Assembly: GCA_027055805.1 (NCBI GenBank)
Contig: JALUMR010000026.1
Location: 1 to 45,443, forward strand
Length of the DNA: 45,443 nucleotides
DNA from: Campylobacteraceae bacterium
GTDB lineage: Bacteria > Campylobacterota > Campylobacteria > Campylobacterales > Sulfurovaceae
Direction of reading: 5' to 3'
Part shown: positions 1 to 45,443 of the stretch, piece after piece
Numbering within the stretch: position 1 is the first letter of the stretch
Layout: the number at the start of each line of letters is the position of its first letter
The notes under the pieces: model-generated
The model's input: only the letters and a program-made list of their open reading frames with translations
Told to the model about the DNA's origin: nothing
The model's database searches: none
Program-made: the position numbers and the translations under genes

Positions 1-645
1 GACATTCAAGCCATTATAGATAGATGTGAGCTTGAAGTGGGTGATGCTGTATTCTTTGGTGCAGGTAACAAAAAACTGGTATGGGACTACATGGGAAGAT
101 TTAGAATCTACCTAGCAGAGATGATGGAGATAATCCCAAAAGAGACCTTTGAGTTCTTATGGGTAATGGACTTCCCTATGTTTGAGATTGAAGAGGGAAA
201 AATGAAAGCGATGCACCACCCTTTCACCATGCCTGTAACTGATGAAAATGGGAAAATCGTTTATGATGACCTTGAAGATTTACAATCAATTGCTTATGAT
301 ATCGTAGTAAATGGTACAGAGCTTGGTGGGGGGTCTATTCGTATTCATAAAGAGGAGATTCAAAAAGAGGTCTTTAAACTCATGGGTATCTCTGATGAAG
401 AGGCAGAAGAGAAGTTTGGATTCTTACTCGATGCCTTTAAATTTGGTGCACCACCACACGGTGGTTTTGCATTGGGTCTTGACAGAATGATTATGCTTAT
501 GACAGGTGCTTCAAGCATCCGTGAGGTAATCGCATTCCCTAAAACTCAAAAAGCACAATGTGTCTTAACACAGGCACCATCAGAAGTTGACCAAGAGCAA
601 CTAAATGACCTAAGTCTAAGAATACGTAAACAAGTTGAAGCGTAG
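1..645 (+). CDS. aspS: Aspartyl-tRNA synthetase, C-terminal part (5' end outside window)
   Basis: Class II aminoacyl-tRNA synthetase that charges tRNA-Asp in the cytoplasm; in this phylum it is often the non-discriminating form that also makes Asp-tRNA-Asn. The frame is open from base 1, so the 214 visible residues are the C-terminal third of a protein usually near 585 residues. Visible family signatures are [11 protein letters not shown], the HHPFTMP segment, the [13 protein letters not shown] stretch and class II motif 3 (GGFALGLDR, visible residues 154-162), whose Arg contacts ATP. The first ~35 residues should be the end of the GAD insertion domain of bacterial AspRS. The stop TAG abuts a palindromic repeat, and adk follows on the same strand. 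No sign of damage. Whether it is discriminating cannot be judged from this end. Confidence 0.96.
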
Positions 646-751
646 GTTCGGTAACACCGAACATCATAGAGTTCTTACAAAACCCTTTGGAATCGGAGAC
701 TTTAGTCCCGAACAAGACGAGGCTAAAGCCATCGGTTCCTAATTTTGCAAG
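646..751. repeat. Palindromic REP-like repeat between aspS and adk
   Basis: Starts right after the aspS stop with a perfect 7-bp hairpin (GTTCGGT, loop AAC, ACCGAAC, 646-662). A longer imperfect inverted repeat follows, with arms about 674-710 and 718-751, each carrying a CTTTAG core. The 12-mer ACTTTAGTCCCG at 699-710 recurs exactly at 34997-35008, which links this copy to the larger repeat before the dehydrogenase gene. It may act as a terminator or processing site between aspS and adk. Assigning it to the REP class is inference from structure. Confidence 0.6.
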
Positions 752-783
752 ATGTTTAATATTATTAAAAAAGGAAAACAAAA

Positions 784-1377
784 ATGAAAAAACTATTTTT
801 ACTAATCGGAGCTCCAGGTTCTGGAAAAACAACAGATGCAAGTTTAATTGCTAAAAAACATTCAGATAAAATTGTTCACTACTCAACAGGTGATATGCTA
901 AGAGAAGAGGTAGCCTCAGGTTCAGAACTTGGTGCAACCATTGAAAGCTTTATCTCTAAAGGTGCATTGGTTCCTTTAAATATTATTGTAGACACCATCA
1001 TTTCTGCTATCAACCAAGCTCCTGTAGATGTGGTTCTTATAGATGGATACCCACGTTCAACAGAACAGATGACAGCATTTGATGAGATAGTTGCAAAAGA
1101 AGATGAGATTGAGTTAACATCTGTAATAGAAGTACGTGTATCAGAACAAGTTGCAAAAGACAGAATCTTAGGTCGTGCAGCAGAAGCAAAAGCTGGTGAA
1201 GAGCGTTCAGATGACAGCATAGAAGTATTCTATGATAGAATGAAAATCTACACAGACCCATTGAGTGAAATTCAAGAATTTTACACTGAAAAAAATCTAT
1301 TAAAAGTAATCAATGGAGAGAGAGAACTTGACCCAATCGTTGCTGAGATGGAAGCTTTTATTTTAGAAAATATCTAA
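784..1377 (+). CDS. adk: Adenylate kinase
   Basis: Interconverts ATP + AMP and 2 ADP in the cytoplasm, setting the energy charge. The 197-residue protein has the P-loop GAPGSGKT (9-16), the AMP-site segment STGDMLR (34-40), and the NMP-kinase signature DGYPRS (87-92). The LID is the short type: GR at 130-131, then RSDD at 141-144, with no zinc-binding cysteines, as usual in this phylum. A ribosome site (AAAGGA) precedes the ATG. It lies downstream of aspS on the same strand, separated by a palindromic repeat, and a strong hairpin terminator follows the stop. Nothing odd in the coding sequence. Confidence 0.97.
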   Translation: MKKLFLLIGAPGSGKTTDASLIAKKHSDKIVHYSTGDMLREEVASGSELGATIESFISKGALVPLNIIVDTIISAINQAPVDVVLIDGYPRSTEQMTAFDEIVAKEDEIELTSVIEVRVSEQVAKDRILGRAAEAKAGEERSDDSIEVFYDRMKIYTDPLSEIQEFYTEKNLLKVINGERELDPIVAEMEAFILENI

Positions 1378-1384
1378 AGTTCTA

Positions 1385-1418
1385 TACATCCTAAATCTTA
1401 TATTTAGGATGTATTTTT
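1385..1418 (+). terminator. Rho-independent terminator after adk
   Basis: Perfect 12-bp stem (TACATCCTAAAT, 1385-1396, pairing with 1402-1413), a 5-base loop and a following T run. It lies 8 bases past the adk stop and overlaps the end of the converging HsdS-like gene. On the minus strand the stem is not followed by T residues, so it should act mainly on the plus strand. Confidence 0.85.
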
Positions 1419-1890
1419 ATAGTCTTGTAATTAAACTATTTACTTCTTTTAAAAGTTCTACCTCTTCAAGAACTTTTATAGGTAGTGATGTTGGTCTACT
1501 TTGAGAAAATGTTCTGGTTCTTTTACTTAAAGCTCTGCGACCACGTGATGAATTTATAAACTGGACTATAAACCGACTATCTACTGTAGACTCTTTTTTC
1601 ATTCTTATTAGTGCCATGTAGTGAGGTACAACATATCCATCTTGCCCCTTTTCAACATAACAAGCAATCATGGGATGATATAGACTTACCACAACATCAC
1701 CAACACGTGTCAACTGCTTTTTAGAAATCACTCTATCAGAGTTTATTTTAATCAGTTTTCGTTCATCAATAAAAGAGATAGGTTCCAAAGAAACCATGCT
1801 TAACTCTTTATAGACCTTTACTCTCTCTTTTTTTTGTCCTTCTAAAGCATGAACACCTTTTATAATTTCTGCAATTTCTTTTAACTTCAT
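1417..1890 (-). CDS. Orphan single-TRD type I restriction specificity (HsdS-like) protein
   Basis: 157 residues resembling one target-recognition domain of a type I restriction-modification S subunit. It has an N-terminal MKLKEIAEI segment, a central GDVVVSLYHP motif (64-73) matching the S-subunit pattern GDil.s, then a FIVQFINSS helix start and a C-terminal LPIKVLEEVELLKEV helix like the S-subunit conserved region. Full S subunits have two such domains and about 400 residues. No HsdM or HsdR is encoded nearby, so it cannot be a conventional system from this window alone. The start is supported by AAGG eight bases upstream and a minus-strand TATAAT at 1927-1932. The function is unknown; it could bind DNA alone or pair with a distant methylase. 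The family call is moderately sure. Confidence 0.6.
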   Translation of the reverse strand: MKLKEIAEIIKGVHALEGQKKERVKVYKELSMVSLEPISFIDERKLIKINSDRVISKKQLTRVGDVVVSLYHPMIACYVEKGQDGYVVPHYMALIRMKKESTVDSRFIVQFINSSRGRRALSKRTRTFSQSRPTSLPIKVLEEVELLKEVNSLITRL

Positions 1891-1926
1891 AATCTATACC
1901 TTATTAATAAATTTTTAATATAATAA

Positions 1927-1932
1927 ATTATA
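1927..1932 (-). promoter_or_regulatory. -10 box for the HsdS-like gene
   Basis: A perfect TATAAT on the minus strand 37 bases upstream of the start, within a very AT-rich spacer. Campylobacterota sigma-70 promoters rely mainly on the -10 element, so no -35 box is expected. Confidence 0.4.
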
Positions 1933-2048
1933 GTTAAAGTCTCTTTATATTAATTTAAGATTAATTAAAAAATTTAAATATTATATATAAGTTAAATACA
2001 ATATAATAAATTTCAATGAGATAAATTACTTTTTCATTACTCTACAAA

Positions 2049-2441
2049 TTACTCAACACTATCCATTAAAATTTCAATAATATCTGTCATGGTTAATATA
2101 CCATGCAGTTCATTATTATCAGTGACCAATATACGCTTTATACTACTAGTCACCATCATTTTTGCTGCATATTTAACATCAAGTTTTGTAGAAATAGCTA
2201 TAGCAGGAATAACAGCTATATCATAGACATTAAGAAGGTCTATATCTCCATCTTCGGCAACAATACTTTGTAAAATATTTTTAAAGGTTACCAAACCATA
2301 TGCACCAGAAGTACCATTTTTATCAACAATTACGGAACGAACACCATTCTCTTTCATCAACTGAAGAGCCTCTCTTACTGTTGCCATCGGTGACACTTTT
2401 ACCAACTTTTCTAATGGGGTCATTACCTCTTCTACCAACAT
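2049..2441 (-). CDS. Double-CBS-domain protein of the DUF1538 operon
   Basis: A 130-residue protein made almost only of two CBS domains (about 5-60 and 70-128), opening with the typical VEEVMTP and ending in a second LTMTDIIEIL helix. CBS pairs bind adenine nucleotides and often gate transporters or enzymes. A GTG lies one codon earlier, but AAAGGAG is better spaced from the ATG at 2441, so that start is used. It is the last gene after the DUF1538 membrane protein and the PII-like gene, 12 bases past the stop of the latter, which suggests it senses nucleotides for that transporter. The domain call is sure; the partner is inferred from context. Confidence 0.85.
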   Translation of the reverse strand: MLVEEVMTPLEKLVKVSPMATVREALQLMKENGVRSVIVDKNGTSGAYGLVTFKNILQSIVAEDGDIDLLNVYDIAVIPAIAISTKLDVKYAAKMMVTSSIKRILVTDNNELHGILTMTDIIEILMDSVE

Positions 2442-2453
2442 CACTTACTCCTT

Positions 2454-2804
2454 TTATAACATACTTTTTATATTGTCTTCAAACTTGTGAAGTTCATCAT
2501 TATCTAATCCTGCAACATGACTCAATGGAATAGTAAATGTCATAGCTCCATTTTTACTGTTATCTAAATCAAACTTTTTACGTAGAGCTTTCATCACACT
2601 CAGAGAGAGTCTACGTGGTAAAATAAAAAGTAATATTGAAACATTAGCCTCAAGTGTTAATCCAAAAAAAACTTTTTTCTCTTCAAGACCAATACTTTTA
2701 CCATGAATAATTGTCACGCCACCTGCTCCAGCCTCTTTGGCTACATCTATGGCTGCCTCTTCATCTTTATCTTCGATAATGGCTACTAACGCTGTAAACT
2801 TCAT
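2454..2804 (-). CDS. PII-like signalling protein linked to the DUF1538 membrane protein
   Basis: 116 residues with the PII (GlnB/GlnK) fold pattern: beta1 KFTALVAII, the helix with [15 protein letters not shown], the FFGLTLEA strand, an [12 protein letters not shown] helix and a C-terminal [12 protein letters not shown]. The T-loop lacks the conserved uridylylated Tyr context of GlnB and the usual GRG is GKS, so it is a divergent PII relative, not a standard nitrogen sensor. Its ATG overlaps the stop of the DUF1538 gene (ATGA, 2801-2804), meaning translational coupling, and the CBS gene follows. By analogy with GlnK-AmtB, it probably docks on and gates the membrane protein. The ligand is unknown. 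Confidence 0.8.
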
Positions 2805-4312
2805 CTACCTACCTTTTCTAATTGTTTTTTCTTATACTCTGCATGTATACCATAGCCCATAACTGTTATCATCGGAAACAGTGAAGCAAAAGCGATAAGA
2901 CCAAATCCATCAATAAGAGGGTTTCGTCCATCAATATTTGTTGCCAATCCAATTCCCAATGCTGCAACTAAAGGTACCGTAACAGTTGATGTCGTAACTC
3001 CTCCAGTATCATAAGCAATCGGTATAATATGCTTAGGAGCAAAATAGGTTAAAATAATAACCAAAGAGTACCCAGCAATAATATAATAGTGTATGGGGTC
3101 ACCCTCTACAAGACGATAGGCACCTAAACTAATACCTATTGCTACACCTAATGCTACCACAATTCTTAACATGTTTTGCTGTATCATTCCTTCTGAAATA
3201 TCTTGAACTTTAATAGCTATGGCTAAAAGTGCAGGTTCTGCCATGGTTGTTGAAAATCCAATCATAAAACCAAAAAGATAAATTAATAAATTATTATCTT
3301 GACTGGTCAAATCATTGGCTATACTCTCTCCTATTGGAAAAAGACCCATATCTAAACCTACAATAAAGGCATAAAGACCCAATATAACCATACCAATACC
3401 TATTGCTATTTTAGGTAAGTGAGGCACTGATTTTTTAATAATAGCATATTGAAAAAAGAATATAACGATTAATATTGGAGCAATATCTTTAATAACACCA
3501 AGCAATTCAAGAAACATATCTATAACAGAAAAACTTCTTAATTCAACAACAGCTTGGGTAGTTTCTACTCCTGATGCTAATAGAGGAACAGCTGAAGCAT
3601 CACCCATAGAATAGACAACAATTCCATATACTTGTACAAATATCATAGGAGTTAATGAGGCAAAAGCAATTAAACCAAAACCATCAATCACAGGATTTCG
3701 ACCCTTAATACTTGAAGCCAAACCAATCCCAAGTGTAGCTACTAATGGAACCGTAACCGTTGAGGTTGTAACCCCTCCACTATCATAAGCCAGACCAATA
3801 ATCTCTTTTGGTGCAAAAAATGTCACCAAAACAACAAGTATATATCCTGTAATAATATAATATTGAATGGGGTGTCCAAGAAGAATACGGAGCGTACCTA
3901 ACGATATAGCAAAACCAACAGAAAAAGCAACAGTCATTCTAAGCCAAAAGGCATCAACAAGCCCCCCTGAAATAACAGATGCTTTATCTGCAATAGCAAT
4001 AAGTGCTGGTTCTGCAACTGTAGTAGAAAAACCAATAGTAAAAGCAAAAAGTAGTAACCAAAAAACAGAACCTTTTTTAGCAAAATCTATGGCAAGATTT
4101 TCACCAATGGGGAATATGCCCAGCTCTAAACCTCTAATAAAAAGAGCCAAACCAATAGCGACGATAGTAAGTCCAATAACAATAGAAGTCAAATTTTCAG
4201 GCATAGCTTGGATAATAAATATCTGAAAAAATGTCACCACTATAATAATAGGTAGCAAATCTTTAAATGAACTTTTAATGTCTTGGAAAAATATTTTTAT
4301 GCTTTCTTTCAT
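2801..4312 (-). CDS. DUF1538 membrane protein with two fused repeats (UmpAB-like cation/proton antiporter candidate)
   Basis: A 503-residue polytopic inner-membrane protein built from two homologous halves offset by 258 residues. Each half has FPIGE (67-71; 325-329), GFSTT.AEPAL (94-104; 352-362), [14 protein letters not shown] (179-192; 437-450) and [16 protein letters not shown] (204-220; 462-478). Both halves are DUF1538 domains. Two separate DUF1538 proteins, UmpA and UmpB of Halomonas, are reported to work together as a Na+(Li+,K+)/H+ antiporter, so this looks like a natural fusion of that pair. It is first in an operon with PII-like and CBS genes, which suggests gating by nucleotides. 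No strong ribosome site precedes the ATG. Transport of cations is inferred, not shown. Confidence 0.85.
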
Positions 4313-4410
4313 CTAAAGAGTATACTGATAATATCATTAGTGACTGACATGAATTATAAAACTCTTATCTTCTTACTATTTATATGTCACCGTTTATATT
4401 AATTAATAGA

Positions 4411-4441
4411 TATAAAAACATATTGTAATATTATACAATAT
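4411..4441 (-). terminator. Terminator after argB
   Basis: On the minus strand, just past the argB stop, ATATTGTA pairs with TACAATAT (4420-4441, 8-bp perfect stem, 6-base loop) and is followed by GTTTTTA. It is an AT-rich stem but has the intrinsic-terminator layout. The remaining bases up to 4312 should hold the promoter of the DUF1538 operon. Confidence 0.5.
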
Positions 4442-4443
4442 AA

Positions 4444-5295
4444 CTAAAGTTGTATGCAAGTTCCTATACCAGCTGAAGTTAAAATTTCTAAAAGTATAGA
4501 GTGTTCAAGGCGACCATCTATAATATGTGCTTTTTTAACACCACCTCTTAATGCTTCAACACAAGCATCAACTTTAGGAACCATACCACCACTTATAGTA
4601 CCATCAGCTTTATAAGCCTCGGTCTCTTGAATATCTAAATTACGTAAGAGTTTCATATCTTTATCTAAAACACCTTCTGTATCTGTTAAAAAGAGTATTT
4701 TTCTAGCCTCTAACGCAATAGCCATTTTACTAGCAGCAAAATCAGCATTGATATTAAATCCTGGATGTGATATGGTTGGAGCCGAAGCAATAGGAGCAAT
4801 AACAGGAACAAAACCATCATCAATAATATTATTAACCACTTTAGGATTTACATTTTGAATAACTCCTGTGTAACCAAAGTTTTCAAAATCTTTAGGTATT
4901 GCTTCTAATAAATTTGCATCTTTCCCTGAAATTCCTATTGCTGACCCTCCTTGATTGTTTAAAAGAGAGACGATATCTTTGTTTATTTCACCACTTAAAA
5001 CCATCTCTGCTATACGCATAACCTCTTTAGTGGTTACTCTTTGTCCATCTACAAACTTAGTATCTACACCTAAGTCTGCCAATAAATCTGTAATGCTTTT
5101 TCCACCACCATGAACAATAATAGGTTTCATTCCTACGGTATGAAGTAGCACAATGTCTTGTGCAAACTGTTGTTTTAACACTTCGGAGGTTTGTGCAGAC
5201 CCTCCATACTTAATTACAATCTTCTCATTTGCAAACTTTTTTATGTATGGCAGTGCATCTAAGAGTGTTTTTACTACATCTATTTTAGTCTTCAT
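4444..5295 (-). CDS. argB: Acetylglutamate kinase
   Basis: Second step of arginine biosynthesis: phosphorylates N-acetylglutamate with ATP in the cytoplasm. The 283-residue amino-acid-kinase fold shows KYGGSA (29-34), the nucleotide loop VHGGG (61-65), FVDGQRVT (81-88) with the substrate-binding Arg, NINADFAASK (181-190) and LTDTEGVL (203-210). Length and motifs are normal. Its ATG overlaps the lpxK stop (ATGA), so it is the third gene of a DegT-like, lpxK, argB unit. No extended N-terminal helix typical of some arginine-inhibited hexameric forms is obvious, but this is only an impression. Confidence 0.96.
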   Translation of the reverse strand: MKTKIDVVKTLLDALPYIKKFANEKIVIKYGGSAQTSEVLKQQFAQDIVLLHTVGMKPIIVHGGGKSITDLLADLGVDTKFVDGQRVTTKEVMRIAEMVLSGEINKDIVSLLNNQGGSAIGISGKDANLLEAIPKDFENFGYTGVIQNVNPKVVNNIIDDGFVPVIAPIASAPTISHPGFNINADFAASKMAIALEARKILFLTDTEGVLDKDMKLLRNLDIQETEAYKADGTISGGMVPKVDACVEALRGGVKKAHIIDGRLEHSILLEILTSAGIGTCIQL

Positions 5296-6218
5296 CTATT
5301 ATATTCTCCAATATATCTATCTACTTTTTCTAAAATCTCATTGTTCATTTGTAATTTTAACTGCATAACCGATAGGGGTAACTTAAAGCCTTTCATTTTT
5401 ACTTTATCTTTTTCAGTTACAAGTAATGATAAAGCTGAAGAAATTAAAAGTTTTTCTTTAAGTTTATCCTCTTCAAAGTAGGCATGATCCTCCAAATAAT
5501 ACTTTTCTACTACACCTTTAGGTAAAAAAGGCTCAAGTCTCTCTGGATTTGAAATGGCTGTTACCAGCAACATTTTTTCTGTTTTATTATCAATTTCTAC
5601 TACTCTTTTGAAATCTCTATTTTCATATAAGTTTATATTAGAAAAGTGTTTTGATAGGTAAAATTCACGAAAAGGTCCTACAGGAAAAGTCATATAATTG
5701 ACTATTTTCTCTGGAAAAAGCAAGATATCATATTTTTCAATATTAACTCTATTGAAACCATCATCTAAAAATATAACTTTCGCACCCTGTTCTATAGCCA
5801 ATTCAATAGCAGTTTCACGATTTTCACTAACCATAACTGATGCATTAGGAAGTGATATTGCCATAAGCATAGGCTCATCTCCTGAAGAATATACATCTGT
5901 TAAAATCTTACCTTTTCGTGACACTGCTACTAAACCTTTACTCTCTCTACCATACCCTCTTGAGATAACAGCAACATCTTTATATCGATCTGCTAAAGCT
6001 ATAACAAATGGTGTTTTACCACTACCACCAACGGTTAGATTACCAATACTTACAATAGGTACAGAATAAGATTTTTTAGGAGTCACTACACGCCTAAGAA
6101 ACATAACAAGGGCATAGAGTAAAGATATAGGAGAAAAAAGAAGAATTAAAAGCCAGTCAAAAAAACTAGGCTTAAAGAAAAGTCTCTCAAAAAAAGAGAC
6201 AATATAGCTAGTGGACAT
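5292..6218 (-). CDS. lpxK: Tetraacyldisaccharide 4'-kinase (lipid A synthesis)
   Basis: Phosphorylates the 4' position of the lipid A disaccharide precursor at the inner face of the cytoplasmic membrane. 308 residues with an N-terminal hydrophobic membrane helix (about 20-42), the Walker A region GNLTVGGSGKTP (59-70), the SRGYGR segment (86-91), SGDEP (112-116) and LDDGFNR (151-157), the family DDG motif. The usual Gln-His after DDGF is Asn-Arg here, a mild departure. It is translationally coupled on both sides: TAATG with the DegT-like gene upstream and ATGA with argB downstream. Its presence implies a Kdo-lipid A outer membrane. Confidence 0.93.
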   Translation of the reverse strand: MSTSYIVSFFERLFFKPSFFDWLLILLFSPISLLYALVMFLRRVVTPKKSYSVPIVSIGNLTVGGSGKTPFVIALADRYKDVAVISRGYGRESKGLVAVSRKGKILTDVYSSGDEPMLMAISLPNASVMVSENRETAIELAIEQGAKVIFLDDGFNRVNIEKYDILLFPEKIVNYMTFPVGPFREFYLSKHFSNINLYENRDFKRVVEIDNKTEKMLLVTAISNPERLEPFLPKGVVEKYYLEDHAYFEEDKLKEKLLISSALSLLVTEKDKVKMKGFKLPLSVMQLKLQMNNEILEKVDRYIGEYNR

Positions 6219-7354
6219 TAAATATGTTCACTGGCTACTTTTTTAATAGCATCACACACACGAAGAACCTCTTCATCTGTTAATGAAGCATACATAGGTA
6301 AAGACATTACTCTTTGAAATGCACCCAATGCTACTGAATAATCAAACACTTTCATAGAGTACTTCTGCTTATAGTATTGAGTTAAATGTAAAGGCATGTA
6401 GTGTACAGAAATTGTCACACCTTCTTTTTTTAACTCATTTACAAAGTGATCTCTATTTTTGTCAATTTCAACTATATATTGCGTTGAGATATCATCTTTA
6501 TCGACAGACGGTAACTTTACATGCTTAACATTTTCAAGATGCATAGAATACATAGCTGCAATCTCTCTTCTTCTTCCAATACTTGCATCAAGTGCCTCAA
6601 AATCAGCCAAACAGTAAGCTGCTTCTAACTGACTTAGGTCATACTTCCATCCTATATTTACAACATCATATATGTAGTTAACATTTCCATAACTATCACA
6701 TAATCTACCTTCCATACCATGAAAACCTAATAACTGTGCCTGTTTATATGTTTGCTCATCATTGGTCACCAACATACCACCATTGGTTAGTGAACTACAC
6801 AAGTGTGGTGCAAAAGAGAATATAGTAATATCAGACCCTGTATTTCCAATATAACTTCCCTTATATTTAGCACCCATTGCATTAGAAGCATCTTCTATAA
6901 CTTTTACATTATACTGCTTTGCAAGCTCATACACTCTCTCTAAGTCAACCAAATGTCCTGCCATATGATTAACAATAATTGCTTTTAACTTTTTGCTTTG
7001 ATTCTTTTCTAAGGCTTTTTCAAGTTTCCCTAAATCTAAAGTATAATTTTTACTCTCAATATCCACAAAGATTGGTTCAGCATCAAAATGACGAACCGCT
7101 TGGGGTACAGATGGAAAAACATTTATACTACAAATTACTTTATCACCTCTTTTAAAATCTAAAGCACACATAGCTAAATGCAATGCTGCTGTTCCACTGG
7201 TTGTTGCTAGTGCATATTCACAACCGATGAATTCAGTAAATGATTTTTCAAGCTTTTCAACTTTTGAGTTATCTGAAAAATTTAAAACATCATCTATATA
7301 CTGCTTTGTATTGCTCTGTATTGACGGTTTATAAAATTCTATTTTATTTTGCAT
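6218..7354 (-). CDS. DegT/DnrJ/EryC1/StrS aminotransferase-fold protein lacking the PLP lysine
   Basis: A 378-residue fold-type I PLP family protein of the sugar aminotransferase group. Recognisable parts are TTSGTAALHLA for the phosphate site, the IEDASNAMGAKYKG segment with the PLP-pyridine Asp, and FSFAPHLCSSLTNGG where family members normally have FSF-x-P-x-K before the glycines. That Lys is replaced: the aligned residues are Leu185-Cys186 and there is no Lys between 165 and 204. True aminotransferases need it; sugar 3-dehydratases such as ColD use His, which is also not at the exact site. An ATG at 7354 preceded by GTGGA is chosen over a GTG three codons earlier. It is coupled to lpxK by TAATG, hinting at an envelope role, perhaps non-catalytic. 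Confidence 0.8.
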   Translation of the reverse strand: MQNKIEFYKPSIQSNTKQYIDDVLNFSDNSKVEKLEKSFTEFIGCEYALATTSGTAALHLAMCALDFKRGDKVICSINVFPSVPQAVRHFDAEPIFVDIESKNYTLDLGKLEKALEKNQSKKLKAIIVNHMAGHLVDLERVYELAKQYNVKVIEDASNAMGAKYKGSYIGNTGSDITIFSFAPHLCSSLTNGGMLVTNDEQTYKQAQLLGFHGMEGRLCDSYGNVNYIYDVVNIGWKYDLSQLEAAYCLADFEALDASIGRRREIAAMYSMHLENVKHVKLPSVDKDDISTQYIVEIDKNRDHFVNELKKEGVTISVHYMPLHLTQYYKQKYSMKVFDYSVALGAFQRVMSLPMYASLTDEEVLRVCDAIKKVASEHI

Positions 7355-7449
7355 TATTTCCACTTTTTATTTAATTTTATAAGATTATTATACTCTTTTA
7401 TCTTTAAAAGTTATTTGAAACACTATATAATTTATTATGTTTTTTATTA

Positions 7450-8265
7450 TTAGTTACATTTTGCATCCCCAAGTTTTCTTAATTCATCACATGTGAAACC
7501 AGCTTTTTGACGTGCAGCAACGTTAATATGGGGTCTATGCTTCTCTAATAATTTATATTTTTCTAAAATATTAAAATAAATTGAGGTATCTAAGTTTCTT
7601 CTCTTGCAAATATTTTTAAACCAATAATCACCTTTATTAACATGAATAATTTCTTCATCATAAATAACTTTAAGAATTTTAATTAATTTTTTAACGGGAA
7701 GAAGTTTTCGCTTGTTATCAAGTTTTTTACTAATTTGTGGGTTAACATCCAATCCACTGGCTTCATGATATCTGGGAATTATTGCCATTCTATCAAGTAT
7801 ATTATCTGCCGTATATTTGGCAGCATCAAAAAGTCCACAATGAACAGGGAAATCTCCATATTTAAAACCCAAATCATGTAATAACTCTTCAAGCATCTGA
7901 TAGTGTCTAACTTCATCTAATGCAACTTCTAACCAATCCAATTTAAAATGTTGTGGCATTTCAGGGTAACGATAAACAGCATCTAATGCTAAATCTATCG
8001 CTGAGTACTCTATGTGAGTTATAGCATGTACTAAGGTTGATAATCCTTCTGGCGTATCAAAATCTTTTCTTGCTTTTAATTCTTTAGGATTTACAATTTT
8101 ACACCTATTAATATAGGATGGATTATCAAATTTAAGAGGGTTAAAACCTTCAGAAGATATAAATTCATTTTGGCTACAATACTCAAAACATTGCTGTGTC
8201 AGTTTTTCTTTAGTCTCAATACAATCACTTGTAATGGCTTCTTCTAAAATTTTATATAGTTTCAT
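7450..8265 (-). CDS. DUF455 family ferritin-like protein
   Basis: 271 residues of the COG2833/DUF455 family, a ferritin-like helical bundle related to diiron proteins. Candidate metal ligands are placed as expected for such a bundle: Glu86 in HIEY, Glu118 and His121 in DEVRH (EXXH), and Glu205 and His208 in DEEIIH (EXXH). The biological substrate of this family is not established. It diverges from the metallo-hydrolase gene with only 27 bases between starts. The tail is Lys/Cys-bearing (GDAKCN) and unremarkable. No partner genes adjoin it on the same strand. Confidence 0.85.
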   Translation of the reverse strand: MKLYKILEEAITSDCIETKEKLTQQCFEYCSQNEFISSEGFNPLKFDNPSYINRCKIVNPKELKARKDFDTPEGLSTLVHAITHIEYSAIDLALDAVYRYPEMPQHFKLDWLEVALDEVRHYQMLEELLHDLGFKYGDFPVHCGLFDAAKYTADNILDRMAIIPRYHEASGLDVNPQISKKLDNKRKLLPVKKLIKILKVIYDEEIIHVNKGDYWFKNICKRRNLDTSIYFNILEKYKLLEKHRPHINVAARQKAGFTCDELRKLGDAKCN

Positions 8266-8292
8266 GGCAATATTATACCAAAAGGAGAATCA

Positions 8293-8895
8293 ATGGAAAT
8301 TAAAATTCAACCTATGGGTCAAACCCAAACAAACTGCTATATTGTTACAATAGACAATAAAGACCTAATTATTGACCCAGGTATGGGTGCAACATCATGG
8401 GTACTCAATAATACTACAAATCCAGTTGCAATACTTAATACACATGGGCACTATGACCATGTATGGTCAAATGCAGAATTAAAAGAGAAATTAAAAATAC
8501 CACTCTATATATCAAAAGATGATGCATTCATGTTAGAAAAATGTGTTCTTGGTCAAAATCCACCTAGTAGTAAAGCAGATATATTAGTCAATGGGGATGA
8601 AGAGCTTACTATAGAGGGTATTAAAGTTCAATATCGCCACTTTCCAGGTCATACTCCTGGTAACTCTATTATCGAAATAAAAGATGTATGGTTTTCAGGT
8701 GATTTCTTATTTCAACAATCAATAGGAAGATGGGACTTCCCTTTCTCTTCAGGAGAAGAGATGATAAAGAGTTTAGAAAAAGCCATGAAAATAGAAGGTG
8801 ACTTTACAGTTTATCCAGGTCATGGCATGAGTACAACACTCAAACAAGAACAGCGTGGAATGCCTATGTGGTTGGAGTATGTAAAGAATAATTAA
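8293..8895 (+). CDS. Metallo-beta-lactamase fold hydrolase (YcbL/glyoxalase II-like)
   Basis: 200 residues with the full metal-binding set: THGHYDH (HXHXDH, 51-56), His120 in PGHTPG, Asp137 in SGDFLF and His177 in YPGHG. The short form without the glyoxalase II C-terminal domain matches YcbL-type thioester hydrolases and the conserved Campylobacter protein Cj0809c, which also lies near nadE-lpxK; here lpxK is a few genes away. The likely role is hydrolysis of S-lactoylglutathione-like or related thioesters in the cytoplasm, though the substrate is uncertain. A good AAGGAG site precedes the ATG. Its 3' side runs into an inverted repeat shared with hsrA. Confidence 0.88.
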   Translation: MEIKIQPMGQTQTNCYIVTIDNKDLIIDPGMGATSWVLNNTTNPVAILNTHGHYDHVWSNAELKEKLKIPLYISKDDAFMLEKCVLGQNPPSSKADILVNGDEELTIEGIKVQYRHFPGHTPGNSIIEIKDVWFSGDFLFQQSIGRWDFPFSSGEEMIKSLEKAMKIEGDFTVYPGHGMSTTLKQEQRGMPMWLEYVKNN

Positions 8896-8896
8896 C

Positions 8897-8992
8897 GTAG
8901 GGTGTAGTCCCTGACTACACCGTGTTATAATAATTAAGATTTATAAAAAGTTAAATTTAATTTTAATGGTGTAGTCGAGGACTACACCCTAC
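8897..8992. repeat. Paired palindromic repeats between convergent genes
   Basis: Two ~25-base units in inverted orientation (8897-8921 and 8968-8992), differing at only two positions, flank an AT-rich core of about 46 bases. Each unit is itself a perfect 9-bp hairpin: GGTGTAGTC, 3-base loop, GACTACACC. The right unit contains the hsrA stop codon at 8989-8991. The layout is like a BIME (paired REP sequences) or small MITE and could serve as a bidirectional terminator for the two convergent genes. Confidence 0.75.
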
Positions 8993-9654
8993 TTTTCATA
9001 AGAAAATTTATATCCACGTCTTCTTACCGTGTGAATTACCTGAAAACCTAAAATACTCTTAAGTCTTTTTCTAATCTGATTAATAGCAACCTCAACAGTA
9101 TTATCACTCACATACTCTGGCTCTTCCCAAAGCGCATTAATAATCTCATCTTTTGAAAAGACTCTATCTTCTCTTAGAGCTAAGTATGCCAGTATATCAA
9201 ATGTTTTACCATTCAGTGATACTATTTTGTCGTCATACTCTATTTTTTTGTTAGTAATATCTATAACCAATTTACCAACATCAATCTGTGTTCCAAAAAG
9301 TTTTCTCATATTTGAAAGTACTCTTGCAGCTATAAGCTCTGCTGAGCCTATAAACTCAACAATAACATCATCTACACCTAAGCCAAAAAGAGATATTTGA
9401 TTTTTATTATCAGTAGTTAAAACTATAATTTTTGTTTCTCTTTTTTTCTTTTTGACCTCTTTACTATATTTCTCTAATGTATATCGTTCACCTTCATCTA
9501 CTATTATTATAAGTTCATAGTGTCTGAAATCTGTAAAATTTGTAGCATCATACAAGTCTCTAGCTGAATCTACTATACAAATAAAATATTTTTCTAATTC
9601 GACTTCCAGTTCTTTTACAAACTCATCATCAAAACCGATGGTTAATATTCTCAT
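8989..9654 (-). CDS. hsrA: Atypical orphan OmpR-family response regulator, HsrA/CosR type
   Basis: 221 residues: a receiver-like domain (1-115) and a winged-helix DNA-binding domain containing WEEPEYVSDNTVEVAINQIR and ending HTVRRRGYKFSYEK, close to H. pylori HsrA (HP1043) and C. jejuni CosR, the essential phosphorylation-independent regulators of redox and homeostatic genes. The phospho-acceptor site is lost: the aligned residue is Val52, followed by Asp53, as in HsrA where Ser precedes Asp; the KP motif is also gone. The ATG at 9654 has AGGA six bases upstream, whereas an ATG five codons earlier has no ribosome site. No kinase gene adjoins. A minus-strand TATAAT is at 9675-9680. It probably acts as a constitutive dimer. 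Confidence 0.88.
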   Translation of the reverse strand: MRILTIGFDDEFVKELEVELEKYFICIVDSARDLYDATNFTDFRHYELIIIVDEGERYTLEKYSKEVKKKKRETKIIVLTTDNKNQISLFGLGVDDVIVEFIGSAELIAARVLSNMRKLFGTQIDVGKLVIDITNKKIEYDDKIVSLNGKTFDILAYLALREDRVFSKDEIINALWEEPEYVSDNTVEVAINQIRKRLKSILGFQVIHTVRRRGYKFSYEK

Positions 9655-9674
9655 TGTTATCCTAATCATTATCT

Positions 9675-9680
9675 ATTATA
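9675..9680 (-). promoter_or_regulatory. -10 box upstream of hsrA
   Basis: A perfect minus-strand TATAAT 20 bases before the hsrA ATG, followed by the AGGA ribosome site. The rest of the spacer to 9837 is AT-rich with no clear stem-loop. Confidence 0.4.
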
Positions 9681-9837
9681 TTCTAAGGTTATATCAAAAA
9701 TATACTTGCTTAATAATAAATAAATAAAATTTAAATTTTTTTTTATATTTTCAAAAGGTCAATATGATTAATTCTTGAATATTTTTTATTTGTTAATTAT
9801 ACCTTATTTTTTATCTGTTTGAAAATAAATCTTCAAA

Positions 9838-10761
9838 TTAATCTATTTTCTTTACCTTTTTAACCTTTATATAGACTCTCTTAGGTGCTGGATAGCCTTC
9901 AACTGTTTTATTTTGGTCATTTTTATCTAAAAAATCATTTAAAGATTGGGTATTTATCCATTCTGTTTTTCGTTGTTCAGTAGATTCAGTTTTAACAATA
10001 TCAAGTACTTCAAATTCTTTAAATCCAGCTCTAAAGCACCAGTTTTTTAAGGCGTTTACTGTTGGTATAAAATAAATATTAGCCATTTTAGAGTAACGAT
10101 CACGAGGGGTTAAACAGATATCCTCTTCACCATCTATCATAAACGTATCTAAAATCAACTCTCCACCTTCATTTAACCCCTTAAACAAAGATTTTAACAT
10201 ACCAATTGGGTCAGCTCTGTGATAGAGTACACCTAAACAAAATAGAGTATCAAACTTATGCTCATAATACTCTACATGTTCAATACCTAAAAGTTCATAG
10301 GTAATCCCACTCTGCATAAAATGATCCAAAAATTTGAACTGACAATAGGTTACAGCTGAAGGATCAAAACCGATTAATTTTTTTGGCTTATCTTCCATCA
10401 TTTTAAAAAGATAATAACCATTATTACATCCTATATCCCCTACAACTTTATCTTTTAAATTAAAATGGGGGCGAAGTAAATCATACTTCAGATTACTTTT
10501 CCATTCACTGTCAATAAAAGTTTTAGAGACTTGAAATGGTCCTTTTCTCCAAGGATGCATTAACTTTGCAGTAGTATAAATACATTCTTCATCTTCAGCT
10601 GTCATATTATCAGGCAGCATCTCAACAGTGTCACCAAGCTTGATTTTAACATTTTTAGGAGTTGGAAGAACTAAAATAGCCTCCCAATAGGGTTTTATAT
10701 TTTTCCACTCAAGGCACTTTAAACGCTCTTGACGTAGAGTATTAAGGTCTTCTTTTTGCAT
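9838..10761 (-). CDS. cmoB: tRNA U34 carboxymethyltransferase CmoB
   Basis: Uses carboxy-S-adenosylmethionine to convert 5-hydroxyuridine at tRNA position 34 into 5-oxyacetyluridine, broadening wobble decoding. 307 residues with the family segment LMHPWRKGPF (67-76), the SAM-binding VGDIGCNNGYYLF (107-119) and the CLGVLYHRADP stretch. The start codon overlaps the stop of the cyclophilin gene (TAATG), so it is the last gene of the fau-rny-cyclophilin run. The partner cmoA, which makes the cofactor, is not in the window. Length and motifs are normal. Confidence 0.94.
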   Translation of the reverse strand: MQKEDLNTLRQERLKCLEWKNIKPYWEAILVLPTPKNVKIKLGDTVEMLPDNMTAEDEECIYTTAKLMHPWRKGPFQVSKTFIDSEWKSNLKYDLLRPHFNLKDKVVGDIGCNNGYYLFKMMEDKPKKLIGFDPSAVTYCQFKFLDHFMQSGITYELLGIEHVEYYEHKFDTLFCLGVLYHRADPIGMLKSLFKGLNEGGELILDTFMIDGEEDICLTPRDRYSKMANIYFIPTVNALKNWCFRAGFKEFEVLDIVKTESTEQRKTEWINTQSLNDFLDKNDQNKTVEGYPAPKRVYIKVKKVKKID

Positions 10762-11375
10762 TATTTTTTAACATAAACCTTAATCATTTTCTGCTCACTA
10801 ACAGGTCTATCTGCTACAGCTGTTTTCGTATTTTCAATTTTTCTTACAACATCTTGCCCTGAAATTACTTCACCAAAAATAGTATAACCACCATTTAACC
10901 AAGGTGTCGCTTTTGTTGTAATAAAAAATTGACTAGCATTAGTATTAGGTCCATGATTTGCCATTGCTAATAAAAATGGCTTATCAAAAACAACATTTTT
11001 ACCATACTCATTGACAAACTCTTTATTCCAAATAGATGTTCCTCCTGTACCAGTACCAGTAGGGTCTCCACCTTGAATCATAAAATTCTTTATAACTCTA
11101 TGAAAAATCAGTCCATCATAATAGCCATTAGCAGCATGTGTTGTAAAGTTTTCAACAGCCAATGGCGCTATATCAGGAAACATTTTTAACTCAATTGTTC
11201 CCTGATTTGTTTCTAGTACAACTATATTTTTACTATTTTTCTTATCAGTTGTCAGATTTGAATCTACTGATGAAGTTTCTACTTGTTTAGTAGAATTAAT
11301 CTCTTTTGTATCTTTCGCATTACATCCTGTAATTAATAGACCTAACATAAGCAGTGTTGCTGTTGTTCTTTTCAT
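10761..11375 (-). CDS. Cyclophilin-type peptidyl-prolyl isomerase, lipoprotein
   Basis: 204 residues. A lipoprotein signal (LLMLGLLITGC, lipid-accepting Cys18) and a Lys/Ser/Thr-rich linker lead into a cyclophilin domain (about 50-204). This carries the catalytic FHRVIKNFMIQGGD, the NTNASQFFI and the WLNGGYTIFGEV motifs, so it should be active. It is expected to fold proteins in the periplasm, anchored to a membrane. It lies 3 bases after rny and is coupled to cmoB by TAATG. The ribosome site AAGG is clear. It corresponds to PpiA/PpiB-type enzymes; which one is not decidable. Confidence 0.92.
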   Translation of the reverse strand: MKRTTATLLMLGLLITGCNAKDTKEINSTKQVETSSVDSNLTTDKKNSKNIVVLETNQGTIELKMFPDIAPLAVENFTTHAANGYYDGLIFHRVIKNFMIQGGDPTGTGTGGTSIWNKEFVNEYGKNVVFDKPFLLAMANHGPNTNASQFFITTKATPWLNGGYTIFGEVISGQDVVRKIENTKTAVADRPVSEQKMIKVYVKK

Positions 11376-11378
11376 TTT

Positions 11379-12902
11379 TTACCTTGCGTATTGAATTTCA
11401 CGTTTTTCGCGAATAACATTAACTTTTATTTCGCCAGGGTATTGTACCTTATTCTCTATCTCTTTTGCAATCTCTTTTGACAATAAATAAACAGATGAAT
11501 CATCAATCTTACCAGCATCTACAAAGACACGAATTTCACGACCAGCATTAATAGCATATGCATCAAGAACACCTTTTTTACTTAATGCTATGGTTTCAAC
11601 ATCTTTAACTCTTTTAATAAAGCTTTCAAGTACTTCTCTCCTAGCTCCAGGACGAGACGCACTTAAAACATCAGCTGCACATACAGCTGCAGACTCTACA
11701 CCATCTGGTTCTTCATGACCATGGTGAGCATATATAGCATTGATTACAGTAGGATGTTCATCATATCTTTGACACACTTCAACACCTAAGTCTACATGAT
11801 TTCCACCATGCTCTTGGGTTAAGGCTTTACCTATATCATGAAGCAACCCAGCTCTCAGTGCTAACTTCTCATCACCACCCATCTCTGCTGCCATAACCGA
11901 TGCCAACTTAGCAACTTCTAGAGTATGTGCCAAAGCATTTTGCCCATAACTGGCTCGATATCGCATACGTCCAAGCAGTTTCATTAACTCCTCATGCATC
12001 GGTAAAAGACCCAATTCTATAACAATACTTTCACCATCTTCCAAAATCTTTTCTTCAAACTCATCTTTAACTTTTTCATGAACTTGCTCTATTCTTCCAG
12101 GATGAATTCTTCCATCCTCCACTAAAATTTCAATAGTTTTAGTAGCAATTGCTCGTCTATAAAGGTTAAAATTAGAGACTATAATAACTCCAGGTGTCTC
12201 ATCAATAATAATATCAACACCAAGAAGTTGCTCTAAACTTTTAATATTTCTTCCCTCTTTACCTATAATGCGACCTTTATGGTCATCGCTAGGAAGATTA
12301 ATAATATTAATGAGTCTCTCACCTGCAAATTCACCAGCATAACGAGTTACAGCTTGAGATAAAATATAGTTGGCTTTTTTCTTAGCTTCTTGTTCAGCTT
12401 GTTTTTCATGTTTTCTAATTGTTAATGCTAACTCAACTTTAGATTGTTCTTCAACCTGACTCAATAACTCTCTCTTTGCCTCATCTTTTGTCATTCCCAC
12501 ACTCTTTTCAAGTATTGCTATGACCGATGATATTTCACTCTTTTTATGCTCTTCTAATATAGAAAGATTATTCTCTTTTTTCTCTATACTCTTTTTGATT
12601 TTAAAGAGTTCTTTCTCTTTCTTCTCAAAATCCTCTAACTTTAAATGAAGTTCTGTTTTCTGCTTTGCTAAGTCTAAAACTTTATCTTGAAACTTTTTCT
12701 CTAGTTGAACCTCATTCTCTTTTATCTGAACTTTTGCTTCATTGAGAAGATGTTCAGCTTCATACTCTATAGCAGAAGCTTTTGCTTTTGCTTCACTCTC
12801 TAAATGTGTAAACTGTTTCTTATTAGCATTACGCATAAGCACATAAGTTATACCCACTCCAAGAAGTGGTAATAGTAGTGCTATCAATATATTTTCTATC
12901 AT
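11379..12902 (-). CDS. rny: Ribonuclease Y
   Basis: Membrane-anchored endoribonuclease that starts mRNA decay. 507 residues in the family order: an N-terminal transmembrane helix (4-22), a long charged coiled coil (about 30-175), the KH domain with GRIIGKEGRNI (210-220), and an HD domain with LLHDIGK (353-359), whose His355-Asp356 bind the metal. The AAGGAG ribosome site before the ATG is strong. It follows fau and precedes the lipoprotein cyclophilin on the same strand. Its presence in this phylum is usual. Length matches the family. Confidence 0.96.
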   Translation of the reverse strand: MIENILIALLLPLLGVGITYVLMRNANKKQFTHLESEAKAKASAIEYEAEHLLNEAKVQIKENEVQLEKKFQDKVLDLAKQKTELHLKLEDFEKKEKELFKIKKSIEKKENNLSILEEHKKSEISSVIAILEKSVGMTKDEAKRELLSQVEEQSKVELALTIRKHEKQAEQEAKKKANYILSQAVTRYAGEFAGERLINIINLPSDDHKGRIIGKEGRNIKSLEQLLGVDIIIDETPGVIIVSNFNLYRRAIATKTIEILVEDGRIHPGRIEQVHEKVKDEFEEKILEDGESIVIELGLLPMHEELMKLLGRMRYRASYGQNALAHTLEVAKLASVMAAEMGGDEKLALRAGLLHDIGKALTQEHGGNHVDLGVEVCQRYDEHPTVINAIYAHHGHEEPDGVESAAVCAADVLSASRPGARREVLESFIKRVKDVETIALSKKGVLDAYAINAGREIRVFVDAGKIDDSSVYLLSKEIAKEIENKVQYPGEIKVNVIREKREIQYAR

Positions 12903-12956
12903 TCTTTTCTCCTTGTAAGGAGCCTAAATCCTTGATTTTTTTTAAAAAAAACTATT

Positions 12957-13484
12957 TTAAGGTGTTATATAAGAGTCACCCTTAACATCATAATCATCTG
13001 TAATAATTTCAGAAGAGATACAACGTTTTCTTCCCACGAATAAAACTGTACTTATATTTTTACGATTTTTTTCAAAAAATCTATCATAAAATCCTCGACC
13101 GAATCCTATACGTCTAAATGTACTGTCTACCCCAATAACTGGGACTATTGCTAAATCTATTTTATTATTATATTTATTTGAATTAGGGGGTTCTTTTACA
13201 CCAAATTTTTTTATATATAAAGGCAATCTATATTTTACCAAGCTAAAGCTTTCACCTTCCATAAATGGTACTAAAACAATTTTTTTCTCTCTTCTTAGGC
13301 TGTTAATTAAACTTAATATATTAACTTCTATATCTAAAGGAATATAAAGCATAATGACCTTTGCATTACTTTTTTTTATATAAAAGAATAATTTTTTCAC
13401 TACAAGCTTGTCTAACTTATAACTATTAACCTGTCGCTTTTTTAACCTATCCATACAAATTTTTCTAAAACTTTTTTTATCCAT
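12957..13484 (-). CDS. 5-formyltetrahydrofolate cyclo-ligase
   Basis: Converts 5-formyl-THF to 5,10-methenyl-THF with ATP, rescuing a dead-end folate. 175 residues with an N-terminal KKSFRK basic patch for the substrate tail, a VKEPP segment (96-100) with the conserved Glu, and the ATP loop GFGRGFYDRF (127-136), close to the family G.G.GyYDR. It is slightly short and Lys-rich. It diverges from the TlpA-like gene across a 61-base spacer and heads the run toward rny. Gene names in use are fau or ygfA. Confidence 0.88.
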   Translation of the reverse strand: MDKKSFRKICMDRLKKRQVNSYKLDKLVVKKLFFYIKKSNAKVIMLYIPLDIEVNILSLINSLRREKKIVLVPFMEGESFSLVKYRLPLYIKKFGVKEPPNSNKYNNKIDLAIVPVIGVDSTFRRIGFGRGFYDRFFEKNRKNISTVLFVGRKRCISSEIITDDYDVKGDSYITP

Positions 13485-13508
13485 ATCTTACACTTTATAT
13501 TTTTTTGA

Positions 13509-13514
13509 TATAAT
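13509..13514 (+). promoter_or_regulatory. -10 box for the TlpA-like/ftsY operon
   Basis: A perfect TATAAT preceded by TTTTTTGA, 31 bases before the TTG start. The T-rich upstream stretch fits Campylobacterota sigma-70 promoters. Confidence 0.5.
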
Positions 13515-13545
13515 CACTAAAATTTACTTAATAAAAAGATAGTAC

Positions 13546-14232
13546 TTGAGACCAAAAATTAAATTCTTTATGCTTTTAATAGCTATTATATTCATATCAA
13601 CAGCTTGTAATGAGTCACATAAAGAGAATGAAAAAACAAATTTATCTGTATCTAAAGATAAAGACTCTATTATTATGGAAAATATGATAAATAATGTTGT
13701 TAATACTTCTAATATAGCCAAAAAAGAAGAAAAAAAAATCAATAAACCCAAAGCTACTACTTCAACTTTTACCTTTAAAAATTTTAAAAACAAAACAACT
13801 ATTTTAAATGTAAAAAATGATGTATATACTTTTTCACATATAAAGCAATCTATTGTAATGATTAACCTATCTTCTACATGGTGTCCACCCTGTAGAGGAG
13901 AAGTACCTCACCTTAGCAGTCTACAAAAGAAATTTAAAGAAAATCTTTTTATAATTACTGCTTTAGTTCATGACAATATTAAAGATAATGAACTGAAAAA
14001 ACTGATTATATCTGAAAAAGCACACTTCTTCGTTGCTGTTAATCAAAACGAAAATGAAAAATTTGAAAAAATGATTATAAGAAAACTGGGAATTGTTGAC
14101 AACTTCAAATTACCATTAATGGTACTATTTGCTAATGGTAGATATTTTACACACTATGAAGGAAGTATGCCCGAAGAGATGATAGAGAGTGATATAAAAC
14201 AACTATTAGAAAAACAAAAGAGAGATAAATAA
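13546..14232 (+). CDS. TlpA/ResA-like thioredoxin-fold lipoprotein
   Basis: 228 residues with a lipoprotein signal (RPKIKFF basic head, hydrophobic core, ISTAC, Cys21), a Lys/Asn-rich linker to about residue 75, then a thioredoxin fold with active site WCPPC (112-116). It is likely a periplasmic thiol-disulfide reductant, for example for cytochrome c maturation or a secreted partner. The TTG start is preferred over the ATG at codon 9 because it supplies the positive N-region a signal peptide needs. The stop overlaps the ftsY start (TAATG), so the two are co-translated. A conserved Glu follows the motif (RGEVPHL), as in TlpA. Confidence 0.88.
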   Translation: MRPKIKFFMLLIAIIFISTACNESHKENEKTNLSVSKDKDSIIMENMINNVVNTSNIAKKEEKKINKPKATTSTFTFKNFKNKTTILNVKNDVYTFSHIKQSIVMINLSSTWCPPCRGEVPHLSSLQKKFKENLFIITALVHDNIKDNELKKLIISEKAHFFVAVNQNENEKFEKMIIRKLGIVDNFKLPLMVLFANGRYFTHYEGSMPEEMIESDIKQLLEKQKRDK

Positions 14233-15101
14233 TGTTTAATATATTTAAAAAAGTTTTTAAACGTACCAATGAGGCTATAAAAGAAGTAGCTCCTGAAAAA
14301 AAGAAAAAAATCACTAAAGATGAGTTTGAAGATATTCTCTTAGAGGCTGATGTAAACTATGAATTGGTAGAAAAGTTCTTAGAAAAACTTCCCAACACCA
14401 TTAACAGAGGTGAAGCCTATAATGCACTTATTACAGTCTTTCAATACAAAGCTGACTGGAAAGATGATATCGAGGTAAAACCTTTTGTAGATATGATTGT
14501 TGGAGTAAATGGTGCTGGTAAAACAACCACCATGGCAAAACTCGCACGGTATCATCAAAAAGATGGTAAATCAGTTATTTTTGGTGCTGCTGATACATTT
14601 AGAGCTGCAGCCATAGAGCAGTTAACACGTTGGGCAAAAAAGCTAGATGTTCCTATTGTATCAACACAACAAGGTCATGATCCATCTGCTGTTGTTTATG
14701 ATACCATCTCTTCTGCCATAGCAAAAAATATAGACCATGTACTCTTAGATACAGCAGGAAGACTACATACTCAGACCAACTTAGGTGAAGAGCTTAAAAA
14801 AATGGTTCGCACAGCAAATAAAGCCATGCCTAATGCTCCTCATAGAAAAATGCTTATACTCGATGGTACACAGGGTAGCTCTAGTATTAATCAAGCAAAA
14901 GTTTTTAACGAATTGATTGGTATAGATGGTATAATAATTACTAAACTAGATGGTACGGCTAAAGGTGGCTCTGTTTTATCTATAGCAGATGAGCTTCAAA
15001 TGCCCATCTACTATATAGGTACAGGTGAGCAACCTGATGACCTAATAAAGTTTAAAGCTGATGACTATGTCAATACTATTTTGGATGGAATTTTTATCTA
15101 A
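14232..15101 (+). CDS. ftsY: Signal recognition particle receptor FtsY
   Basis: SRP receptor GTPase that delivers ribosome-nascent chains to SecYEG at the inner membrane. 289 residues, with a short N-terminal amphipathic region lacking the long acidic A domain of E. coli. The NG domain has G1 GVNGAGKTTT (91-100), DTFRAAAIEQL (121-131), G3 DTAGR (173-177) and G4 TKLD (237-240). The family LDATTGQNA segment reads LDGTQGSSS here, a modest substitution in the closing loop. It is coupled to the TlpA-like lipoprotein upstream and followed 30 bases on by an unknown membrane protein. Confidence 0.96.
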   Translation: MFNIFKKVFKRTNEAIKEVAPEKKKKITKDEFEDILLEADVNYELVEKFLEKLPNTINRGEAYNALITVFQYKADWKDDIEVKPFVDMIVGVNGAGKTTTMAKLARYHQKDGKSVIFGAADTFRAAAIEQLTRWAKKLDVPIVSTQQGHDPSAVVYDTISSAIAKNIDHVLLDTAGRLHTQTNLGEELKKMVRTANKAMPNAPHRKMLILDGTQGSSSINQAKVFNELIGIDGIIITKLDGTAKGGSVLSIADELQMPIYYIGTGEQPDDLIKFKADDYVNTILDGIFI

Positions 15102-15131
15102 AGAGTTTTAATTCACAACTAGGAGGTTAAA

Positions 15132-16229
15132 ATGCCAAAAATATTTACCCCTATTTTTGTTATTCTATTAATGAGTGCTTCTCTTCTTATTTTAAAGGAG
15201 AGAAAAACTTTTGATGTTGAAACTCTTGTACATATAGATCCTCTTCCTCATACAAAAGAGTTAATAGCTAAAGAGAAATATGTAGAGGCAGAAGAGTATC
15301 TTAGCTATTTTATCTCATATGATTATGTTAAAAAAAATCCACAAAGTCAACAACTTCTACAAGTAATAAAATTAAAACGTGAAGATTATGGGTATAAAGC
15401 AAAAAAATTCCTAGAGGGTTTAACCCAAGGAAAAAGTGATGAAGATATAGGAAAAGCTTCAGCTATTGCTTCTGATTTTTTAATTATTGGAGATATTAGA
15501 GATTTATCTATAGAAGGGAAACATTATATAGATAACAAAGAGGTAGATAATGTTATTGTAGCTCTCTCTTCACTTGGTATTTTAGCAACAGCTTCAACAT
15601 TTTACACTATGGGAGCTACTACTCCCATAAAAACCTCTATATCAGTTTTAAAGTATGGAAAAAAAGTTAACAAACTTCCCTCATGGCTAAGTCATCAACT
15701 TATAACTCAAGCTCAAATTTCAAATAAAACTAAGTCATTAAATAATTTAAAAGATTTACTACAACCTATCTATAAATTATATGATAAAATTGGTCTAAAA
15801 GAAACATTAAATCTTCTCAAAGATACGAAAAATATTAAAGAGTTAAAAAGCTTTGTAACACTTGCGTCTCGTTTTGGTAAAAAGAGTAATGTCCTGCTAA
15901 AAATTACGAAAGGTAAGGCATTTGAGTACGCAAAAAGTATGCCTAATGTCAAAAGTAAAAACATACTCTATGCTTCTACTTATGGAGAAAAAGGATTAAA
16001 GGGTTTAAAGAAAGTCGGAGAAGCAAAATTTATAAAAAGAGTTGGTTTTGGTTCAAACTTAGCTAAAACAACATACAAAGGAAACTTGAACTCACTTTTT
16101 AATTATCTGCTAAAAAATATTCCATCTTCACTCTTGTATACAATAATTATTTTAAGTTTCTTGTATTTTGTTCAGAAGCTCTACATGCCTATAAAAGAAC
16201 TATTTAGATCTTCTCTTTTAGCCAAATAA
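15132..16229 (+). CDS. Conserved membrane protein of unknown function
   Basis: 365 residues, function not recognised. It has an N-terminal membrane helix (about 4-21), a periplasm- or cytoplasm-facing helical region with LIAKEKYVEAEEYLSYF, a central segment with ASDFLIIGDIRDLSIEGKHY followed by a second hydrophobic helix (about 140-163), a Lys-rich helical stretch, and a C-terminal helix (about 331-351). The central region resembles a pattern I associate with uncharacterised proteobacterial membrane proteins, but no role is known to me. AGGAGG lies close upstream of the ATG, and it follows ftsY by 30 bases. Its 3' end overlaps the converging PAS gene by 12 bases. Confidence 0.75.
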   Translation: MPKIFTPIFVILLMSASLLILKERKTFDVETLVHIDPLPHTKELIAKEKYVEAEEYLSYFISYDYVKKNPQSQQLLQVIKLKREDYGYKAKKFLEGLTQGKSDEDIGKASAIASDFLIIGDIRDLSIEGKHYIDNKEVDNVIVALSSLGILATASTFYTMGATTPIKTSISVLKYGKKVNKLPSWLSHQLITQAQISNKTKSLNNLKDLLQPIYKLYDKIGLKETLNLLKDTKNIKELKSFVTLASRFGKKSNVLLKITKGKAFEYAKSMPNVKSKNILYASTYGEKGLKGLKKVGEAKFIKRVGFGSNLAKTTYKGNLNSLFNYLLKNIPSSLLYTIIILSFLYFVQKLYMPIKELFRSSLLAK

Positions 16230-16790
16230 CTTCTTCATCTTTTCAAAGAAAATTGCAGATAGCCCTTTTGGTTTTGCTAACTGTTCTATAAACTGGTCAT
16301 AGTTCATATTTTTCTCTTCTAAATAAGCATCAAGATATGCCATTGAAGCTTTAACATCATGCTCTTTTTCAATTGCTAAAAGTTTAACATAAAGCTTTTC
16401 CATCACTTCTACAACATGCTTTGGTGCTGCTTGTCTAAATGCTACAAAATATTGAATATTTCCTAAAGAATCACGTCTTATATCAAAATCTGTCGTTACC
16501 CAATAATAATTTCCATTTTTAGACATATTTTTAACAACAGCCATTATGTTTCTACCTGAATTTAGATAATCCCACATAAGTTTAAAAACTGCTCTTGGCA
16601 TATCTGGATGTCGCAATATACTATGTGGAGAAGATATTAATTCACTCTCTTTGTATCCTGATAACTCACAAAAGTAATCATTACCATAGATAATTTTTCC
16701 TGAAACATCTGTTTTACTTACGATCATTCTTTTAGTATCTAGTTTAATCTCTATATCTGTAGCTATTGGTCGTGTTATTGTTATTGACAT
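16218..16790 (-). CDS. Stand-alone PAS-domain protein, CetB/Aer-like
   Basis: 190 residues with an Aer-type PAS domain (about 20-130). It shows GNDYFCELSGYKESELI, the SILRHPDMPRAVFKLMW stretch typical of energy-taxis PAS domains, and a WVTTDFDIRRD strand pair. A helical tail follows, without methyl-accepting or HAMP regions. C. jejuni uses such a protein (CetB) with a membrane partner CetA for redox taxis, probably binding FAD. No CetA or chemotaxis gene lies nearby. AGGA sits six bases before the ATG. It is separate from the lpxD operon by 65 bases. Role in taxis is inferred from family likeness. Confidence 0.82.
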   Translation of the reverse strand: MSITITRPIATDIEIKLDTKRMIVSKTDVSGKIIYGNDYFCELSGYKESELISSPHSILRHPDMPRAVFKLMWDYLNSGRNIMAVVKNMSKNGNYYWVTTDFDIRRDSLGNIQYFVAFRQAAPKHVVEVMEKLYVKLLAIEKEHDVKASMAYLDAYLEEKNMNYDQFIEQLAKPKGLSAIFFEKMKKLFG

Positions 16791-16855
16791 TCTAAATCCT
16801 ATATAATATTAATTAAAATAATTATATAGTATTTTTTCTTTATAATAGTTTAAGT

Positions 16856-17803
16856 TTATCTTTTATTTAAAAATGAAATCTTTACCTGTTGTTTTAGCCA
16901 CATTCTATGTTCAATGGCAGGAAAACCTGCATAAGTTTTTCCCCCTTTAAGAGACTTCGTTACACCAGCTTTTCCTGCAATAGTTACAAAATCACCAATA
17001 TGGAGGTGTCCTGATATTGCACTCTGACCACCGATTACAAGATTACGACCAGTAGTAGTAGAACCTGCCATTCCTGATTGACCAGCCATTAGTGAGTACT
17101 CACCTACATCACAGTTATGTCCTATCTGAATAAGATTATCAAGCTTTGTACCTTTACGTATATAAGTTGTACCAAAAACAGCTCTATCAATGGTACAATT
17201 TGCACCTATCTCCACATCATCTTCTATAACAGTATTACCATTTTGATAAATCTTAATATGTTCACCCATTTTTGTATGAGCAAAACCATAGCCATCTGAA
17301 CCTATGACTGTTCCTGCATGAACGATACAATTAAAACCTACTATGGAGTGATGATAAATCGTAACATTTGGATATATAAGTGTATTAGAACCAATACTGA
17401 CATTATCACCAATATAAGTACCAGCCATCACGATTACATTGTCTCCTAAAGTTACATTTTTACCAAAAGATGCACGGGTGGCAATATCACAGCCCTCACC
17501 TATTTTTGGCTCATCAGCTTTGGTCTCAATTTTATGAGCAAAAAACTTTGAAGCCAATGCCAACTTTAAATAGGCTTCATCAGTAACTAAAGCAATAGTA
17601 GTTGCAGGTAATAATTCAACATACTCCTCTGCTATTAAAACAGCTGCTGCTTTGGTATGTGGAAGTTCATTAAGATATTTTTTATCATTAAAAAAAGAGA
17701 TTTGTGTAGGAGTTGCTTCACTAAGCGTGTGAAGTCCAGTTATTTCTATGTCATCACCTGTAAAAGAAATATCTATTTCTTGACATATTTGAGTTAATTT
17801 CAT
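16856..17803 (-). CDS. lpxD: UDP-3-O-acylglucosamine N-acyltransferase LpxD
   Basis: Third step of lipid A synthesis: adds the N-linked acyl chain from acyl-ACP. 315 residues: an N-terminal uridine-binding domain (about 1-95), a left-handed beta-helix of hexapeptide repeats (about 100-270) and a C-terminal helix. The QIGHNCDVGE segment carries the catalytic His. The start is the ATG at 17803, with AGGA before it; an ORF extension up to 17836 would begin inside a palindromic repeat and is not supported. It is 20-50 bases downstream of ilvN, separated by that repeat, so shared transcription with ilvBN is possible. Confidence 0.94.
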   Translation of the reverse strand: MKLTQICQEIDISFTGDDIEITGLHTLSEATPTQISFFNDKKYLNELPHTKAAAVLIAEEYVELLPATTIALVTDEAYLKLALASKFFAHKIETKADEPKIGEGCDIATRASFGKNVTLGDNVIVMAGTYIGDNVSIGSNTLIYPNVTIYHHSIVGFNCIVHAGTVIGSDGYGFAHTKMGEHIKIYQNGNTVIEDDVEIGANCTIDRAVFGTTYIRKGTKLDNLIQIGHNCDVGEYSLMAGQSGMAGSTTTGRNLVIGGQSAISGHLHIGDFVTIAGKAGVTKSLKGGKTYAGFPAIEHRMWLKQQVKISFLNKR

Positions 17804-17820
17804 ATTTTGTCCTATTATAG

Positions 17821-17850
17821 GCAAGGGCAGAGACATCGCTCTGCCCCTAC
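17821..17850. repeat. Small palindrome between ilvN and lpxD
   Basis: A perfect 8-bp hairpin GGGCAGAG, loop ACATCG, CTCTGCCC (17825-17846), in the 50-base spacer between ilvN and lpxD. It is G+C-rich compared with its surroundings and resembles the other intergenic palindromes here in style, though not in sequence. It could attenuate or process the ilvN-lpxD transcript. Confidence 0.5.
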
Positions 17851-17855
17851 ATTTT

Positions 17856-18326
17856 TTATCGTTCTATTGCAACAACCCCACCACGAACAATCTCAATAGG
17901 ATTATAACGTTGTGTAGCCTCTAAAAAGTGTCTTACTCTACAAGGCTCATCTGCAACCATACCAATACATATATTCACGCCAACATTAACAATTCCACCA
18001 TTATAAGCTGCACAAAGAGCCTCTATATCTGCCAAGCTCTCTTCAATAGGAAACTTAACCAATACCATCTCTTTCTCAACCATCTCATCATGTTCTATTA
18101 CCTTATAGACAGGCACAAGTTTATGAAGCTGTTTAGTAATCTGTTCCAATACTCTAGCACTACCTTTGGTTACAATAGTAATATGTGACAAATTAGAGTT
18201 AGGTACAGGAGCTACAGTTAAAGTTTCTATGTTGTACCCACGTCCAGCAAAAAGTCCTGAAATTCTTGAAAGTACAGAACTCTCATTTTCAACCAAAACA
18301 GAGATTACTCTTCTTACATTTTCCAT
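17856..18326 (-). CDS. ilvN: Acetolactate synthase small (regulatory) subunit
   Basis: Regulatory subunit that activates the large subunit and confers feedback inhibition by valine. 156 residues: an N-terminal ACT domain (RRVISVLVENESSVLSRISG, 5-24, with GRGYNIETL) and the C-terminal IlvN domain with the MVKEMVLVKF-like strand and RHFLEATQRYNPIEIVRGG. It is the long IlvH-like form. Its ATG overlaps the ilvB stop (TAATG), preceded by AAGGAG, so subunit ratio is set by coupling. Normal length. Confidence 0.95.
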   Translation of the reverse strand: MENVRRVISVLVENESSVLSRISGLFAGRGYNIETLTVAPVPNSNLSHITIVTKGSARVLEQITKQLHKLVPVYKVIEHDEMVEKEMVLVKFPIEESLADIEALCAAYNGGIVNVGVNICIGMVADEPCRVRHFLEATQRYNPIEIVRGGVVAIER

Positions 18327-20038
18327 TACTTCTCTCCTTTCGTATTATCTTCTTTTTTAGGCAACATCATGTTATATAATGCTCCTGCAGCAGGTACCAT
18401 CGGTAATACATTTTCAAATCGTGCAACTTGCACATTTATAAAGGCAACTTTATCTTTCTCTATGGCATCTTTAATCGCTGCATCAAACTCTGCTTTAGTA
18501 GTAACATCATACCCTATTCCATGACAAGCTTCAGCCAATGCTTTGAAGTTAGGCTGAAAACTCAAATCGGTTTCAGAGTAACGCTCTTCATAAAAAAATG
18601 TTTGCCACTGTCGAACCATTCCAAGGAAATGGTTGTTCAAAATAATATTAATAACAGGAATTTTATATTCAGCAGCTGTTACCAACTCTTGAACATTCAT
18701 TAAAATAGAACCATCACCTGTAATATTTACAACTGTCTTCTCTGGAAATGCTTTTTTAGCACCCAAGGCTGCAGGGAAGCCAAAGCCCATAGTTCCAAGA
18801 CCACCAGAGTTTATCCACTGACGAGGTCTATCAAATGGGTAGTGTTGAGCTGCCCACATTTGATGCTGACCAACATCAGAGGTAATAATGGCTTGTTCAC
18901 CCAAAAGCTCACCAATTCGCTCAATCGCCCATTGAGGCTTAATCACTTTATCTGAATCTACATATGATTGAGGATGTAAGTTATCGTAACGCTCTAAAAC
19001 CTCACGCCAGTCAGTATAACGTTCAGGCTTTATCTTCCCTTCAAGACCTTCAATAAACTTCTCAAGAACATTTGCCAAATCTCCAACAATAGGATAATCA
19101 ACATCTACAAGTTTACCAATATTGGCAGGGTCAATATCTACATGGATAATATCTGCATACTTAGCAAACTCAGAAAGCTTACCTGTAACCCTATCATCAA
19201 ACCTAGCACCCAAAGAGATAACCAAATCGGTCTCTGACATTGCCATATTTGAAGAGTAGTTACCATGCATACCTAACATACCTTGAAGCAGTGGATTTTT
19301 AGCACCCATAACACCACGAGCCATCAAAGTTTCAACAGCTGGAATCTGTCCCATCTCTGCAATTTTACGAACCAAATCACTTGAATCAGATAATGTAACG
19401 CCCCCACCAATATAAAGCAGTGGTTTCTTCGCTTTTAAAATTGCTTCAATGGCTTTTTCAATCTGTCGTTTATTCCCTTTAACTGTGGGTTTGAAACTTG
19501 GAATATCTACACTCTCAGGGTAAACAAACTCTCCAAATTCAGCAGTAATATCTTTAGGGATGTCTACAAGCACAGGTCCTGGTCGTCCAGTACGAGCTAT
19601 ATGAAATGCCTCTTTCATAATACGAGGAAGTTCAGAAAGCTCACGTACCAAATAGTTGTGCTTTGTACAAGGTCGTGAAATACCTACAGCATCAATCTCT
19701 TGAAAACCATCTGTTCCAATAAGTGACAAAGGAACTTGCCCAGAAATTACAACCATAGGAATAGAATCCATATACGCTGTTGCCAAACCAGTCACTGCAT
19801 TGGTAAATCCTGGTCCAGAGGTCACCATGGCAACACCCACATCACCAGTCGCTCTTGCATAACCATCTGCTGCATGAACAGAAGCTTGTTCATGCCTATT
19901 TAAGATGTGTTCAAACCCATCTTGTTTATATATCTCATCATATACGTTCATGATAGCACCACCTGGGTAACCAAAAACGGTCTTTACACCCTCGGCTATC
20001 AGTGCTTCACAAACCATCTGTGCACCGTTCATCTTCAT
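18326..20038 (-). CDS. ilvB: Acetolactate synthase large (catalytic) subunit
   Basis: ThDP-dependent enzyme condensing two pyruvates, or pyruvate and 2-ketobutyrate: the first common step of valine, leucine and isoleucine synthesis. 570 residues with the catalytic Glu50 in NRHEQASVHAADGYARATG, the FAD/ThDP middle domain, and the ThDP-Mg motif GDGSILMN followed by IILNN. All is typical for a biosynthetic AHAS. The ATG at 20038 has GGAG eight bases upstream. The leader contains a 10-bp inverted repeat (20039-20089) whose downstream arm touches the ribosome site, suggesting translational control. ilvN and possibly lpxD follow in the operon. Confidence 0.97.
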   Translation of the reverse strand: MKMNGAQMVCEALIAEGVKTVFGYPGGAIMNVYDEIYKQDGFEHILNRHEQASVHAADGYARATGDVGVAMVTSGPGFTNAVTGLATAYMDSIPMVVISGQVPLSLIGTDGFQEIDAVGISRPCTKHNYLVRELSELPRIMKEAFHIARTGRPGPVLVDIPKDITAEFGEFVYPESVDIPSFKPTVKGNKRQIEKAIEAILKAKKPLLYIGGGVTLSDSSDLVRKIAEMGQIPAVETLMARGVMGAKNPLLQGMLGMHGNYSSNMAMSETDLVISLGARFDDRVTGKLSEFAKYADIIHVDIDPANIGKLVDVDYPIVGDLANVLEKFIEGLEGKIKPERYTDWREVLERYDNLHPQSYVDSDKVIKPQWAIERIGELLGEQAIITSDVGQHQMWAAQHYPFDRPRQWINSGGLGTMGFGFPAALGAKKAFPEKTVVNITGDGSILMNVQELVTAAEYKIPVINIILNNHFLGMVRQWQTFFYEERYSETDLSFQPNFKALAEACHGIGYDVTTKAEFDAAIKDAIEKDKVAFINVQVARFENVLPMVPAAGALYNMMLPKKEDNTKGEK

Positions 20039-20089
20039 GAATTTAGCTCCAATCGTATTGTAATTTTGTGGTGGATTTTAGCTAAATTC
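20039..20089 (-). promoter_or_regulatory. ilvB leader stem-loop covering the ribosome-binding site
   Basis: On the minus strand GAATTTAGCT (20089-20080) is perfectly complementary to AGCTAAATTC (20048-20039). The second arm begins inside the GGAG ribosome site and ends just before the ATG. If it forms, the 10-bp stem with a 31-base loop would hinder ilvB translation; the loop could instead be a binding or antisense target. No leader peptide rich in Ile, Val or Leu is evident. Confidence 0.45.
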
Positions 20090-20185
20090 GGATAAGAAAG
20101 GTCTGAAATCAAATTTTCAAACTCTTATTTTCTAGTATAGAGTAAAGCATAATTTATCTAAAAAATCAACTACTCTTTATATATT

Positions 20186-21298
20186 TTATTGATAATAAGC
20201 ATCAATTCCATCAGCAATGCCCTTAACAAATCTCTCTTGATAGCGTTTGCTTCTTAAGTTTATTAACTCTTTATTATGTGTTAGGTAGCCTGTCTCGATT
20301 AAAACTGCTGGCATGGTTGAACCTAAAAGAACCCAAAAATCAGAACTTTTAACTCCTTTATCATTTAACTTATATCGTTTTCTTACATTAGTTAAAATTT
20401 TACTCCTTATTCCTCTTGCTAATTTTCGTGACTTAGCAATTTTCCATGAACTTGTCATTCTTTTATATGCTGCTACTGAGTAGTAATACTTTCCTTTATA
20501 ATAGGCTCGTCTTTTTCTTACTCTATCTGAATTTTTTAGAGACAAATAAAATACTTCAACACCTTGATACTTTTGTTTAGATTTTCCCTTAGCTGCTGCA
20601 TTTGCATGTATAGATATAAACATCTCTCCATTTCTAGCATTTGCATACTCTGTTCTATCTTTTAGAGACAAATATTTATCATAAGTTCTTGTCATAAAAA
20701 CCTTATAACCTCTATTTTGTAACTCTCTTCTTAATCTTTTTGATATTTCTAAAGTCAAGGTTTTTTCATAAATACCTTTTCCACTAGCACCAACATCTCG
20801 TCCCCCATGACCAGGGTCAATGATAATGGGTTTTTTACCATGATTAATTTTATGTTTCTTTTTTAGATGACTATTTTTTTTATTGTGCTGTTTTTTGGCA
20901 GAATAACCATTTCTGTCTACTTGAGAAGAAGCATTTAAATAAATAGTCAATCTTTTACCATTAATCGAATAATTTTTCTTGTTTTTAGAATAAGATTCAA
21001 TAACAACACGTAAACATTCTTTATTAAATTGTCCAATTCTAAAAGCTTTAACCCCTTTATGTCTATAGTGGGAGATTGTCTTAGTTTTAGGTAATACACC
21101 ATTTTTAACATCATATATATACTTAACCAATCCATTACGTTCTATTGCTAAAGTTTTTATATTCCCAATATTATACTTAAATGTTAAAATAAGCTTGTTA
21201 TTACCTAAAAAAGTATCTCTTAAATAATTATTTGTTTGTGCAAAAAGTGTTTGAGAAAAAATAAAATACAGCAAAACAATAGATAACTTTTTAATCAA
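20186..21298 (-). CDS. N-acetylmuramoyl-L-alanine amidase with AMIN domain
   Basis: Periplasmic zinc amidase that cleaves the stem peptide from MurNAc during cell separation. 370 residues: signal peptide (MIKKLSIVLLYFIFSQTLFA), an AMIN-like domain (about 25-125), a very basic linker (about 128-157) and an Amidase_3 domain. Zinc ligands are His164 (DPGHGG), Glu178 and His231 (SIHANA), with catalytic Glu335 in LIETGYLTH. Two TTG starts are possible; the one at 21298 is ten bases from GGAGG, while the TTG at 21307 is only one base from it, so the inner start is used. AmiC-like. It stands alone, minus strand. Confidence 0.92.
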   Translation of the reverse strand: MIKKLSIVLLYFIFSQTLFAQTNNYLRDTFLGNNKLILTFKYNIGNIKTLAIERNGLVKYIYDVKNGVLPKTKTISHYRHKGVKAFRIGQFNKECLRVVIESYSKNKKNYSINGKRLTIYLNASSQVDRNGYSAKKQHNKKNSHLKKKHKINHGKKPIIIDPGHGGRDVGASGKGIYEKTLTLEISKRLRRELQNRGYKVFMTRTYDKYLSLKDRTEYANARNGEMFISIHANAAAKGKSKQKYQGVEVFYLSLKNSDRVRKRRAYYKGKYYYSVAAYKRMTSSWKIAKSRKLARGIRSKILTNVRKRYKLNDKGVKSSDFWVLLGSTMPAVLIETGYLTHNKELINLRSKRYQERFVKGIADGIDAYYQ

Positions 21299-21502
21299 AA
21301 TAGCCAATCCTCCCCACCTATTAATTTAAAAGATATTTTAACATTTTATAGAGAATACTATGCTATTTTTTTTATTAAATTCAAATTTTAATATTTAGAA
21401 ACAACTTATTTACTCAATTATTCTTAAATATTTTAAAATATTGGTTTTTTATTATTTTATTTATAAATTTTTAATATTATTATTTTATTTTAAGAATAAC
21501 AC

Positions 21503-21518
21503 AATAGTATTTACTATT
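21503..21518 (+). promoter_or_regulatory. Palindrome upstream of the nuclease-like gene
   Basis: AATAGTA, TT, TACTATT: a perfect 7-bp dyad 26 bases before the ATG, inside an AT-rich 245-base spacer (21299-21543) in which I see nothing else defined. It could be an operator overlapping the promoter, but AT-rich DNA gives such dyads by chance. Confidence 0.2.
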
Positions 21519-21543
21519 ACATACATGAAAAGGATATTTTATA

Positions 21544-21963
21544 ATGTCAAATTTATTTAAATCGCAACCTATTGATAATATAAATATTTTATCAAATGAA
21601 TCAACCACAAAAGAAGAGGAAAAAAACTTTAGAAAATATATTGTAGAGTTTTATGAAAAGCAAGGCTATAAAGTTTGGAATCATACTGATGATACTGGTG
21701 AAAACGATAAAGGTATTAATATTATTGCGAAAAAAAATAAAGAGATTCTACTTATTCATTGTCATCTATCGACCATAAATGTTACTACTCATGATTTAAA
21801 AAAGTTTGAAAATCAGCGTAATAAGTTTATTTTAGAAAATCCACTCTTTGAAGGTTATGATATAAATTTACGTTATTCCTTAACTGGGTTCTTTTTAACA
21901 GAAGAGGCTTTTTGGTACATACATGAACATTCAAAAATAATCTCGTATGAAGTTATAAAGTAA
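21544..21963 (+). CDS. Degenerate Mrr-like restriction-endonuclease-fold protein
   Basis: 139 residues. The middle has the Mrr-type PD-(D/E)XK layout: a helix with a Glu, then EKQGYKVW, NDKGINIIAKKNKEILLIHCH and an LKKFENQRNKF helix. In active members the core reads D-x-G-[IV]-D followed by IQCK. Here the metal-binding Asp is Asn59 and the Gln-x-Lys is His72-Cys-His74, so nuclease chemistry is probably lost. It could be a DNA- or protein-binding relic with a new job. AAAAGGA precedes the ATG. It converges with ppk2, 3 bases apart, and has no methylase neighbour. The fold assignment rests on pattern only. Confidence 0.6.
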   Translation: MSNLFKSQPIDNINILSNESTTKEEEKNFRKYIVEFYEKQGYKVWNHTDDTGENDKGINIIAKKNKEILLIHCHLSTINVTTHDLKKFENQRNKFILENPLFEGYDINLRYSLTGFFLTEEAFWYIHEHSKIISYEVIK

Positions 21964-21966
21964 AGA

Positions 21967-22770
21967 TTAGGCAAAAAAAGTCAAAACCTTCTCATCGACC
22001 CCTTTAATAAGTTCATTATCTCTATTTTCATACTCAATATTGGACAAAATAAATCGAATCAAATTAAGTCTTGCTCTCTTTTTATCATTTGCATCCAACA
22101 TACACCATGGAGCATGTTCTGTTCCTGACTTCTTAAACATTTTATCTCTAAGCTCTACATATCGGTCATACTCTTGATGTGATTTATAGTCCAAATCAGA
22201 AAGTTTCCACGATTTCAAAGGATCAGCCTCTCTATCTTTAAGTCTTTTAGCCTGTGTCTTATGTGAGATGTTTAGATAGAACTTAAACACCATCACCCCA
22301 TCGTCTACCAACATCTTCTCTACATCATTAACTTGAGCATAAAAAAGCTTATGTTGCTCCTCTGTACAAAAAGCAAAAACCTCTTCTATCCCTGCTCTGT
22401 TATACCAAGACCTATCAAAGCAAACTATCTCACCAGCATTAGGTATTTGTTTTAAATGACGCTGAAAATACCACTGTCCAAGCTCTTTAGAGTTAGGTTT
22501 AGGTAATGCAATAGAACGTGCTTCACGAGGATTCCAAAAACGATTAAGAGACTTAATAGAAGAACTCTTTCCACCTGTATCCATTCCTTCAAATATAATA
22601 AGTAACCGTCTATTATTGTCTATAATCCACTTTTGAAGTTTGACCAGCTCTAAATGAAGTTTTAATAACTCTTTATTATAGAATTTTGTCTCAATATTTC
22701 CATTTTTTTTATATACATTTTTAGCTCTCTCTTCATACTCTGGAAGGTTTTTTGTATACTCTACTCTCAT
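21967..22770 (-). CDS. ppk2: Polyphosphate kinase 2
   Basis: Transfers phosphate between polyphosphate and nucleoside diphosphates or monophosphates. 267 residues of the PPK2 family: the Walker A region FEGMDTGGK (60-68), NPREARSIALPKP (80-92), WYFQRHLKQIP (100-110) and the Walker B/lid FDRSWYNRAGIEEVF (118-132). Most members have GRDAAGKGG where this has GMDTGGKSS, so the loop Arg is Met63; the catalytic Lys68 is kept. One-domain form, normal length. The ribosome site GGAG is well placed. It is last in the mog-lolA-rmuC set. Substrate class (ADP/GDP or AMP) cannot be set from sequence alone. Confidence 0.9.
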   Translation of the reverse strand: MRVEYTKNLPEYEERAKNVYKKNGNIETKFYNKELLKLHLELVKLQKWIIDNNRRLLIIFEGMDTGGKSSSIKSLNRFWNPREARSIALPKPNSKELGQWYFQRHLKQIPNAGEIVCFDRSWYNRAGIEEVFAFCTEEQHKLFYAQVNDVEKMLVDDGVMVFKFYLNISHKTQAKRLKDREADPLKSWKLSDLDYKSHQEYDRYVELRDKMFKKSGTEHAPWCMLDANDKKRARLNLIRFILSNIEYENRDNELIKGVDEKVLTFFA

Positions 22771-22771
22771 T

Positions 22772-24346
22772 TTAATCTCCTCTTATCTCTGAAGGAATTT
22801 TTTTACTCGTCTTTGCACCCAGCTCTTTAAGTTGCTCTACTTGGTTAACAATGTTACCTCTTCCTCCACTAAGACGCTTTTTTGCTGTCTCAAACGTTCC
22901 TTGAAGCGTATCGAACTGTTTAGATATTTTTACCATATCTTCTGAAAAATTTGCAAACTTATCATACAAAGCACCTGCTCTTTTAGCTATCTCTTTTGCA
23001 TTTTGATTTTGTTTTTCATACTTCCAAACATTTTCTATGGCTCTAAGACCTATAAGCAAGGTAGTTGGTCCAACAAGTAGTATCTGCTTCTTAAAAGCAT
23101 CATCATACAGTGTTGGGTCATTCTCTAGTGCTAAAGCCAATGCACCCTCTATAGGTACAAACATAAAGATAAAATCTAAACTATTAATACCTAAAAGTTT
23201 TTCATAGTTTTTAGATGACAAATCTTTAATATGACTTCGTATTGATTTAATATGTTCAGACAAGTAGAGTTCTTTTGTTTTTGAGTGTTCAGCAGAGATA
23301 AATTTTTCATAAGCATTAAGTGATGTTTTCGCATCTATTATTAGGTCTCTTTTATCTGGTAAATGTACCAACACATCTGGTCTATAGCTTTTACCCTCAT
23401 CATTTCGTAAAGCAACTTCTCTTGTATACTCTATTCCTTTTCGTAACCCCGAAGACTCTAAAACTTTTTCAAGAATCATCTCTCCCCAAACGCCTTGTTG
23501 CTTATTACCACCTTTTAAAGCATTGGTTAAGTTGATAGCATCTTGGCTAATTTGCTGATTGAGCTCTTTTAAAGAGATTATCTCCTGCTTAAGCATTGCT
23601 CTATCTTTAGATTCTGTATTATAAAGTATATTTATCTCTTTTTTAAACTCATTTATTTGACTCTCCATCGGTTTTATAATGGCACTCAAGTTCTCTTGAC
23701 TCAACTTTGAAAAATCTTTTGAATTTCCTTCAAATATTTTAGATGCTAGAAGCGTAAATTCTTCTTTTAACTCACCCTTATGCTCTTTCATCATCTGAAT
23801 TTTTTCGAGATTTTGCTTTTTTTGTTCACGAACTTCTACAGCAGACTCTCTTAGTTGCATATTAAGACGATTGTTGTCATTAACTAAGTTCTCATTACGT
23901 TTCTTAGAAAGTTCATGCTTCTCTAATAGTTTATGATAATCTTTTTCAAGTAAATCAAAATGAATAGCTGCTTGGTCTATACTGTTTTTTTGTGCAAGAG
24001 TAATTTCAATATGCTCTTTTTCTTCATTTACTATTTGTTCTTTTAACCTACTAATGGTCTCTTCAGAAAGTCGAAGTGATTCTTTACTTTCAGCAAAAAA
24101 CTCAAGTTCTCGTTTTAAATCTATATTTAAAATTTTCTCTTCAGTCCAAGCTTTATCTATTAAAGCAATTTTTGCATCTTTTGCATCGTCTATCTCTTTT
24201 GCCCGTTCGAGAATGCTTGTTAAAGTTTTTATTTTACTTAAAAATATAACTATTATTGTCGAAATTAAAAATGTAATAAGGAGGAAAAGCCCCAAAATTA
24301 TAAAAAATTCATTATTCATTTCAAAATTAGTTAATAGTTTATCCAA
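22772..24346 (-). CDS. rmuC: RmuC family DNA recombination protein
   Basis: Membrane-tethered nuclease-like protein that limits DNA inversions and rearrangement. 524 residues: a transmembrane helix (about 15-35), a long coiled coil (about 40-215), and the RmuC catalytic region with KQQGVWGEMILEKVLE and YRPDVLVHLPDK..LIIDAKTSL, a PD-(D/E)XK pattern with Asp, Asp and Lys in place. A second ATG lies nine codons in but lacks a ribosome site, so the first is used. It sits 3 bases after lolA and 1 base before ppk2. Confidence 0.92.
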   Translation of the reverse strand: MDKLLTNFEMNNEFFIILGLFLLITFLISTIIVIFLSKIKTLTSILERAKEIDDAKDAKIALIDKAWTEEKILNIDLKRELEFFAESKESLRLSEETISRLKEQIVNEEKEHIEITLAQKNSIDQAAIHFDLLEKDYHKLLEKHELSKKRNENLVNDNNRLNMQLRESAVEVREQKKQNLEKIQMMKEHKGELKEEFTLLASKIFEGNSKDFSKLSQENLSAIIKPMESQINEFKKEINILYNTESKDRAMLKQEIISLKELNQQISQDAINLTNALKGGNKQQGVWGEMILEKVLESSGLRKGIEYTREVALRNDEGKSYRPDVLVHLPDKRDLIIDAKTSLNAYEKFISAEHSKTKELYLSEHIKSIRSHIKDLSSKNYEKLLGINSLDFIFMFVPIEGALALALENDPTLYDDAFKKQILLVGPTTLLIGLRAIENVWKYEKQNQNAKEIAKRAGALYDKFANFSEDMVKISKQFDTLQGTFETAKKRLSGGRGNIVNQVEQLKELGAKTSKKIPSEIRGD

Positions 24347-24349
24347 TAT

Positions 24350-24919
24350 TTATCCCTCTATGATATCGTACCCTTTGGGTGCTTGACACTCTAGTTTTGT
24401 TACATCAAACGACCTACTATTGTAAGTCATGTTATTAAATATAATTTTGACACCATTGTCTAAATTATCAACATAAACAATTTTACTCAGCTGTTCGTTC
24501 TTATCTAATGTAATAATATACTCTGTCTCTTTATATGTTGCTTTATAATCAACATTTGTTATCTTTTGTGCAACTTTTAAGATGGCTTCTAAGTTAATAC
24601 CCTCATCAACTACATAATTAGAAACTTGTTCTAAGTCATGGTCTACCACCACAAGTTGTACACCATCAGTACAAACTTCTTTTTTTGTAGGAGAATTGTA
24701 ATTCCACTTAAACAGACTGTTACTATAGTTTTGCTCTGCTCCAGAACTGTTAAGGAAAGTCTCTTTTGTATTCTGAAATAAAACATTTCCATTATACTTA
24801 ATAACTTTTCCCTTATCATTGGTAATACTCTGTTGAAAATCTGTTTCAAAGTTATTCGGAAGGGTAATCTCGGCATGAAGTGTCATAGCCAGTAGTATAA
24901 GTGTTAATATTAATTTCAT
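24350..24919 (-). CDS. lolA: Outer-membrane lipoprotein carrier LolA
   Basis: Periplasmic chaperone moving lipoproteins from LolCDE to the outer membrane. 189 residues: signal peptide (MKLILTLILLAMTLHA), then the family-opening NNFETDFQQSITNDKGKVIKY and a set of beta strands (FKWNYNSPTKKEV, VQLVVVDHDLEQVSNY). The sequence is divergent from E. coli LolA but the layout is right for Campylobacterota, where LolB is absent. It lies between two tiny proteins and rmuC on the minus strand. The window encodes several lipoproteins that would be its clients. Confidence 0.88.
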   Translation of the reverse strand: MKLILTLILLAMTLHAEITLPNNFETDFQQSITNDKGKVIKYNGNVLFQNTKETFLNSSGAEQNYSNSLFKWNYNSPTKKEVCTDGVQLVVVDHDLEQVSNYVVDEGINLEAILKVAQKITNVDYKATYKETEYIITLDKNEQLSKIVYVDNLDNGVKIIFNNMTYNSRSFDVTKLECQAPKGYDIIEG

Positions 24920-24973
24920 TTTTTGTCCTTTTTACTATTAAATATATTTAAAATTTTGCCACAAAATCGTGGA

Positions 24974-25204
24974 TTAAATAAAAGATAACCCAGCCATTAA
25001 AATAATAGAGAGAAAAATTACATAGCCATATTTTGGATTTTTTGTCTTCATTGCCTTATACATACTCCAAAAGAGAACGCCGATTAAAAGCAAAGAGCTT
25101 AATAACCATGGTAACAGCCAAGGCATAGAATCATCAGCATTCAACTTTTCAGTTGCAAAAAGTGATAGATTACTTAAAAGTGAAATTAATGCTATTTTTC
25201 TCAT
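24974..25204 (-). CDS. Small membrane protein, unknown
   Basis: 76 residues: a signal-like first helix (MRKIALISLLSNLSLFA), a short NADDSMP segment, then two hydrophobic helices (about 28-48 and 59-76) split by a basic loop KAMKTKNPKYG. It ends in the membrane. Its ATG overlaps the stop of the 69-residue gene (ATGA), so the two are translated together. Function not recognised; the envelope setting beside lolA may be relevant. Confidence 0.65.
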   Translation of the reverse strand: MRKIALISLLSNLSLFATEKLNADDSMPWLLPWLLSSLLLIGVLFWSMYKAMKTKNPKYGYVIFLSIILMAGLSFI

Positions 25205-25410
25205 TTTTCCAAGTCCTCTTTTGCCAATTTATCGACCATTTTAATACTCTCTAGTGCATTTTCTAAAATTTGCTTTGTAGATTTTAAAGGTTTCATATGA
25301 AGATTGGTATATTTTTTATCCAAACTTTCATCCATTAAAACTTTCATCACCTCTTTTTCTAATTCAGAATAAATCTCTTGAAGCTTCTGCTCAATAAACT
25401 CTACATTCAT
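25201..25410 (-). CDS. Small helical protein, unknown
   Basis: 69 charged residues predicted as two helices (about 3-25 and 42-68), with no membrane or signal segment and no cysteines. Coupled both ways: its start overlaps the mog stop (TAATG) and its stop overlaps the next ATG (ATGA). Such tight packing argues it is real. It is cytosolic by composition. I recognise no family. Confidence 0.65.
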   Translation of the reverse strand: MNVEFIEQKLQEIYSELEKEVMKVLMDESLDKKYTNLHMKPLKSTKQILENALESIKMVDKLAKEDLEK

Positions 25411-25943
25411 TACTTATTCTTTGGTCTAAAAATTTTAATTACATCAACATTTTCTTCCATAAATGAACCACCAATAAGGTCTATACAGTAAGGAACAGCA
25501 GGGAAAACGGCATCGAGACACTCACGAATAGATTTAGGTTTACCAGGAAGATTAATAATAAGAGAACCATTACAAATTCCAGCAGTTTGACGAGAAAGAA
25601 TGGCTGTGGGTACATACTGTAAACTAACAGCTCTCATCTGCTCACCAAAACCAGGAAGAAGCTTTTGACAAACATTTTCAGTTGCCTCTGTCGTCACATC
25701 ACGAGGTGCAGGACCTGTGCCACCTGTGGTTACAATAAGGTCACAGTTATGGTCACGAGAAAGCTCTATAAGTGTAGTCTCTATAATGGTCTGATCATCA
25801 GGAACACATCGGTACTCATACTCGCACTCATTTAACAAATACTCTTTCATGGTATCCATTATGGCTACCCCTGAAATGTCCTCATATATTCCTTGACTAG
25901 CACGGTCACTGGCTGTTACTACACCTATTTTTATTTTATCCAT
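25410..25943 (-). CDS. mog: Molybdopterin adenylyltransferase
   Basis: Adenylates molybdopterin before molybdenum insertion. 177 residues with the MoCF fold: IGVVTASDRAS at the start, VTTGGTGPAPRDVTTEA (the nucleotide-binding signature) and NLPGKPKS near the C-terminus. Normal length for Mog, without a MoeA domain. AGGA precedes the ATG. It heads a coupled run with the 69- and 76-residue proteins; other cofactor genes are not in the window. Its presence implies molybdo- or tungsto-enzymes such as nitrate reductase or formate dehydrogenase elsewhere. Confidence 0.94.
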   Translation of the reverse strand: MDKIKIGVVTASDRASQGIYEDISGVAIMDTMKEYLLNECEYEYRCVPDDQTIIETTLIELSRDHNCDLIVTTGGTGPAPRDVTTEATENVCQKLLPGFGEQMRAVSLQYVPTAILSRQTAGICNGSLIINLPGKPKSIRECLDAVFPAVPYCIDLIGGSFMEENVDVIKIFRPKNK

Positions 25944-25984
25944 TTTTTTTCCTATTTTTTATTGAACGGATTATAGCAAAAATA

Positions 25985-26908
25985 TTAAAAAGAGTAGCCA
26001 ACTCCTACATAACCAACTGAACTATCCATTCCAAACTTCATAATCATTGGATCTAGTTTAATCGAGTTTTTATAAATATCTATAGTAATATCATCTACAT
26101 CCCATTTTGAATACTTATACCCTAAAGTAGCATATAATCTTGGGCTTAATGTTAACCAACCCCACTTATAGGTGTCGGTAAATGGAGTAAAGTATAAACC
26201 TGCATTTAACTCTTGAAACGTACCATTTACGGAAAATTCAGAGTCAATATAATCATTTTTTATATATCCTGTTTGATAGGCAATGCTTCCTATACCATAG
26301 ATAGAGAGATTTTTATTTAATGTTTTTTGAAAATTAACAGAAGGTCCAATTTTATAGGTCATCATAGATGTTTTTGTTTTTTTAAAAAGGTCAACTAGAC
26401 TTAAAGCTGAATCTTGATTTTCTAATACCATATTTATCATGTCACCTGAAGGTGTTGCAGAACTTGAGCTGTCTATCCAAGGTATTGACAGACCTACCAA
26501 TACCCCTAAACCTAAAAAGTTGTCCTCATTTTTATGTATTACATCATAACCAGCTCTAAAGTTTACATCTAAGCCTTTAACTCGATAGTCCATAGTAGGA
26601 ATCTTCCAAGGTGATGATGAAGGTATAAAGCTATTTGCTTGACCTGCTAGGTTATTGTAATCTTGTTGAGCTTGTTTTAAAGTTTTTGAGTCCATCCACA
26701 TAACATCATAACTATAAAAACCATCTGTACCAACGATGTTACTATGACGTTCAACCAAAGAAAAGGTATCTATATCAGTACTCATCGTACCAGATAAACC
26801 TTGTTTCATAAAGCCACCATTGAGGTTAAAAGTTCCAGAACCATACTGAAATTCTGCTGCTGTTAAAAGTGCTGAAAGTACAACTAACGATAATCCTATT
26901 TTGCTCAT
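25985..26908 (-). CDS. Putative outer-membrane beta-barrel protein
   Basis: 307 residues: signal peptide (MSKIGLSLVVLSALLTAA), then alternating amphipathic strands rich in Tyr, Gly and Trp, such as VKGLDVNFRAGYDVI, LSIYGIGSIAYQTGY and LSPRLYATLGYKYSKW. It ends VGVGYSF with a C-terminal Phe, the signal recognised by BamA. This fits a monomeric barrel of about ten to fourteen strands. It has a good AAGGAAATAG ribosome site and stands alone between mog and the SDR. The ligand or role is unknown; no known porin family is recognised. Confidence 0.78.
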   Translation of the reverse strand: MSKIGLSLVVLSALLTAAEFQYGSGTFNLNGGFMKQGLSGTMSTDIDTFSLVERHSNIVGTDGFYSYDVMWMDSKTLKQAQQDYNNLAGQANSFIPSSSPWKIPTMDYRVKGLDVNFRAGYDVIHKNEDNFLGLGVLVGLSIPWIDSSSSATPSGDMINMVLENQDSALSLVDLFKKTKTSMMTYKIGPSVNFQKTLNKNLSIYGIGSIAYQTGYIKNDYIDSEFSVNGTFQELNAGLYFTPFTDTYKWGWLTLSPRLYATLGYKYSKWDVDDITIDIYKNSIKLDPMIMKFGMDSSVGYVGVGYSF

Positions 26909-26972
26909 GACTATTTCCTTTTTATACTAAGTTATATTTATTATAAGGAAATAAAATTATAAGATGAAGTAT

Positions 26973-27788
26973 TTAACCTATTTTTTTTAAAATCTTATCA
27001 AGAGATGTTGTAGAAAGTAGCCTTTTTAAATAACCTAATATATAAGTTGCTTTTGTAATGTAGTATCTAGGTTTTATTTTTTTAGCAAGAATAATTTTGT
27101 GAATCACTTTGGCTACAGAGATAGCCTCTTCATTAAAGGGTACTGTACTTTTATCTGCAGATAAGTTTTTTTGATATGCCTCTTTAAAAACTGAATGCTC
27201 TATATCTACATTCTCTCTAAGTGTTTTCATGGCATTTTTACGAAAGTCACTGGTCACTGGTCCTGTATTGAGTAAGCTTACATGGATATTGCTTCCCGTT
27301 AGTTCTAAACGTAGCGTATCGGTTAAACCTTCTATAGCATATTTACTAGCATTATAGGCTCCACGACCAAAGAGTGATACCAAACCTAAAACAGAAGAGT
27401 GTTGAATGATTTTTCCATAACCTTGCTTTCGCATAATGGGGATGATTTGTCGTGTGCATTCATGCAGACCAAAAACATTGGTTTCAAACTGCTCTCTTAA
27501 AATATCTGTTTCTATATCTTCTAATGCACCAGCTTGTCCATAACCTGCATTGTTAAACCAAGTGTCTATTTTTCTATCTTCCTGTAAAACATATTCTATA
27601 ACAGCTTTAACCTCATCAGGCTTAGTAACATCAAGTTTTAAAACATTTTGAAAACCTAAAGCTTTTAATTTTTCTATATCTTTAGAATCCCTAACGGTAG
27701 CATAAACCTTTATGCCTTGCTTCTCCAAATACTCTGCTGTTGCAAAACCTATACCTGTAGAGCAACCTGTTATAACTATATTGGTCAA
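26973..27788 (-). CDS. Short-chain dehydrogenase/reductase
   Basis: 271-residue classical SDR: cofactor loop TGCSTGIG (7-14), NNAG (79-82), catalytic Ser132, Tyr145 and Lys149 (YNASK). The Arg in TVRDS after beta2 suggests NADP(H). A basic, hydrophobic C-terminus (YILGYLKRLLSTTSLDKILKKIG) is like SDRs acting on lipids or membrane substrates. It starts with TTG, 4 bases after the trpC stop, so it is the last gene of the trpC operon. The substrate is not known. Confidence 0.88.
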   Translation of the reverse strand: MTNIVITGCSTGIGFATAEYLEKQGIKVYATVRDSKDIEKLKALGFQNVLKLDVTKPDEVKAVIEYVLQEDRKIDTWFNNAGYGQAGALEDIETDILREQFETNVFGLHECTRQIIPIMRKQGYGKIIQHSSVLGLVSLFGRGAYNASKYAIEGLTDTLRLELTGSNIHVSLLNTGPVTSDFRKNAMKTLRENVDIEHSVFKEAYQKNLSADKSTVPFNEEAISVAKVIHKIILAKKIKPRYYITKATYILGYLKRLLSTTSLDKILKKIG

Positions 27789-27792
27789 ACTA

Positions 27793-28587
27793 TTATTTAC
27801 CGTACTTTAAATCTTTAACTGCTTGAGTAATGTCATCTTGACGCATAAAATGTTCACCGACTAAGAAGGCATCAGCCCCAACTGAACTCAGCTCTTTAAC
27901 CATTTCATGGTCTGTAATACCACTCTCTGCTACAATTATTTTAGAGTTTGGAATAAGAGGAATAAGTTTAGAACTTAAAGACATATCCATCTCAAAAGTC
28001 TCTAAATTTCTATGGTTAATACCAATAATATCTGCACCAGCAAAAATTGCTTTGGTCAAATCAGTTTTATCATGAATCTCTACTAAGGCTTCCATACCTA
28101 AGTGTCGTGTATAGTTTAAAAGCTCTTTTAAATCTTTGGTGCTTAACGCTGTAGCTATAAGTAGCAAATAGTCGGCTCCAAAAGCCAATGCTTCGAGTAC
28201 TTGATACTTATCTATTATAAAGTCTTTACGTAAAAGAGGTATACTCGTATAACGACGAACCATTCCTAAGTACTCTTTATTGCCCTGAAAAAAATGAGGC
28301 TCGGTTAAAATAGAGAGTGAATCAGCCCCACCTTTTTCATAGGCTTGACCTATGACCATAGGGTCAAAATCTTCTCGTATAATCCCTTTACTTGGACTGG
28401 CTTTCTTTACTTCTGCAATAATTCTATAAGGATTCTCTTGGGTTGATTTTAGAGCAGAAAATACATCTTTAGGTGCAAAAGGATTGTATGCGAGAGAGCG
28501 TCCTAACCATTCAGGAGGATAGTCTACTTTTCTCTTCTCTAAGTCCTCTTTTGTTTTTTTTATAATTTCGTCTAATATTTGTGCCAC
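27793..28587 (-). CDS. trpC: Indole-3-glycerol phosphate synthase
   Basis: Fourth step of tryptophan synthesis, ring closure of CdRP to indole-glycerol phosphate. 264 residues, monofunctional TIM barrel: [13 protein letters not shown] (56-68, catalytic Glu59 and Lys61), LLRKDFIID (second Lys), the [11 protein letters not shown] strand and VAESGI near the end. It starts with GTG, with GAGG eight bases upstream. No other trp genes are adjacent, so the pathway is dispersed, as in many Campylobacterota. It lies between a TPR lipoprotein and an SDR. Confidence 0.95.
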
Positions 28588-28602
28588 GTCGTTACCCTCT
28601 TA

Positions 28603-29961
28603 TTATCTTTTACACTTCGTACTTATGGCATTCCAATGCTCTATAAGCTCTTTCTCTTTTAAACCTTCTACATCTATTACTTTTTTCATTATACTATAAG
28701 CTTCATCACATTCATTTAATCTATAATAACCCCATGCTAATGAATCTAAATAATAAGTATTTTCAGGTTCCATCTTTAATGCTTTTTTTATAATTTTAAT
28801 TCCTTTAGGAACATCTATCTTTTTATCTATAAGTGTATACCCATAATAGTTTAAATAGACACTATTTTTAATACCATTTGCTATTGCTTTATCAAAAGAG
28901 CTAACAAGTTCTTTTAACATAGCTTTATCATTTTTATTCTTTGAACTTTCAAAAAGTGCCATTGCTGACTCAGCATACCATTTTGGGTTATGCGTCTCTT
29001 TTAATAATACTTTTGAGAGTTTTAGTGCCTTTTTATAATCTTTTTTCTCAATATAAAGTGCATAGAGTAACTCTTTATTATCATACTTGTTTTTTAAAAA
29101 ATCAATAGCTTTAGTATACTCTTTTTTATACATATATGCATCAATTAACTTTTCAGCATAAATATCTTCTTTTGTTTCATTATATAATGACTCATAGATA
29201 GATATTATTTTATCTAACTTATTCTGCTGTGCATAAATATCTAAAAGCTGTAAGCAGACTTTTTCACCACATCCTCTATTGGCTCTATGCGTCTCTAATC
29301 GTATGATTGCATCTGGAACATCTTTCATATAATTTGCTAATAGTGTTGATATTTTAATTAATATATCTTCATTATACGTTTTGCTATAAGCTTTAGATAA
29401 AAGCTTTATAGCCTCTTTATAATCTGCTGTATATATATAAGGATTAGCTGCTAATTCATAATCTATAGCCTGTTTTGATTTGGAAACCAACTCTTTTGCT
29501 ACAACCTTAGCCTCTTTATACCTCTTTTCAGATAGAAGAGAAGAGAGAAGAACTCTTTGAAGCTTAATATTATTTGGTCTCTCTTTTGCATACTTGTATA
29601 ACTTAGTAATATTTTTTAATTTTTTTCCTGTATAAAGAGCTGTCATTGATTCTTTAAGTAAGTACTCTTCATTGTTGGTCTCAGTGTAAAGCTTATTATA
29701 GAGTGCATTACTACGTTTAAAGTCACCTTGCTGCTCATACCAAATGGCTCGCATTATTAATTCATCTTCATTTTTCAAATGTTTTTTTGACGATGAAGAA
29801 ACCTCTTTTTTAGAAAAATGTTTTGGATTATACTCTGCTAGTTTATCTTTAGCTACTACAGTGCTGTTTGGCACATAATTACTACAGCCTATTATAGATA
29901 AAGCTGCGAACAGAGATATGGTAATAGTTATTCTATTACTTAGTCTATGATTCCTGGGCAC
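28603..29961 (-). CDS. TPR-repeat lipoprotein
   Basis: 452 residues: a lipoprotein signal (SLFAALSIIGC, Cys26), then a long series of helix-turn-helix TPR-like repeats from about 65 to 440 (for example IMRAIWYEQQGDFKRSNALYNKLY and a final MEPENTYYLDSLAWGYYRL). It is probably an outer-membrane-anchored scaffold for periplasmic complexes. Two cysteines in RGCGEKVC may form a bond. GTG start, overlapping the YkgJ gene end by 22 bases. No enzyme domain. Partner unknown. Confidence 0.85.
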   Translation of the reverse strand: MPRNHRLSNRITITISLFAALSIIGCSNYVPNSTVVAKDKLAEYNPKHFSKKEVSSSSKKHLKNEDELIMRAIWYEQQGDFKRSNALYNKLYTETNNEEYLLKESMTALYTGKKLKNITKLYKYAKERPNNIKLQRVLLSSLLSEKRYKEAKVVAKELVSKSKQAIDYELAANPYIYTADYKEAIKLLSKAYSKTYNEDILIKISTLLANYMKDVPDAIIRLETHRANRGCGEKVCLQLLDIYAQQNKLDKIISIYESLYNETKEDIYAEKLIDAYMYKKEYTKAIDFLKNKYDNKELLYALYIEKKDYKKALKLSKVLLKETHNPKWYAESAMALFESSKNKNDKAMLKELVSSFDKAIANGIKNSVYLNYYGYTLIDKKIDVPKGIKIIKKALKMEPENTYYLDSLAWGYYRLNECDEAYSIMKKVIDVEGLKEKELIEHWNAISTKCKR

Positions 29962-30332
29962 TCTTTTTTTACCTCTTCTTTATCGTTTTTAAATGTCTGC
30001 CAAAATGGAAAGGTTCGACATTGTAATGGTCTTACAGGGTATATTGTACACTGTTTTAGATTATTATCAAAAAAAATACAGGCATAATTATCTTCTTCTA
30101 GTTTTTTTTCAACCAAAGAATAACGATGTTTAACCTTTTTAACATACATTGTAGCAAATTCTTCTACTGATAACTTTAAAAAATCAGCCATTTTTTCTAT
30201 CTCATGATATTTTGCCCATATATAACCACTCGCACCCGTACAACAAGCACCTCCACATGCTTCACATGCAGAAGGAGTAAATTTATAATCATATCCCTCT
30301 TCACTCAATATACTACTATTTTCCAATATCAT
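29940..30332 (-). CDS. YkgJ-family cysteine-cluster protein
   Basis: 130 residues with the CxxCxxxCC cluster at the start (ACEACGGACC), followed later by YACIFFDNNLKQCTIYPVRPLQCRTFPFW. This is the YkgJ/UPF0153 pattern thought to bind zinc or an Fe-S cluster. The role is not established; relatives are linked to metal handling or flagellin lysine methylation. It overlaps the methyltransferase stop by 17 bases and the lipoprotein start by 22, so it is in the same operon. AAGGAG precedes the ATG. Confidence 0.88.
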   Translation of the reverse strand: MILENSSILSEEGYDYKFTPSACEACGGACCTGASGYIWAKYHEIEKMADFLKLSVEEFATMYVKKVKHRYSLVEKKLEEDNYACIFFDNNLKQCTIYPVRPLQCRTFPFWQTFKNDKEEVKKECPGIID

Positions 30333-31023
30333 AATCTCCTTTTATACTATTTGTTCCTGCTTTTTTAAAAACATTTTTTGCTTCTTCATTATACTTACTA
30401 TTTTCATCAAAAACAATAAGTGGTGGCATTACCCTCATCATAGATTTTGAATTCATACGTGCTGCTATCATAACCAATTTTGAGTCTCTATCTATTTTAG
30501 AATGCACAAAACGTATCACTTCAGGGTTTATATTGTTCTCTATCAATGTATGTAAAAGTCTATCTACTTGTTTTGCATCATAACAAAAGATAAAACGCCC
30601 TCTTGGATTTAATACTTTTTTAACCTTAGCTATAAATAATTCTATAGGTAAATGATGTGAATAACGAGCAATATTCAGATGCTCATTTTCACTCTGCTTT
30701 ACATTTGAATCATAAAAAGGTGGATTTGAAACGACAAAATCATACTTCTTATTATCTAACAACTCTATAAAATCACCCAAATAACTCTCAACTTTTAGTT
30801 GATTAAGTTCATAATTATGTTCTGCATACTTCAACATCAGCTTTTGTTTATCTATAATAGTTGTTTCAAGGTTAAAATCACGTGTAAGTAACAAAGAGAT
30901 AATACCAACTCCACAACCAACATCAAGTAAGCTACCTTTAGGTTGGAAAAAAGAAATAAAATCATACAAAAATATTGAGTCACTGTTATAAGCATAACCC
31001 TTGGTTGGTTGATATAGATACAA
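30316..31023 (-). CDS. TrmN6/YfiC-like adenine N6-methyltransferase
   Basis: SAM-dependent methyltransferase with LLDVGCGVGIISLL (SAM site) and the catalytic NPPF of N6-adenine methylases (VVSNPPFYD). It is likely to modify A37 of tRNA1(Val) or another RNA. A TTG at 31023, with AAAGG six bases before it, gives a 235-residue protein starting MYLYQPTKGYAYNSDSIFL, the usual family beginning. A longer frame from ATG 31095 would add 24 hydrophobic residues and share CATG with the divergent bpt start, so it is less likely. It heads the ykgJ-TPR-trpC run. Confidence 0.8.
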   Translation of the reverse strand: MYLYQPTKGYAYNSDSIFLYDFISFFQPKGSLLDVGCGVGIISLLLTRDFNLETTIIDKQKLMLKYAEHNYELNQLKVESYLGDFIELLDNKKYDFVVSNPPFYDSNVKQSENEHLNIARYSHHLPIELFIAKVKKVLNPRGRFIFCYDAKQVDRLLHTLIENNINPEVIRFVHSKIDRDSKLVMIAARMNSKSMMRVMPPLIVFDENSKYNEEAKNVFKKAGTNSIKGDYDIGK

Positions 31024-31080
31024 AAAATTACCTTTAGTTAAAAATAAATCAAATTTTACTATAAATTGACAATTTTTAGA

Positions 31081-31112
31081 TAAAATTCTTATCATGAAAG
31101 ATAAGAATTTTA
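31081..31112. promoter_or_regulatory. 13-bp perfect inverted repeat enclosing the bpt start codon
   Basis: TAAAATTCTTATC (31081-31093), then ATGAAA, then GATAAGAATTTTA (31100-31112). The ATG of bpt is the first half of the loop and no Shine-Dalgarno sequence precedes it. A TTGACA lies at 31066-31071. As RNA this would put the start codon in an exposed loop on a long stem; as DNA it could be an operator between the divergent genes. Confidence 0.55.
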
Positions 31113-31855
31113 CAGAAACCCCACCACAATCAACAGATTTTTGTATGTTGGACTACGACTGTGCCTATTTACCCAATAAAAGTGTACGAATGAGTTATAA
31201 ACATATAGAAGAAGCAACACAAGAATACAATACAGCTCTTATTCATCGTGGATGGCGTCGTTTTGGTTGTTACTATTTTCATCCTATTTGTGAGGGATGT
31301 AACGAATGTAAATCTTTGAGAATCGATGTTAATAACTTTCAACTTCGTAAATCTCAAAAAAAAGCCATAAAACGAAATAAAGAGACAAAAATTATTATTC
31401 AAAAACCTACACTTTCACAAGCACATATTGACCTATACAATAAATACCATGCCTTTAAACATAAAAAAGATGACTGGTCTCATAGAAATATCTCACCACG
31501 TGAATATAGAGAAAACTTTGTAGAAGGTGCACATGATTTTGGGAAAGAAGTACTTTACATAAAAGATGATGAATTAATCGGTGTTGATTTAATTGATGTA
31601 CTTGATGATGGAATATCTTCCATATACTTCTATTATGACCCAGATTATCCTTCACTTTCATTAGGAACCTACTCACTACTCTACCAAGTTGAACTTGCAA
31701 AAGTTTTAGAACTTCCATGGATATACTTAGGCTATTGGGTTGATGGTTGTAAAGCATTTGCATACAAACAAAAATTCCAGCCGTTAGAAGTCCTAGATAG
31801 CTTCCCAACTATTGAAAAAGTTGCAAAATGGAACATTTTTCCAACTCAATCTTAA
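31094..31855 (+). CDS. bpt: Aspartate/glutamate leucyltransferase (N-end rule)
   Basis: Transfers Leu from Leu-tRNA to N-terminal Asp or Glu, marking proteins for ClpAP degradation. 253 residues of the bacterial Bpt (ATE1-related) family: N-terminal Cys pair with DYDCAYLPNKSVRM, the CYYFHPICEGCNECKSLRI segment, KKDDWSHR, and the GNAT-like ending SIYFYYDP, SLGTYSLLYQ, YLGYWVDGCKAFAYK. The ATG is needed to keep the first conserved Cys, yet it sits in the loop of a 13-bp dyad and has no ribosome site. It diverges from the methyltransferase. Normal length. Confidence 0.92.
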   Translation: MKDKNFTETPPQSTDFCMLDYDCAYLPNKSVRMSYKHIEEATQEYNTALIHRGWRRFGCYYFHPICEGCNECKSLRIDVNNFQLRKSQKKAIKRNKETKIIIQKPTLSQAHIDLYNKYHAFKHKKDDWSHRNISPREYRENFVEGAHDFGKEVLYIKDDELIGVDLIDVLDDGISSIYFYYDPDYPSLSLGTYSLLYQVELAKVLELPWIYLGYWVDGCKAFAYKQKFQPLEVLDSFPTIEKVAKWNIFPTQS

Positions 31856-31989
31856 ACCAAAAAAACAGAATACGTTGTTTATTGTTAATTAATGTTTTAA
31901 GTTTACTATTTATCCTACTAAAAGTGATTATTCTATGCTTTTTATAAAAAAAATCTTAAAAAACCATTGTTATTTCTCTATTTTTTAGT

Positions 31990-31995
31990 CATAAT
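31990..31995 (+). promoter_or_regulatory. Possible -10 box for the repeat-containing exported protein
   Basis: CATAAT preceded by a T-run, 37 bases before the ATG and upstream of a clear GGAG site. A second candidate, TATAAA, is about ten bases further on. The rest of the 175-base spacer after bpt is AT-rich without a clear stem. Confidence 0.3.
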
Positions 31996-32031
31996 AGTTA
32001 TAAATAAAAACACATTTACGGAGATGCCTTA

Positions 32032-32571
32032 ATGAATACAAGATTTTTTTTAAAGACAACTATTCTATCTACCCTACTATTAACCAGCACTTTATCTGCA
32101 CAAGGCATGACTTGCAAAGGTGGAAAATGTTTTATTGATATTTCTAAACTCTCACCAGCAAAAAGTACCAAATCTAAAATAGATACTTTTAAAAATTTAA
32201 AAAGTATTAACTTTACTACTACTAATATTTCAGATGACCCTTCATCTACCATAGTATTAGAACATGAAAAATATATTATGAGTGAAAACGAAAAAAGCAA
32301 CTATCTAGTAAACAATGAGGCTCTTTACAATGATGAAGACACCATTATATTGGAACATGAAAAATATGTAATGACTGAAGCTGAAAAAGAGACCTACAAT
32401 ATGAATCAACGTCTTAAACAAGCTGAATTAGAACAAAATCTTATGGTACCAATGATTACATTGGAAGACGAAAATATTGAAGAAATTATACTTCCTCATT
32501 CAGAACTTTATTGTGATAATTCTAAACAAGCAACATTTTATCCAGAATCAAATGAGTATGAGTGTGTATAA
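32032..32571 (+). CDS. Exported protein with repeated LEHEKY motif, unknown
   Basis: 179 residues: signal peptide (MNTRFFLKTTILSTLLLTSTLSA), then C-x4-C (Cys28, Cys33). Two clear copies of a 16-residue motif follow, TIVLEHEKYIMSENEK (73-88) and TIILEHEKYVMTEAEK (104-119), plus a worn third, EEIILPHSELY (150-160). Two more Cys (161, 178) lie near the C-terminus, so disulfides to the first pair are possible. The mature part is acidic. GGAG lies before the ATG. A shared hairpin follows the stop. I know no family for it; it may bind metal or a partner through the repeats. Confidence 0.75.
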   Translation: MNTRFFLKTTILSTLLLTSTLSAQGMTCKGGKCFIDISKLSPAKSTKSKIDTFKNLKSINFTTTNISDDPSSTIVLEHEKYIMSENEKSNYLVNNEALYNDEDTIILEHEKYVMTEAEKETYNMNQRLKQAELEQNLMVPMITLEDENIEEIILPHSELYCDNSKQATFYPESNEYECV

Positions 32572-32573
32572 AC

Positions 32574-32599
32574 TATAAAACCCTACTATGGGTTTTATA
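32574..32599. terminator. Bidirectional terminator between the exported-protein gene and purL
   Basis: Perfect 10-bp stem TATAAAACCC (32574-32583) with GGGTTTTATA (32590-32599), 6-base loop. The A-run side and T-run side allow use from both directions, and it holds the purL stop. It sits right between convergent genes. Confidence 0.75.
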
Positions 32600-34823
32600 T
32601 ATCTTGCTCCACAACCTCTTTAAAACTCTTAAAATAAGTAGCCTTAAGCGTTTCTAGTTTCATCTCGACATCGTTAATTTTAACAGTATCGCCACCGACT
32701 TTACCAATGATATCTGTAGAGAGACCAAGCTCTTTTGCCATGGATATGACAGTTTCCATATTTTCCTTAGAACTCACTTCCAGTATAGCCCTAGATTGAG
32801 ACTCATCAAAAATAGCTCTTTTATCGTCAAGTCGTATTCCTGCAACCACACCACGGCCAGATACAGCTGCCATTTTTGCTAATGCAATGGCAATTCCTCC
32901 AGAACTTAAATCTTTAGCTGACTCTAAAAGACCTTTTGCATTAGCATCGATAACAAGTTTCCAAAGAGCCAACTCTTTTTTATAGTCAATATCGGAAAGT
33001 GAACCTGTGGTTTCACCAAACAACTCTTTAATGTAAAGTGAACCAGCAAACTCTCTTTTTGTATCACCTATAAGAATCAAATGATTCTCATCTTCTTGGA
33101 AGGAAGAGGATAATACTCTGTTCTCATCTTCATTAAGTCCAACCATTGCAATAGCAGGTGTTGGAAAGACAGAAACACCATTGGTTTCGTTATATAATGA
33201 TACATTTCCAGAAACAACAGGGGTATTAAGTGCCAAACAAGCCTCTTTAATACCCTCACAAGCCTCTGCAAACTGCCACATCACTTCTGGATTTTCTGGG
33301 TTACCAAAGTTCAGACAATCGGTAATAGAAAGAGGTCTAGCACCCGACATTGCAACATTACGTCCTGACTCAACCACAGCTAAAGCTCCACCTTTATGTG
33401 GGTCAACATAACAGTAACGAGGGTTACAATCAGCAGACATGGAAAGAGCTTTACCATTCTCTTTAATACGGATACATGAGGCATCTAAGCTTCCTGGGGC
33501 TTTAGTTGTGTTCGTCTGTACCATTGAGTCATACTGGTCATATATCCACGCTTTGTCAACCACTTCCATAGAACCTAAAAGCTTCTCAAAGGCAACTTGA
33601 TTCTCTACCTCATCATAAGAATTAATATCTTTATCTGAAATCTCATCTAAATATTTTGGTCTACTTATAGGTCTGTCTAAAATAGGAGCCTCTTCGCTCA
33701 CAGGGGCAATTGGCATATCACACACTTTCTCTCCATGCCAAAACAACTCCATATTTCCTGTGTCGGTCACTTCACCAATAACAGCAACATCCAAGTCCCA
33801 TTTTTCAAAAATATCAATAACCTCTTGCTCTTTACCTTTTTTAACACATACCAGCATACGCTCTTGTGATTCTGAAAGCATAAAGTCATAAGGGGTCATT
33901 CCCTCTTCACGAGCAGGAACTTGGTCTAGGTTCATAATCATACCTGAATTAGATTTTCCTGCCATCTCAAATGCTGAAGAGGTCAACCCTGCTGCACCCA
34001 TATCTTGGATACCTACAACTACATCTTTGGTTTTGAAAAGTTCTAAACATGCTTCAAGTAGAAGTTTTTCTATGAACGGGTCACCCACTTGAACCGTTGG
34101 ACGTAACGATTTTGACTCTTCTGTAAATGAGTCTGAACTCATAACAGCACCACCCAATCCATCACGTCCTGTTTTTGAACCTACATACATTACAGTGTTT
34201 CCAAGACCTTCTGCAATACCTAAAAAGATTTCATCTGATTTACAAAGACCCAAAGCAAACGCATTGACTAAAATGTTTCCATTATAAGAGTCGTCAAATG
34301 AACACTCACCACCAATGGTTGGTACACCCATACAGTTTCCATATCCACCAATTCCCTCTGTCACCCCTTTTACTAGGTGTCTTTGGTATTTTGATGTATT
34401 ATCAGAGTTTGTTATGTTTCCAAAGCGTAAAGCATTCATGTTTGCCACAGGTCTTGCTCCCATGGTAAATACATCTCTTAAAATTCCACCTACTCCAGTA
34501 GCTGCACCTTGAAAAGGTTCAATAAAACTCGGGTGGTTATGTGATTCCATTTTAAATACAGCAGCCATTCCATCACCAACATCAATAACCCCTGCATTTT
34601 CACCAGGTCCTTGAATAACCCATGGAGCTTTAGTAGGAAAACCATTAAGGTATTTTTTACTTGATTTATAAGAACAGTGTTCAGACCACATAGCCGAAAA
34701 TATACCAAGTTCTACAATATTAGGATGTCGTCCATCTAGTATCTCTAATATATGAGTATACTCCTCTTGGCTAAGTTTATGTTTGCTTAATACATCATCT
34801 AAATTTTCTAATGGTTTTGACAT
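32595..34823 (-). CDS. purL: Phosphoribosylformylglycinamidine synthase subunit PurL
   Basis: Fourth step of purine synthesis, making FGAM from FGAR with ATP and ammonia supplied by PurQ. 742 residues, the small PurL form that works with PurS and PurQ. Seen are [50 protein letters not shown], the [13 protein letters not shown] helix and the C-terminal repeat with [15 protein letters not shown]. purS and purQ are not in the window. AGGA is 9 bases before the ATG, downstream of a G6 run. A possible 8-bp dyad (34883-34916) lies upstream. Confidence 0.96.
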
Positions 34824-35112
34824 TATTTACTATTCCTATATAGGGGGGATTTTTTTCTGCGTTATTTTAGTGAAAAAGTGCTAAATATGGGTTGAATTAG
34901 ATAAATAACCATATTTTTGAATAATCGATGTATAATTTTGAAAAAATCCCATATGCATTCCCACGCATAGAGATTGCGAAAGAACTAGGAGAAGGGACTT
35001 TAGTCCCGTAAAAAATCCTTATTTCATGGGATTCATGGACTGAAGTCCACGCCCCTAAGGAAGTTCTTTCGCAGTCTCATAGCATGGGAACGAGCTAAAT
35101 TAAGGATAATAA
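34824..35112. repeat. Large REP-like palindromic element between purL and the dehydrogenase
   Basis: Divergent 289-base spacer. Its right half is an inverted repeat with 30-base arms (34957-34986 and 35062-35091, imperfect, each with TTCCCA-type and GCGAAAGAACT blocks). Within it are two small palindromes, GGGACTTTAGTCCC (34994-35007) and TGGACTGAAGTCCA (35036-35049). The ACTTTAGTCCCG core also occurs after aspS. The left half (34824-34950) is AT-rich purL leader with an 8-bp dyad AAATATGG/CCATATTT. This looks like a REP pair (BIME) of the kind moved by RAYT transposases; no transposase is present here. Confidence 0.7.
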
Positions 35113-36333
35113 ATGTCAAAAAAAACTCTAATAATCGGTGCTGGTGGTGTTGGAAATGTTGTTGCTTTTAAATGTGCTATGAATGCCCAAATTTTTGGAG
35201 AGATTACCCTAGCGAGTCGTACATTAAGCAAATGTGATGCCATTGCTAAAAATGTAAAAAAGAAAGTAGGTGTTGAGCTAAAGACTGCCACCGTAGACGC
35301 AGACTCTATACCTCAACTTATAGAACTATTTAAAGAGTTAACTCCTGACATTGTTATTAATGTTGCCCTTCCATACCAAGACTTAACCATTATGGATGCC
35401 TGTACAGAGTGTGGTATTGATTACCTAGACACAGCCAACTACGAACACCCCGATACGGCTAAGTTTGAGTACAAAGAGCAGTGGGAGAGAGATGAGCAAT
35501 TTAAAGAAGCTAACATCATGGCTCTTTTAGGAAGTGGTTTCGACCCAGGGGTGACCAATGTATTTTGTGCTTATGCCCAAAAACACTACTTTGACGAAAT
35601 TCACACCATAGACATACTCGACTGTAACGCAGGTGACCACGGCTACCCATTTGCTACCAACTTTAACCCTGAAATTAATCTGCGTGAGGTAAGTGCCAAT
35701 GGTCGTTACTGGCAAAAAAACGATGATAGACAAGGAGAGTGGATAGAGACCAAACCCATGGAAATTATGCAAATTTGGGACTATCCAGAAGTTGGAGAAA
35801 AAGAGAGCTACCTACTCTACCACGAAGAGATGGAGTCGTTGGTTAAACACATTAAAGGTCTAAAACGTATTCGTTTCTTTATGACCTTTGGACAAAGCTA
35901 CCTAACCCACATGAAATGTTTAGAAAACGTTGGAATGTTAGGTATTAAAGAGGTAGAACATAAAGGTCAAAAAATAGTCCCTATGGAGTTTCTATCCACC
36001 CTACTCCCTGACCCTGCCTCTTTGGGTGCAAGAACAAAAGGTAAAACAAATATTGGTATCTATGCAAAAGGTATAAAAGATGGTAAGGAGAGAACCATTT
36101 ACATCTACCAAGTAAGCGACCATGAAAAGTGTTATGAGGAGGTCTTAAGCCAAGGGGTAAGCTACACCACAGGTGTACCTGCCATGATAGGAGCCAAACT
36201 TATATTAGAAGGAAAATGGCAAGGAACAGGTGTCTTTAATATGGAAGAGTTTGACCCTGACCCATTTATGGAGGAGTTAATGGTGCAAGGATTACCATGG
36301 AAAATAGAAGAGAAATCTAATTCACAAAAATAA
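35113..36333 (+). CDS. Carboxynorspermidine dehydrogenase (saccharopine dehydrogenase family)
   Basis: NADPH-dependent enzyme that condenses aspartate semialdehyde with a diamine to give carboxy(nor)spermidine, the spermidine route used by Campylobacter (Cj0172c) instead of SpeE. 406 residues: Rossmann loop IGAGGVGNVVAFKC (8-21), LASRTLSKCDAI, DYLDTANYEHP, LLGSGFDPGVTNVF and the C-terminal half of the saccharopine fold. The partner decarboxylase nspC is not in the window. AAGGA precedes the ATG. It follows a REP-like element. Older annotations call such genes lys1. Confidence 0.92.
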   Translation: MSKKTLIIGAGGVGNVVAFKCAMNAQIFGEITLASRTLSKCDAIAKNVKKKVGVELKTATVDADSIPQLIELFKELTPDIVINVALPYQDLTIMDACTECGIDYLDTANYEHPDTAKFEYKEQWERDEQFKEANIMALLGSGFDPGVTNVFCAYAQKHYFDEIHTIDILDCNAGDHGYPFATNFNPEINLREVSANGRYWQKNDDRQGEWIETKPMEIMQIWDYPEVGEKESYLLYHEEMESLVKHIKGLKRIRFFMTFGQSYLTHMKCLENVGMLGIKEVEHKGQKIVPMEFLSTLLPDPASLGARTKGKTNIGIYAKGIKDGKERTIYIYQVSDHEKCYEEVLSQGVSYTTGVPAMIGAKLILEGKWQGTGVFNMEEFDPDPFMEELMVQGLPWKIEEKSNSQK

Positions 36334-36353
36334 ACACAAACAATATATTTAAT

Positions 36354-36381
36354 ACCTCATAAAATATAAAAATTATGAGGT
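36354..36381 (+). terminator. Hairpin after the carboxynorspermidine dehydrogenase gene
   Basis: ACCTCATAA (36354-36362) pairs with TTATGAGGT (36373-36381), 9-bp perfect stem, 10-base loop, followed by TTAATAAAATT. It is a weak U-tract but well placed, 20 bases after the stop. Confidence 0.5.
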
Positions 36382-36512
36382 TTAATAAAATTAAACAGCT
36401 TTTTCAAAAAAATTTCATTTTTCTTTAATTTAGCTCAAATTTATCACATTTTCATCCCATTTACTTAATAATATATAAATATAAAAAATTAATAACTATA
36501 AGAGAGTAAATT

Positions 36513-36908
36513 ATGACAATAGCACTAGACACAAACTACTACAATCAAAATTTCGATGAACAACTAAGCCAAGAAGAACTACTGTTTTTTAAACAAGAGC
36601 TAGAGAAACAAAAAGAAAAGATTCAAAAGAATTTAGACAAAAAGATAAATGAGTTAAATAACTATGATGAAGCAAAAGATGAAGCTGACCATGCCACTAT
36701 AGCTATAGATAATCTAACAAGCAATACTATTTTAAAAGAGCAACAAAAAACATTAATTAAAATACAAAGAAGTCTCAATAAAATAGCCTTAGGAACCTAT
36801 GGTATCTGTACCTTGTGTGAGGAAAAAATAAATATAGAGAGACTTAAAATTCAAATGTTTTCTGAGTATTGTGTCTCTTGTAGAAATGAGCTTGATAATC
36901 GAAGATAA
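36513..36908 (+). CDS. DksA/TraR-family zinc-finger transcription factor
   Basis: 131 residues: an N-terminal charged helix, a coiled-coil hairpin (about 20-95) with an acidic tip DEAD (56-59) matching the catalytic D-x-x-D of E. coli DksA, and a C4 zinc finger with Cys99, Cys102, Cys120 and Cys123 (CTLC...CVSC). It should enter the RNA polymerase secondary channel and mediate stringent control with ppGpp. AAGAGAG is before the ATG. It stands alone with a terminator after it. This is the likely DksA of the cell, but a paralogue is possible. Confidence 0.87.
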   Translation: MTIALDTNYYNQNFDEQLSQEELLFFKQELEKQKEKIQKNLDKKINELNNYDEAKDEADHATIAIDNLTSNTILKEQQKTLIKIQRSLNKIALGTYGICTLCEEKINIERLKIQMFSEYCVSCRNELDNRR

Positions 36909-36924
36909 TTAAGTAAAACATTTA

Positions 36925-36955
36925 AATCATACAGTGCCAAGCCGTGTATGATTTA
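36925..36955. terminator. Bidirectional terminator between the DksA-like gene and murA
   Basis: AAATCATAC (36925-36933) pairs with GTATGATTT (36947-36955), with a further A-T pair inside and a short GC-rich loop. A T-bearing flank lies on both sides. Located between convergent genes. Confidence 0.7.
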
Positions 36956-36969
36956 TTAATAACCTATTA

Positions 36970-38232
36970 CTACTCACTCAAACGTGAAATATCTGCTCCA
37001 AGTGAAGCCAGTTTTCCTTCTAAATTATCATACCCTCTATCCAAATGGTAAATTCGATGAACATTGGTTGTTCCATTAGCAACTAAACCTGCTAAAACCA
37101 AAGCTGAACTTGCACGTAAATCGGTTGCCATAACATCAGCACCGTTTAATTCTACTACAGGATTAACAGCTGCAATTGAACCTTTTAGCCAAATATCTGC
37201 ACCCAAACGGTTAAGCTCACTCACATGCATGAAACGGTTTTCAAAAAGTCGCTCTTCTATAACACTCTCGCCTATTGCCATCGTTGCTACTGCCATAAAC
37301 TGTGCTTGCATATCAGTTGGAAACCCTGGGTACTCGGTAGTAATCAGGCTTACTGGTTTTAGACGACTGTTCCCATGTATGGTTATCTTTTCATCTTCTA
37401 TATCAAAAGTACAACCCATCGCTTCAAGTTTATCTATAGAGGCATCTATGTGTGTTGCATTGACCTTTTCAAGTGTAATGGTCGAAGCTGTAATGGCTGC
37501 TGCACAAAGGTAAGTTCCAGCCTCTATTCTGTCAGGGATAATCTCTACATCTTTAAAAGTTAAAGGTTTCCCTCTTGTTCCTTCTATAATAATTTCAGAA
37601 GTTCCAATACCCTTTATATTAACACCTGCATCAACTATCATTTCACAAAGCTGTACTATCTCTGGCTCTTTTGCTGCATTTATTATGGTAGTTGTACCAT
37701 GTGCCAAAGCTGCTGCCATAACAATGTTTTCTGTTCCACCTACGGTAATTTTATCAAAAACAATTTTAGCACCTTGTAGACCATTTGGTGCTTCTGCTCT
37801 TACGTATCCACCTTTTATCTCTATTTTCGCACCCATAGCTTCTAAAGCCGTTAAGTGTAAGTCAATAGGACGCTGACCAATGGCACAACCACCAGGCAGA
37901 CTCACTTCACATTCACCAAACCGTGCTAAAAGTGGTCCTAAAACCAAAATAGATGCTCTCATTTGAGATACTATCTCATAAACTGCTTTGGTAGAGTTCA
38001 TGGTTCCATTGTCAATATTGGCTACAGTATCGTTATGCTCAACGGTTCCACCCAAAATATCTAAAAGTTTAAGAAGTGTTCTAATATCAACTACATTGGG
38101 AAGATTTATTAATTTTACAGGTTTGTCTGAAAGAATGGTTGCTGCTATAACAGGAAGTGCTGAATTTTTTGCACCAGAGATTTGAATGGAACCAGAAAGC
38201 TTAGTTCCACCTTTAATTTTTAAGTAATCCAT
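36970..38232 (-). CDS. murA: UDP-N-acetylglucosamine 1-carboxyvinyltransferase MurA
   Basis: First committed step of peptidoglycan synthesis, adding enolpyruvate to UDP-GlcNAc. 420 residues of the EPSP-synthase fold: SGAKNSALP with Lys22, catalytic Cys116 in [52 protein letters not shown] and [12 protein letters not shown]. Since Cys116 is present, the enzyme would be expected to be fosfomycin-sensitive. It is alone on the minus strand, between terminators and the divergent TTG-start gene. Length and motifs are normal. Confidence 0.97.
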
Positions 38233-38352
38233 ATTTAATTATATCCATTTAATATTATTTTTTTTATTTTCACCTAATTTTATCTAAAATATGTTAATTA
38301 TAGTATATAATATATTTATATTAATTCAAATGAATAAAGAAAGGATAAGTTA

Positions 38353-38808
38353 TTGAGCACTCCAGATAAATTAAGTAGCCTAATAGATCAAGTTGAACAG
38401 AAGTTGGACAGTCACTCTTATCATAATTTAGCAGGACTAGATTTACGTAAAGAAAACTTAAAATCATTAGAGTTTCTTTATAATAAATTGGAAATATCTA
38501 AAAAACATGATAATTTTAAAACTGTTTTTGAATATAAAGCCATGAACTTATCTGGTATAGGTCTTAAAAAAGAAGATTTTGCAGAAATTCGTAAAGGTAA
38601 ATATATTCAAATTATCTCTATTTCCTACCAGTTTAATGAGGAAGGTAAGCGTATTGCCAAAAACTCTTCACTTGGATATTTTGGGAAAGCTGACAACCTA
38701 GAACCAGAGCTTAAAAGAGACATTATAGAGTTCGTACTTAGATGGCGTTATGAGAAGGCGTTTCAACATACAGAGCATTATGAACTACTGCTCAAAAAAT
38801 TAGATTAA
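38353..38808 (+). CDS. Conserved hypothetical cytosolic protein
   Basis: 151 residues with no signal or membrane segment. The TTG start has AAGGA seven bases upstream. It is charged and mixed alpha/beta, with KGKYIQIISISYQFNEEGKRIAKN in the middle and an aromatic tail (LRWRYEKAFQHTEHYELLLKKLD). I recognise no domain. It lies 92 bases before another small gene that abuts a helicase, all on the plus strand, so a DNA-linked role is possible but unproven. Confidence 0.65.
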   Translation: MSTPDKLSSLIDQVEQKLDSHSYHNLAGLDLRKENLKSLEFLYNKLEISKKHDNFKTVFEYKAMNLSGIGLKKEDFAEIRKGKYIQIISISYQFNEEGKRIAKNSSLGYFGKADNLEPELKRDIIEFVLRWRYEKAFQHTEHYELLLKKLD

Positions 38809-38899
38809 AAAACTCTTTAAATTCTATTTGGTATTTAATATCTAAACAACTCTAAACATAATTTTGGATAAAGTTTGATATTAAATTCAAAGGAAATAG

Positions 38900-39235
38900 A
38901 TGCAGATTGATTTAACACCTAAAGCACTTTTATCTCAACTTGGTTATAGCAACACGGAAAGTTCTATGAACCAAATAGAAAAAACAATTAATAATACAAA
39001 TGGTTTTGAAGAATTTTCAAAACATCTTTTAGCACTACATGACGGACTGGCACATTTAAAAGGCTTTGTCGCACTCTCTAACTCTAAAAATGTATTTAAA
39101 ATTAAATGTTCAGAAGATGTATCTAAAGAGATACAAGATGAATTTACAACACTTGTTGAAAACTGGGCAAAAAAATATAAAATAAACATAGAAAAAGTAA
39201 TCAAAAAACCTACTTACTACATTCTTGGTAAATAA
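38900..39235 (+). CDS. Small protein coupled to the UvrD-like helicase, unknown
   Basis: 111 residues, cytosolic: helical first half (ALLSQLGYSN, EEFSKHLLALHDGLAHLKGFVAL) and a second half ending ENWAKKYKINIEKVIKKPTYYILGK. AAAGGA precedes the ATG. Its stop is 3 bases from the helicase start, a spacing that implies co-translation. No family is recognised; a helicase accessory role is an inference from position only. Confidence 0.65.
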   Translation: MQIDLTPKALLSQLGYSNTESSMNQIEKTINNTNGFEEFSKHLLALHDGLAHLKGFVALSNSKNVFKIKCSEDVSKEIQDEFTTLVENWAKKYKINIEKVIKKPTYYILGK

Positions 39236-39238
39236 TTA

Positions 39239-41263
39239 ATGCCACTTAGCACGCTTAATGAAGAGCAGCTAAGTGCTGCGACTGCACCCATGGGTAACAA
39301 CCTGATTATTGCTTCTGCAGGTACTGGAAAAACCTCTACTATTGTCGGAAGAATCGGTCATCTACTGCATAATGGATATGACCCTTCAAAAATACTTCTT
39401 TTAACTTTTACCAATAAAGCAGCTGGGGAAATGTTGGCTCGTGTCGGACGATACTTTCCCTCGAATGTTGTAAAAAAGATTGAATCAGGAACCTTTCATG
39501 CTGTTAGTTACCGATGGTTAAAAGAGATGGATGCAAAGGTTACACTAAAACAACCAGGTGAGCTAAAAACACTCTTTCGTTCTGTCTATGAAAAGCGTCA
39601 TATAAAACGTTTAAACTTAGATACAGAAGCTTTCTCTGCAACTTATCTATATGAGCAATATAGCCTTTATCAAAATGCCTCTTTAGATGGTTTTGATGTT
39701 TGGTTTTTAGAGCGATATCCTGACCATAAGCCACTTATCGACATTTATATGAATATTATAGATGAGTTTGAAGAGACCAAAGATAAATATGGATTTGTCT
39801 CTTTTAATGACCTACTTTTAAAAATGAAACAATATCTTGAAGAAAATGATCGAGACCTTATTGAGGTTCTAGTAGATGAGTATCAAGACACCAACACTTT
39901 ACAGAGTGCGTTAATAGATTCAATGAAGCCAAACTCACTCTTTTGTGTAGGTGATTATGACCAGAGTATCTATGCTTTTAATGGTGCGAACATACAAAAT
40001 ATTGCCACTTTTGGCTCAAGATACTCAGCTGCAACCGTTTTTACTTTAGACAAAAACTATCGCTCATCAGCAAGTATATTATCACTTGCCAATAAGGTTA
40101 TAGAGATAAATGAGAGAATTTATCCTAAAAAATTGGTAGTAACCAAAACAGGGAAAAACCAACCTCCCAAACTACTGATGTATAATGAACTTTTTGACCA
40201 ATATCAATCTATAGCAAAGACCATAAAAAAGACCTATACTCCCACAAAAGAGATAGCTGTTATATTTAGAAATAACGCTTCTGCTGATGGTATAGAGGCC
40301 AGTTTACGAGAACTGGGTATTCCCTCCAAAAGAAAAGGTGGAAACAGTTTTTTTGAAGCCAAAGAGGTGAAGTTTTTACTTGATGTCTGTTCTTTAATGG
40401 TAAATCCAAAAGATATGATGGCATTTATTCATATTTTTGAATATGGTAAAGGAATTGGTACAGCTTTAGCCAAAGAGATGTTTGAGTGTTTTATACATTT
40501 TGGAGAGGGTCACCTTTTTGTAGGTATGATGAACCCTAGAGTTTTTAACTTACCCAAACTAAACCCAAACAAGAACCTACAGCTTGGACTCTTTGACGAT
40601 GACAGTGAAATAGGTTCAATAACCCGTTTTTCTCATATGAATTTAGATGAAAAAATACGCTCTCATCCTATTTTAAAACACCCTAAACTTACAGCTGATG
40701 GTGTAGAGTTTTTTAAAATGTATCATGAATTTGCTCGTTCGGTAAATACGATAAAACAACCTCAATCATTACTAATAAAGCTTATTAATTCCCCTCTTTA
40801 TCAGTTTTTAGTAGAGCAACTCTCAAACCAAAGAGGAAAACTAAAATCAGGTGAGATAGACAATGACAAAAAGAACTTAGCCAAAGAGCGTATAGCTAGA
40901 AAAGCACGGCTCTTAAGCGACTTAGCTTCACACTATAATGAGACAGAACGTTTTGTAAATGCCATGGTTTTAGGTGGAAATGAACTCAGCGAAGGAGATG
41001 GAGTTAACCTTCTAAGTATTCATGCCAGTAAAGGTTTAGAGTTTTTAGAGGTTTATGTCGTAGACCTTATGGATGGAAGATTCCCCAATACTAAACTCAT
41101 GGGAAAAGGTGGAAGCCTAGACGAAGAGAGACGGCTTTTTTATGTAGCAGTAACACGTGCCAAAGAAAGACTATACCTCTCTTTTGCCAAAGCAGATAGG
41201 GTTAAAAAACTAGATTTTAAACCCTCACCTTTTTTGTATGAGGCTGGATTGTTGAAGAGGTGA
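39239..41263 (+). CDS. UvrD/Rep-family superfamily 1 DNA helicase
   Basis: 674-residue ATP-dependent 3'-5' helicase. Motifs in order: Q motif LNEEQLSAA, Walker A SAGTGKTST (26-34), LLTFTNKAAGEM (Ia), GTFHAVSYRWL, Walker B VDEYQDTN, GDYDQSIYAFNGA (III), NYRSS (IV), LLSIHASKGLEF (V) and VAVTRAKERL (VI). It fits Rep/PcrA in size, lacking the C-terminal Tudor extension of UvrD. It is closely preceded by a 111-residue gene. It likely works in replication restart or repair; I see no defence-system partner next to it. Confidence 0.92.
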   Translation: MPLSTLNEEQLSAATAPMGNNLIIASAGTGKTSTIVGRIGHLLHNGYDPSKILLLTFTNKAAGEMLARVGRYFPSNVVKKIESGTFHAVSYRWLKEMDAKVTLKQPGELKTLFRSVYEKRHIKRLNLDTEAFSATYLYEQYSLYQNASLDGFDVWFLERYPDHKPLIDIYMNIIDEFEETKDKYGFVSFNDLLLKMKQYLEENDRDLIEVLVDEYQDTNTLQSALIDSMKPNSLFCVGDYDQSIYAFNGANIQNIATFGSRYSAATVFTLDKNYRSSASILSLANKVIEINERIYPKKLVVTKTGKNQPPKLLMYNELFDQYQSIAKTIKKTYTPTKEIAVIFRNNASADGIEASLRELGIPSKRKGGNSFFEAKEVKFLLDVCSLMVNPKDMMAFIHIFEYGKGIGTALAKEMFECFIHFGEGHLFVGMMNPRVFNLPKLNPNKNLQLGLFDDDSEIGSITRFSHMNLDEKIRSHPILKHPKLTADGVEFFKMYHEFARSVNTIKQPQSLLIKLINSPLYQFLVEQLSNQRGKLKSGEIDNDKKNLAKERIARKARLLSDLASHYNETERFVNAMVLGGNELSEGDGVNLLSIHASKGLEFLEVYVVDLMDGRFPNTKLMGKGGSLDEERRLFYVAVTRAKERLYLSFAKADRVKKLDFKPSPFLYEAGLLKR

Positions 41264-41343
41264 CTTAACCTTCGAATCTAAATCTAAATCTAAACAATAG
41301 AGTGATATCCCTAAGTTTTGTATGGGATAAACCTACTTTCTGC

Positions 41344-41349
41344 TATAAT
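41344..41349 (+). promoter_or_regulatory. Extended -10 promoter for the lipoprotein pair
   Basis: TGCTATAAT: a perfect TATAAT with the extended TGn in front, 51 bases before the first ATG. This is the strongest promoter-like match in the window. Confidence 0.6.
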
Positions 41350-41399
41350 AAAGTTGGATGATATTCCATCAAACTCAGGTTAATAATTAAGGAAAAAAT

Positions 41400-41861
41400 A
41401 TGTCTTTTGTAAAGTATATAACCAGTATCTTTATGGTTTTGTTTATAAGTAATTGTACAAGTCCTGATGATAATACAAAAAAAGAAAAAGTTATTCCAGA
41501 CAGAATTACCATGCTTTTCGTCACACAACCAGAGTGTCCATCCTGTGAAAAGTTAGAAAAAGTTATGCGTTTAGAAGCTCCTAAAAAACTCATAGAATCT
41601 TACTTTGAAATCAAAAAAGTCTATCTTGGTGAAAAAATCCCTGACAATCTCATCCCTCCAAATGGAACACCTACTATCTATTTTTTAGGCTCTGACGATG
41701 AGGTTTTAGTAGAACCTCTCATAGGTGAAAAAAATGAAACGGCTCTTATGGAATTTTTAACGGACTCACTTTATGAGTTTAAAGTTACCTATGGTGTTGA
41801 CATAAGAGAACTCAAAAAAAGTGAAAACAATGAAACAAACAGTTCCAAAGCTTCTTCTTAA
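41400..41861 (+). CDS. Thioredoxin-fold lipoprotein with CPSC motif
   Basis: 153 residues: lipoprotein signal (FMVLFISNC, Cys19) and a thioredoxin fold with the redox-type motif CPSC (46-49) after TMLFVTQPE, later PPNGTPTIYFLG with the cis-Pro. It is probably a periplasmic thiol-disulfide protein like SoxW. The tail (residues 138-153) is Ser/Asn-rich and its coding region overlaps the next gene. A good extended -10 lies upstream. The partner protein is unknown; the co-transcribed beta-propeller lipoprotein is one possibility. Confidence 0.82.
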   Translation: MSFVKYITSIFMVLFISNCTSPDDNTKKEKVIPDRITMLFVTQPECPSCEKLEKVMRLEAPKKLIESYFEIKKVYLGEKIPDNLIPPNGTPTIYFLGSDDEVLVEPLIGEKNETALMEFLTDSLYEFKVTYGVDIRELKKSENNETNSSKASS

Positions 41862-42573
41862 TAGCTTTTTTCTTTTAGTTATTACAGCTTGTAATGCTAA
41901 AGATTCTGATTCTAACCCTAACAAGATAGCCTCAATACCTGAGGCATCAGGCATCTCATATTGTCAAAACTCCAACACATTAGTAGTAGCTGGTGATGCA
42001 GGAATTTACTATGAAATCAATCCTCAAGGAGCCATACTTACTCAACATAAACTGGGTAAGTACGATTTAGAAGGAGTTGTGTGTAAAGAGAAAGCGTTTA
42101 TTTTTGCTGTAGAAGGTGGCTCAATACTTAAAGTTTCTCGTGCTACTTCTGAGATTAAAGAGCTAAAAATCAGAGGAGCCAATGCTCCTAAAATTGGTAA
42201 AAAACATGGCATAGAGGGGATTGCCAAAATTGGTTCAGATTACTACTTGACGATTCAAAGTAAAAAGAAAAAAGAAAAAGCAATATTTATCGTGGTGAAA
42301 CTTGGAGCCAATTATGCTAAGGTCAAAGAGGTTATAGAACATGGCATTATTGATTCATCAGGAATGGAGTGGAGAAACAACAAGCTCTATATTGTCAGCG
42401 ATAAAAAGGACAAACTCTATATTTACGATTTAAAACAGAAAAAAATTCTCAAAAAAATTAAACTGCCAAAATTTGCTCAAGAGGGCATCACTTTTGATAA
42501 CCAAGGTAATGTATTCTTAGCTGATGATGATGGAGCTGTTATGAAATATACCCTCAAAGAGCTTGGATTGTAG
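41830..42573 (+). CDS. SdiA-regulated/YjiK-like beta-propeller lipoprotein
   Basis: 247 residues: lipoprotein signal (KLLLNSFFLLVITAC, Cys21), then four- to six-bladed beta-propeller-like repeats (EASGISYCQNSNTLVVAGDAG, LEGVVCKEKAFIFAVEG, HGIEGIAKIGSDYYLTIQ, EWRNNKLYIVSDKKDKLYIYDL, EGITFDNQGNVFLADD). The repeating GIS/EGI pattern is that of the SdiA-regulated (YjiK) family, whose function is unknown. The ATG at 41830 is used; a GTG three codons earlier is possible. It overlaps the preceding gene by 32 bases in another frame. A palindrome follows the stop. Confidence 0.78.
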   Translation: MKQTVPKLLLNSFFLLVITACNAKDSDSNPNKIASIPEASGISYCQNSNTLVVAGDAGIYYEINPQGAILTQHKLGKYDLEGVVCKEKAFIFAVEGGSILKVSRATSEIKELKIRGANAPKIGKKHGIEGIAKIGSDYYLTIQSKKKKEKAIFIVVKLGANYAKVKEVIEHGIIDSSGMEWRNNKLYIVSDKKDKLYIYDLKQKKILKKIKLPKFAQEGITFDNQGNVFLADDDGAVMKYTLKELGL

Positions 42574-42618
42574 TAGGTTTGACCATGTCAAACGTCAAAA
42601 CCAAACCTATCTTACAAT
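42565..42618. repeat. Palindrome between the YjiK-like gene and truD
   Basis: TAGGTTTG (42574-42581) pairs with CAAACCTA (42602-42609), and flanking ATTGTA/TACAAT extend it. Inside, GTTTGA (42577-42582) also pairs with TCAAAC (42588-42593), giving an alternative shorter hairpin. It lies between convergent genes and may be a terminator, and resembles the other REP-like palindromes in layout. Confidence 0.5.
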
Positions 42619-42648
42619 AAATATAACAAAGAGCCAAACAGTTCAAAC

Positions 42649-43719
42649 CTAGTGTCCACCCCTCAAAACATCTAAAACATTAGTAGCATATGACCCCTTA
42701 GGCAAAGTAAACTCCAACTCATAGTGAGCTTTCTCTTCTACATAATTTTTCTTTATATCTGTAACTTTTATCCAAGCGTATCGTCTAGCTCCATTCTCTC
42801 CAACCTCTTCATTATAGTTTTTCTCTATAAGTTCTGCCACTTTTGTAGCTCGACTTACACGTTTCCCAGGAAGAAGACCCGATGGGGCAATGTCAAACTC
42901 TGTAAAACGTTTAGCCTCTTCTTCCATAGATTCTAACTCAAACACACGTCCATAAGGATAGTGCATCATTAAATCACCTTCTAAAAGTTTAAAGAAATGA
43001 GGCTGTTCTTTGGTTCCTTTTAGCGACCCCTCGGGAAGTTTAAATACCTTTTCAGCATCTGCTTCTGAAAATGCTTCTAGTAGCATAGAGAGTTCTATAC
43101 GTTTTGATAGACACGCATTAAACAAATATGACTGATAGGCATTGAGTAAAAATGTTTTTTTCTTTCGGTCTCTTATTTTAAGCGTCCCCTCTATAATGGC
43201 TTTTCCCTCTTTCCAGTTATCACCTGTATTTCCAAAACGTTGGTTTCCAAAGTAATTTGGTACACCATTTTTCTTTACCCATTTTACTACAGAGTCTAGT
43301 TTGTCTTTTTGTACCCCTAATACCTTTTTAAGACGCACTTTAAAGTGGTTTCCTTTTAGGTGACCTATACGTATTTTATTATTATGTCTGTAGGTTCCAA
43401 GTATTTTAATTTTGTTATGGTTAAAAGTTTTCATTATCTCTTCATTGTCTTTAGCCAATAAAGATATATACTGCATGGTCATGGCATTTTTATCTTTTAA
43501 TCCTGCGTAACCAATGTCACGTTGTTTAATCTTACAATACTTAGCAATAGCCGAGACCATCTCCCACGTGGTCATATCTTTCTTACGAACATGTAAAATA
43601 AGGTGTTCCCCCTCCCCTGTAAACTCATAAAGAGGTATCTCATCGACAATAAAGTCACGACTAGAGGGGTTAAATATAAAATCATTTTTTACTTTTACTG
43701 GGTATAGAAGGTTTTGCAT
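42649..43719 (-). CDS. truD: tRNA pseudouridine synthase D
   Basis: Makes pseudouridine at tRNA-Glu position 13. 356 residues with the TruD catalytic segment DIGYAGLKDKNAMT (catalytic Asp76), the early RDFIVDEIPLYEF strand, FGNQRFGNTG and NAYQSYLFN, and the C-terminal LPKGSYATNVLDVLRGG. This is the family order and the length is normal. It stands alone on the minus strand, diverging from psiE-nhaA. Confidence 0.96.
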   Translation of the reverse strand: MQNLLYPVKVKNDFIFNPSSRDFIVDEIPLYEFTGEGEHLILHVRKKDMTTWEMVSAIAKYCKIKQRDIGYAGLKDKNAMTMQYISLLAKDNEEIMKTFNHNKIKILGTYRHNNKIRIGHLKGNHFKVRLKKVLGVQKDKLDSVVKWVKKNGVPNYFGNQRFGNTGDNWKEGKAIIEGTLKIRDRKKKTFLLNAYQSYLFNACLSKRIELSMLLEAFSEADAEKVFKLPEGSLKGTKEQPHFFKLLEGDLMMHYPYGRVFELESMEEEAKRFTEFDIAPSGLLPGKRVSRATKVAELIEKNYNEEVGENGARRYAWIKVTDIKKNYVEEKAHYELEFTLPKGSYATNVLDVLRGGH

Positions 43720-43783
43720 TTTTTTCTTTCGTTGTTTATATAGATAAATTTGCTGACATTATACCTCGAATTTAAATCTAAAG

Positions 43784-43816
43784 TATAATTTTGGATGCTT
43801 TTCCTTTAATTAAAGG
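43784..43816 (+). promoter_or_regulatory. Promoter and palindromic operator of psiE-nhaA
   Basis: A perfect TATAAT (43784-43789) is followed, where transcription would begin, by the 14-bp perfect palindrome CCTTTAATTAAAGG (43803-43816). The layout is that of a repressor operator just after the start site. It leaves a leader of nearly 100 bases before the psiE ATG. Confidence 0.45.
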
Positions 43817-43889
43817 GAATAGATTAACTTTATTTATATATACTTCTCAATCAAAGAAAGAAATAATTATTTATTAAGGAACATTCCAT

Positions 43890-44339
43890 ATGCACGACGA
43901 GTTACCAAGTGAACATGATGATTGGTTATTTGCTTTTTTGAATAAAGCAATAAAATTAGCTATTAGAGCATTAGCTATATTAATGGTATTAGTCATATTT
44001 TGGGGTGTAGGAGATGTAATTTATGTTCTTTATCAAAAATTAATTTCCCCTCCATTTATGTTGCTAGAAATTACAGATATTTTTAAAACTTTTGCTACTT
44101 TTTTAGCTGTTTTAATTGCAATAGAGATTTATCAAAATATTGTAATTTACATAAGAACAGATATATTACCAATAAGATTAGTTATAGCAACAGCACTAAT
44201 GGCTATTGCTCGAAAAGTTATTATTTTTGATTTTAAAAATATAGAACCTATGTATGTTTTTGCAACAGCTACTGTTACTTTAGCTTTAGGCATTACTTAC
44301 TATTTGGTGGGATTACACCATGAAAAAAAGGAAATTTAA
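43890..44339 (+). CDS. psiE: PsiE-family membrane protein
   Basis: 149 residues with four predicted membrane helices (about 24-46, 60-84, 93-112, 122-142). The sequence fits the phosphate-starvation-inducible PsiE family: AIKLAIRALAILMV, the acidic FATFLAVLIAIEIYQNIV helix and a Lys/Arg cytoplasmic loop ARKVIIFDFKN. The molecular role is unknown. Its stop overlaps the nhaA start (TAATG), linking it to Na+/H+ exchange. An upstream TATAAT and palindrome suggest control by a repressor. The name may not mean phosphate control here. Confidence 0.85.
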   Translation: MHDELPSEHDDWLFAFLNKAIKLAIRALAILMVLVIFWGVGDVIYVLYQKLISPPFMLLEITDIFKTFATFLAVLIAIEIYQNIVIYIRTDILPIRLVIATALMAIARKVIIFDFKNIEPMYVFATATVTLALGITYYLVGLHHEKKEI

Positions 44340-45443
44340 TGAAACTATATGCCCCATGGGAGAAAACTTTTAAAAAAGTAGCTACTCCCTTTGAACACTT
44401 TTTACATGCACAGACCACAACAGGTATGATTTTGATGTTTATGACTATTTTAGCATTGATACTTGCTAACTCTCCATTAACAGAAAATTATGCCCATTTT
44501 TTTCATACGGAAGTAAATTTAAAGGTGGGTTCATGGGAACTCTCTCATAATATACATCATTGGATAAACGATGGCTTGATGGCAATCTTCTTTTTTATTA
44601 TAGGTTTAGAGATAAAACGAGAGATTTTAGTAGGTGAGTTGTCTAATCTAAAAGTGGCTATCTTACCTATTTTATCTGCTATTGGTGGAATGCTTTTTCC
44701 TGCACTTATCTATTTAGCCATAAATCAAGGAACGCAAGGTGTAAATGGTTGGGGAATTCCTATGGCAACGGATATTGCTTTTGCTATTTCTGCTTTGGTA
44801 CTTTTGGGGAAACGAGTTCCTCCTGCGTTAGTAACTTTTTTAGTTGCTTTAGCAATTGTCGATGACCTTGGAGCTGTTTTGGTAATAGCACTTTTCTATA
44901 CAGAGCAGATTCATCTTCTACCTTTAGCTTTAGCAGGGATTTCATTTTTAGTTTTGGTTTCATTTAATCGTTTTGGAATACATGCTATTTTACCTTACTT
45001 TATTGTTGGACTATTTTTATGGTTCTTTATGTTAGAATCAGGGGTTCATGCCACTATTGCAGGGGTGATTGCAGCATTAGCAATACCCTCTAAGCCAAAA
45101 CGAACACCTGATGAGTTCTCTTCTCATACAAAAGCATTACTTGATGAGTATGATAAGGTTTCAACGGGAGATGTTCACGAACTCAATGAAAATCAAAAAG
45201 CAATTTTACGAAATATTCAAGACCGAATAGACGCTGTAGGAACTCCTGCTTCAAGGTTAGAGCGTGGACTTCATCTACCTGTAGCGTTGATTGTCATTCC
45301 TCTTTTTGCTTTAGCCAATGCAGGGATAACTATTGATTTCTCCTCTTTAGAAGAGGTAGTGTTTGAACCTGTATCTTTAGGAATTATTGCAGGGCTTATT
45401 GGAGGAAAAGTCTTAGGTATTTTTGGTACAGCATGGTTAGCCA
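44339..45443 (+). CDS. nhaA: Na+/H+ antiporter NhaA (3' end outside window)
   Basis: Secondary antiporter exporting Na+ for H+ across the inner membrane. The ATG at 44339 overlaps the psiE stop (TAATG), and 368 codons are open to the window edge, so only a part of the end is missing. Family marks: FEHFLHAQTTTGMILM, FFFIIGLEIKRE, GWGIPMATDIAFAISAL, LAIVDDLGAV with the paired ion-binding Asp, and LESGVHATIAGV. A hydrophilic insert (about 258-300, DEFSSHTKALLDEYDK) is longer than in E. coli NhaA. Together with the DUF1538 operon, it points to a sodium-rich, likely marine, habitat. Confidence 0.95.
   Translation, partial: MKLYAPWEKTFKKVATPFEHFLHAQTTTGMILMFMTILALILANSPLTENYAHFFHTEVNLKVGSWELSHNIHHWINDGLMAIFFFIIGLEIKREILVGELSNLKVAILPILSAIGGMLFPALIYLAINQGTQGVNGWGIPMATDIAFAISALVLLGKRVPPALVTFLVALAIVDDLGAVLVIALFYTEQIHLLPLALAGISFLVLVSFNRFGIHAILPYFIVGLFLWFFMLESGVHATIAGVIAALAIPSKPKRTPDEFSSHTKALLDEYDKVSTGDVHELNENQKAILRNIQDRIDAVGTPASRLERGLHLPVALIVIPLFALANAGITIDFSSLEEVVFEPVSLGIIAGLIGGKVLGIFGTAWLA

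Follow-up and report, generated by a model that had tools for sequence, protein, structure and literature searches.

The start codon of bpt, which encodes an arginyl/leucyl-tRNA-protein transferase, lies in the loop of a perfect inverted repeat (dyad) in the window, as we call the whole stretch of 45,443 nucleotides analysed here. What does this dyad do at the start of the gene, if it does anything? A preliminary description named three options: a translation-control hairpin, an operator shared with the divergent methyltransferase gene, or a leaderless start. We judge it very probable that the site forms the bpt side of a compact divergent sigma-70 promoter and gives rise to a leaderless mRNA, and that the dyad arose by chance. 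The features discussed below are the following:

30316-31023, minus strand: methyltransferase gene (MTS domain, weakly TrmN-like), with its likelier start at TTG 31023-31021; the reading frame is open to 31095
31031-31035, minus strand: Shine-Dalgarno (SD) sequence AAAGG of the methyltransferase, 7 nt before the TTG, as read from the sequence
31053-31058, minus strand: predicted -10 box TAAAAT of the methyltransferase, back-to-back with the bpt -10 box at a distance of 22 bp
31060-31065, plus strand: TATAAA, possible second -10 box of bpt; TATAAA or TATAAT is found here in 22 of 28 genus junctions
31079-31086, plus strand: predicted sigma-70 -10 box of bpt, GATAAAAT; TANAAT is found here in 28 of 28 genus junctions and in the split copy L223; motif gnTAnaAT (PMC3847290)
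31081-31112, no strand: perfect dyad of 13 bp; the left arm is made of -10 box and spacer, the right arm of bpt codons 3-7
31087-31093, plus strand: 7-nt spacer from the -10 box to the start codon; relatives differ at the five bases next to the box (31087-31091)
31094-31096, plus strand: ATG, the start codon of bpt, where transcription of a leaderless mRNA is predicted to begin; 53 of the 56 distinct junctions in the family have a spacing of 6 or 7 nt
31094-31855, plus strand: bpt, 253 aa, with Pfam ATE_N and ATE_C and NCBIfam NF002344

The dyad and the bpt start codon

The dyad is present exactly as first described: the arms at 31081-31093 and 31100-31112 are complementary at 13 of 13 positions (100%), and the loop, ATGAAA, contains the bpt start codon. 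A perfect 13-bp arm with a loop of 3-10 nt appeared in 3 of 100 dinucleotide-preserving block shuffles of the window (mean 0.03 per window). The dyad is unusual for a single window, and about one would be expected by chance in a 1.8-Mb genome (0.03 times approximately 40 windows). The window holds one further perfect dyad of this size and loop range, at 1384-1414, which directly follows a stop codon, is followed by TTTTTAT and resembles an intrinsic terminator. A different kind of repeat is found at 8887-8995, where an intergenic inverted-repeat pair, GTAGGGTGTAGTC / GACTACACC (arms of 28 nt, 89%), may be a small repeat element or a two-way terminator.

The identity of the gene is well supported: bpt scores 354.4 bits against NCBIfam NF002344 (cut-off 252), with a match that starts at residue 13, and the Pfam ATE_N match covers residues 21-90. 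Its C. jejuni counterpart carries the tag Cj1035. An SD scan ahead of ATG 31094 gave no match, which bears out the earlier claim that bpt has no SD sequence. Among window open reading frames of at least 100 aa, 32 of 48 have an SD at an in-frame start within the first 40 codons.

The predicted -10 box and its conservation

Matches to bpt were found in 48 of 60 genomes, in 30 of 34 genomes of the genus and in 222 of 298 genomes drawn from the order (own genome counted; at the order level, loci were taken only from among the matches listed). A search through named genomes gave 196 confirmed loci, of which the best 80 were used, mostly from Sulfurovum or Campylobacteraceae/Campylobacterota metagenome assemblies. 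In all, 219 loci representing 182 distinct junctions were classified, 80 of them a selection from the further matches listed. The genus count comprises 29 loci and 28 distinct junctions; a split copy carried by G014 and the second copies carried by G019, G023 and G026 were scored apart from it. The rest of the family contributes 28 distinct junctions from 29 of the 30 matching genomes (G256, whose match is weak, is left out).

The window junction reads GATAAAAT-TCTTATC-ATG. In the genus, TANAAT stands 7 nt before the start in 27 of the 28 distinct junctions and 6 nt before it in one; with the split copy in G014 (L223), which was read later and has GGTAAAAT-N7-ATG with TAAAAT as its box, the box lies 6-7 nt before ATG in 29 of 29. 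A block from -42 to -8 is strongly conserved in the genus, with few weak columns, and ends in TAAAAT. The box is near-invariant in the 28 junctions, whereas the information content at spacer positions -7 to -3 is 0.24-1.06 bits. Across the family, the offset is 7 nt in 49 and 6 nt in 4 of 56 distinct junctions. Outside the genus, 24 of the family's 28 distinct junctions are leaderless-type, one has both signals and three are SD-type. As background, 12 of the window's 1787 ATGs have TANAAT 6 or 7 nt before them. Some genomes of the genus carry a second bpt copy that has diverged; the four such copies (L112, L220, L221 and L222) are 25-56% identical to the window bpt over the aligned stretch, and TATAAT-N7-ATG is found in 4 of 4.

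The window bpt thus has the three features by which leaderless mRNAs of the Campylobacterota type are recognized: gnTAnaAT at 5-9 nt from an ATG, no SD before the start, and ATG as the start codon. The leaderless start, named last in the preliminary description, is strongly supported by the placement of TANAAT 6-7 nt before the start in all 28 genus junctions, the lack of an SD and agreement with the published rule. RNA polymerase would read the -10 box GATAAAAT (31079-31086) of the divergent promoter, bpt transcription would begin on the A of ATG 31094 or a few bases from it at most, and the resulting leaderless mRNA would be translated from its 5'-terminal AUG without an SD sequence.

Two other genes in the window have comparable starts. 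The gene at 7450-8265 (minus strand) has no SD match and reads GGTATAAT-N7-ATG, making it another likely leaderless gene; that at 36970-38232 (minus strand) has TATAAT-N5-ATG. A leaderless-type scan match for the gene at 8293 lies inside coding sequence, looks like chance and was discarded.

Beyond the family, the arrangement is found in 9 of 15 loci of family f6, 9 of 16 of f18 and 1 of 6 of f16. It was not found in f4 (0/15), f20 (0/16), f10 (0/3), f8 (0/2), f11 (0/1) or f22 (0/1), nor in the second-copy loci of f6 (0/4). A match to the divergent methyltransferase was found in 0 of the 31 loci of f6 and f18, the f18 stretches reaching only about 200 bases upstream. Since the arrangement occurs in f6 and f18 without a methyltransferase match, it is not tied to that neighbour. 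In a crude test, a same-strand frame of at least 45 codons ends near the bpt start in 15 of 15 f4 loci, 10 of 16 in f18, 5 of 15 in f6 and 4 of 16 in f20; the counts are 10 of 29 loci for the family outside the genus and 1 of 29 for the genus itself. We claim that bpt lies directly behind another gene for f4 only; the same claim for f20 was dropped on its 4 of 16. Points that weigh against the leaderless reading include the share that common ancestry has in the conservation seen between related genomes, and the lack of the arrangement in f4 and f20.

A second hexamer is found further upstream in the genus. At 28 nt before ATG, 17 junctions have TATAAA and 5 have TATAAT; in the rest of the family, TATAAW lies between -45 and -15 in 2 of 28. 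This hexamer may drive an additional bpt transcript with a leader of approximately 21 nt that would have no SD and would hold the left arm of the dyad, and it slightly lowers our confidence in the leaderless reading. Because the box beside the ATG is common to the whole family, the leaderless start is kept as the main one.

Some relatives appear to have exchanged one mode of initiation for the other. In L064, L074, L075, L087, L095 and L097, TATAAT is kept and the start lies 28-35 nt away, with an AAGGAG SD between them; this start is 21-28 nt further on than the leaderless position. We interpret these six as a leaderless/leadered swap on a kept box. In a quick protein tree of 104 rows, the division between leaderless-type (88) and the rest (16) needs at least seven changes (the tree is unrooted, has many weak branches and gives no direction), and L074, L075, L087, L095 and L097 form one group (SH-aLRT 99). 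Non-ATG starts are found at 9 of 18 SD-type junctions versus 1 of 112 leaderless-type junctions, the latter being a second copy in f6 (L197); SD-type starts were chosen mechanically and a few, such as L123 and L182, may be wrong. L098 apparently has two TATAAT boxes in succession ahead of bpt; an ATG follows the second of them, and none follows the first. The bpt gene of this lineage offers a natural test of how a gene moves between leaderless and SD-led translation.

Pairing in relatives and other readings of the dyad

If the dyad were a translation-control hairpin, the mRNA would begin upstream of 31081 (perhaps driven by TATAAA at 31060-31065, a place where most genus junctions keep TATAAA or TATAAT) and the AUG would be displayed or hidden in the loop. 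A transcript of the window sequence beginning at 31071 would indeed fold stably (-12.8 kcal/mol, z -6.1), and none of 200 shuffles matched it. However, seven genus relatives give weak folds of 0 to -5.1 kcal/mol (z -1.25 to +1.90), and an Rfam search of 30700-31500 with E up to 1 gave no match.

Nor is the pairing itself kept. In the frame of the dyad, 13 of 13 positions form Watson-Crick pairs in the window, 11 of 13 in L004 and 8 of 13 in L005 (the two nearest distinct relatives, bpt 94% identical in each), and 3-10 in the other 25 genus junctions. In alignment A1, standard pairs occupy 65.1% of cells versus 63.6% +/- 1.0 in shuffles (33 of 500 as high). Four pairs have double changes (428 of 500 shuffles), 11 cells are changed on both sides versus 10.7 (256 of 500), and the covariation score of 0.108 is reached by 146 of 500 shuffles. 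Compensatory changes at the junction, which would be expected of a functional stem, do not exceed those of shuffled alignments. The register of the dyad does pair better than registers slid by 1-3 columns (65.1% versus 37.9-53.3% of cells). This reflects mainly the outer pairs, in which the near-invariant TAAAA of the -10 box stands opposite T-rich Phe-Thr codons; in these pairs the left side is unchanged when the right side varies. Pairing, folding and covariation are all against the hairpin, which we rejected and regard as very improbable.

Slightly less credible still is an operator at which a regulator would control both divergent genes. The dyad has a palindromic form and covers the bpt -10 box and start, a place where a repressor could act. 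However, the complete palindrome is found in only 1 of the 28 distinct genus junctions (one shared by the window, L003 and L032), and few stretches of the junction are as poorly conserved as the inner left arm. In addition, the genome assembly (1,805,407 bases, 74.69% complete) has no second copy of the dyad pattern at up to three mismatches. With neither conservation nor further copies, the operator was also rejected. Both the hairpin and the operator fail the check proposed in the preliminary description, a comparison of the pairing in relatives.

Least probable of all is a canonical -35/-10 promoter, TTGACA-N18-TATCAT at 31066-31095, that would start transcription inside bpt and impose a downstream translation start: it has 11 of 12 consensus bases, and the next in-frame ATG (31145, residue 18) would spare the whole Pfam ATE_N match, but that start would cut into the NF002344 match, the consensus scan returned two promoter-like sites where shuffles average 1.5, and TATCAT is found at that place in only 2 of 28 genus junctions (L002 and L004), a lack of conservation on which we rejected it.

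Under the preferred reading of a leaderless promoter, the dyad would consist of a -10 box and a freely varying spacer that chanced, in one lineage, to complement bpt codons 3-7, and the left arm would stay untranscribed. That the dyad is unusual for the window, folds well if transcribed and pairs better in its own register than in slid ones speaks against chance; on balance, its position on top of the bpt promoter looks like coincidence. AT-rich -10 boxes beside AT-rich first codons can yield start-site dyads by chance, which is a caution for similar cases. What began as a conspicuous hairpin becomes an ordinary yet informative promoter.

The divergent gene and comparison with known systems

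The divergent methyltransferase is only weakly related to the TrmN-like family (54.8 bits, cut-off 350). As stated in the preliminary description, a minus-strand ATG (31095-31093) overlaps the bpt ATG as CATG; the overlap exists, but its use as an alternative methyltransferase start is unlikely. CATG is rare in the genus (2 of 28 junctions). Among 90 distinct divergent loci, 18 have a methyltransferase frame that stays open as far as the bpt start. An ATG, GTG or TTG preceded by an SD falls no more than three codons from residue 25 in 66 of these 90 loci; the corresponding start in the window is TTG 31023, which has its own SD. The first matched residue of the protein lies at 21-28 in 52 loci, at 13-20 in 14 and at or before 12 in 24. 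The methyltransferase would be transcribed from its own -10 box (31058-31053, minus strand), with a short SD-bearing leader and a start at TTG 31023.

The methyltransferase is divergent in 81 of 111 distinct leaderless-type junctions, its start being more than 110 nt away in 11 of these. A minus-strand TANAAT is found between the genes in 68 of the 70 distinct leaderless-type loci in which the methyltransferase start lies within 110 nt. Of these 68 loci, 46 have a gap of 11-14 bp between the back-to-back -10 boxes, 21 a gap of 22-23 bp (all in the window's genus) and one a gap of another length. The two gap classes differ by approximately one helical turn, probably through one event. A TANAAT match is cheap in AT-rich DNA, so the evidence for paired boxes would be the constancy of the gap, which is itself partly shared descent. 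A broader proposal is that a family-wide, mutually exclusive pair of divergent promoters couples a leaderless N-degron transferase to an SD-led tRNA-type methyltransferase: polymerase might occupy one -10 box at a time and so set the ratio of products, and bpt might still be made when SD-led initiation falters. We offer this as speculation and think it rather doubtful.

In start-codon hairpins and RNA thermometers, the AUG lies within a potential hairpin. The bpt AUG shares this property; unlike in those systems, relatives do not keep the pairing and the 5' arm probably lies outside the mRNA.

Bacterial bidirectional promoters have start sites 7-25 bp apart and reciprocally overlapping -10 positions (Warman et al. 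2021, as described in a passage of PMC10268837). The bpt locus resembles the promoters of that passage in having two divergent -10 boxes in one short stretch that serve two genes. It differs in that the boxes, 22 bp apart, do not overlap and the starts predicted from them are approximately 49 bp apart (approximately 39 bp where the gap is 12). The predicted spacing is too wide for a bidirectional promoter in the published sense, and this classification was rejected.

The closest counterparts are the leaderless mRNAs of Campylobacterota. According to the main text of Porcelli et al. (2013, PMC3847290), 948 of the 992 starts in C. jejuni have gnTAnaAT 4-8 nt upstream, with no -35 element, and 12 starts mapped by dRNA-seq fall on the first base of the initiation codon. 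The same text describes the use of gnTAnaAT-N5-9-ATG to predict leaderless genes in 42 genomes, and predicted conversions to and from the leaderless form among orthologs. According to a passage of PMC11955535, six C. jejuni cases are supported by Ribo-seq. Neither bpt nor Cj1035 is named in the main text of PMC3847290, and our literature search found no paper joining leaderless mRNA with arginyltransferase. The window bpt resembles the C. jejuni and H. pylori leaderless mRNAs, as described in that main text, in its gnTAnaAT-N5-9-ATG, its lack of an SD, its ATG and the swapping among orthologs. The bpt promoter would thus be a further case of a known Campylobacterota type; bpt as the gene concerned, and the spread of the arrangement through the family, come from the present analysis.
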